From the NCBI GenBank assembly GCA_947623685.1, contig CANQHF010000011.1:1-38706 (forward strand): DNA of 38,706 nucleotides. Reading direction: 5' to 3'. This DNA comes from an uncultured Bacilli bacterium. Its GTDB lineage: Bacteria > Bacillota_I > Bacilli_A > RF39 > UBA660. The notes under the pieces were generated by a model. That model ran no database searches and was not told the origin of the DNA. It saw nothing but the letters and a program-made list of their open reading frames with translations. Position numbers and translations under genes: made by a program. Below are positions 1 to 38,706 of this stretch, in pieces; within the stretch, counting starts at the first letter, position 1, and each line of letters starts with the position of its first letter.

Positions 1-301
1 AAAGGTTTTTAACTCCCACGTGCATAGCGCGTGGATTTTTGTTTGACTTCGTCAAACACCCTAAAAGGTTATTTAAACTTGAAGTCGCATTTTGCGACTT
101 CAAAATTATATAATATTCTTGTTTAGTTAATTTAAAACAAAAATCTGGAGGAAATCTATTAACATTTCTTTTAACAGTTTCGTTTATTCTTTTTGTTTGA
201 GTATTATATAATTTTGCTAAATCACTATCTAACATCACTTGTTTTTCTCTTACTTCATATATCAAATCTTTTATATTAACTTTTTCTTTTAGTTCTAACA
301 T
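1..301 (-). CDS. ORF6N-domain DNA-binding protein, partial (runs off the left edge)
   Basis: The reading frame starts at ATG 299-301 (MLELKEKVNIKDLIYEV) and is still open at base 1. The first 30 or so residues match the other two ORF6N genes here almost exactly (DLIYEVREKQVMLDSDLA), followed by the family's RFPPDFCFKLT stretch. After LKSQNATSS the usual run toward a FTEQG motif is replaced by an unusual segment encoded by three successive hairpins (16-34, 41-57, 79-103). The start overlaps the stop of the upstream ORF6N gene (ATGTTAG), and AAAGGGTAG precedes it at good spacing, so the two genes are translationally coupled. ORF6N domains belong to the KilA-N/BRO class of phage-type DNA-binding modules. 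Whether the protein is intact beyond the window cannot be seen. Confidence 0.8.
   Translation of the reverse strand, partial: MLELKEKVNIKDLIYEVREKQVMLDSDLAKLYNTQTKRINETVKRNVNRFPPDFCFKLTKQEYYIILKSQNATSSLNNLLGCLTKSNKNPRAMHVGVKNL
16..34. repeat. hairpin in the partial ORF6N gene
   Basis: An inverted repeat with outer arms CCACG/CGTGG extends inward through one G/T mismatch and two more pairs to an ATA loop. It is the third of three hairpins in a row inside the open frame of the partial ORF6N gene, counted in its direction of translation. Confidence 0.6.
41..57. repeat. perfect 17-bp palindrome in the partial ORF6N gene
   Basis: GTTTGAC and GTCAAAC flank a TTC centre. It lies in frame within the gene, between two other hairpins. 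Length and odd-centre symmetry match the palindromes in the other ORF6N, BRO and YhcG genes of the window, although it does not fit the RGTNNNA arm pattern. Confidence 0.7.
79..103. repeat. 25-bp palindrome encoding KSQNATS in the partial ORF6N gene
   Basis: Two 11-base arms (TTGAAGTCGCA and its complement) flank a TTT centre. The central 17 bases (83-99) fit RGTNNNAWNWTNNNACY with variable triplet CGC. It sits right after the RFP..F.F.LT block of the ORF6N domain, the same place as the palindromes in the other two ORF6N genes. Confidence 0.85.
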
Positions 302-1209
302 TTATCTACCCTTTCTTTTAATACTTTTAAATATTCTTTATCATCTATTTTACTTATGCCAAATACTTTTAACCCTAAATCTTTTAATGATGCACCTATG
401 TGATATAACTTATTTTTATCTATTATTATGAACCTATCATGGAAGATATTAGTATATCTTATTTCTAGTTTTGGATACTGGCTATTAAACTTTTCTACGT
501 CTAATTTTGTTATATTACTTTTCTTACTTGTTATTATGTATACTATTACATTTATGTTTTTTTTAGTTAATATATCTAATGTTTTTTTATCTACGTAATT
601 ATCTATTATTATAATTTCTTTATCTGCTTTACTTATTATATCTACAAGTAAACTATAAGCATCATATATTTCTCCATTATAAAATAACTTACTTTTTAAT
701 TCTTCTTTTTTATCAAATTTATCAAATAATTCTTCTATTTTTATATCATGCTCTATTAACGTACTTTTTATATAATCTGTTTTATTTTCTATTGCTATTA
801 TTCTTTTAAATATATCCTTATTTTCATTTATAAACTTTCTCATTGATACAAACGTATCCATTATCTTTATCGTGGCAGAAGTAGCCTGTTTTGTTTTTAA
901 TATCGTTGCAAGCATATATATTCCTTGTTCTGTAAATACGGTAGGATTATGATATTTACCGCCCCTTTTTTCAGTTATATTTTTTTTGGTCAAAAGTTTT
1001 GACCGAAAAATATCAAGTTCAAATTCATCTAATCTAAAACAATATCTTTCCGGAAATTTATCTGGATTATTTTTTACCGCCTGATTAATCTCTTTAGTCC
1101 CATTCTTACACCCATATAAAACAGCTAAATCACTATCTAACATCACTTGTTTTTCTCTTACTTCATATATTAAATCTTTTATATTAACTTTTTCTTTTAA
1201 CGCATCCAA
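295..1209 (-). CDS. ORF6N-domain protein with C-terminal PLD-like domain (copy 1)
   Basis: The ORF6N DNA-binding domain covers residues 1 to about 125 (NPDKFPERYCFRL, then VFTEQGIYMLAT). A linker with coiled-coil character follows (NENKDIFKRIIAIENKTDYI), then a C-terminal domain around 165-300 resembling a phospholipase D-like fold (FHDRFIIID, then YHIGASLKDLG, an HxK-like half site). I choose TTG at 1207-1209: AGAGGTGAT lies just upstream, and the start aligns with the ATG of the tandem copy at 301. A GTG three codons earlier would overlap the ribosome site. The last 500 bases and first 149 bases are nearly identical to the gene at 12106-13032, but the middle differs. The family is typical of phage antirepressors and of stand-alone accessory genes of unknown role. 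A terminator of the secretion locus lies just upstream. Confidence 0.85.
   Translation of the reverse strand: MDALKEKVNIKDLIYEVREKQVMLDSDLAVLYGCKNGTKEINQAVKNNPDKFPERYCFRLDEFELDIFRSKLLTKKNITEKRGGKYHNPTVFTEQGIYMLATILKTKQATSATIKIMDTFVSMRKFINENKDIFKRIIAIENKTDYIKSTLIEHDIKIEELFDKFDKKEELKSKLFYNGEIYDAYSLLVDIISKADKEIIIIDNYVDKKTLDILTKKNINVIVYIITSKKSNITKLDVEKFNSQYPKLEIRYTNIFHDRFIIIDKNKLYHIGASLKDLGLKVFGISKIDDKEYLKVLKERVDKC
353..852. repeat. 500-bp near-identical repeat, ORF6N C-terminal part (unit A)
   Basis: This segment aligns without gaps to 12161-12660. By eye there are about nine differences in 500 bases, eight of them in the left 200 bases. It encodes the linker and PLD-like domain. Identity ends abruptly at the border of the variable ORF6N core. 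Confidence 0.9.
988..1004. repeat. perfect 17-bp palindrome in ORF6N gene copy 1
   Basis: GGTCAAAA-G-TTTTGACC is perfectly symmetrical around one base. T5 and A5 flanks extend the pairing beyond a single unpaired G. It encodes SKLLT at the same place in the domain where the other copies have their palindromes, and fits RGTNNNAWNWTNNNACY with triplet CAA. Confidence 0.85.
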
Positions 1210-1260
1210 ATTAATCACCTCTCATACTTATATTTCTCCATAACTTTTAATTTTCCCCTT
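1112..1260. repeat. 149-bp near-identical repeat, ORF6N 5' end and leader (unit B)
   Basis: This segment aligns without gaps to 12935-13083, with only a handful of differences by eye. It holds the first 30 or so codons, the TTG start, ribosome site and about 50 bases of leader. Its coding part (about 75 bases) is also shared with 215-290 in the partial copy. Confidence 0.88.
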
Positions 1261-1270
1261 AAAAATTAAA

Positions 1271-1300
1271 AAAAATCAGAAATTTTAATTTCTGATTTTT
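1271..1300 (-). terminator. intrinsic terminator of the secretion locus
   Basis: Two 14-base arms (AAAAATCAGAAATT and its complement) with a TT loop and a T-run lie 12 bases past the stop of the VirB4 gene. The A/T-flanked stem could work in both directions. Confidence 0.85.
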
Positions 1301-1312
1301 TTAATTTAAATT

Positions 1313-3109
1313 TTATAATCCACCGGCTTCGCCAAAAGAATCTAACTCTGCTTCAGTTACTACAACATCCACTCTCATTCTTCTGCTACCACATACAAAC
1401 AAAGCTTCACCTTGATTATATTTTTTAATACTTTCTTTTTCTTGCTCATTTAAATCTATAAGCATACTTAAGTCTTCAACCGCTTGTTTTTTTAATCCCA
1501 TAACAAGATAATATGAAGCATTATCAAAGATTGCTTTTCCTTGGGTAATTACAGAAGGATCCGCAAAATCAGATGGTTGCTGAGTTATTACTATCGTACC
1601 ACTATTATATTTACGAGCACGTCTTTGTATATTTGCAAGGAAATCCGCTCCAATATTATTTTTACTTGATAAAAGCATATGAGCTTCATCTACCATCATA
1701 ACCGTGTTTATGGTTCTATCTAAACAATGACTCCATGCATATTTTAAAATATTAAAGAATAATGCGTTTCTAATGTTTTCATCAGCATTCATCAAATCCC
1801 TTATGTTAAATACAATAAATTTAGACTGTGGATGAATTGTAGTATGTCCATCAAAATAAAATTTTAACTCTTTTATTAAAGGTCTTATCTTTAACTCTAG
1901 TCTTTCTAATACATCTTTTTCATGAGTTGCTTGATCACCATATGCTTCTATTCTTCTAATTAAAGTTTCATAAAGATCAGAAAACGTTGGATATTGTTCT
2001 GAAGTTAAATGAGAAAAATCAGTCGTAAAAGAAATTCCGAAACGTTGATATGTAAGTTGTGCCATCTCACTAAACATAGTTAATACATCTTCAGTAATAG
2101 TAGGATCATAATACTTCATAAAAGCTTTTAAAAACTGTAATGTTTTAGTTAATACCGTATAACCTAATCCATCTTTTAATTCATCTTCATCAGCTTCTAT
2201 AATAACCTCTAGCGGATTTATCATTCCAAATTCTCCGCCTTTTCCAAGATCTATAAAATCACCACGCATACGAGATGCCATTTCTTCTAGTTCTCCTTCT
2301 GGATCTATTGCAACTACTTTATATTCATTTCTTATATATGTTCTTAAAAGTAATTTAGCAGCAGTTGATTTACCAGAACCAGAAGTACCTAGAATAATCA
2401 TATTAGCATTATTTCTATTATATTCTTTTCTTATTTGATATAAGAACTGGTTAAATAATACAACTCCACCAGAAAAGTCAGTTCCAAGAAGGCATGAAGG
2501 CCCTGGATCTTTTAAACTATCAAAAATAAACGGATACATTGCTGCAATCGTAGGAGATGTTATTGGAGTACCTATTTGTTCTTCAATATCCTGTTTTGGA
2601 AAGATTGGAATAATTGATTTTAAAACCTTTTTCTGCTCAAATCTTAAAGGTATTGCTCTTAATTCCATTGATTCTAAATAATTTTTAACTTGTACTTTTC
2701 TTGTATCTAATTCTTCTTTGGTATTTGCCGTTATAACAACATGCATTTGAAAATCAAATATTTTAGATTGATTAGTTACAATCATTTGAATAAAATCATT
2801 TAAAGAATCAAAGTCTTGTCTTAATTGTTCTTGTGATGTTTTATCCCTTTCTTTTTCATATGCTTCCTTTAACTCTGCTAATTGTTTATTTAGCATCTTT
2901 GACATTATACTAAATGGTAAAGGAATGTGTTTAGCAACAACCTTAACACCGCCCATAGTAGATAAATCAGATAAAAAGCCGGGACTTATCCACCTAGGAT
3001 ATGAAACAACTGTTAAAATAGTACACCACTTATCACTAATAACAAAGTCGGCTGGATGAAATTCTAATCCTTTAGGAGCTAACTCCTTTTTTATATTAAT
3101 ATTTGCCAT
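1313..3109 (-). CDS. VirB4/TraE-like secretion ATPase, main part
   Basis: The product is a cytoplasmic ATPase expected to power a type IV secretion or conjugation channel. Residues 1-200 hold the second half of the VirB4 N-terminal region. The ATPase domain follows, with Walker A GTSGSGKST at 241-249, a DPEGE motif near 270, Walker B MMVDEAH at 471-477 and a downstream ITQQPSDF segment typical of VirB4/TraC/TraE proteins. It starts inside the stop of the upstream gene (TAATG), so translation is coupled. The usual first 150-200 residues of VirB4 are supplied by that separate upstream protein. This is the last gene before a strong terminator. No coupling protein or relaxase is nearby, so the transported substrate is unknown. 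The family call is firm. Confidence 0.92.
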   Translation of the reverse strand: MANINIKKELAPKGLEFHPADFVISDKWCTILTVVSYPRWISPGFLSDLSTMGGVKVVAKHIPLPFSIMSKMLNKQLAELKEAYEKERDKTSQEQLRQDFDSLNDFIQMIVTNQSKIFDFQMHVVITANTKEELDTRKVQVKNYLESMELRAIPLRFEQKKVLKSIIPIFPKQDIEEQIGTPITSPTIAAMYPFIFDSLKDPGPSCLLGTDFSGGVVLFNQFLYQIRKEYNRNNANMIILGTSGSGKSTAAKLLLRTYIRNEYKVVAIDPEGELEEMASRMRGDFIDLGKGGEFGMINPLEVIIEADEDELKDGLGYTVLTKTLQFLKAFMKYYDPTITEDVLTMFSEMAQLTYQRFGISFTTDFSHLTSEQYPTFSDLYETLIRRIEAYGDQATHEKDVLERLELKIRPLIKELKFYFDGHTTIHPQSKFIVFNIRDLMNADENIRNALFFNILKYAWSHCLDRTINTVMMVDEAHMLLSSKNNIGADFLANIQRRARKYNSGTIVITQQPSDFADPSVITQGKAIFDNASYYLVMGLKKQAVEDLSMLIDLNEQEKESIKKYNQGEALFVCGSRRMRVDVVVTEAELDSFGEAGGL

Positions 3110-3651
3110 TATGCCATCACCGTCCCAAACTCAGTAGTAGTCCCACCATTTAAGAAGTTATCTAATATACTTCTTAAATCATCATTGGTAGCTTGTCCTG
3201 ATGCAAGACCTGCATTTGCTAAACCGTTAATCATTAAACGAAGCTTTTTTTGAACCATATCAGGGGACTTATCTTTAAATAAAAAGTAAAATTCAACGTC
3301 AGTTACATCCTCATTAAAATCATTTGCTTTTTTCAAATCCTCATTAATTAACTTCCTAATAACAGGATCTTTAGCATTATTATATTGCATTTGCAATTGT
3401 GCTATATAAACAGATATATCAACTGGGCGATCAGCAATAACTAACCAAAATTCAAAATCAATCGTATTATAAAAATCCTTTAGTCTATCAATAACATTAA
3501 ATTGATCATTTTCATCCATTATAAATATATTTTTAGGTGATATTTTAACTCCTGCTACTTTTTCACCATTATCAAGCTCAATCATATTATTAATAATAGC
3601 TTTAACAGGAACAAAACTTTCAGTTGTAACACCACTAGTCTTTGAATTCAT
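3109..3651 (-). CDS. VirB4 N-terminal-domain protein (split VirB4)
   Basis: This 180-residue soluble protein resembles the N-terminal domain of VirB4/TraC proteins: it opens with FVPVKAIINNMIELDNGEKV, followed by NIFIMDEND and FWLVIADRPVDIS, the pattern seen where VirB4 begins with a small beta-rich domain. I choose ATG 3649-3651 (MNSKTSGV); the frame is open further upstream but overlaps prgI, and GGAGAGG lies 14 bases before this ATG. It overlaps the end of the prgI-like gene by 17 bases and ends in TAATG with the ATPase gene. Together the two proteins have about the length of one ordinary VirB4, so I infer an ancestral split or a non-fused arrangement. No degraded sequence lies at the junction, so both halves look functional. 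Confidence 0.75.
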   Translation of the reverse strand: MNSKTSGVTTESFVPVKAIINNMIELDNGEKVAGVKISPKNIFIMDENDQFNVIDRLKDFYNTIDFEFWLVIADRPVDISVYIAQLQMQYNNAKDPVIRKLINEDLKKANDFNEDVTDVEFYFLFKDKSPDMVQKKLRLMINGLANAGLASGQATNDDLRSILDNFLNGGTTTEFGTVMA

Positions 3652-3949
3652 CTTTGCAACACCATCCTCTCCACTTAAACTGTTGTCTTTCAACAAAGTA
3701 AAACCTATAAATATTTTGAAGCACACATAACATATTGTGATAATTAGGTATTGGTATTACCAAAAAGGCACATACCAAAACTGGAAGAAGTGTTAATATC
3801 GCCAAAAAAAGTGTTCCAGGCTTAATGATTAAAAACATTAAAAATGTCACTAAAGTACCACCAAGCGCTATGTATAAATCAATTGGCCTAAATATATTAA
3901 ATATTAACTGACCTCTTTTGGTATTCGCCGCTATTAAATATTGATTCAT
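3635..3949 (-). CDS. PrgI/VirB3-like inner membrane protein
   Basis: This 104-residue protein has a short N-terminal cytoplasmic part (MNQYLIAANTKRGQLIFNIF) and two adjacent membrane segments, about 25-45 and 48-68, then a basic tail. That layout, the size, and the position directly before VirB4 match the PrgI family, the Gram-positive counterpart of VirB3, which sits in the membrane next to the VirB4 ATPase. AAAGGGG precedes the ATG. The gene follows the TrbL-like gene by 20 bases and overlaps the next gene, so it belongs to the same operon. Confidence 0.82.
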   Translation of the reverse strand: MNQYLIAANTKRGQLIFNIFRPIDLYIALGGTLVTFLMFLIIKPGTLFLAILTLLPVLVCAFLVIPIPNYHNMLCVLQNIYRFYFVERQQFKWRGWCCKDEFKD

Positions 3950-3969
3950 AATTTATCCCCTTTCTATTT

Positions 3970-6600
3970 TTAATCTTCTTTTTCAGCTTGTTTTAATTCA
4001 GCTGGTTTTGCAGCTTCAAGTGAATTTTTAATTTTACCATTACGTTTTCCTTCTTGTTCAGTATTAATTAATTCCATTTCTTGAGACATATCTTGCTCTT
4101 TAAAGTGGAAACCATCATCTTTCTTCTCAAATTTACCAAATTTAGTCATATATTCACCATTAATTTCTACTACAGAATCATTATTCTTAATAACATCTTC
4201 TGGAATTGGATCTTTACTATAAAATTTACCATCTGTTCCAATTTCCAAAATAGGTTTTCCATGCTCATTTAAAAATGCATTTACAAAGTTCTCTTTAGCA
4301 ACTTTAATTCTTCCTTCGTAATATCCAGAGGTCTCTTTCTTTGATTTTATTAAATCTTCAAAATTTTGAATTGCAGCAGTATATTTTGGATCCCTTTCTT
4401 TTGGAATTACTTCGTGAGTTTCTTCATCAATCTCAGCAACATAATTATTTTTATATGCTTGTAATTGTGAGTAAAGTTCTGCTAATTCTTGATCTGCTTT
4501 AGTTTTACCTTGTTCTGCACTAATATAATTAGACTGATTTAACACGTTATTTTCAAATGCTGCTGAATTATATAAAGCTTTTTCATATGAATTCCATCCA
4601 TCCATCTGGGATTTTATGCTTTTTTCAGTAATTTCGGCATTTTTTAATTTCAATTGAGCTATTGCAATTTCCCTTACATCATTCGGAGCATGATTTAACA
4701 CACCAGAATAGGCATTGTTTATTTGTTGTTCATTAAGTGGACAGGCAACTTTATCAAGCGATCCATCTGATTTTATATGTTGTCGAACATAATCTTCTCC
4801 ATATATAGTAATTGCCTTTTGTATATCACTTGCATTTTTTCTTGCCCTTCCTAAAGAACTTGAATCAATTTTTGCAGCTTCATTAAGATCACTTACTTTT
4901 TGATTTAATGCATTAAGTTTTTGCTCTCTTCCAGTTTTATAGCTTGGATTTATTCTTTGAGCATTTTCGGCATATTTATCTTTAAGATTTGCAAACGCTC
5001 TTAAATCATTATTTGCCACGAAATCTGCTTGCACTTGAGCCCTAGCTGCTTTAGTTTTATCTTTAATAGCCCCGTTTTTTGCTTCATAATCAGCTCTTGC
5101 TTTCTTGCGATCTGATAAATGTAATACTTTTCCCGCATTAGGATGATTATTTCTCCATTCATTCCTTGCGGCTTTATTTGCTTCCCTTCTTGTAGCATAA
5201 CTAGCATATGCTTTATTAGCAGCATTACCTAATCTTTTCTTACCATGATCTACAAGTTTATCCCTTTGTTTTTTTAATCCTTCACCGGCTTTAGTAGCAA
5301 GTCCACCAACCAAAGCAGCACTAGCAAGTTTCTTACCAATAGAAAGTCCCCCTAATCCTTCATCACCTTTAATTCCAATGATATCCATAATCCATTTAGG
5401 TGCTTTTTTAGCAAAAATAAGTAAACCAAATATTGCAATTACTTTGGCAAAACCACCTATTTGCCCATTCATATTACTAAATATATTAGATTGATTTATA
5501 ACCATAATAAGCATAATCATTAATGCTAAAACGGCTATTTTAATAAACAAAGATGCATAACTTTTTCCAACTGCTGTTAACCAATTTTTAAATGGACCAG
5601 ATTGAGTAGATTTTGGATCTACAAAAGTTGCAATAAATAATGGAGATAATATTTCTAATACTACTAATTCAAACATCCTAACAGCAAAATCTATTGCAAA
5701 TGATAATATAATCCATGTAATAGCAACACCTGCAACAGTCGTTACTATAAGCATATAATTATATACATGGACTTCTACGCCATCTATTTTCTTACTTGTT
5801 CCTATAAGCCCATGTAATCCATTCGGGCTCATTTTTTCATTAACATACATATCGTTATAATTATCAACTGCTTTATGACAATTCGGCCAATCACATTCAC
5901 CTTCTTTGCCATCTTTATCATCCGCATATATATATCCACCTTGCATTGTGCATGTTTTAGAATCGCTAGAATCCTTTACACAAGTTAATGGTATAAACCC
6001 GCAATTTCCTTCAACATCCGAAACAGCATTACCATTTTTATCTGTTACATTACCTAGTTCATCCATCTTACAGACAGCACCATTATTTACTAAATACTCA
6101 TTATCAATAGTAATTAAAGAAGATAAAACTATGTTTTGCAATGCTTTACCAGCATTATATTCTCCATCTTTATACCCACCTATATTAGCTTTGTCTCCTA
6201 ATATTAAAGAAAATATAACGTTTTTTCCGTTATTATTTTCTCCAATAATTTTACCTTGAAGTTCATATGCTTTTTCAAAAATAAATGGAGTTACGGCAAG
6301 AATTCCAATCATACCAACAACTCTAAAAAATATGTTACTAAGTCCTTTTCCTTTTTCCGTTAGCTTTTCAGGATCAATTATTGAATTTACTAATACCATT
6401 GCTAATCTAAAAAAAGCAACCACACTAAAAATTATATATAAACTTTGGACTATATTTTTTATTTGATCATGCTCTAAAATCCTAGCAGATGCTAATTCAA
6501 TTACGATATTATATGCATTATCAAGAAGACTATAAGCAACTCCATCAAGTGTTATAAAAATTTCTCTTATACCTCCAACAAAATCTAGTAATATGCTCAT
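3970..6600 (-). CDS. TrbL/VirB6-like polytopic membrane protein with a long charged tail
   Basis: The first 400 or so of 876 residues hold hydrophobic segments (near 45-75, 90-115, 275-330, 350-375 and 385-405) broken by a Cys-containing loop at about 175-250 that is probably extracellular. This matches TrbL/VirB6 proteins, which form the inner-membrane channel of type IV secretion systems. The remaining 470 residues are soluble, highly charged, rich in Ala/Lys/Glu/Asn and probably coiled-coil. A tail this long is larger than in ordinary TrbL and may contact ATPase or substrate. AAGGAG precedes the ATG, which follows the upstream stop by 12 bases; PrgI is 20 bases downstream. The family call rests on topology and context more than on motifs. 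Confidence 0.8.
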   Translation of the reverse strand: MSILLDFVGGIREIFITLDGVAYSLLDNAYNIVIELASARILEHDQIKNIVQSLYIIFSVVAFFRLAMVLVNSIIDPEKLTEKGKGLSNIFFRVVGMIGILAVTPFIFEKAYELQGKIIGENNNGKNVIFSLILGDKANIGGYKDGEYNAGKALQNIVLSSLITIDNEYLVNNGAVCKMDELGNVTDKNGNAVSDVEGNCGFIPLTCVKDSSDSKTCTMQGGYIYADDKDGKEGECDWPNCHKAVDNYNDMYVNEKMSPNGLHGLIGTSKKIDGVEVHVYNYMLIVTTVAGVAITWIILSFAIDFAVRMFELVVLEILSPLFIATFVDPKSTQSGPFKNWLTAVGKSYASLFIKIAVLALMIMLIMVINQSNIFSNMNGQIGGFAKVIAIFGLLIFAKKAPKWIMDIIGIKGDEGLGGLSIGKKLASAALVGGLATKAGEGLKKQRDKLVDHGKKRLGNAANKAYASYATRREANKAARNEWRNNHPNAGKVLHLSDRKKARADYEAKNGAIKDKTKAARAQVQADFVANNDLRAFANLKDKYAENAQRINPSYKTGREQKLNALNQKVSDLNEAAKIDSSSLGRARKNASDIQKAITIYGEDYVRQHIKSDGSLDKVACPLNEQQINNAYSGVLNHAPNDVREIAIAQLKLKNAEITEKSIKSQMDGWNSYEKALYNSAAFENNVLNQSNYISAEQGKTKADQELAELYSQLQAYKNNYVAEIDEETHEVIPKERDPKYTAAIQNFEDLIKSKKETSGYYEGRIKVAKENFVNAFLNEHGKPILEIGTDGKFYSKDPIPEDVIKNNDSVVEINGEYMTKFGKFEKKDDGFHFKEQDMSQEMELINTEQEGKRNGKIKNSLEAAKPAELKQAEKED

Positions 6601-6612
6601 ACACTCATCTCC

Positions 6613-7695
6613 TTATATGCAAAAATCTATTCCAAACCATTCGAATATAAATCTTAACAATGCTGGTAATGCAAGTAAAATTATTGCTGGAATAGTTCTT
6701 TTAATAGTATTTGTACTAGATTTCTTTATTGCATCAGCATCACCTGATATCATTGCTTTAAAAAAGTCTATGCTAATCATAACTATTAATAATATTGGTA
6801 CAAATATCATCACGTAAGGCCAATATTCATCAAATACTCCACCTATAGTATTACAAGCAAGGCTTGTCTCCCCATTTATTCCTTCTGAAACGGTTTTTGT
6901 ACCACTTGCTTTTTTTGTTCCTGGAAGCAATTTATCCTCTTCTTCTGCTTTTTTACTAGAAACCACTTTTTCAGCATCATTACATCCAGTTCCATCTGGA
7001 TTCACACAAGGTCCAGCTGCATGTTCTCTTGGAGGATCATTTTTTCTAGATGTATTAACCGGCATTTTTTCATTTTTTTCCTTGCTAAGACCTTTTTTTA
7101 CAGACTGCTCAAGCCCAAGACTTCCTCCACCAGCCACATAACCATTATTAACTCCCGCAGAATACATCGCATACATATTAATTTTATGTAAGTGTCCTTT
7201 GTTAATTTTAAAAGTGACCTTAACAACTTCATCGGAATTTTTAGGTATAGTCAATTGTGACTCGCATACCTTTTTAGAAGAAGAATTCTTTGGCTCATGA
7301 TAAAGAGAATATGTTATTTCGGTTAAATGACCGCCTGGGCCCGCATCAATCGTGTATGTAATAGTTGCAGCCCCATCAAACCACCATTTACCTTTATTGT
7401 TATTTTTTTGGGATTCTAAAGCCTTCTCATCCAAAGACATTTCTACTGTCATTTCGGAATCATGAAGTGTAGTAGTACCAGTTGCAATCTGTTGGTTCGT
7501 AATTGGATCAGTTTTATATGCTGTAGTTACGAAATCAGCATCTTGAGTCGATTTACCTGCATTAGATATTGAAACAGATCCATATTGATTTATATCACAA
7601 TAAGGATATGTTTTTTCTGCTTCTACCCTTCCTATTCCAAAGCAAAAGCTTATTACAATGGTTAATATTATAATTAAAAATCTATTTTTTTTCAT
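6613..7695 (-). CDS. secreted protein with C-terminal pilin-like membrane module
   Basis: A signal peptide (MKKNRFLIIILTIVISFCFG, cleavage near VEA-EK) leads a large extracellular region of about 260 residues with beta-type sequence around 30-190 and a disordered Lys/Glu/Ser part around 190-265. The last 85 residues hold two membrane segments joined by a polar loop (DFFKAMISGDADAIKKSS). That end resembles the stand-alone pilin-like protein encoded at 7810-8187 (DLFRAVIASKEEDIKKNQ, then a basic IKR and a second hydrophobic segment). I infer a surface adhesin or pilus-tip-like subunit anchored through a pilin-type module. AAGAGGT precedes the ATG, and the TrbL-like gene follows by 12 bases. The N-terminal domain is not recognised. 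Confidence 0.7.
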   Translation of the reverse strand: MKKNRFLIIILTIVISFCFGIGRVEAEKTYPYCDINQYGSVSISNAGKSTQDADFVTTAYKTDPITNQQIATGTTTLHDSEMTVEMSLDEKALESQKNNNKGKWWFDGAATITYTIDAGPGGHLTEITYSLYHEPKNSSSKKVCESQLTIPKNSDEVVKVTFKINKGHLHKINMYAMYSAGVNNGYVAGGGSLGLEQSVKKGLSKEKNEKMPVNTSRKNDPPREHAAGPCVNPDGTGCNDAEKVVSSKKAEEEDKLLPGTKKASGTKTVSEGINGETSLACNTIGGVFDEYWPYVMIFVPILLIVMISIDFFKAMISGDADAIKKSSTNTIKRTIPAIILLALPALLRFIFEWFGIDFCI

Positions 7696-7775
7696 ATTTA
7701 CCTCTTAAATTTACACATACTCTATCATTATATATACATAATAACATTTTTAAAATAAAATTTAAAGCTTTTTAA

Positions 7776-7805
7776 CAAAAAAAAATGACTCAACGTCATC
7801 TTTTT
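7776..7805 (-). terminator. terminator after the pilin-like gene
   Basis: On the minus strand ATGAC and GTCAT arms with a five-base loop are followed by a run of nine T just past the stop of the pilin-like gene. It should separate abundant pilin transcript from the downstream secretion genes. Confidence 0.75.
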
Positions 7806-7809
7806 CTTG

Positions 7810-8187
7810 TTAATTATTAAATAATGTTGAGAAATTTTGATTTTTAGCATTATCCCAGCATTTTTTCCATCCATTACTAACGCCAATTAAGTTCAAAAGA
7901 ACTGTTATAATAGTAGGAACTAAAAATACAATAATACCAGCGATAACTCTTTTGATAAGTCTTTGTTGGTTTTTCTTAATATCTTCTTCTTTACTTGCGA
8001 TAACCGCTCTAAACAAATCAATAGCTCCAAGTAAAATTAATACGATTGGCACAACTATACATATAGCATTTATTACTAATCTTACTATTGCAATAACCTT
8101 TACAAGGTCAGATCCAGCTGTACATTGTTCAGCAACATTAGGGGTACCTGCTAAAAAATACAATGAATTATTTAAAAAATTTACCAT
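7810..8187 (-). CDS. pilin-like small membrane protein (VirB2/TrbC type)
   Basis: This 125-residue protein has a short N-terminal part, a first hydrophobic segment around 30-55 (VIAIVRLVINAICIVVPIVL), a charged hinge (KEEDIKKNQQRLIKR) and a second hydrophobic segment around 82-105. Two membrane helices joined by a basic cytoplasmic loop is the VirB2/TrbC pilin layout. One Cys lies near the N terminus and one near the C terminus. The gene has a near-consensus promoter (8216-8244), a strong ribosome site (AAGGAGGAAG) and its own terminator, which suggests high expression as expected for a major pilus subunit. No clear signal-peptidase site was identified. The call is by topology and context. 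Confidence 0.72.
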   Translation of the reverse strand: MVNFLNNSLYFLAGTPNVAEQCTAGSDLVKVIAIVRLVINAICIVVPIVLILLGAIDLFRAVIASKEEDIKKNQQRLIKRVIAGIIVFLVPTIITVLLNLIGVSNGWKKCWDNAKNQNFSTLFNN

Positions 8188-8215
8188 TTTCTTCCTCCTT
8201 AATTTCTATAACTAA

Positions 8216-8244
8216 ATATTAAACTATTTTATTTATTTTGTCAA
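8216..8244 (-). promoter_or_regulatory. sigma-A-type promoter of the pilin-like gene
   Basis: On the minus strand TTGACA (8239-8244) and TAATAT (8216-8221) are separated by exactly 17 bases, 29 bases before the start codon. This is one of the best promoter matches in the window. Confidence 0.85.
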
Positions 8245-8266
8245 TTATATATACATATTTTACGGT

Positions 8267-9355
8267 TTATTTTACAATGAATGGATTATTTATTGTTCCA
8301 CTACCTTTGGATATAATAGAATTACTTGTTATGTATATAACCGGATTTATAAAAAGATAATTACTTGAATCTGACCTAGAAATGGTTTTATCTAAATAAA
8401 ATACACCATAAGTATTTCCTTCATAAATATTAATAATCCATGTAGAAATATTATCATTTTCTGCTAAATAATTATAATTAGCACACTCTTTACTATTTAA
8501 ATTAGTACATTTCATATCTAAACTTGCGTTTTGATAGTCAGTAGCAGTAAGTAATCCAATCTTTTCATTTTCTTTTATGATTGCACATTCTTTATTCACA
8601 TCAAACGCATCATTTTCATTATATTTACCAACACATAAGTTTTTAGGAACTATTTTTGCTTTACTTTCCGTTGTAAAGTTTTTTTCATAATAATCATTTA
8701 ACGTTTTTCTAATAGCTGTATGTAAATAGCTTGTTGTTATACCTGCATTATATTCAGCTTCAGAGTTATAAGCTTCATCCCAAGGATATGATTCTTCGGT
8801 TTTTGTTGCCAAAACAAGTTTAATATCTCCTTCACCATCCATTTTAACTATTCTCCATAACTGATTATTAAATGATAAGTAATTTTTAACATCATCACCT
8901 TTATATACTAATTCATTATTAATAGTATAAACACCATTTCCATATTCATCCGTTTTAACGTTTTTTATAATGTCAGTTAAATATTTTGGCTCATAATTTC
9001 CTTTACATGTTAAAAATGGAACATATGAATACTCATTACCTACTTTAGTTACTTCAACATAACCAGAGCAAGTACTATTTTTATTTTTTGGATCATACAC
9101 TTCAGCTAAAAGCTCTTCATCAACTAATGTCCCTATGTTTACTTTTACTACTCCATTATCTTGTTTAGGCAACTTATTTTTTCTTGTTTCATAATATTTT
9201 TTAGCGGCATTAACCATGTTTTCTTCAATTTTTTCATAACTATTACCAGATTTATTAGAACAAGAGCCTAATATTATTAATATTATGAAAATAATTAATG
9301 TTATTGCTAAAAAGTAATAAGATTTTTCTTTAATAAATTCTATTATTTTCTTCAT
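8267..9355 (-). CDS. membrane-anchored pseudopilin-like surface protein
   Basis: A positively charged N terminus and one membrane helix (YYFLAITLIIFIILIILGS, about 13-31) are followed by a 330-residue extracellular domain. The early KIEENMVNAAKKYYETRKNKL helix, the CSGYVEV..YVPFLTCKG block with a Cys pair, LWRIVKMDGEGDIKLVL, and a C-terminal PVIYITSN...GSGTINNPFIV ending recall large cell-surface proteins with a pseudopilin-like N terminus that I associate with gut Bacilli and Clostridia. Function is unknown; attachment or surface display is a guess. GAGGTG precedes the ATG. A terminator was not found between it and the pilin-like gene, but that gene has its own promoter. Confidence 0.6.
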   Translation of the reverse strand: MKKIIEFIKEKSYYFLAITLIIFIILIILGSCSNKSGNSYEKIEENMVNAAKKYYETRKNKLPKQDNGVVKVNIGTLVDEELLAEVYDPKNKNSTCSGYVEVTKVGNEYSYVPFLTCKGNYEPKYLTDIIKNVKTDEYGNGVYTINNELVYKGDDVKNYLSFNNQLWRIVKMDGEGDIKLVLATKTEESYPWDEAYNSEAEYNAGITTSYLHTAIRKTLNDYYEKNFTTESKAKIVPKNLCVGKYNENDAFDVNKECAIIKENEKIGLLTATDYQNASLDMKCTNLNSKECANYNYLAENDNISTWIINIYEGNTYGVFYLDKTISRSDSSNYLFINPVIYITSNSIISKGSGTINNPFIVK

Positions 9356-9397
9356 AATGCACCTCTTCGCTATATAAATTATACATTATTTTAAGGC

Positions 9398-9425
9398 AAA
9401 AAGTAAACATTAATGTTTACTTTTT
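9398..9425. promoter_or_regulatory. perfect 28-bp palindrome between divergent genes, likely operator
   Basis: The sequence is its own reverse complement over 28 bases around the core GTAAACATTAATGTTTAC. It lies between two genes that point away from each other (starts at 9355 and 9516), where a terminator has no use. I infer a binding site for a dimeric regulator controlling one or both. The regulator is unknown. Confidence 0.55.
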
Positions 9426-9515
9426 AAATTTCTATGTTTAATAAAAAATAAAAATGTATAATTTTTAATTGTATAAATTATAAATAAGTGATAAAATTAA
9501 CGTAGGTGATTTAAA

Positions 9516-9935
9516 GTGAAAAAATTAATAAAAAGTTTTGTTATCATATTTGTTATAACATTAATTTTAACAGGTTGTGCTGGCAAGAAAAATAATATGG
9601 TTGAAATAAGTTTAAATGATTTCAAGGAAAAAATGGCAAATAAAGAAACGTTTGCTTTATACGTAGGTAATAAAGATTGCATTCATTGTGAAGCATATAG
9701 ACCTATTTTAGAAAGCGTTATTGATGAGTATAACATTACTATATATCATTTAGATAATAGTAAATTAAGTGATGATGAATATAACGAATTTAAATCATAT
9801 ATTAGTATAACTGGTACACCTACAATAGCATTTATAACAGATGGGCAAGAAGAAACAACGTTAAATAGAATCGTTGGGGAAACTTCTAAAGAACAAACGA
9901 TAGAAAGATTTAAAACTAATGGGTACATAAAATAA
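9516..9935 (+). CDS. thioredoxin-fold lipoprotein
   Basis: The product is a 139-residue lipoprotein with a lipobox ending in Cys21 (LTGC). The mature part has a thioredoxin-like fold with the redox pair CIHC at 55-58 and a TGTPT segment near 99-103 that supplies the cis-proline. It is expected on the outer face of the membrane and may reduce or isomerise disulfides of exported proteins; the neighbouring surface and secretion proteins contain Cys pairs and are plausible clients, which is inference. GTG is chosen as start because GTAGGTGAT lies just upstream at correct spacing. It is divergent from the pseudopilin-like gene across a 28-bp palindrome. Confidence 0.85.
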   Translation: MKKLIKSFVIIFVITLILTGCAGKKNNMVEISLNDFKEKMANKETFALYVGNKDCIHCEAYRPILESVIDEYNITIYHLDNSKLSDDEYNEFKSYISITGTPTIAFITDGQEETTLNRIVGETSKEQTIERFKTNGYIK

Positions 9936-9965
9936 AGGCGCTTTTGTCTTTATTTTTATATTGTT

Positions 9966-10058
9966 GGAGATATTACGGAAATTGATAAAATAAGTCAAAA
10001 AATAAGTAATTGTGAAAGTTTAACAGTAGATGAAGTGTATTATTATTTAGAAGGCTAA
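9966..10058 (+). pseudogene. short C-terminal coding remnant
   Basis: An open frame reading GDITEIDKISQKISNC...DEVYYYLEG ends in TAA at 10056-10058. It looks like real protein sequence but has no usable start codon or ribosome site nearby. It may be the last 30 residues of a lost gene. The parent family is not recognised. Confidence 0.35.
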
Positions 10059-10061
10059 ATA

Positions 10062-10095
10062 AAAAGAAGAAAGTTAATTAATAACTTCTTCTTTT
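10062..10095. terminator. terminator at the end of the YhcG-type gene
   Basis: AAAAGAAGA...AGTTA pairs with TAACTTCTTCTTTT with one bulged A. The stem overlaps the stop codon of the minus-strand gene and could also end transcription coming from the left. Confidence 0.55.
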
Positions 10096-11000
10096 AATAA
10101 ATAGTTAATAATATTAATATCTTTATTAGATATGTATTTGCATATTAACTTATTATTTTCTTTGCATATAATAATACCTTCTGTTTTATTATTAAAACTT
10201 TCTTTTACACATTTATCAATATAATTCATATAAAATTCTATTTGTCCAATATCTTTAGGCAATAGATTTCTTTTTTTTAATTCAATTACAACGTAACAAT
10301 TAAGCTTAACGTTATATAAAAGAAGATCTATAAAATAGTTATTACTCCCAATTTTTATTTTGTATTCACTTGCAATAAACGCAAAACCAAAACCTAACTC
10401 TAAAAAGAAATGTTCTAGTTCTTTTAATATGTATTTTTTAAGTGCTTTTTCATTTATATTATTAGTATTATTGGCATTAATAATTATAGGGTTTTTAAGC
10501 ATATCGGATAAAGTTGTTTTTTTACTATCATTTTCAGTAATTAGTTTTATATTGTTCTTATCTTTAATAGTAGATCTTTCAAATGATTTTGTTTTAATAG
10601 CATCCCTTAACTTTCTTACAGATAAGTTTTGATTAATTGATAAATTAATATAATAATTCATTTCGTTTGTATTTTTAATAGATAAAAGTTTATAGTAATG
10701 ACTCCATGATAATTGTTGGGACGGTGTCCCAATTTTTTCAAACGTGATATATAATTTTCTCATTCTAGAAAGATTTGTATAATCATATCCCTTTCCATAT
10801 TCCAAAACCAGTCTTTTAGACCATTTTTTTATTAAACCATCTCCGTACTTAGCCCTTTTTTCTCCGCCTTGAGCTTTTATAAGTAGTTTTCCTATTTCAT
10901 AATAAGTTTTTAAAGTATCATTATTTTCCTTTATACTTCTTACTTTAGTATTAATTTCTTTTGTTTCTATTAGGTTTTTTATTTCGTTATAGTAATCCAT
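10074..11000 (-). CDS. YhcG/DUF1016-family PD-(D/E)XK nuclease
   Basis: The N-terminal DUF1016 domain (about 1-150) shows its hallmarks: YYEIGKLL, KYGDGLIKKWSKRL, YTNLSRMRKLY and QLSWSHYYKLLSI. The C-terminal nuclease domain (about 180-300) shows FGFAFIASEYKI, FIDLLLY with the catalytic Asp and VIELKK with the E-x-K pair, followed by IGQIEFYMNYID. The residues of a PD-(D/E)XK active site are therefore present. Such proteins are common accessory genes, sometimes near restriction or mobile loci, and their biological role is not settled. The ATG is preceded by GGAG. A 17-bp palindrome (10716-10732) encodes IGTPSQ just before QLSWSHY. The leader shares GGAGAAATAT with the ORF6N genes. Confidence 0.88.
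   Translation of the reverse strand: MDYYNEIKNLIETKEINTKVRSIKENNDTLKTYYEIGKLLIKAQGGEKRAKYGDGLIKKWSKRLVLEYGKGYDYTNLSRMRKLYITFEKIGTPSQQLSWSHYYKLLSIKNTNEMNYYINLSINQNLSVRKLRDAIKTKSFERSTIKDKNNIKLITENDSKKTTLSDMLKNPIIINANNTNNINEKALKKYILKELEHFFLELGFGFAFIASEYKIKIGSNNYFIDLLLYNVKLNCYVVIELKKRNLLPKDIGQIEFYMNYIDKCVKESFNNKTEGIIICKENNKLICKYISNKDINIINYLLKEEVIN
10716..10732. repeat. perfect 17-bp palindrome in the YhcG-type gene
   Basis: TTGGGAC and GTCCCAA flank a GGT centre. It lies between the helical RKLYITFEK stretch and QLSWSHY, and the two GGG/CCC tracts are unusual in DNA this AT-rich. It has the length and symmetry of the palindromes in the ORF6N and BRO genes but not the RGTNNNA arm pattern. Confidence 0.8.
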
Positions 11001-11066
11001 AGTATTTTCTCCTTCAATATAATATTTCTCCGTTTTTTTGAAATTTCCTCTAAAAAATAAAAAAAT

Positions 11067-11088
11067 GAAGAAATATTTTTATTTCTTC
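11067..11088 (-). terminator. terminator of uppS
   Basis: GAAGAAAT and ATTTCTTC arms with a six-base loop are followed on the minus strand by a T-run. The stem contains the uppS stop codon. Confidence 0.8.
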
Positions 11089-11786
11089 ACCGCTCCAAAT
11101 CTTCTATCTCTTTTATTAAAAGATTCAATTGCTTTATCTAGTTCTTTTTCATCAAAATCAGGCCATAAAACATCAGTAAAATAAAGTTCAGCATATGCCA
11201 TTTGCCATAACATAAAATTACTAATTCTAAACTCACCACTCGTTCTAATTAATAAATCAATGGGTGGTAAATCATTAAACATACACTTGTTAAACTCTTC
11301 TTTAGTTATATCTTCAGCCTTTAATTTTTTACTTTCTACAAGATTAGCTATTTTTTTTGTTGCTTCAACGATTTCATCTTGTCCACCATAATTTAAACAA
11401 ATATTAAAAATACCATTCTTATTGTCTTTCGTTTCTTCTGTCATTGTTTTCATTGCATCAAGTACTTTATCATTTAACTTCGTTTTTAAACCAGAAAAAA
11501 CTACTTTTACTCCCTTTTGTTTTACTGCATCAAAATTCTTTTTAAACGCAGTAATAAAAAGATCCATTAAAAAATCAACTTCTTCTTTATCTCTTTTCCA
11601 GTTTTCGGTTGAAAAAGCAAAAACACTTAATACTTTTATTTTCTTATCATAAATATACTCTGATATTTTTTTTAACGTATCCGCACCCTTTTGGTGACCT
11701 TTAGTACGTTTTAAACCTCTTTTTTGTGCCCATCTTCCATTACCATCCATTATTATAGCAACGTGATTAGGTACTTCATAATTCAT
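11079..11786 (-). CDS. uppS: isoprenyl transferase (undecaprenyl diphosphate synthase)
   Basis: The enzyme condenses isopentenyl diphosphate onto farnesyl diphosphate in cis to make the C55 lipid carrier for peptidoglycan and other wall polymers. The family signature IIMDGNGRWA is at 11-20 with catalytic Asp14, followed by KRTKGHQKGADTL, FAFSTENWKR and, near the end, PPIDLLIRTSGEFRISNFMLWQMAYAE split over about 175-205. At 235 residues it is near full length for the family. GGAGGT precedes the ATG. It stands alone, not next to cdsA as in many Firmicutes. Confidence 0.96.
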   Translation of the reverse strand: MNYEVPNHVAIIMDGNGRWAQKRGLKRTKGHQKGADTLKKISEYIYDKKIKVLSVFAFSTENWKRDKEEVDFLMDLFITAFKKNFDAVKQKGVKVVFSGLKTKLNDKVLDAMKTMTEETKDNKNGIFNICLNYGGQDEIVEATKKIANLVESKKLKAEDITKEEFNKCMFNDLPPIDLLIRTSGEFRISNFMLWQMAYAELYFTDVLWPDFDEKELDKAIESFNKRDRRFGAVKK

Positions 11787-11930
11787 ATTATTACCTCCAA
11801 ACGACTAAATAAAGTATATCATATATTTAATAAATATCAAATATATGCTTAATTTATTCATGTAAATAATGTGTTTATATTATTATCAAAAAATTTAATA
11901 TTTCATCTAATTTATTAGGAGAGATAAATT

Positions 11931-12086
11931 ATGTGGTTTATATTTTTAATATTTTTCATAATATTTTTACCAGTATTTATTATTTTATTTATAATTTCTA
12001 TACCTATTTTTATATTAATTTCTATTTTTAATATAATTTTTAATAGTTGTAACAATTGTAATTGTAATAATAAATGTAAAAGGTAA
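11931..12086 (+). CDS. 51-residue hydrophobic peptide with a Cys/Asn-rich tail
   Basis: ATG at 11931 follows AGGAGAG at good spacing. The first 40 residues are almost entirely hydrophobic (WFIFLIFFIIFLPVF and beyond), enough for one or two membrane segments. The end is SCNNCNCNNKCKR with four Cys, possibly a small metal- or disulfide-binding tail. A perfect 12-base hairpin follows directly as terminator, so this is a complete transcription unit. The peptide family is not recognised. Strong translation and termination signals argue that it is real in spite of its low complexity. Confidence 0.6.
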   Translation: MWFIFLIFFIIFLPVFIILFIISIPIFILISIFNIIFNSCNNCNCNNKCKR

Positions 12087-12105
12087 AGTTCTTAACTTTA
12101 CCTTT
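12079..12105. terminator. bidirectional terminator
   Basis: Arms AAAGGTAAAGTT and AACTTTACCTTT are perfect with a CTT loop. It overlaps the stop of the 51-residue peptide and abuts the stop of the convergent ORF6N gene, so it can serve both. Confidence 0.85.
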
Positions 12106-13032
12106 TTATATACACAACTTTGAAATTAATTCTTTTATTATAATGTCATCTTCTATTTTGCTTATGCCAAATACTTTTAATCCTAAGTCTTTTAATGATG
12201 CACCTATATGATATAACTTATTTTTATCTATTATTATGAACCTATCATGAAAGACATTAGTATATCTTATTTCTAGTTTTGGATACTGGCTATTAAATTT
12301 TTCTATGTCTAATTTTGTTATATTACTTTTCTTACTTGTTATTATATATACTATTACATTTATGTTTTTTTTAGTTAATATATCTAATGTTTTTTTATCT
12401 ACGTAATTATCTATTATTATAATTTCTTTATCTGCTTTACTTATTATATCTACAAGTAAACTATAAGCATCATATATTTCTCCATTATAAAATAACTTAC
12501 TTTTTAATTCTTCTTTTTTATCAAATTTATCAAATAATTCTTCTATTTTTATATCATGCTCTATTAACGTACTTTTTATATAATCTGTTTTATTTTCTAT
12601 TGCTATTATTCTTTTAAATATATCTTTATTTTCATTTATAAACTTTCTCATTGATACAAATGCATTCATTATGTTTACACTTACTCTTGCGGCATCTTTT
12701 GTTCTTAATACGCTTGATAACATTGCAACTCCTTGCTCTGTAAATGCATATGGTAAATATTTTTTATGTTTGCCGGTTTTGTTTTCATTTAAGGTTTCAA
12801 TTTGAAACCTTAAACTATACTTTTCTTTTATTACTTCATATTCATCATGAGTTAACTGAAAATAAAAATTACTCGGAAATCTTTCCATATTTCTTTTTAC
12901 TGCTAAATTAATCGTTTTTGTACCATTTTTACATCCATATAAAATAGCTAAATCACTATCTAACATCACTTGTTTTTCTCTTACTTCATATATCAAGTCT
13001 TTTATATTAACCTTTTCTTTTAACACATCCAA
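12106..13032 (-). CDS. ORF6N-domain protein with C-terminal PLD-like domain (copy 2)
   Basis: The architecture is the same as in the gene at 295-1209: ORF6N domain (MERFPSNFYFQLTHDEYEVI, then LPYAFTEQGVAML), linker helix, and PLD-like C-terminal domain (FHDRFIIID, YHIGASLKDLG). TTG at 13030-13032 is chosen as start because of AGAGGTGAT upstream and alignment with the ATG-started partial copy. The two ends of the gene are nearly identical to copy 1, but residues about 35-125 belong to a different ORF6N variant, with a different palindrome at 12789-12813. The extreme C terminus also differs (IEDDIIIKELISKLCI). This pattern suggests recombination that exchanges the core specificity segment. The role is unknown. 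Confidence 0.85.
   Translation of the reverse strand: MDVLKEKVNIKDLIYEVREKQVMLDSDLAILYGCKNGTKTINLAVKRNMERFPSNFYFQLTHDEYEVIKEKYSLRFQIETLNENKTGKHKKYLPYAFTEQGVAMLSSVLRTKDAARVSVNIMNAFVSMRKFINENKDIFKRIIAIENKTDYIKSTLIEHDIKIEELFDKFDKKEELKSKLFYNGEIYDAYSLLVDIISKADKEIIIIDNYVDKKTLDILTKKNINVIVYIITSKKSNITKLDIEKFNSQYPKLEIRYTNVFHDRFIIIDKNKLYHIGASLKDLGLKVFGISKIEDDIIIKELISKLCI
12161..12660. repeat. 500-bp near-identical repeat, ORF6N C-terminal part (unit A)
   Basis: Partner of 353-852; see there. It includes a stretch of more than 250 bases without any difference, which implies a recent duplication or gene conversion. Confidence 0.9.
12789..12813. repeat. perfect 25-bp palindrome in ORF6N gene copy 2
   Basis: Arms TTAAGGTTTCAA and TTGAAACCTTAA flank a single T. 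The central 17 bases (12793-12809) fit RGTNNNAWNWTNNNACY with triplet TTC. It encodes LRFQIETL in the ORF6N domain. The arm sequence is unrelated to that in copy 1 although the gene ends are almost identical. Confidence 0.9.
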
Positions 13033-13083
13033 ATTAATCACCTCTCATACTTATATTTCTCCATAACTTTTAATTTTCCCCTT
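12935..13083. repeat. 149-bp near-identical repeat, ORF6N 5' end and leader (unit B)
   Basis: Partner of 1112-1260. The shared part includes about 50 untranslated bases, so the whole expression signal was copied together with the coding start. Confidence 0.88.
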
Positions 13084-13092
13084 TAAAAATTA

Positions 13093-13120
13093 AAAAATAT
13101 GCATTTTTTTGCATATTTTT
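13093..13120 (-). terminator. terminator of ftsW
   Basis: AAAAATATGC and GCATATTTTT arms with an eight-base loop overlap the ftsW stop codon and are followed on the minus strand by a T-run. Confidence 0.8.
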
Positions 13121-14261
13121 ATCTAATCATATGAGTTTGTTCAAATATCCTATTTTCAACACACACTCTTTGGACAAGGCCTAAACATATAAGTAAATTT
13201 ATCATAAATGAACCACCATATGAGTAAAAAGGAAGCGGAACACCAGTTAAAGGTATCAATCCTAATACCCCACCTAAATTAACTAATACGTGTAATGATA
13301 TATATGTTGCAACCCCATAACAAATAATAGTACCTTGTAAATTATATGATTTTTTACCTATCATTAATATTCTCCATATTATTATAAAATAAATTAAAAT
13401 TATAATAATACCAGTAATTAATCCCATTTCTTCAATTATAATTGCAAAAATAAAATCAGTATGAGCTTCTGGCAAATATAAATATTTTTGTTTGCTATTA
13501 CCATATCCACTACCTAAAATACCGCCACTATTTATGGCTATGTATCCATTACATACTTGATAACCAGTTTCCTGTCTATATCTTGTACAAGGATCTTTAT
13601 AATTAAATCTACTTTTTTGAGCATCACTAAATCCCTTACCAGATATTACCATGGCAAGTGCTAAAACAAGAATTGAAATAATCGTAAACAATATCATAAT
13701 AAACTTTGTTTTTTTATCATACGGAACAATTAAAAATATAACAGCCGTAATACCCGCTAAAATCATCATCGTACCAAAATCTGGCTGTTTAAAGATCAAA
13801 GCCATATATATAACTGGCAACACGAATGGCAGCACCTTACTTACGTTACTTAAATTTTTTATTTTAATTAGCCTTTCAAAAACAAAAGCAAAGTAAATTA
13901 TTAAAACGGTTTTAGCAAATTCACTAGGTTGAATTCCAAAGCCACCTATAAATAACCAACCCGTAATACCATTACTTACTTTACCACTAAACAAAACATA
14001 CAAAAGTGCCCCTAACACTCCCAAAGCAGCTAAATATATTAAGGATTTCCATCTTTTAAGTGGTGTTTTTATTAAAATAAAAGCCGCGGTTAAACCAATT
14101 ATAATAAATAATATTTGTCTTTTAAAGTAATAATAATTATCTGAAAACTTCATATAAGCCTTTAAACTTGATGCACTTCCAACCATCATAACACCAAAAA
14201 TAAGTGATATTAAAGTTAAAACAAGAAGTGGTTTATCAACTTTATTTATTACCTTTCTCAT
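13119..14261 (-). CDS. ftsW: FtsW/RodA/SpoVE-family SEDS glycosyltransferase
   Basis: SEDS proteins polymerise lipid II into glycan strands together with a class B penicillin-binding protein at the division site (FtsW) or along the wall (RodA). The 380-residue protein has about ten membrane segments. Family blocks are visible: GSASSLKAY near 29, GFGIQPSEFAKTVLIIYFA near 107-125, QPDFGTMMIL, LPEAHTDFIFAIIIEEMG with the conserved Asp region, and GLIPLTGVPLPFYSYGGS near the end. The HTDFIFAIIIEE and PLPFYSYGGS forms favour FtsW/SpoVE over RodA, but subtype is not proven. A Cys-containing extracellular insert (KDPCTRYRQETGYQVCNGY) is notable and could form a disulfide. TAGGAG precedes the ATG. 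No PBP gene is adjacent. Confidence 0.93.
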   Translation of the reverse strand: MRKVINKVDKPLLVLTLISLIFGVMMVGSASSLKAYMKFSDNYYYFKRQILFIIIGLTAAFILIKTPLKRWKSLIYLAALGVLGALLYVLFSGKVSNGITGWLFIGGFGIQPSEFAKTVLIIYFAFVFERLIKIKNLSNVSKVLPFVLPVIYMALIFKQPDFGTMMILAGITAVIFLIVPYDKKTKFIMILFTIISILVLALAMVISGKGFSDAQKSRFNYKDPCTRYRQETGYQVCNGYIAINSGGILGSGYGNSKQKYLYLPEAHTDFIFAIIIEEMGLITGIIIILIYFIIIWRILMIGKKSYNLQGTIICYGVATYISLHVLVNLGGVLGLIPLTGVPLPFYSYGGSFMINLLICLGLVQRVCVENRIFEQTHMIR

Positions 14262-14387
14262 ATCTATCTCCTACTTATAAATATAATATCATATTTTTTT
14301 AGTTTTTTATATATAGGTATTTTATATAACACATATTTTACATTTAGAGTAAACTATAGTAGATAATCTTAAAGGAGGGATATTAAT

Positions 14388-14567
14388 ATGTATTATTATG
14401 GTTACCAAGGTGGCTATGGATATAACTCTCCATGCTGCGGCGGATATGCTTATCCAGCATACGGATACGGAAATAATAATCAAAATGGTTATGGTGCCGC
14501 TATAATATTAGTACTATTCATCTTGTTAGTTATAGTTATAGGAGCAAGATGGTTTGGAAATAACTAG
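14388..14567 (+). CDS. YjcZ-like Gly/Tyr-rich small membrane protein (59 aa)
   Basis: ATG at 14388 follows AAAGGAGGG at ideal spacing. The N-terminal part is Gly/Tyr/Asn-rich (MYYYGYQGGYGYNSPCCGGY), and the C-terminal 25 residues form one membrane helix (AAIILVLFILLVIVIGA). This matches the layout of YjcZ-family sporulation-associated micropeptides of Bacilli, although nothing else here points to sporulation. A CC pair lies in the Gly-rich part. A hairpin with a T8 tail follows. Family assignment is by composition and layout only. Confidence 0.7.
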   Translation: MYYYGYQGGYGYNSPCCGGYAYPAYGYGNNNQNGYGAAIILVLFILLVIVIGARWFGNN

Positions 14568-14592
14568 GGAAGTTTTACTTTCCTTTTTTTTT
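14566..14592 (+). terminator. terminator after the YjcZ-like gene
   Basis: GGAAGT and ACTTTCC pair with one bulge around TTT, followed by eight T or more. The stem begins at the stop codon. Confidence 0.65.
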
Positions 14593-14632
14593 GTGGTAGA
14601 ATATCAAATAGTTTAAGCGATGGTGATGTTTT

Positions 14633-15181
14633 ATGTTTAAAAATTTTAAAATATTAGATGAAAAGGATAAAAGACTAAGAAAGATAAGCAAAGATGTTGT
14701 ATTTCCTATTTCTAAAGATAATAAAAAAACAATTGAAGATACAATGCAATATTTAAAATATAGTCAAATTGAAAAATATGCAAAAAAATATAATTTAAGA
14801 GCTGGCTGGGGAATGAGTGCAATTCAAATAGGAATAGATCAAAGATGGTTCGTTATAGTAGAAGAACAAGAAGATGGATCATTTAAAAACTATTTTTTTG
14901 CTAATCCTAAAATCATCAGTAATAGTGAAGAAAAAATATACGTTGAACAAGGTGAAGGTTGCTTAAGTGTTAATAGAAATGTAAAAGGAATAGTTCCAAG
15001 ATATGCAAGAATAACAGTTGAAGCATACGATATGGAAGGAAAAAAATTCAATATGAGATTAAGAGAAGATTTAGCAGTTTGTGTTCAGCATGAAATAGAT
15101 CACCTAAACGGAATATTATTTATTGACCGAATAGACAAAAAAAATCCATATAAAGATATGGATTTATACAGAGCCATTTAA
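14633..15181 (+). CDS. def: peptide deformylase
   Basis: The enzyme removes the formyl group from the N-terminal Met of new proteins. All three family motifs are present: GWGMSAIQIG at 58-67 (form of GxGxAAxQ with Met-Ser), EGCLSV at 108-113 with the metal-binding Cys110, and HEIDH at 153-157 with the two His ligands and catalytic Glu. The long insert before motif 1 and total length of 182 residues fit the Gram-positive type 2 class. The ribosome site is weak (GGTGAT). It stands as a single gene with a terminator just past the stop, not next to fmt. Confidence 0.96.
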   Translation: MFKNFKILDEKDKRLRKISKDVVFPISKDNKKTIEDTMQYLKYSQIEKYAKKYNLRAGWGMSAIQIGIDQRWFVIVEEQEDGSFKNYFFANPKIISNSEEKIYVEQGEGCLSVNRNVKGIVPRYARITVEAYDMEGKKFNMRLREDLAVCVQHEIDHLNGILFIDRIDKKNPYKDMDLYRAI

Positions 15182-15198
15182 TTTAATGGTTCTTTTTT
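15171..15198 (+). terminator. terminator of def
   Basis: GAGCCATT and AATGGTTC pair (one G-T pair), followed by a T-run. The stem contains the def stop codon. Confidence 0.8.
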
Positions 15199-15280
15199 TA
15201 TGTTTAATTATTTACCATCACCCGATATTATATTTATATCATTATATTACTAACCGTTTAAACATATCATATTTTTAGTT

Positions 15281-15664
15281 TTAAATATATAATAAAAAAC
15301 TAAAGTAACTGATGTTTCTTAAAATCATATATATAAATAATAATATTATTATAAATATAATAACTTTAAAAGATGGAAATAATAATTTATTTTCTTTAAC
15401 ATAAATAAATATAGCATATATAAAATATATTATAAAAACTATAAGTAACATAAATACTAAAGGATTATATCTAAACGCTTTATAAAACTTGAATTTAAAA
15501 ATAGATTTAAACATCCTAGTTGCCCCACAACCAGCACAATATATATTAAAATATTTTCTATAAAAGCATTTATAACCAATAAAATCTAAAAATTTTATAC
15601 TTAAAAACAAGATCAAAAGTAAAAGTAAAGTAAAAAGTATAACATTAAATATTCTTTTTTTCAT
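15281..15664 (-). CDS. DUF2752-family membrane protein
   Basis: The 127-residue protein has an N-terminal membrane helix (about 6-26), then the DUF2752 hallmark YCAGCGATRMFKS at about 42-54, and two more hydrophobic segments (about 70-90 and 98-118). The family is widespread, of unknown function, with a CxxCGxTR motif that may bind metal or sit at the membrane surface. It lies next to a zinc-ribbon membrane protein on the same strand, a pairing that may reflect a common role. Tyr/Phe/Ile content is extreme. Confidence 0.8.
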   Translation of the reverse strand: MKKRIFNVILFTLLLLLILFLSIKFLDFIGYKCFYRKYFNIYCAGCGATRMFKSIFKFKFYKAFRYNPLVFMLLIVFIIYFIYAIFIYVKENKLLFPSFKVIIFIIILLFIYMILRNISYFSFLLYI

Positions 15665-15673
15665 ATAATCTAA

Positions 15674-15698
15674 AAAACTATGATCTAATCATAGTTTT
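15674..15698 (-). terminator. terminator of the zinc-ribbon/DUF4190-like gene
   Basis: AAAACTATGAT and ATCATAGTTTT arms flank CTA and overlap the stop codon. The run of A/T on the far side gives a T-rich tail on the minus strand. Confidence 0.75.
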
Positions 15699-16092
15699 AA
15701 TAATAAGTTCCAACGGGTTGGTCATTAGCAATATATTCTGAAAATGAAGCAATAATTCCTAATGAATATAATAATATAAATACTAACAAAATTATTGCAC
15801 TTATTATAATACCAGCAATGGCAAGTCCCTTACCTTCACCTTCAGATTTATTAGCGTTAACTAATCCTATTATAGAAAAAATTAGTCCTAAAAAAGAAGT
15901 ACTTCCACAACATAATAACGAAACTAATGATAGCACGAAACCTGCGATGGCAAATCCATTATTCTTTTTAGGTTGCAATGCCGAAGGTTCAACGGAAACT
16001 TTTATTTCACTTTCTACTTTTTTTCCGCAGTTTTTACAAACCACACTATTTTCTTCTAATTCTTTTCCACATTCAGAACAAAATTTTGGCAT
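15697..16092 (-). CDS. zinc-ribbon membrane protein, DUF4190-like
   Basis: The first 25 residues form a zinc ribbon (FCSECGKEL and VVCKNCGKK, two CxxC pairs). After a short linker two membrane segments (about 45-75 and 88-115) contain the small-residue pattern GFAIAGFVLSLVSLL and GKGLAIAGIIISAI typical of DUF4190. Such proteins are common in Firmicutes and their function is unknown; the ribbon is expected in the cytoplasm. The start is fixed by MPKFCSECG, the usual beginning of this class, although the ribosome site (AAGGATGTGAT) is weak. Confidence 0.82.
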   Translation of the reverse strand: MPKFCSECGKELEENSVVCKNCGKKVESEIKVSVEPSALQPKKNNGFAIAGFVLSLVSLLCCGSTSFLGLIFSIIGLVNANKSEGEGKGLAIAGIIISAIILLVFILLYSLGIIASFSEYIANDQPVGTYY

Positions 16093-16147
16093 ATTATATC
16101 ACATCCTTACAAAATAAGTATAACAATTTAATTTTTAACAGTCAATT

Positions 16148-19108
16148 TTAAACTGGCTTTTCTTCTTTAATATCTTCTAATTTTACACTAACTAATTTAG
16201 ATACGCCTGATTCTTGCATCGTTATTCCATATAAAACATCAGCGTATTCCATCGTCTTTTTCTTATGGGTTATTACGATAAATTGAGTTTTGTTTTTAAA
16301 TTCATTTAAAAACTTTCCAAAATTATCAACGTTCACTTCATCTAGTGCTGCTTCTACTTCATCTAATATGCAAAAAGGAACCGGTCTTGTTTCTAATATT
16401 GCAAACAAAAGGGCAATTGCGGTTAAGGTTTTTTCACCACCAGATAAAAGTGTTATATGTTGTAATTTCTTTCCTGGAGGCAATGCCTTTATTTCTATTC
16501 CAGTTGATAAAATATCATCGGGATTAGTTAATTTAAGTTCAGCACTTCCACCAGAAAAAAGCTTTTTAAACACATCCTTAAACTTTACTTGAATATTATC
16601 AAAGGTACTTACAAACTTTTCTTTCATAATACCATCTAGTTCCTTAATAATTTCTAATATGGTATCTTCTGCTTTTAATAAATCTTCCCTTTGTTTTTGT
16701 AAAAATTCGTATCTTTTAGATACCCTTTCATATTCTTCTATTGCGCCTAAGTTCACATCCCCTAAACGTTTTATCAAAGCCTTACATTTATCAACTATCT
16801 TTCTTGCTTCATCCTTATCCATTTCAAGAAAATAATTAGCCTTTGCTTTTTCAAAAGTCATTTGATAATCCTCAGTTAAAGTATTAAGTAAATTATCTAG
16901 CATAACATCAAATCTACTTATCTTAATTTCTAATTCCTTTAACATCTCACTTTTTTTATAAAACTCCTGATTACTAACTTTAGAATCATGTTCTATTTTT
17001 TCGATTTCATCACCTAAAGATAAGGATTCTTCTTTTAAAACCTTAGTCTTTAATTCCAAATCATTTTTTTGCTTTTCTTTTTCATAATACTCTTGTATTA
17101 TTCTTTCTTCTTCACTACTTAAAGTGTTACTTTCTAAATTATTAAGATCATTTATCTCTTCTTTTATCTTTATTAATTCCGCATCTAAAGCATCTTTTCT
17201 TTTATTTTCATACTCTAAAGAAATTTCTAAATTTACTTTTTCCTTTGATAACTTATCCTTTTGTTCAAAAACATTTTTATACTTATCATCAATTTCGTTA
17301 ATTTCCATTTCCAAAGATGCCCTTGTTTCAATCAAATTATTTAATAATTTATTATTATCTTCTAACTCATGTTTTTGAGTTATTATGCTAGATGAATTTT
17401 TAATGGTACCACCAGTTAATGATCCACCAACGTGTAAAAGTTCACCATCTTTAGTAACAATTTTATATTTATAATTTATCTTTCTGGCTATTTCATTTGC
17501 CTTATCTAAATCATCTACTATTATCGTTGTTCCTAATTGATTTTTAATTATACTATCATATGTTGATTCATACCTAACAAGTGATGATGCAATTCCTATA
17601 AAATCAGGTGATTCTCTTAAAATTCTATAAGTGTTATTATCTATTTCTTTTGGCTTAATTATATTAAGTGGGAAAAAAGTAGCCCTTCCAAATTTATTAA
17701 CCTTAAGAAAATTAATGGCTTGCTTAGCGGTAAACTCATCATCCACAACAATGTAATTACTTGCTGCTCCTAAAGCCGTCGATATAGCTACAGAATATTC
17801 TTTATCGGTCTCAATTAAATTTCCAATGACACCATGAAGTCCTGCTAATTTTGGATTATCCAAAACGCTTTTAACCGCCATAGGTAAAAATGAATTGTTT
17901 TCAATTGAATTTTTAAGCATTTCTATTTTATATCTTGTTTCGTTTTCTAATCTATTTTGCTTAATTAACTCTTCTTCTTTTTCTTTTCTATTTGCCATAA
18001 TAGAATCATATGTTTTTTGTACATCACTTAATTTTTCATTTGCTAAAGTAAGTTTTTTATTTATTATATTTATACTGTTCTTATAGCCAAATATCTCATT
18101 TTCTTTTCTTAAAATACTTTCTTTTAAATTCATTATGTTTTCTTGTACTTTAGATGATTTTAAATTATACTTTTGTCTTTCAACAACAAGATCTTTTTTA
18201 CCAAGAAGACCTTGGGCATCAGCGCTTACTTTTGCAAGCTTTCCTTGAAGATTATATAACTCTTCATCCTTTTTTGTCTTTTCTAATTTTAATGCTTCTA
18301 GTTTGGATGAATCAACGTTAGTTGTTGCTTCTAATTTAGATATTTCATCTTTTAAAACTGATGCGTTTTTCTTACATAATTGATATTCCCCGTTTATTTG
18401 ATTAACTTCGCTAACAATTAAAGACACTTCTATTTCATCTAACTTCTTTTTGTTTTCCAAATATTTTTTTGCATCAGAACTTTGCTGTTTTAAAGGCTCT
18501 AAATTAGTTTCAAGTTCTAAGATAATATCATTAATACGATTCATATTATCGTGGGTGCGATCTAACTTTCTTAAGGCTTCGTCCTTTCTTTTACGGTATT
18601 TTAAAGTGCCAGCCGCAGCCTCAAATATTATTCTTCTTTCTTCTGGTTTGTTAGATAAAATAGATGCTATGTCCCCTTGAGAAATTATGTTAAAAGACTC
18701 TTTGTTAACACCAGTATCAACAAGTAAATCTTGGATATCTTTAAGCCTTACTTTTTCATTATTTAAATAATATTCATTTTCTCCAGTTTTATATATGCAT
18801 CTTTTAATTGATACTTCTGTATAATCAATTGGAAGATATTTATCAGTGTTATCAAAAACTAAAGTTACACTTGCCATTGATGATGCTTTTCTTGATTTAC
18901 TTCCAGAAAAAATAACATCACTCATTAAATTATCCCCACGAAGTTGTTTTACTGATTGCTCTCCTAATACCCATCTAACAGCATCAACGATGTTACTTTT
19001 GCCACTACCATTAGGTCCTACAACTCCAGATATACCAGATGTTAAATCAATTACCATTTTTTCTGCAAAAGACTTAAATCCTACTATTCTAATTTCCTTT
19101 AAATACAT
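16148..19108 (-). CDS. smc: chromosome segregation protein SMC (short-armed)
   Basis: SMC is the ATPase core of condensin and compacts and segregates the chromosome with ScpA and ScpB. Residue numbers follow ATG 19106-19108, chosen because MYLKEIRIVGFKSFA is the usual SMC start and AAGGAG precedes it; an upstream extension would overlap rnc. Walker A GPNGSGKSN is at 31-39, the hinge (AGLHGVIGNLI to GGSLTGG) spans about 420-570, the signature LLSGGEKTLTAIAL and Walker B PFCILDEVEAALDE lie in the C-terminal head. At 986 residues it is about 200 shorter than typical bacterial SMC (about 1,180), the loss being in both coiled-coil arms. It follows rnc by 16 bases, as in many Firmicutes. Confidence 0.96.
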   Translation of the reverse strand: MYLKEIRIVGFKSFAEKMVIDLTSGISGVVGPNGSGKSNIVDAVRWVLGEQSVKQLRGDNLMSDVIFSGSKSRKASSMASVTLVFDNTDKYLPIDYTEVSIKRCIYKTGENEYYLNNEKVRLKDIQDLLVDTGVNKESFNIISQGDIASILSNKPEERRIIFEAAAGTLKYRKRKDEALRKLDRTHDNMNRINDIILELETNLEPLKQQSSDAKKYLENKKKLDEIEVSLIVSEVNQINGEYQLCKKNASVLKDEISKLEATTNVDSSKLEALKLEKTKKDEELYNLQGKLAKVSADAQGLLGKKDLVVERQKYNLKSSKVQENIMNLKESILRKENEIFGYKNSINIINKKLTLANEKLSDVQKTYDSIMANRKEKEEELIKQNRLENETRYKIEMLKNSIENNSFLPMAVKSVLDNPKLAGLHGVIGNLIETDKEYSVAISTALGAASNYIVVDDEFTAKQAINFLKVNKFGRATFFPLNIIKPKEIDNNTYRILRESPDFIGIASSLVRYESTYDSIIKNQLGTTIIVDDLDKANEIARKINYKYKIVTKDGELLHVGGSLTGGTIKNSSSIITQKHELEDNNKLLNNLIETRASLEMEINEIDDKYKNVFEQKDKLSKEKVNLEISLEYENKRKDALDAELIKIKEEINDLNNLESNTLSSEEERIIQEYYEKEKQKNDLELKTKVLKEESLSLGDEIEKIEHDSKVSNQEFYKKSEMLKELEIKISRFDVMLDNLLNTLTEDYQMTFEKAKANYFLEMDKDEARKIVDKCKALIKRLGDVNLGAIEEYERVSKRYEFLQKQREDLLKAEDTILEIIKELDGIMKEKFVSTFDNIQVKFKDVFKKLFSGGSAELKLTNPDDILSTGIEIKALPPGKKLQHITLLSGGEKTLTAIALLFAILETRPVPFCILDEVEAALDEVNVDNFGKFLNEFKNKTQFIVITHKKKTMEYADVLYGITMQESGVSKLVSVKLEDIKEEKPV

Positions 19109-19124
19109 TCTTATACACTCCTTG

Positions 19125-19790
19125 CTATAATTTAGCACACTTTTTTAAAGCGCTTTTAGCAGCAATTTGCTCCGCTTGCTTTTTTGATTTAGCCGTTCCG
19201 GTTCCTAAAACAATTCCTTCAACAATAACGTTAACGGTAAAAGTTCTATCATGGGCGGGACCTTCTTCCTTAACTAGTTCATACGTAACTGATTTTTTAG
19301 TCGTTTGAACCATTTCTTGTAAATTAGATTTATAATCCGTAAAAAAAATCTCTTCCTTTTCCTTAATAAAAGGAATTACAACTTCATAAACTATTTCTTT
19401 TGCTTTTTTATAACCTTGATCTAAATACACCGCTCCTAAAAAAGATTCAAACATATCAGCAAGCGTTGCTTTTCTATACCTTCCGCCAGATGACTCTTCT
19501 CCTTTTCCAACCTTAACATAACGTGGGAAATCAAGTAATAAAGAATACTCATATAAAGCGTTTTCACATACATACATTGATCTTATTTTAGTCATTTTTC
19601 CTTCTTCATAATTGGTTGTATTATAAAGATAATCACTCATTATTAAATCTAAAACCTTATCACCTAAAAACTCTAACCTTTGATAATCTTCGGTCAAGTT
19701 ATGCTCATTACAATATGATGAATGTGAAAAAGCTGTATCATAAATTTTCATATTATTAGTTTTAATATTAAACCTATCTAGTAACTCCAT
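19125..19790 (-). CDS. rnc: ribonuclease III
   Basis: RNase III cuts double-stranded RNA in rRNA processing and antisense control. The nuclease domain has the signature QRLEFLGDKVLDLIM at about 41-55 with catalytic residues, KATLADMFESFLGAVYLD near 105-122, and a C-terminal dsRNA-binding domain (about 150-221, with DYKSNLQEMVQ and GTAKSKKQAEQIAAKSAL). ATG at 19788-19790 is preferred over the GTG three codons earlier because AGGTGATAG lies right before the ATG. It forms an operon with smc. With several hairpin-forming coding sequences in the window, this enzyme is a possible processor of those mRNAs, which is speculation. Confidence 0.96.
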   Translation of the reverse strand: MELLDRFNIKTNNMKIYDTAFSHSSYCNEHNLTEDYQRLEFLGDKVLDLIMSDYLYNTTNYEEGKMTKIRSMYVCENALYEYSLLLDFPRYVKVGKGEESSGGRYRKATLADMFESFLGAVYLDQGYKKAKEIVYEVVIPFIKEKEEIFFTDYKSNLQEMVQTTKKSVTYELVKEEGPAHDRTFTVNVIVEGIVLGTGTAKSKKQAEQIAAKSALKKCAKL

Positions 19791-19816
19791 ATCTATCACC
19801 TATTAAATTATAACAA

Positions 19817-19840
19817 AAAAACTAGATTTAATCTAGTTTT
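19817..19840 (-). terminator. terminator of the yebC operon
   Basis: AAAACTAGAT and ATCTAGTTTT arms flank TTA, followed on the minus strand by seven T. It separates yebC from rnc-smc. Confidence 0.85.
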
Positions 19841-19928
19841 ATGATTACCATAAGATAATAACATATCACCAAATAGTGATTAATAAATTTTTTTTATTTA
19901 TTTTTTTATTTATATTATTTCATTAATT

Positions 19929-20642
19929 CTATAAATTAACGTTATGATATACTTTTTGAACGTCTTCTATTTCATCTAGCATATTAATTAATTTATCAAA
20001 GTTTTCCTTATCTTCCCCGGTTAAAGTTACCATCTCATTAGGAAGCATCGTTACTTCATCAACTAAAAATTCACTATTAGGCTTAAAAGCCGTTATTGCA
20101 TCTTTTATCTTATATAAATCAGCTGGATCACCATATATATTTACGTTTTTATCATCAGTTTCTATTTCTTTAACATCAACTTCACCCATTAAAAGTGCTT
20201 CTATTGCTTCATCTTCAGTCATATCCTTAACAATTACAACGGATAAATGTTCATACATATGAGAAACACATCCTGAAACGCCCATTTTTCCCTTCGACTT
20301 CGTAAAAGCATTTCTAACTAAACTTACCGTACGATTAACATTATCGGTTAAGCAATCCACCATAACGGTTGCACCACCCTGGGCAAATCCTTCATATCTT
20401 ACACTTGTATAACTTTCATCTACCCCACTGTTTACCTTGTCAATTGCCCTTTTAATAACGTCCGCTGGAACTTGTTCTTTTTTAGCTTTTTCAATTAAAT
20501 GTCTTAACGCTAAATTGCCATTAGGATCCGTTCCACCTTGCTTTGCAACACTATATATTTCTTTTGCATAACTCGAATATACTTTGGCTTTAGCAGCCCC
20601 AGTTTTTGCTTTACTAGCAGCTATATTAGGAAATCTTCCCAT
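19929..20642 (-). CDS. yebC: YebC/PmpR-family protein
   Basis: The 237-residue protein starts with MGRFPNIAASKAKTGAAKAK and has the family's KEIYSVAKQGG and NLALRHLIEKAKKEQVPADVIKRAID stretches, then YEGFAQGGATVMVDCLTDNVNRT. The family was long called transcriptional regulators; newer work links YebC/TACO1 proteins to translation at proline stretches. The start is typical of the YeeI branch of Bacilli. AAGGAGGAG precedes the ATG. A gene of unknown function sits 24 bases upstream, and a terminator follows. Confidence 0.93.
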   Translation of the reverse strand: MGRFPNIAASKAKTGAAKAKVYSSYAKEIYSVAKQGGTDPNGNLALRHLIEKAKKEQVPADVIKRAIDKVNSGVDESYTSVRYEGFAQGGATVMVDCLTDNVNRTVSLVRNAFTKSKGKMGVSGCVSHMYEHLSVVIVKDMTEDEAIEALLMGEVDVKEIETDDKNVNIYGDPADLYKIKDAITAFKPNSEFLVDEVTMLPNEMVTLTGEDKENFDKLINMLDEIEDVQKVYHNVNL

Positions 20643-20666
20643 AATAATCTCCTCCTTAATTTATTA

Positions 20667-20960
20667 TTAATATCTTTTACCCATCATTCTTCTTAAGCAT
20701 TCTCTGTCTTGTTTAGCTATTTTCTCTAATCTTACTTTCCTTACGGCAATCATAGCATCCATTGCATTTGCATCTTGTGGTAGTGCTTTTCTATTATGAA
20801 TTAGCCTTGTCATAACATCCGGACACTCTTCTGGCGAAATAATTCTATTGGGATCAAATCCATCAGAGTATCTATCTTCTTTACTTTTATTTTGCAATTC
20901 ACTATCAATTTCAGTTTTTAATAGTTCTAATTCTTGTTTAGACATATTACTTAAATTCAT
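20667..20960 (-). CDS. hypothetical 97-residue protein upstream of yebC
   Basis: A small, soluble, charged protein. The first 30 residues are helical with ELELLKTEIDSELQNKS; the middle carries FDPNRIISPEECPDVMTRLI; the end is basic (RECLRRMMGKRY). No known family was recognised. AAGGGATGAG precedes the ATG, and yebC starts 24 bases downstream, so the two are probably cotranscribed. The two Cys residues are not arranged as a metal site. Confidence 0.7.
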   Translation of the reverse strand: MNLSNMSKQELELLKTEIDSELQNKSKEDRYSDGFDPNRIISPEECPDVMTRLIHNRKALPQDANAMDAMIAVRKVRLEKIAKQDRECLRRMMGKRY

Positions 20961-21070
20961 ATTAAACTCATCCCTTTAACACAACTATAATAACATATTA
21001 AAATACATTTGTAAAAATAATTGTTTAAAAATGCAAAATTAATCACATAAATATAATAAAGGTGATAAAA

Positions 21071-21466
21071 TTGATTAAAATAATCGAAAAAGAGTTTTTA
21101 AATGATAATTTTATAATAAAACCATTTGCAGGTAACATTAACATAAATGATAAGATATATTTTTCAAAAAATGATACTTATTATTTTGGTAATTATGAAG
21201 AAAATAAAGTTGATTTAATAAAAAATAAAATTAGAAAAAATAAAAAAAGAATTATTAACGCAATTGAAAATGGCGTTAAATTTATAATTCATGGTAACAG
21301 CATAGAAATATTTAACAACAGCTTTAAAAAAGAAGACATAAATTTATTTACTGCTTATGATAAAAAAAGAATAATTAAGAAAAATAAATTAAAAATGATT
21401 AACAATTTAAAAACTGGCATTGATACGTTTAATTTTAGGTATAAAAACTTAACTTGCTTTAAATAA
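21071..21466 (+). CDS. hypothetical lysine/asparagine-rich protein
   Basis: TTG at 21071 is preferred as start because AAAGGTGAT lies at correct spacing; a GTG at 21062 falls inside that ribosome site. The 131-residue product has a beta-like first half (NDNFIIKPFAGNININDKIYF, YYFGNYEEN), a basic helix (RKNKKRIINAIENGVKF) and a second basic helix (YDKKRIIKKNKLKMI). It has no signal peptide or membrane segment. No family was recognised. It stands alone and a hairpin lies just past the stop. Confidence 0.55.
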   Translation: MIKIIEKEFLNDNFIIKPFAGNININDKIYFSKNDTYYFGNYEENKVDLIKNKIRKNKKRIINAIENGVKFIIHGNSIEIFNNSFKKEDINLFTAYDKKRIIKKNKLKMINNLKTGIDTFNFRYKNLTCFK

Positions 21467-21469
21467 AAA

Positions 21470-21488
21470 CTACGTCTTAAAGACGTAG
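21470..21488. terminator. hairpin between convergent genes
   Basis: CTACGTCT and AGACGTAG flank TAA. There is no strong T-run on either side, so efficiency as terminator is uncertain, but the position between two converging genes fits. Confidence 0.5.
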
Positions 21489-21605
21489 CTTTAAGCAACC
21501 TTTAAAGATTTTAATACTAGTTAACTATAAAATTGAAGCCTATTTCTATAACTAAATATCTTTAAAGGAGAGTGACATTTTATCATCTATTTCTTTAATA
21601 ACTTT

Positions 21606-23595
21606 TTAAATTTTACTTGTTTTTATTTCCGTGTTATTTCGGTATTGCTCAACGTTTTCTGGAGTTATTTCAAATCCATTCATATATATCGTATATGTTA
21701 ATGGTTCTGGAATAATTAATCCTTCTGCACTAGTTAAGCTGCCTAAATCTAAATCCCCACCTATGCTTTGTGGTAATACTAACCCTTCTGCACTTGTTAA
21801 GCCACTTAAATTTAAATCCTTACCTATATTCTGTGGTAACTTTAATCCTTCAGCACTGGTTAAGCTGTCTAAATATAAAGAGCCTCCTATACTTTGTGGT
21901 AACTCTAATCCTTCGGTGCTTGTTAAGCCGCTTAAATCTAAATATCCACCTATACTTTGTGGTAATACTAATCCTTCGGCATTAGTTAAGCTGCTTAAAT
22001 ATAAACAGCCTCTTACACTTTGTGGTAATACCAATCCTTTGGCGCTTGTTAAGCCGCTTAAATCTAAACATCCACCTACACTTTGTGGTAATACTAATCC
22101 TTTGGCATTAGTTAAGTTGTTTAAATATAAACCACCACCAATTCTTTGTGGAAATTCTAATCCTTCGGCATTAGTTAAGCTGCTTAAATATAAAGTGTCT
22201 CCTATACTTTGTGGTAATACTAATCCTTTGGCACTGGTTAAGCTGCTTAAATATAAATCACCACCTACACTTTGTGGTAATACTAATCCTTCAGCACTGG
22301 TTAAGTATCTTAAATCTAAATCACCGTCATAATAAATAGTATCTTCATTTATTTCATCTTGGTTTAATGCTATTTGTCTTTCTTCACAATTAAAAACGTT
22401 TGCCAAATCTTTTCTTTTATTATTTCTTTCGTTTTTAATTTCTTCAATTCTTGGGTCTTCATCATATCCAAACCCTTTTATTTTGTTATTTATCTCATAT
22501 AAAAACGTTAATTCCTCTTTTGTTAATTCTTCTTTATTTTTATTCTTTTTATATATTTTGGTTAACTTTCTCATGTCATTAACTTTTTTATAATATTCTT
22601 CTTTATCCGGAAAATCTTTAATCTTTTCTTCTACTACCTCTTCCATTTCAGATTCAATATTTTGATTCTCGGCAATTCCCCTTATTTCACCTATTTTATT
22701 TCCTTCCATTCTTATCGCAATTCTTGGCACTTTATACTCATCTTTTTCATCTAAAGTATAATATACATAAAAATCTCCATTGGATAATTGTTTTTTTGCG
22801 GTATTTTCTCCTGCCGTACACCATCCAGTATTATACCCTTGTAATGAATTTACCAAGGGCATATGATTACTTCTCTTTTCATACTTTACCCATTTACCTA
22901 TGTTTCTTTTTATTATATTTTTATTATTACTTAGTACCTTTATTAATATGTATGTATATATTTTAGGAAATGAGCCTGTTTTTACCAATGCTTCTAAATC
23001 TTTATCGTCTATTTCTTCTTTGTTCATTGCTTTTATTATCATATCTATTGATTTAGATAATGCTTCTCTATTTAAATCACAAAATGGACTTACAGTATGT
23101 TCACTTCTTTTATAAAATACTTGTTTTTCTTTATCGTATTTTCCTATTTTTAGCATTCCTTGAAAAGCCCAGTATTTTGTCCAAAATGGATATACTTTCG
23201 CATCGTCACTTAAAAAATAATCCAACCAATTATCAATACTTTTCTTTTGGTTTTCTATTACTTCTTTTTCTAGTTCTTTTTTCATTTCATTTGTTATTTC
23301 TATATGCCCAAAGCCTCTTTCAAGAGCCATTTCTTTTTGTTTTTCATAATAACTTTTTGGTATGTTTTCTTTTTTTTATAACGTACTTTTCATAATAACA
23401 TTTTTTTAAGTATTCTATATGTTTTGATTTTTCTTTTATTTTATTATGAGTATCTTCTAACTTTCCTAAATACTTTTTAATATTATTAAACTTATCATAT
23501 TCATTTCCTTTTGCATGATGAAGCACCTGCTTATCCTTATATAAGTCTTTATATAGTCTATCTATTAATCTTATATATTCTTTTTCTATATTCAT
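21606..23595 (-). pseudogene. repeat-containing protein interrupted by a frameshift at an A8 run
   Basis: Two frames read as one ancestral gene. The first (ATG 23593-23595, AGGAAGG upstream; 83 residues) is helical and basic, ending YEKYVIKKRKHTKKLL at 23344. Deleting one A from the A8 run at 23370-23377 continues it as VIKKENIPKSYYEKQKEMALERGFGHIEI, directly into the second frame (ATG at 23330, 574 residues, no good ribosome site). The second part contains a conserved block (WAFQGMLKIGKYDKEKQ, then TGWCTAGENTAKKQL and DFYVYYTLDEKDEY), which I have seen in phage and accessory proteins of unknown function, and ten 21-residue Leu-rich repeats at 337-546. It may be a pseudogene, a sequencing error, or expressed by transcriptional slippage. 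Confidence 0.7.
21693..22322. repeat. ten tandem 63-bp coding repeats
   Basis: Ten in-frame units of 21 residues follow the pattern xLxLssLTsAeGLvLPQSiGG with no spacers. Variation between units is mainly at the first, third and fifth residues. The regular Leu/Gly spacing suggests a beta-solenoid, a surface often used for binding. The long open frame on the opposite strand here results from the repeat. Confidence 0.92.
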
Positions 23596-23655
23596 ATAAC
23601 TTACCTTCCTACTTTAGATTATAACATTTTTCATACTTTATTGTATATAAAAGAA

Positions 23656-23676
23656 GACAAAGCAAACTACTTTGTC
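23656..23676 (-). terminator. terminator of the zinc-ribbon membrane protein gene
   Basis: GACAAAG and CTTTGTC arms flank a seven-base loop near the stop, followed on the minus strand by TTCTTTTAT. Moderate strength. Confidence 0.6.
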
Positions 23677-24335
23677 ATACTTATTTTGAATGGAGAATTA
23701 AAGTTAGGATCCTTACTTTCTTTATAATCAAATAACATCGTTAATGAAAAATAAATAATAAGAAGTAAAATAACTATTTCAATTACATTTATTATGTTTC
23801 TTAAGATAGGATTAATACGTTTTTTATCACTAATTAATTTTGTTCCGCAGTAAGAACAAAATCTTGAATACGAATCAACTTCATTTCCGCAGTTAAAGCA
23901 GTACTTACCCTTTTTCAACATCTTATCTTCAGCTTTAGTCTCATTTATAACGTTATTTTGTAAATTTTCTTTTGGAATATTAATATTCATAGTATCATAA
24001 AAAGGAATTTTATTATCATCTAAAGCGTTATAATCACTAACAACATTTTCATTTTTTACTATTTCAAGTGGTTCACACGCATCACTTTGTACTGGAATGC
24101 TGGTAACTTGTTTTTGTTCGGTAACTTTCTTACTTTCCAAAATAGATAAAAATCTTATTAGAAAATAAACTACAAAACCAATAATTGATATAAATAAATA
24201 TATTTTTAAAGTAGAAAGAATCTGAAGTAAAGTTGCTGAATTATTTATTACCCTAAATTGTATTACATTAAATATGTATATAAGTGCAGAACTAATACCA
24301 ACTCCAAGTGGTATGAACGTAAGTATTCTCTTCAT
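23667..24335 (-). CDS. membrane protein with central zinc ribbon
   Basis: Two N-terminal membrane helices (about 5-25 and 43-65) are followed by an acidic, probably disordered cytoplasmic stretch (about 70-140), a zinc ribbon with paired CxxC (YCFNCGNEV and FCSYCGTKL, about 145-170) and one more membrane helix (about 184-205). No enzymatic motif was seen. Zinc-ribbon membrane proteins of this kind are common in this class of bacteria and uncharacterised. GGGAGG precedes the ATG. It is the second zinc-ribbon membrane protein in the window, but its helices and layout differ from the one at 15697. Confidence 0.75.
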   Translation of the reverse strand: MKRILTFIPLGVGISSALIYIFNVIQFRVINNSATLLQILSTLKIYLFISIIGFVVYFLIRFLSILESKKVTEQKQVTSIPVQSDACEPLEIVKNENVVSDYNALDDNKIPFYDTMNINIPKENLQNNVINETKAEDKMLKKGKYCFNCGNEVDSYSRFCSYCGTKLISDKKRINPILRNIINVIEIVILLLIIYFSLTMLFDYKESKDPNFNSPFKISMTK

Positions 24336-24440
24336 CTAAATTCCTCCCTATAAAATCTTTTTAAATGCTTTTATTATAATCATTTTATAAAAAAAAGCAA
24401 GTATGCCTTATATATTTCAAATTTAAATTTAATTTTAATT

Positions 24441-24474
24441 TTAAGAGTTATCTTTTTATAAAAATAACTCTTAA
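24441..24474. other. hairpin in the cysE downstream region
   Basis: TTAAGAGTTAT and ATAACTCTTAA form 11-base perfect arms around a 12-base A/T loop. It lies after the cysE stop, but without a clear T-run on the minus strand, so it may be a weak terminator or an mRNA 3' stabiliser. Confidence 0.5.
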
Positions 24475-24515
24475 AAAATAAAGTATAAAAATCTTCATAA
24501 TAAGACAATTGTTTA

Positions 24516-25040
24516 TTATTTATTACTTTTTTCCTTTACTACATATCCAGGTATTCCAACCACGGTTTGACCTTTTTTTACATCTTTTAACACAACCGCG
24601 TTAGCACCTATTTTAGCGTTTTCTTCTATCGTTATGTTTCCAAGTATTTTAGCACCGCTTCCTATAAACACACCATCTTTTATTGTAGGATGTCTTTTTT
24701 TAGTTTTTTCTTTTCCCGTTGCTCCTAAAGTTACCCCGTGAAACATTATAACGTTATCTCCTATTATGGCGGTTTCACCTATTACAACACCGGTGCCATG
24801 ATCGATAAATAAACCTTTGCCAATTGTTGCTCCTGGATGTATTTCAATACCCGTTCTTCTTTTAGAAAACTCAGTTATTAACTTTGCAATAAAATACATT
24901 TTATGATTATAAAAAAATTTAGCTATTTTATGATATATTTGAGCTTTAAAGGAAGGATACAAAAAAACTTCTAGCGTGCTTTTTATGGCTGGGTCATTTT
25001 TCTTTATCGCATATATTTGTTCTTTAATAAAAGCTAACAT
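24516..25040 (-). CDS. cysE: serine O-acetyltransferase
   Basis: The enzyme acetylates serine with acetyl-CoA, the first step of cysteine synthesis. The helical N-terminal region (1-60) is followed by left-handed beta-helix hexapeptide repeats, with GIEIHPGATIGKGLFIDHGTGVVIGETA split over about 64-92, MFHGVTLGATG and a C-terminal GIPGYVVK. Catalytic His residues of the family (in IDHG and FHGVTLG) are present. At 174 residues it is the short type that lacks the longer N-terminal domain. ATG 25038-25040 is preferred, with GGTGAT in front. No cysK is adjacent. Confidence 0.93.
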   Translation of the reverse strand: MLAFIKEQIYAIKKNDPAIKSTLEVFLYPSFKAQIYHKIAKFFYNHKMYFIAKLITEFSKRRTGIEIHPGATIGKGLFIDHGTGVVIGETAIIGDNVIMFHGVTLGATGKEKTKKRHPTIKDGVFIGSGAKILGNITIEENAKIGANAVVLKDVKKGQTVVGIPGYVVKEKSNK

Positions 25041-25102
25041 AAACATCACCAGTTTATAATATGAAAAATTTATGTTATAGAATGTACTTTATGATTAATT
25101 AA

Positions 25103-25126
25103 AAAAAAGTAACTTTTTGTTACCTT
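25103..25126 (-). terminator. terminator of the oxidoreductase gene
   Basis: On the minus strand AAGGTAAC and GTTACTT arms with an A5 loop are followed by eight T. Confidence 0.8.
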
Positions 25127-25127
25127 T

Positions 25128-26177
25128 TTATTTAATATGTTTTAACTCTCCCATTCGTGATGTTGGAATAAAACCTGGTTCTGTATTTATAACATCAGGA
25201 ATTCTATTTACTATGGTCGCGCAAGTAAGTTCAACCGTTGCTGGTTTTTCAATTACAAGCGTTGTATCTGGTTCTGCATAAATGGTCCACTCGTTTCTAT
25301 CAAACTCATCTTTATTGTATACTTTTCCGATGCACTCTGTTTCAAGTGTTATACCTTCTTTAGTTTCAGTTGTAACAACCGCACTCATACCGGTTGCCAT
25401 TCCCTTTTTAACGGTCATATTCAAAGTACTAGATTCAATGTCATAATCATTAAACTGTGGCACACACTTTTGAGTTTGACTAGTAACGGTTAATCCAAGT
25501 TTATCACAAAGCCAGCCATTTACGTTCCACATATAAGAAGGTGCATAATCTCCACTTTCTATTATTTTATTTCTTTCTTCCGTACTTATTTCATCCGCTG
25601 ATGCTATTTTATTTTCAAATTCTTCCTTTGTCAAACCAGCACCATGTGCTTTGGCAAGGGCAATTCCGTAATCTTCAACGTTATACGAAGAACTACCCTT
25701 TATCTTGGTTACGTTGTGACTTGCACCAACTAAAGTAGTAATTAAATTACCCCAAAAGGCATCTTGATAACCACTACCTGTTATTGTACAATTATTTTCT
25801 TTTGCAATTTCATCAATTTTTTTAGTTAAATTAGGATTTGAATTCATCGGATAAAATGCTTCTTCACAAGTTGTTATAGCATTAACTCCGCATTTAGCAC
25901 AAATCATAAGTGCATCAGATACATCCTTAAGTAAACTCATTGTTGTAACAATTACGCAGTCTGGTTTTAATTCGCTTAGTAACTTTTGTGCATCTTTAGC
26001 ATCACTTACTCTTACGCCTAAATTATCACCACCGATTATTTGTCCAACATCCTTTCCTATTATATCAGGGTTTATATCAACTGCCCCAACTATTTGACCA
26101 CCATTTTCAATTACGTAGCGCATAGTGTAAACGCTCATTTTTCCGCATCCATATTGAAATATTTTAATACCGTTCAT
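25128..26177 (-). CDS. 2,4-diaminopentanoate dehydrogenase-like NAD(P)-dependent oxidoreductase
   Basis: The N-terminal Rossmann fold starts IFQYGCGKMSVYTMRYV (nucleotide loop GxGxxS/T type) and continues with GAVDINPDIIGKDVG. The C-terminal end, PATVELTCATIVNRIPDVINTEPGF split over about 312-340, is a hallmark I recognise from 2,4-diaminopentanoate dehydrogenase (Ord) and dihydrodipicolinate-reductase-like proteins of the ornithine fermentation pathway. At 349 residues the length fits. The rest of that pathway (ornithine aminomutase, OrtA/OrtB) is not nearby, so substrate could be another amino acid derivative. AAAGGTAGG precedes the ATG. It forms a one-gene unit with a terminator. Confidence 0.75.
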   Translation of the reverse strand: MNGIKIFQYGCGKMSVYTMRYVIENGGQIVGAVDINPDIIGKDVGQIIGGDNLGVRVSDAKDAQKLLSELKPDCVIVTTMSLLKDVSDALMICAKCGVNAITTCEEAFYPMNSNPNLTKKIDEIAKENNCTITGSGYQDAFWGNLITTLVGASHNVTKIKGSSSYNVEDYGIALAKAHGAGLTKEEFENKIASADEISTEERNKIIESGDYAPSYMWNVNGWLCDKLGLTVTSQTQKCVPQFNDYDIESSTLNMTVKKGMATGMSAVVTTETKEGITLETECIGKVYNKDEFDRNEWTIYAEPDTTLVIEKPATVELTCATIVNRIPDVINTEPGFIPTSRMGELKHIK

Positions 26178-26281
26178 TTTAACCTACCTTTCTTATTTTA
26201 TTATACAACTATTACGTTTAATAAAAAGATAGAATTTTGTTAAATGTAAAGTAAAATGTTATAATTATGGTGGTGATATTT

Positions 26282-27013
26282 ATGAATGGAAACTTTAATT
26301 ATTATGAACTTTTAGGAGTTAAAAACGATGCAACTAAAGAAGAAATAAAAGATGCATATAAAAAACAAATGAAAAAATGGCATCCAGACATAAATAAATC
26401 AAATGAAGCGGTAAATATTTCTTCTAGGCTAAACGAAGCTAAAGAAGTGTTATTAGATGATGAAAAAAGAAAAGATTATGATGATTATCTAAATAAGAAA
26501 ATAAAAGAAAATTATAATAGATACACACAAATGAAAAAAAATTCTAAAGATTATGATGAAGCTGGATACGAAAGCGAAAAAGTAACCAAATGGCAATACT
26601 TAAAAGATTGGCTTAAATATTCCAAAGCATCAAACATAAATAAAGCATTTGCTTTTTTAGGTGTATTACTAGAAAGTTTGTTTTGCTTTATTATAAAATG
26701 CATACTAATAATAACTGCCTATGTATCATTTTATTTAAGTTATTTCATAAGATCATTATATAGCCTTGCATATCCAATTTTGGGAGTTCTTGCTATGTTA
26801 TTTATTATAATGTGCTTAACTGATGGAGTAAAGCAAACAATAAAAAATAATCCTGGAAGTTTAACGGCAATTATCTTAATTATTGCAATATACGTTTTAA
26901 GTTATGTATTACCTTATTTTTCTAAAACATTACTTTCTCCAAAAACGTTTGATATTTTATATAATAAAATAGATATAGCGCTATTTAAACGTTGCGTTGG
27001 TTATAAAGATTAA
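26282..27013 (+). CDS. membrane-bound J-domain protein
   Basis: Residues 1-65 form a DnaJ domain (NYYELLGVKNDATKEEIKDA, HPD motif at 34-36), so the protein should stimulate Hsp70/DnaK. After a charged linker, residues about 110-230 hold three or four hydrophobic segments. There is no Gly/Phe region and no zinc domain, so this is a class C J-protein that would place DnaK at the membrane. ATG at 26282 is chosen because GGTGGTGAT precedes it. It lies just before a tRNA-Ser gene that has its own promoter. Confidence 0.88.
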   Translation: MNGNFNYYELLGVKNDATKEEIKDAYKKQMKKWHPDINKSNEAVNISSRLNEAKEVLLDDEKRKDYDDYLNKKIKENYNRYTQMKKNSKDYDEAGYESEKVTKWQYLKDWLKYSKASNINKAFAFLGVLLESLFCFIIKCILIITAYVSFYLSYFIRSLYSLAYPILGVLAMLFIIMCLTDGVKQTIKNNPGSLTAIILIIAIYVLSYVLPYFSKTLLSPKTFDILYNKIDIALFKRCVGYKD

Positions 27014-27016
27014 GAC

Positions 27017-27045
27017 TTGACCTATTAATTAATATAGTGTAAAAT
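27017..27045 (+). promoter_or_regulatory. promoter of tRNA-Ser
   Basis: TTGACC (27017-27022) and TAAAAT (27040-27045) are separated by 17 bases, 14 bases before the mature tRNA 5' end. This matches a sigma-A promoter. Confidence 0.8.
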
Positions 27046-27059
27046 TAACTTTGTCAGAC

Positions 27060-27150
27060 GGAGTGATACTCAAGAGGCTGAAGAGGCGCCCCTGCTAAGG
27101 GTGTAGGCTGGGTAACTGGCGCGAGGGTTCAAATCCCTCTCACTCCGCCA
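27060..27150 (+). tRNA. tRNA-Ser (anticodon GCU)
   Basis: The 91-base sequence folds as a class II tRNA: acceptor GGAGTGA pairs with TCACTCC, discriminator G, encoded CCA at the end. The anticodon loop CTGCTAA has GCT at 27094-27096, which reads AGC/AGU serine codons. A long variable arm (between the anticodon stem and GAGGGTTCAAATCCCTC T arm) fits serine. Discriminator G is the usual serine identity element. Confidence 0.97.
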
Positions 27151-27161
27151 TATAAAAAAAC

Positions 27162-27193
27162 AAAAATTCCTTAATTGGAATTTTTATTTTTTT
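27162..27193. terminator. terminator shared by tRNA-Ser and the convergent gene
   Basis: AAAAATTCC and GGAATTTTT arms flank TTAATT, followed by a long T-run on the plus strand and A/T-rich sequence on the other side. It includes the stop codon of the minus-strand gene. Confidence 0.85.
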
Positions 27194-28901
27194 TATTAAA
27201 CACTTTAACTTTTCCAGATGCCTCTAACTTTTCAAAATAAGATGATACGTTTTGCTTTTTTTCAGTGTCACAAGATACATATTCATAAAAAGAGAATATT
27301 AATCTTTCTTTTATTTTATCATTATTTTTTACTTGCAAAAGAAAATCATCCAAATTATTTTCCATCATTTTAATTATTTTTATGATACCCTTATTTAATT
27401 TAACATTATTATCATAAAGATATTTATTATATTCATAGAACTTTTTAGAAATATCATAAATTAAATCAAAAAACTCATTTTCATCATACAACTCAATATC
27501 TAGCAAATCAGCTTCTAGTTGGGATGTTGCAACATTAATCGCCGATTTTTTATCATCATATTCTAACAACAAATCATAATATATTTTAACTGCATCAGAT
27601 AAATCGTATTTTCTACTAAACTCAATAACATCACTTAAATAATTATTTATTAAAAAATTATCATATGCGCCTTCTTTGTACAACGTATTTATAATACTTT
27701 TTTTCTCAATTATTGAGTGATTGTAAAAATAAATAGAACTAGAAATAGCGTATAATAAGTTAAAATCATCTTCCAATAAATACTGTTTATACTCATCCAA
27801 ACTTTTTAATTCTTTAAAAAATTCATATTCTCCTATTAATTCTTCATCGTTTGGACATGAAAAGTAATCATAATATAACAGGCTAATATTATCCAAATAT
27901 AATACTTTAACTACATCATCAAAAATATTACCATTTTTAACATAACCAAGTTTTGAAGAATAATAATCAACGTCTTCATCGTATATTACATCTAAATTTC
28001 CAAAAATCTCGTATAATTTTTTTCTTAATACGGAATTATAATTATAAACAACATTCCTGTTTTCATATTTTTTATACATTTGTTTATTATAAGTTTTTTT
28101 AACTTCACTTTTTTCAGAATCAGAAAGAAGCATAAACGATAAATAATCTCTTACAATTGGTTCTAATAAAACGCTATTATTAGCGGTATATAAAATTAAA
28201 TTATTTATATCATTTTCTATCATTTGCATAATATCTAATGCATATTCATCTAACTTTTCATGTTTTGATAATAAGTACTTATTATATGCATAATATGATG
28301 AAAGCATATTATGCATAAATTCCTTATAGTTATCAATATCATTTTTTTCTAATTCTATTAAAAAATCAGTTACAAAACAAATGGTATCTTCTTTAGCTAC
28401 GTTTTCATCTGTTCCATCTTGTTTAATTCTATTATATTCATCTACTATTACCAAAGGAGTATATTTATTACTATACTTAATGATATCGTTTATAAAAGCT
28501 GGTGCTATTTTAATTAGATTTGATGAATTATTTAAAAACCACATAATGGTTTTCTTTCTAACATAATAATCAGATGCCGAAAACAAAAAAACATCATCAC
28601 ATAACATCCTAAATATCTCTTTATTCATAGTGCACATTAACTCATCAATTGATTTAACGCTAGATAAAAAGCCAGTTGAACTTATAAGATTCTCATCATT
28701 AGGATATATTTCATATGCAAAATAATTAATTATATAAGAAGTTAAATACATAACACTAATATAATATTTATTATTACTAATACTACTATATAAATCATTA
28801 ACTATTGAATTTATTTCTATCTCATCTTTATTTTCTTTTGCTACTTTTAATTTTTCAAAAACAAATCTTCTAAATACATCATTATAATTTACTACTTCCA
28901 T
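27171..28901 (-). CDS. hypothetical helical protein with internal duplication
   Basis: ATG 28899-28901 is chosen (MEVVNYNDVFRRFVFEKL) with AGGGTG upstream. The 576-residue product is acidic, rich in Asp/Asn/Tyr and Ile, predicted all-helical, without signal peptide or membrane segments. Two parts of about 110 residues are alike: one contains FMHNMLSSYYAYNKYLLSKH and DIMQMIENDINNLILYTANN, the other DISKKFYEYNKYLYDNN and KIIKMMENNLDDFLLQVKNN, the second lying at the C terminus. It may be a repeat scaffold. No known family was recognised. Nothing nearby suggests a function. Confidence 0.75.
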   Translation of the reverse strand: MEVVNYNDVFRRFVFEKLKVAKENKDEIEINSIVNDLYSSISNNKYYISVMYLTSYIINYFAYEIYPNDENLISSTGFLSSVKSIDELMCTMNKEIFRMLCDDVFLFSASDYYVRKKTIMWFLNNSSNLIKIAPAFINDIIKYSNKYTPLVIVDEYNRIKQDGTDENVAKEDTICFVTDFLIELEKNDIDNYKEFMHNMLSSYYAYNKYLLSKHEKLDEYALDIMQMIENDINNLILYTANNSVLLEPIVRDYLSFMLLSDSEKSEVKKTYNKQMYKKYENRNVVYNYNSVLRKKLYEIFGNLDVIYDEDVDYYSSKLGYVKNGNIFDDVVKVLYLDNISLLYYDYFSCPNDEELIGEYEFFKELKSLDEYKQYLLEDDFNLLYAISSSIYFYNHSIIEKKSIINTLYKEGAYDNFLINNYLSDVIEFSRKYDLSDAVKIYYDLLLEYDDKKSAINVATSQLEADLLDIELYDENEFFDLIYDISKKFYEYNKYLYDNNVKLNKGIIKIIKMMENNLDDFLLQVKNNDKIKERLIFSFYEYVSCDTEKKQNVSSYFEKLEASGKVKVFNKKNKNSN

Positions 28902-29009
28902 TACTACAAAACACCCTTCTAATAATATTATATTACTATGCAAATCAATGTCAACTTAAATGAATAATATTAATTAATTTTGTTAATTATATATGTGAAA
29001 GGAGTTAAC

Positions 29010-29171
29010 ATGAAAAACAAAGAAAAGAAAAATAATAACAAAGCATTAAAAGAAAACAATAAAAAAAGTGAAAAAAACATGGAAAATGAAAAAGAATTCC
29101 AAGAACAAACACAAAAACAAGATGAACAAGAAAATGATAATATAACAAATGATAACATAGTTAATGAATAA
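29010..29171 (+). CDS. 53-residue highly charged peptide
   Basis: ATG at 29010 follows AAAGGAG at five bases, an excellent ribosome site. The product is almost only Lys, Asn, Glu, Gln and Asp (MKNKEKKNNNKALKENN and onward), with no Cys, Trp, Phe or Gly beyond one Phe, and should be disordered. A hairpin follows the stop. The signals favour a real gene, but low-complexity sequence makes conservation hard to judge. Confidence 0.5.
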   Translation: MKNKEKKNNNKALKENNKKSEKNMENEKEFQEQTQKQDEQENDNITNDNIVNE

Positions 29172-29195
29172 AAGTGCCTATAATATAGACACTTT
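29171..29195. terminator. terminator between the charged peptide and ddl
   Basis: AAAGTG-C-CTA pairs with TAG-A-CACTTT across one mismatch, loop TAATA, with T-rich sequence on both outer sides in the respective reading direction. It likely serves both convergent genes. Confidence 0.65.
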
Positions 29196-29217
29196 TATTA
29201 ATGCAAATTAAAGACTT

Positions 29218-30426
29218 TTATCTTAATTTATTTTTCATACCCTTCGTTCCTTTAGTACCATCAAATCCTTCTAAAATATTTGATTCAAACGTAGTTGTTT
29301 TCTTTAACTTATTTTTAAAACGTTTAATTGCTATGTTAATCATATCATCTAATAATTCATCATATTTTTTATTTAAAGGAGTCCATAGATAAAATGATAA
29401 ACTTCCAGGAATGGTATTAAGCTCATTAACATAATATTTTTTTGCTTTTTTATCATATAAATAATCTATTCTAACAACGCCTGATGCTCCTAAAACTCTA
29501 AATACTTTTTTAGAAGTTTCAGCTATTTCATTTGCTAATTTTTGTGGAATATCAGCTGGAATAACACGATCAGAAGAAACCATCCCTTTAGATGCAGACA
29601 TTTTTTTTGCAGCACCTTTTTTAGATCCACTACCAATATACTTATCATTAAATGATAAAATCTCATCTTTTCCCATAACTTGCTCTATACTAGAAGTTTG
29701 CATATAACTATGTGATCCTAAAACACTACAATTTAACTCTGTCATATTATTTACTACTTCTTCTACTAAAATCTTATCATCATATTTAATCGCATCATTA
29801 ATTGCATCTTTAAGTGACTCTTCATCTTTTGCAATTTTAATTCCAATACTACTTCCTTGTCTTGCTGGTTTAACAATTACAGGTAATCCTAATTTTTTTA
29901 CATCTGCTAATATTTTAGTTTCATCTTCATAGTACTCATTATCATAAAACCATACGTATTTTGTAACTGCAACACCTTCGGCTTGCAATATTTGTTTTTG
30001 AAAAACCTTATCTTGGCCAACGGTGCATCCATATATATCACTTCCAGTGTAAGGTACTCCATAAGTTTCTAAAAGGCCTTGGATGTTACCATCTTCCATG
30101 TTATAACCATGAGTTGCAGGTATTACAATATCTACTTCTTTAATTATTTTTTTAAGTAAACCATTTTTATTTTGTAATACCAAAACACCATCTTTACTAT
30201 AACAAATAACGTTCTTACAATAACGTTTTAAAAGTTCTGGTTCTTTATAAACATCCATTTCCTTTAATGGTTCTCCAGTATACATTTCGTTTTCCTTTGT
30301 TAAATACATTGGAATAACTTCATATTTATTAGGATCTAAATATCCCATTGCTTGAACTGCGGTTATTATACTAACTTCATGTTCAGTTGTTTTTCCTCCA
30401 TATAAAACTCCAACTCTTATTTTCAT
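29218..30426 (-). CDS. ddl: D-alanine--D-alanine ligase
   Basis: Ddl joins two D-Ala with ATP to give the dipeptide added by MurF to the peptidoglycan stem. The N-terminal domain begins VGVLYGGKTTEHEVSIITA, the ATP-grasp core includes PVIVKPARQGSSIGI and ILVEEVV, and the C-terminal end has RIDYLYDKKAKKYYVNELNT with PGSLSFYLW. The family's active-site pieces are present. At 402 residues it is longer than the typical 300-370, with a basic C-terminal tail of about 30 residues. It starts 13 bases after murF; AGGAG overlaps the murF stop. The functional pair murF-ddl makes a coherent operon. Confidence 0.95.
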   Translation of the reverse strand: MKIRVGVLYGGKTTEHEVSIITAVQAMGYLDPNKYEVIPMYLTKENEMYTGEPLKEMDVYKEPELLKRYCKNVICYSKDGVLVLQNKNGLLKKIIKEVDIVIPATHGYNMEDGNIQGLLETYGVPYTGSDIYGCTVGQDKVFQKQILQAEGVAVTKYVWFYDNEYYEDETKILADVKKLGLPVIVKPARQGSSIGIKIAKDEESLKDAINDAIKYDDKILVEEVVNNMTELNCSVLGSHSYMQTSSIEQVMGKDEILSFNDKYIGSGSKKGAAKKMSASKGMVSSDRVIPADIPQKLANEIAETSKKVFRVLGASGVVRIDYLYDKKAKKYYVNELNTIPGSLSFYLWTPLNKKYDELLDDMINIAIKRFKNKLKKTTTFESNILEGFDGTKGTKGMKNKLR

Positions 30427-30439
30427 CTTACATCAACTC

Positions 30440-32032
30440 CTATTCATTATATATATCTGGTAAATCATTTTCGATTAAACAGTACGCCTGTTTTCCGTTA
30501 GTTAAACTTCTAACCAAAGAAAACGCTTCATTTGTACTATTAACTACATATATATTTTTATCATTAAACTTAACTTCTTCTAATCCATCCTTAATTGGTT
30601 TAGTAATTCTTTTTCCAACTAGTATTACAATATCTGCTGAATCTTTCATATAAGTTCCAAACTTTTTATTTAATTCATATGACTTATCTCCTAACTCAAC
30701 CATCCCCGGGGTCATAACTATTCTAGGCTTAGGCATTTTCTTTAATACATCTAAAGCCATCTTAGATCCAACCGGATTTGAATTATAAGAATCATCAATA
30801 TAAGTAATGTTACCTGCTTGTCTTAATTCTAACCTATGTTCAACACTTTTGACACCAAGCACCGCTTTTTTCATTTGATCAATCGTAAGATTAAACTCTT
30901 TTGCTAAAGCAAGCGATGCTAAAATATTATATATATTATTATATCCTAATAATTTAGTTGTAAACTGATATTTTTTTTCATCACCTTTAAACATAACATT
31001 AAAAGTAGTACCTTTATTAGAAGTTTTTATATCACTTGCTAAAATGTCAGCATCTTTATTATCAATTCCTATCCATATTATCTTACAATCATTTTTAAGT
31101 TTGTAGCTAACTTGCAAAGGATCATCTGCGTTTAAAACACCAATACCATCATGTGGTAAGTTTTCAATAAGTTCAAACTTACCTTTTCTAATGTTTTCTT
31201 GCGAACCAAATATCTCAATATGCGCCGTACCTATTTTAGTTAAAATACCGTATTTTGGTTTTACTAAATCACATAACTGTTTTATTTCCCCTACTTTATA
31301 AGCTCCCATTTCAGCAATTAAAATATCATCAAACTTATCTAAATAATTATTAACCGTCATAATTAAACCATATGGAGTATTAAAGTTTTTAGGACTAGCA
31401 AGAGCATTATACTTAACGTTTAAAATATCACTTAATATATTTTTACTACTTGTTTTTCCATAGCTTCCAGTAATACCTATAACCTTAAGATTACTCATTG
31501 AATTAAGCTTTTTAACGGCTTTATTTTTATATGATAAATAAACCATTTTTTCAACCGGCTTATTTATTATTATAGAAATCATAACAATAAAATTCAATAA
31601 AAAATCATATGCAATTAAAACCAAGTATTTAACATTATCATCTTTTACAAAATAAAGTAAAAAGCAAACTAATAAAAACATTATTAAATTAGTTACCATT
31701 AACCTTTTGACCCTAGGAGTTATCTTTAGTTTTATTTTAGTATCAACACCCTTATTTTCGTTCATTTTAATTAATAAACTAATTATACTAACAACAAAGA
31801 AATAAATATTTGTTATAAAATTAGTTTGTATATTAAATATAACTATAATTAAATAAGTAACTAAAATTATTAATTCACATTTAAAATGTGTTTTAAAAGC
31901 CTTTATGTCCTTAATTGTCCATTTTAAAAATCTATGATCATCATTATATAAATTTTGCTGTGCCATATGAATAGCTTTTATGAAATCATAAATAATTAAA
32001 ACTATAAATGGTATTAAACTTAAATAAAACAT
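30440..32032 (-). CDS. murF: MurF-type ligase with N-terminal membrane domain
   Basis: MurF adds D-Ala-D-Ala to UDP-MurNAc-tripeptide. The ligase part begins near residue 190 with VIGITGSYGKTSSKNI (ATP loop), then NFNTPYGLIMTVNNYLD, AEMGAYKVGEI and, further on, IDDSYNSNPVGSKMAL, the usual central- and C-terminal domain motifs; length from there is near 345. In front lie about 180 residues with five or more hydrophobic segments, which typical MurF lacks. Thus ligase activity is tethered to the membrane. The call of MurF rather than another Mur ligase rests on the ddl neighbour and the SYNSNP motif. ATG 32030-32032 is chosen, with AAGGAAG upstream. Confidence 0.9.
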   Translation of the reverse strand: MFYLSLIPFIVLIIYDFIKAIHMAQQNLYNDDHRFLKWTIKDIKAFKTHFKCELIILVTYLIIVIFNIQTNFITNIYFFVVSIISLLIKMNENKGVDTKIKLKITPRVKRLMVTNLIMFLLVCFLLYFVKDDNVKYLVLIAYDFLLNFIVMISIIINKPVEKMVYLSYKNKAVKKLNSMSNLKVIGITGSYGKTSSKNILSDILNVKYNALASPKNFNTPYGLIMTVNNYLDKFDDILIAEMGAYKVGEIKQLCDLVKPKYGILTKIGTAHIEIFGSQENIRKGKFELIENLPHDGIGVLNADDPLQVSYKLKNDCKIIWIGIDNKDADILASDIKTSNKGTTFNVMFKGDEKKYQFTTKLLGYNNIYNILASLALAKEFNLTIDQMKKAVLGVKSVEHRLELRQAGNITYIDDSYNSNPVGSKMALDVLKKMPKPRIVMTPGMVELGDKSYELNKKFGTYMKDSADIVILVGKRITKPIKDGLEEVKFNDKNIYVVNSTNEAFSLVRSLTNGKQAYCLIENDLPDIYNE

Positions 32033-32045
32033 TATTAACACTTCC

Positions 32046-32777
32046 TTACTTTATAAAATTTGATATTATGTTTATCGTTTGATTAAGTCTTTCTAAATAT
32101 GCATAATGAGTACATCCTTCGTACAAGATAAGTCCGCAATCGTCTATTAATCTTTCATATTCTTTAGTATCTTCTTCTGGTACTTCGCTATCCATATCAC
32201 CATAAATTAAAATTGTTGGTACTTTTATTTTTTTCGCGTCCTTGCTCATATCTTCATTAACCGTCTTAACTAATACTTGCTTCATAATTGGACTTGCTGC
32301 CTTATAATCACGAGAGCCTATATGATCTTTAGCCCAACCTTCTAAATTTTTAATTCCTGGTACCGTTTTCATAAACTTTAGAATCTTTGTTTTTAATCCT
32401 TTTTTATCATGACCTTTTAACGCAGGAGATAAAAGAATTACTTTTTTAACTTTGTTTCTTGATGCAAACTTAACTGATACCCTTCCGCCAAAGGAATGAC
32501 CAATTAGGATTGGATTTTCAACTTTTAACTTTTTTAAAAGTTCTTCTACAATCCTTGTATAATCACCAACATCCATTACTTCTTTAGGTTCAGAACTTTT
32601 CCCAAAACCTGGAAAATCAATTACTATAATACGATAATCTTTTTTAAATGGCTCTCCTAAAACTTGCATCATCTGAATGTTTTGTCCCCATCCATGAAGT
32701 AGTACTAAAGCATCACCTTTTTTATTTCCAAAATCTAAATAATTGATATATAAACCATTTATAAACAAACTAATCAC
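32046..32777 (-). CDS. alpha/beta-hydrolase
   Basis: A cytoplasmic alpha/beta-fold hydrolase of 243 residues: oxyanion region LLHGWGQN near 26-33, DFPGFGKSSEP, nucleophile elbow GHSFGG near 92-97, acid IYGDMDSEVP near 189-198 and catalytic His in EGCTHYAYLE near 222. The triad is complete. Substrate is unknown; relatives are esterases and haloperoxidase-like enzymes. The ribosome site AGGTGAT could serve GTG at 32777 poorly or TTG at 32768 well, so the true start may be the TTG. It is followed by murF after 13 bases, hinting at a wall- or lipid-related substrate. Confidence 0.88.
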   Translation of the reverse strand: MISLFINGLYINYLDFGNKKGDALVLLHGWGQNIQMMQVLGEPFKKDYRIIVIDFPGFGKSSEPKEVMDVGDYTRIVEELLKKLKVENPILIGHSFGGRVSVKFASRNKVKKVILLSPALKGHDKKGLKTKILKFMKTVPGIKNLEGWAKDHIGSRDYKAASPIMKQVLVKTVNEDMSKDAKKIKVPTILIYGDMDSEVPEEDTKEYERLIDDCGLILYEGCTHYAYLERLNQTINIISNFIK

Positions 32778-32945
32778 CTATTTCTATTATGGATAATTCT
32801 TCATTACATATTATAACATTTTTATAATATAAAATAAAACAAAATAAGTAATTTTACTCATTTTGTATCTTTAAATCTTTAATAAATCATTTATTATAAC
32901 TTTTTAATCATTTAATTTATCGGTATATGCAAAGTTTAATAATTT

Positions 32946-33149
32946 TTACTTACTAAAATTTTCTAGTTTCTTTTCTTCAATGTATTCGTAATTTAATGCA
33001 TTATTACTAGGTATTGACTCAATTATCCTAAACATTTCTTCTATATCAACAACATCGATCATACGATATTTACCGTCATTAGCCTTAAGTTTCAACTGGT
33101 GACAATTTGTCACCGTTTCATTCCCTTCATCTTTAAGGCGTTATTGTAT
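32946..33149 (-). pseudogene. BRO/DinD-family gene remnant
   Basis: The minus-strand frame, open from after a TAA near 33150 to TAA at 32946-32948, reads RLKDEGNETVTNCHQLKL, then KANDGKYRMIDVVDIEEMFR and IIESIPS. This is the conserved part of BRO-N/DinD-type proteins (VTNCxxLKLxAxDGKxRxTDVxDxExxFRxIxSIPS), but it begins without start codon and ends in an unrelated tail (NNALNYEYIEEKKLENFSK) in place of the usual KAEPFKxWLA. It is a remnant. A perfect 17-bp palindrome at 33098-33114 encodes VTNCHQ. It fills most of the 400-base stretch between the hydrolase and the PfkB-SIS gene; nothing else was seen there. Confidence 0.72.
33098..33114. repeat. perfect 17-bp palindrome in the BRO/DinD remnant
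   Basis: GGTGACAA-T-TTGTCACC is symmetrical around one base and fits RGTNNNAWNWTNNNACY with triplet GAC. It encodes VTNCHQ in a different codon phase from the palindromes in the ORF6N genes, so symmetry is not a by-product of a shared protein motif. Confidence 0.88.
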
Positions 33150-33173
33150 TATTTGATAAAGGTTAATATTTAA

Positions 33174-35129
33174 TTATAAATCACCTTTGTAAAAATATAT
33201 CTTCATTGCGCTTTCAGAATATTTAGGTTTTGATACATCTATATCCATTACTTTCCCAATATAATAAATAACAAACTGTGAAGCGATCAATAAATCAAAT
33301 TCAGCTAGAATTCCATCATAATTACTTTCTATTATAATAGTATTATTTCCTAGATATTTTAACAATTCTTGCTCATATTTTGTTGTTGATTTTTGTTTAA
33401 AATAAACTGAACACGTATTATTCAAATTTTCATAATTGATAAATCTTCCATGTGAAAAGTTCTTTTTCTCGTGAATTATACAATTAAATATACCAGATTC
33501 AATTAACTTGCTTTCTAAATCATAACACGCGCTATCAGTATAGTCACCACGAAATAAATTTAATACTTGATGCTCTTTTATTTTTTTTATAAAATTTTTG
33601 TTTATTATGTTTTCCATTTTCTTATTCCAATTATTAATTGATTCTTTAATAAAGCTGTCAATATTAATATTGTAATCATTTTTTTTAAAGTAATATTTTA
33701 AAAATATTGCTGCTGGAGCGACTGACCCCTCGAATGACAAAAATCCTCGTTCTTTTCCTTTATTAGATGAAGTACGGTAACTTAAAATGTTTTTCTTCAA
33801 AATTCCAGTTTTTAAAACAATGTTCTGTAATTCACCTTTAGTAACAATATATACATTTTTTTTATTTAAATCTTTGACACTCATGATAATATCATTCGTT
33901 GTGCCAGAGTATGAAAATAATACTACTTTATCTATGTTATTATTATTCCTATATAAAACATCTCTTGGATACATTGAGTATGTATTACATCCATACATTA
34001 AATTTGTAATCTTTGCAGCAAAATATGCTCCAGCATATGAGCCACCAGTTCCAATAAATAAACAATTATTATTTTCATTAAAAGCCATATCATCTATTTT
34101 TTTACTTGCAGTTGTATTAATTGCATTAATAATTCTTGTCTCAAGATTATTTATATTTATGTTACAACGCTTAATTTTTTTTCTTTCATTATATATAAAA
34201 TTATCACAAGTGCATTCACCATCAGCTTGTTTAACCTTAAATAATGCATTAATATGTCCTCTTGCTCCCATTTTAGAAACAACTTTAGCTGTAAGTTTAT
34301 TCGAATTTTCATACCATCTGTTAAATAGATTTGGATCATAAATAAAATTATTTTTTATACAATCTCTTAATATACTAGAAATAAATGCATCACCAGCACC
34401 AGTTGAATCTACAATATTTCCTTTGATTTTTAATTTGAAATTGTACTCTATTCCTTCTCTGGTAAAAATTGCACCATTTTTACCACGGGTAATAGTCATA
34501 AAATTTGGCTTTAATATATTATATAAATCTACATTATTATTTAAATTTAATCTCTTTATTAAATAATTTGATACTCGTTCATTAAAATTAATAATTTCAA
34601 ATTTATTATTTAACTTATCTATTATTTCTTTATCAGATAGATTTTCTAATTCAAAATATTGTCCTAAATCAATAATTTTTTTATTAATTGTATTATCAAT
34701 TATTATCTGATTTTTATCATTTAAATTATCAAATACTAAAACATCATCATCATTAATATTCTTTATAATACCATTTGTATCAATCAAACTGTTTTCATAC
34801 CATTTTTTATTATTACAGAAAGGGCACCTTTTTTTTGAAGAAAATGATAATTTACCATCAATATCAAAATATGATACATGAAAACATCTAGTTCTTACAT
34901 TATTCAAAATTACAATATTTTTTACATCAACATTTAATTTTTCAAGACTTTTAATTGCTATTTTGCCTTGCATATCATCTGCGCACACTCCAAATACTGC
35001 AGTATTAATATTCATTTTTGCTAAGTTAGCAACAATGTTGTGAGCTGTCATTCCGCCATTTATTCCAAGAAGTTTTCCGTTTTTATAATAATAATCTGTT
35101 ACAAGATCACCTATACTTACTACTCTCAT
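33174..35129 (-). CDS. PfkB-family kinase fused to a double-SIS phosphosugar domain
   Basis: Residues 1-300 form a ribokinase/PfkB domain: start MRVVSIGDLVTDYYYKNGK, GINGGMTAHNIVANLA near 22-37 and the catalytic signature DSTGAGDAF at 241-249. A CPFC pair (102-105) inserted in the domain and C306/C308 (ECTC) could bind zinc. Residues about 345-651 form a SIS region: GTGGSYAG at 360-367, SYSGTTND at 406-413, and a second half with ESKLIESGIFN and NFSHGRF, as in double-SIS GlmS/AgaS-like proteins. The enzyme would phosphorylate a sugar and isomerise or bind the phosphosugar. It overlaps the upstream gene by ATGA, so is translationally coupled and the last gene of the operon. The fusion is unusual. 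Confidence 0.85.
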   Translation of the reverse strand: MRVVSIGDLVTDYYYKNGKLLGINGGMTAHNIVANLAKMNINTAVFGVCADDMQGKIAIKSLEKLNVDVKNIVILNNVRTRCFHVSYFDIDGKLSFSSKKRCPFCNNKKWYENSLIDTNGIIKNINDDDVLVFDNLNDKNQIIIDNTINKKIIDLGQYFELENLSDKEIIDKLNNKFEIINFNERVSNYLIKRLNLNNNVDLYNILKPNFMTITRGKNGAIFTREGIEYNFKLKIKGNIVDSTGAGDAFISSILRDCIKNNFIYDPNLFNRWYENSNKLTAKVVSKMGARGHINALFKVKQADGECTCDNFIYNERKKIKRCNININNLETRIINAINTTASKKIDDMAFNENNNCLFIGTGGSYAGAYFAAKITNLMYGCNTYSMYPRDVLYRNNNNIDKVVLFSYSGTTNDIIMSVKDLNKKNVYIVTKGELQNIVLKTGILKKNILSYRTSSNKGKERGFLSFEGSVAPAAIFLKYYFKKNDYNINIDSFIKESINNWNKKMENIINKNFIKKIKEHQVLNLFRGDYTDSACYDLESKLIESGIFNCIIHEKKNFSHGRFINYENLNNTCSVYFKQKSTTKYEQELLKYLGNNTIIIESNYDGILAEFDLLIASQFVIYYIGKVMDIDVSKPKYSESAMKIYFYKGDL

Positions 35130-37459
35130 TTAGCAATACTCCTTTTATATTCTCCAACTTCACTTTGTTCATTATAATCGTGATTTTTTATTAAACACTC
35201 TACTATCTTTTTTCTATTCAAATCAAATACTCCTAGAGAGTCCATATAATCAATTTCTCCATTTTCTTTTTTCCAATTATTATCTTTCCAACTATATGGG
35301 CTACTAAAACATAATCCATATATGTAATTAAAGAATAAATTATAATCAACAGCTGATGGATTATCTAAAAACATTTGATCAATTCTATTAATGCTAGGAT
35401 ATCTAACAATACAAATGTTATTAACACCAATATTACAATCATATAATGAATTAATAGCAAGTTGTAACGTCTTTCCTGTTAAAACATTATCATCAAACAA
35501 GTCTACATTTGAATTTTCAAAAATTTCAGAATTCATTAATCCACCAAAATCTTTAATATTAAATTTTCTTAAATCCAAAAGTTGTTTATTTGTATATCCA
35601 GATACTTCCTTATTAAATTTTAGAAGTAATAATCTTTCAATTCTATTTTGATCAATTATTTTAGCTAATATTGGAAGCTCTATACCACCATAACTTAAAC
35701 CACATGCATTTGTGAATTTATTATTATCACATTTTTCTTTATATAAAGATACCGCAATATAGTTTTCTGCAAAATTATCAATCTCTCTATATGCCCTATA
35801 ATTTTTAGAATAATCATTTTCATTATTTTTATTTAACTCTTGTGTCAAGTTATTAAGCAATACTTCTTTAGAGCTACCTATTATTGTAAGAATACTTTCT
35901 TTATCAACAATATATTGATTTTCAAAACATATTCTGCTCATTAATCTTTCAATTTCCATAATAATGGTATACAATTTATTATTATTTTCACTGTTTAAAA
36001 AAATATCTAATAAAATATTTTTATCAAAATAGCTAGAAACCAAATAATGATTAATTAAGACCAATAAAATATTTCTACAATTATCTAAAATACCCAATAA
36101 TAGTTTTTTATTAATCTGATTATTTAAGTTTTCAGTAGATAAAACCGCATTTATAGAGTCATCTAAAAATTTTGCATTGTTCTCATACCAATTTATCACA
36201 TCTTTTTTTGAAGTAATATCTTTTCTATTGATACTTAATCTATTTGATATAAAATAGTAATAAGTCTTTGAGCCTCTAAGAAGATAATTATTATTGTCTC
36301 TTAATGAATACATTAACGCTTCATTATCTGTGGATAACCAAAAATCTTTTAAAGAGCTATTTTGTAAAAGTTCCATCTCATACATTGGAATAATTATACT
36401 GCCACTTTCTCTATCAAATAAATCATCAATTCCATTACAATTGTTAAAATTGCTACTTATCAAATTATTATATTTTTTTAAAAGTGTTTGTCTTCCCATT
36501 ACTATATTACCTTCAACTCTAGCAAGATTATATTTATAAGTATCTTTATCTGCTTTTTCCAACGATGCAGTAGGTAATATCTTAGCACTTTTTAATAATT
36601 GTAATGTTGCCTCTACACCTTTTAATATATTTCCATCATCATCAAATATAGGAAAACAAGAATTACTAGACCCACTTGTTTTATCAACACTATAACCTTG
36701 ACCACAGTTTAGCATTGCATAATCATTACCACGTGGATCTCCACAATCTCCAATTCTAATCATAGAATTTTTAGGAACACCAATTATTTTTTCTGCTCTC
36801 TCAATTGCTCGATCTTTAGTTGCAGTTCCTATCTGAATAACTGAATTATTTTTGTATATGCCTCTTGTTAAATGAATACCATTTAAACCATTGCTTATTA
36901 TATATTTATCTATATTATCAAATATTGAATTAATTATTCCATCAGTATGAGTATTAAATACCATTCTTACGTTTAAAATTTGATTTGTTTTTAAGTCTTT
37001 AGAGTAAGTTATATCAAAATAATCACTACTATTTAATTTATTTTTAATTTCACTAATCACTTTATTTATTATTAATAGTTGATTCAATTCTTCTTCTGTT
37101 GTTATATAAACATTTTCCCCTAAAAATTCTTCTTGCGAAATTGCATTACTATAAAATAATCTTGCACCATCATTTGTCAAAACATATATCCTTTTCATAT
37201 CACTATCAGTAATATTTTCACTAGTTTTTATTCTTAAATAAATATCACGCTTTAAATCTTCCAATCCAGTTTCTCCGCGACCTGTTATAAATACAACTGG
37301 AATTTTTTTTGCTAGCAATTCAATAATCATATTTATTACTCTATCATCAATGTTTTTAGAGTCTTTAGTAGTTAATGTTCCATCTATGTCAAAGCATACT
37401 GCATTATATTTTTGTTCTAATGATTTAAGATAATTCTCAAATAAAATGTTTCTTTCCAT
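35126..37459 (-). CDS. HAD phosphatase-phosphoribosyltransferase fusion protein
   Basis: Residues about 15-285 form a Cof-type HAD hydrolase: nucleophile motif FDIDGTLTTKD with Asp24/Asp26, FITGRGETG near 58, and GDCGDPRGNDYAML near 240-255. Residues about 290-560 are helical and not recognised. Residues about 560-740 resemble a type I phosphoribosyltransferase: GLSYGGIELPILAKII and the PRPP-loop-like LFDDNVLTGKTL (DDNVLTGK at 656-663). HAD plus PRTase suggests turnover of a nucleotide-like compound. AGAGGTAG precedes the ATG, six bases after the previous stop; the stop TGA overlaps the next ATG. The substrate is unknown. The length of 777 residues and both catalytic motifs intact argue for a functional enzyme. 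Confidence 0.82.
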   Translation of the reverse strand: MERNILFENYLKSLEQKYNAVCFDIDGTLTTKDSKNIDDRVINMIIELLAKKIPVVFITGRGETGLEDLKRDIYLRIKTSENITDSDMKRIYVLTNDGARLFYSNAISQEEFLGENVYITTEEELNQLLIINKVISEIKNKLNSSDYFDITYSKDLKTNQILNVRMVFNTHTDGIINSIFDNIDKYIISNGLNGIHLTRGIYKNNSVIQIGTATKDRAIERAEKIIGVPKNSMIRIGDCGDPRGNDYAMLNCGQGYSVDKTSGSSNSCFPIFDDDGNILKGVEATLQLLKSAKILPTASLEKADKDTYKYNLARVEGNIVMGRQTLLKKYNNLISSNFNNCNGIDDLFDRESGSIIIPMYEMELLQNSSLKDFWLSTDNEALMYSLRDNNNYLLRGSKTYYYFISNRLSINRKDITSKKDVINWYENNAKFLDDSINAVLSTENLNNQINKKLLLGILDNCRNILLVLINHYLVSSYFDKNILLDIFLNSENNNKLYTIIMEIERLMSRICFENQYIVDKESILTIIGSSKEVLLNNLTQELNKNNENDYSKNYRAYREIDNFAENYIAVSLYKEKCDNNKFTNACGLSYGGIELPILAKIIDQNRIERLLLLKFNKEVSGYTNKQLLDLRKFNIKDFGGLMNSEIFENSNVDLFDDNVLTGKTLQLAINSLYDCNIGVNNICIVRYPSINRIDQMFLDNPSAVDYNLFFNYIYGLCFSSPYSWKDNNWKKENGEIDYMDSLGVFDLNRKKIVECLIKNHDYNEQSEVGEYKRSIAK

Positions 37460-37464
37460 AATAT

Positions 37465-37980
37465 CTACCTCTTTATCAAAAACTCTAAACTCCTAACTTT
37501 TTTATTAGTATCACTTTCAATTGTTGGATCAAAAATCAATCCTCTTCCACCATTTTCAATCCATTTTGTAATATTTTTTTTGGAATCATCAATTAGCAAT
37601 TGATGATTTGGAACTATTACTTGATGTTTTTTTACACCAGGCGGAACGAAAATTACTGGACATAAAATTTTTAAATTTTCTCTCAAAACTTCCGTTTTTA
37701 CTTTCATTTCTTGAAGTGTATGAATTTTTGTTAAAATTGCTATCTTTTTTTTTAAATTTTCGAGTTCTTTTATTATTTCAACGGAATTATTAATTGGCTT
37801 AGCTTCTTTTATAATATATTCCCATTCTTTTGGATGTGAATTTGTATATTCAAAGTATGTATCAAATTCATTTTCATTTTTGTGATCATGAAGTCCTAAA
37901 TTATATTTTCGTTCTAGCATTCTCTCTTCAGAATCTAATATTACCCCATCAAAATCAATAAATGTATAATCAGTTGTCAT
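37465..37980 (-). CDS. small HAD-family phosphatase, 5'-nucleotidase-like
   Basis: The 171-residue protein has FIDFDGVILDSE near 7-18 (nucleophile Asp), AILTKI near 80, a Lys in GVKKHQ and LLIDDSKKNITKWIENGG near 127-145 with the acidic pair, then LIFDP. This order, short cap, and the DDS.KNI..W...GG end resemble deoxyribonucleotidase-type HAD enzymes. ATG 37978-37980 is chosen because GAGGGGG lies eight bases upstream; the open extension lacks one. It lies between the WYL regulator gene and the HAD-PRTase gene. The two HAD enzymes in one operon suggest two dephosphorylation steps or one plus a regulatory role. Confidence 0.8.
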   Translation of the reverse strand: MTTDYTFIDFDGVILDSEERMLERKYNLGLHDHKNENEFDTYFEYTNSHPKEWEYIIKEAKPINNSVEIIKELENLKKKIAILTKIHTLQEMKVKTEVLRENLKILCPVIFVPPGVKKHQVIVPNHQLLIDDSKKNITKWIENGGRGLIFDPTIESDTNKKVRSLEFLIKR

Positions 37981-38037
37981 AACTATATTCCCCCTCAAAC
38001 ACATTATATCATACATAATTGAAATATTTGGTCTTTT

Positions 38038-38628
38038 TTATTTTATATTAGTAATTCTTTTCAATTCAAAGTGTCTTATATCATTTCTTAATTCACAAAA
38101 TGCTGTAACATAATAGCTATCTTTATATTTAAATAAATGAAGTGGGTGAATTATTCTTTTTGATTTTCCACCATCTATATCATTATAAATAATTTCTATT
38201 TTATCATTTTTATTTATCGCAGTTTCAATTAACTTTTCAATTTCACCAGGTGTATTTAAATTTATGTTTGAAATATATTTACTTTTTTCATCATAAATTG
38301 AATACATTTTTTTCGATTTATCTAAAAATTCTTTAAGTTTATCTAAATATTTAAAATCGCTATTTAATAGTAAATTATATATATTTTCTAATAATTGAAT
38401 ATCATATTTATTAATACTAGTATAATTCTTAATTTTATCTATCATAAAGTATCCACCATTTGGTCCTTTAAATGATTCAATTGCAATTCCATTAATACAA
38501 ATTTCATTTTTATAATAACGTATCATTCTCTCGGTTACACCTATTTTTTTTGCCAAATCTTTTATTGTATATATGTTTCCTGTATTTAATAAATCTATCA
38601 TATACATCATATTTGATAATTTACCCAT
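38038..38628 (-). CDS. HTH-WYL transcriptional regulator
   Basis: Residues 1-60 form a DeoR/HTH_11-type winged helix (TIKDLAKKIGVTERMIRYYK and a wing GPNGGYFM). Residues about 130-196 are the start of a WYL domain (KNDKIEIIYNDIDGGKSKRIIHPLHLFKYKDSYYVTAFC split over about 137-178, then RHFELKRITNI). WYL domains sense ligands, often nucleic-acid-related, and control accessory and defence operons. At 196 residues it lacks the C-terminal WCX extension found in longer members. It is the first gene of a four-gene operon, with an inverted repeat in front that may be its operator. Confidence 0.88.
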   Translation of the reverse strand: MGKLSNMMYMIDLLNTGNIYTIKDLAKKIGVTERMIRYYKNEICINGIAIESFKGPNGGYFMIDKIKNYTSINKYDIQLLENIYNLLLNSDFKYLDKLKEFLDKSKKMYSIYDEKSKYISNINLNTPGEIEKLIETAINKNDKIEIIYNDIDGGKSKRIIHPLHLFKYKDSYYVTAFCELRNDIRHFELKRITNIK

Positions 38629-38640
38629 AATATCACCTTG

Positions 38641-38682
38641 TATAATATAATTAGTTCTTTTTTAAAGGACTAACATATTATA
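38641..38682. promoter_or_regulatory. inverted repeat in the promoter region of the WYL operon
   Basis: TTAGTTCTTT (38651-38660) and AAAGGACTAA (38664-38673) form 10-base arms with one mismatch, loop TTT. AT-rich flanks TATAATAT and ATATTATA extend the symmetry and may include the -10 element. It lies 20 bases before the regulator start, where an autoregulatory operator would be expected. Confidence 0.5.
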
Positions 38683-38706
38683 TCCTTTCTATTTATTTTT
38701 TTATAT

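Follow-up and report, generated by a model that had tools for sequence, protein, structure and literature searches.

Fusion of a PRTase with a HAD phosphatase in one polypeptide is known from ribofuranosyltransferases (gPRT/CriT + PRP/CrpP), in which it brings about a net transfer of ribose from PRPP. Bcs3 of Hib (PMC10299916), Cj1432 of C. jejuni (PMC12096443) and the gPRT-PRP enzymes of Klebsiella O4/O7 (PMC11231755) all transfer ribose-5-P from PRPP and then carry out a dephosphorylation. A second combination, in which a PfkB kinase is fused to a tandem SIS protein or stands next to it, occurs in the FraD/FraB and FrlD/FrlB pairs, and the tandem SIS fold itself is that of the isomerase domain of GlmS/GFAT. 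The second combination and, probably, the first are found in a four-gene set on the minus strand of the window analysed here, a stretch of 38,706 nucleotides that is an entire contig (G000:C11) (Table 1).

Table 1 Features of the four-gene locus and its flanks in the window
Feature	Position	Strand	Remarks
Promoter/leader stretch	38632..38706	-	Identical to the ends of contigs C42 and C53
WYL-domain transcription regulator (HTH + WYL), 196 aa	38038..38628	-	Pfam WYL, E 9e-16
Small HAD phosphatase, 171 aa from the conserved start	37465..37980	-	ORF opens at 38016
HAD-PRTase, 777 aa: HAD-IIB (residues 1-296), helical middle (about 300-560), type-I PRTase-like (about 560-777)	35126..37459	-	
PfkB-SIS, 651 aa: PfkB/ribokinase-fold kinase (residues 1-300, with CPxC...CxC) fused to tandem SIS (residues 319-640)	33174..35129	-	
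Decayed remnant of a BRO/antirepressor-like gene	32960..33164	-	70% identity over 56 aa plus a C-terminal piece, against the L141 copy

The four genes lie where the first-pass annotation had placed them, and all their ORFs were confirmed. Spacing was read directly from the sequence: a gap of 57 bases after the regulator gene, a gap of 5 bases and then an ATGA overlap. Upstream of the WYL gene the contig continues for another 78 bases, and the promoter/leader stretch is a repeat that broke the assembly at the ends of C42 and C53. A sigma-70 scan found promoter-like sites no more frequently than in shuffled sequences. The gene order is kept in more than 20 genomes at 45-90% identity, and dN/dS values of 0.06-0.31 indicate purifying selection on all four genes. 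By both measures the set is a real operon that is conserved beyond chance.

The N-terminal domain of the HAD-PRTase matched the HAD-IIB family (NCBIfam, E 3.5e-12), its fold was confirmed by a structure model (best Z 18), and its HAD motifs are intact, with almost no variation among homologues. Asp24 of this domain is invariant among homologues, as is Asp247 of the kinase. The C-terminal domain is probably type-I PRTase-like; this call is weaker than that of the HAD and draws on weak profile scores and motifs. Hypoxanthine PRTases matched the domain specifically but with a low score (E 7e-4, where most control domains gave 0.1-0.5), and two motifs, DDNVLTGKT of the PRPP loop and GG.ELP, are nearly invariant in intact homologues. 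Fold searches with the model were filled by matches to the HAD domain and barely covered residues after 296; a PDB profile search with the HAD-PRTase did not return Bcs3 among its matches. Compared with Bcs3, Cj1432 and the Klebsiella enzymes, the HAD-PRTase has a HAD-IIB domain and a helical middle, and is not placed in a polymer locus. Moreover, in the CriT part of Bcs3 other acidic residues (E818, D680) stand in for the classical PRTase DD motif, whereas DDNVLTGKT is present here. Divergent homologues lacking HAD-IIB conserve the part after about residue 300, and their partners recur: one (L133) adjoins a small HAD with 42% and a CAT with 43% identity, and another (L134) an APH kinase with 33% identity. 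The L133 locus, in which decarboxylase, methyltransferase, radical SAM and aminoacyl-ligase genes also occur, resembles a biosynthesis cluster. The small HAD is missing from one locus (L030).

The PfkB domain of the second fusion was recognized by Pfam (E 5.8e-12), and the SIS domain was matched below the Pfam cut-off (E 5e-4). In the structure model, residues 1-294 adopt the PfkB/ribokinase fold (Z about 25) and residues 319-639 form a tandem SIS matching the isomerase domain of GFAT-1 (Z 23.6), which bears out the double-SIS architecture for which structure prediction had been proposed. Glu544 and His560 of the tandem SIS are kept in unfused relatives, and the corresponding Glu and His of GlmS are likewise 16 residues apart. 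In contrast to GlmS/GFAT, PfkB-SIS lacks a glutaminase domain, and members of the SIS family do not all keep the Schiff-base lysine of GlmS, a point against a firm assignment of the SIS reaction. The operon differs from FraD/FraB and FrlD/FrlB in its WYL regulator, the CPxC...CxC kinase, the putative ribosylation cassette and the lack of a transporter, and sequence similarity to them is low.

Two further parallels had been drawn in the first-pass annotation. A Ter-associated module for nucleoside-like metabolites, reportedly described by Anantharaman in 2012, combines a PRTase and a HAD phosphatase in one operon, as is probably the case here. This parallel fails on sequence, as Pfam gave no match to PRTase_2 or PRTase_3 (PF15609, PF15610) at E up to 1, and no Ter genes (TerB, TerC or TerD) were seen in the loci read. 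Ribose transfer with dephosphorylation, as in Bcs3 and Cj1432, is probably the better analogy for the HAD and PRTase combination. The ADP-heptose enzymes GmhA, HldE and GmhB share SIS, PfkB and HAD protein types with the operon, but this comparison was abandoned as well, because Pfam and NCBIfam detected no nucleotidyltransferase domain in any of the four and because the SIS is a tandem of the GlmS type. The putative PRTase is a further difference.

The two fusions do co-occur elsewhere, PfkB-SIS being present in all 22 genomes that carry HAD-PRTase. However, a single dedicated four-gene pathway is not what the relatives display: nine genomes have PfkB-SIS without HAD-PRTase, and the small HAD and HAD-PRTase pair is present or absent between near-identical loci whose flanks are 95% identical. 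This pair is thus a plug-in cassette discrete from the core; locus L185 shows the wyl-kin state and L015 the wyl-had-hadp-kin state. The invariant core consists of the WYL regulator and the tandem SIS, to which PfkB is usually added, either fused or separate (the latter in L194, L196 and L197). The WYL gene lies directly upstream in nearly all related loci readable on that side, including operons with WYL and SIS only. Similar slots at other loci are filled by esterase, CAT-like, DHH, APH-like and Ham1 genes, and genes are inserted between hadp and kin in several cases (DHH and APH in three loci, CAT and hydrolase in two, hydrolase in two). A toxin-antidote relationship was also considered, since HAD-PRTase is lost and PfkB-SIS intact in G158, G562 and G663; it was weakened by the nine genomes with PfkB-SIS alone and by the discreteness of the block. 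No characterised pathway with the same gene set was found in the open-access literature, most subscription journals being outside the search. Of the proposal that the four genes represent an undescribed pathway, the conserved operon without a described counterpart in that literature therefore stands, while the single pathway gives way to a core and a separable cassette.

The operon is patchy, occurring in 24 of 386 genomes. Its hadp gene is 86-88% identical to copies in other genera and about 47% identical within its own genus, a pattern reversed for RpoD (73% and 92-93%, respectively), indicating that the operon moves between genera within one family of gut Bacilli. In places it is the sole cargo of a serine-recombinase element of 7.6 kb that sits within dacA; at L014, joining the flanks of the element restores an open dacA frame. 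A recombinase element at another locus (L141) carries a BRO/antirepressor-like gene, and the decayed remnant beside PfkB-SIS in the window appears, from its sequence, to be the trace of a former mobile element.

From the observed gene order, domains, selection, modularity and mobility we infer the reactions, with their directions, substrates and products, and the benefit and role of the operon. The reading that we favour, held tentatively as possible rather than probable, is a WYL-regulated, horizontally mobile, modular operon that joins sugar or ketosamine processing by PfkB-SIS with ribosylation by PRTase and HAD to yield a ribosylated small molecule. In the core, a sugar or ketosamine would be phosphorylated by the PfkB kinase, and the product would be isomerised or deglycated by the fused GlmS/FrlB-type tandem SIS. 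In the plug-in, the PRTase would move 5-phosphoribosyl from PRPP onto a small acceptor, and the phosphate would be taken off by the HAD of the same chain and the small HAD to give a riboside; PRTase and HAD in one chain, with the tested precedents of Bcs3, Cj1432 and Klebsiella O4/O7, support ribose transfer followed by dephosphorylation. Optional tailoring genes (CAT-like acyltransferase, alpha/beta hydrolase, APH-like kinase, DHH phosphoesterase) may vary the product. On a cue sensed by the WYL protein, the operon as a whole would make or modify a small molecule of a ribosylated, nucleoside-like or sugar-like kind.

The kinase and SIS could equally serve a catabolic or repair route. In such a salvage or repair pathway for glycated or modified sugars and nucleotides, which we consider somewhat unlikely, PfkB would phosphorylate an Amadori-type compound, SIS would deglycate it, and HAD, Ham1, DHH and PRTase would clear or recover the nucleotide parts. 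The likeness of PfkB and SIS to the FrlD/FrlB and FraD/FraB pairs is consistent with this, as are weak kinase matches to ribose-1-phosphate kinases and to the fructoselysine 6-kinase model (NCBIfam, E 1.5e-7; 31 bits, below the cut-off of 247). Moreover, Foldseek ranked the Plasmodium IMP nucleotidase first among matches to the HAD (E 1.9e-8), and Ham1 adjoins WYL-SIS in four genomes; the occurrence of WYL-SIS with Ham1 nucleotide hydrolases points to nucleotide clean-up, against ribosylation. However, the operon has no transporter, a phosphatase-joined PRTase would yield a riboside rather than salvage a nucleotide, and acyltransferase and aminoacyl-ligase partners suit synthesis better.

A role in anti-phage or stress defence, in which infection or DNA damage would switch the operon on through the WYL regulator and its enzymes would make a signal or change a nucleotide pool, appears decidedly unlikely. 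It would fit the mobile, patchy and recombinase-borne nature of the operon, the Fic, HEPN-like, KAP NTPase or Rpn-like neighbours in some loci, and the inclusion of HAD and PRTase domains in candidate defence systems (PMC13092281). Nevertheless, the WYL regulator is the sole operon protein with a PADLOC match, the enzymes having none; many copies stand alone between housekeeping genes, and WYL-SIS-only forms have no evident effector. Homologues were absent from phages, plasmids and IMG/VR, and a phage, plasmid or viral origin was rejected on the same ground. Very improbable is surface glycan decoration, in which HAD-PRTase would act as a ribofuranosyltransferase on polymers of the wall or capsule, with PfkB-SIS supplying a sugar precursor: the tested HAD and PRTase O-ribosyltransferases do act on surface polymers (PMC10299916, PMC12096443, PMC11231755), but a glycosyltransferase, flippase or ABC exporter is absent from the operon and is not a common feature of the loci read. 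With no exporter, glycosyltransferase or resistance gene in the operon, there is no clear sign of a surface glycan or of a secreted product.

If the favoured ribosylation reading is true, PRPP-dependent ribosylation coupled to dephosphorylation, which the cited studies describe for surface polymers, would also be the work of a mobile operon for a small molecule in gut Bacilli with small genomes. A wider proposal, unlikely in our view, is that a constant WYL-SIS core (usually with PfkB) and exchangeable cassettes, spread by minimal serine-recombinase elements, would yield a family of undescribed ribosylated metabolites that gut Bacilli use as antibiotics, signals or defence compounds. Loci that are nearly identical except for the presence of the putative ribosylation cassette would make the product findable by simple comparison, and a metabolic operon as the sole cargo of a 7.6-kb integrative element implies a benefit worth transferring.

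The first-pass annotation described four open reading frames on one strand, spaced by a 57-base gap, a 5-base gap and an ATGA overlap, and the window sequence bears this layout out. The four genes encode a WYL regulator (wyl), a small HAD protein (had), a HAD-PRTase fusion (hadp) and a PfkB-SIS fusion (kin). The window spans an entire contig from a draft genome of 1.24 Mb, with 78 bases left upstream of the WYL gene before the contig ends. The final 75 bases recur unchanged at the ends of two more contigs from this genome, indicating that the assembly broke at a repeat. This promoter/leader repeat, in which three contigs end, stands before three unrelated genes with its copies identical up to a divergence exactly at the start codon, and was absent from the relatives' loci examined.

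Scanning one genome per species recovered 18 loci at 45-89% identity, nearly all with the wyl-had-hadp-kin order, and dN/dS was 0.06-0.31 across all four genes. HAD-PRTase matches occurred in 24 of 386 genomes and 21 of 150 genera of the window's GTDB family, and no full-length match was found beyond this family in class and phylum genome samples. The two fusions had been expected to co-occur, which held in one direction: a non-divergent HAD-PRTase or its remnant was accompanied by PfkB-SIS in 22/22 genomes (hypergeometric 5e-29, inflated by shared descent), but PfkB-SIS, present in 31 genomes, stood without HAD-PRTase in nine. In G158, G562 and G663, PfkB-SIS is still full length and HAD-PRTase is reduced to decayed fragments.

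Comparison of two related loci, L185 and L015, whose DNA flanking the operon is 95-96% identical on both sides, demonstrated that had and HAD-PRTase form a discrete cassette, as 57 bases in L185 correspond to about 2.85 kb carrying both genes in L015. A hydrolase gene occupies that place in L191, from the same genus and alaS site. Thus, this block is gained or lost as a unit. Variants without HAD-PRTase, with SIS and PfkB as separate genes, or with WYL-SIS alone (see table) indicate that the operon core is WYL plus tandem SIS. We found no description of the WYL-SIS-Ham1 operon type.

Operon variants and associated features
Feature	Locus and position
Promoter/leader repeat, 75-76 bases	window 38632-38706; L026:1-75; L027:3108-3183
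BRO/antirepressor-like gene remnant	window 32960-33164 (-)
Serine-recombinase integrative elements in dacA-type gene	L003:2510-14829; L014:6676-14264; L152
Two divergent PRTase homologues in biosynthesis-like candidate cluster	L133:1-13650; L216
DHH + APH between hadp and kin	L005, L009, L150
CAT + hydrolase between hadp and kin	L017, L141
Hydrolase alone between hadp and kin	L016, L148
wyl-kin without HAD-PRTase	L185, L190, L192, L193
wyl-hydrolase-kin without HAD-PRTase	L186, L191
kin without adjoining WYL gene or HAD-PRTase	L187, L188, L189
Separate SIS + PfkB genes behind WYL gene	L194, L196, L197
WYL-SIS only	L202-L204, L212
WYL-SIS then Ham1-family nucleotide hydrolase gene	L201, L213, L214, L215

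RpoD from the window genome shares 92-93% identity with that of its congeners G003 and G004 and 73% with that of G613 and G846 from other genera, whereas HAD-PRTase shows the reverse, with about 47% and 86-88% identity, respectively. In L014, a dacA-type carboxypeptidase gene is interrupted by 7.6 kb that hold the operon as sole cargo, together with a 70-aa ORF and the gene for a large serine recombinase; joining the flanks restores a single open frame, as it does for L003. Beyond the operon, the L003 element includes an AMP-ligase-like gene and genes for a histidine kinase and a Nudix protein, and the L152 operon is internally deleted. Operon copies in L141, L143 and L184 lie near a different recombinase; the BRO/antirepressor-like gene decayed in the window is intact in the L141 element.

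The regulator consists of HTH and WYL domains. In the 651-aa kin product, structure comparison identified an N-terminal PfkB/ribokinase fold (Z about 25) ahead of tandem SIS domains that match the human GFAT-1 isomerase domain (Z 23.6 over 307 residues), so the double SIS of the first-pass annotation was right. FrlD and FrlB likewise pair PfkB with SIS, as ketosamine kinase and deglycase. A Zn-site-like CPxC...CxC pattern (C102, C105, C306, C308) is invariant across aligned fusions, retained by most unfused PfkB relatives (L194, L195, L197, L198, L200) and lost in L196 and L199.

The 777-aa hadp product carries DDNVLTGKT and GG.ELP motifs, nearly invariant among intact homologues, in its C-terminus. 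Profile comparison matched this domain to hypoxanthine (E 7e-4) and uracil (E 5e-3) PRTases, against 0.1-0.5 for most other operon domains and one spurious seven-residue control match at 2e-3; judged from sequence, it is likely a PRTase. Divergent relatives in L133 and L134 encode the middle and PRTase regions without HAD-IIB; across this middle-plus-PRTase part they are 27-28% identical to the window's and 43% to one another. The L133 candidate cluster contains a CAT and a small HAD (43% and 42% identical to the operon's) beside a PLP decarboxylase, MiaB-like radical SAM, GNAT, AsnA-like ligase, methyltransferase, pyridoxamine kinase and extra methionyl-tRNA ligase; L134 includes an APH kinase at 33% identity to the operon's as well as a TyrRS/TrpRS-like gene. 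The recurrence of HAD, CAT and APH as partners suggests that the PRTase acts in making a small molecule.

The main alternative is that the operon salvages or repairs modified sugars or nucleotides. The small HAD, weakly typed as HAD-IA (E 2e-4), keeps DFDGV and IDDS motifs, and the N-terminus of the 777-aa protein is HAD-IIB (structure model Z up to 18), with IMP nucleotidases as its top Foldseek rows (E 1.9e-8). This resemblance, together with that to Ham1, favours salvage or repair. Single-chain PRTase-HAD proteins use PRPP as the donor for ribose-5-phosphate transfer and follow this with dephosphorylation (PMC10299916, PMC12096443, PMC11231755), and PfkB with SIS can constitute a ketosamine kinase and deglycase (PMC9609667). 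Based on these precedents, we propose that the operon would ribosylate a small acceptor and process a sugar phosphate, the WYL protein serving as its putative switch. No paper describing this gene set was found in the open-access literature. The domain families are each known and the HAD-PRTase combination has precedent; the new element here is their modular mobile arrangement.
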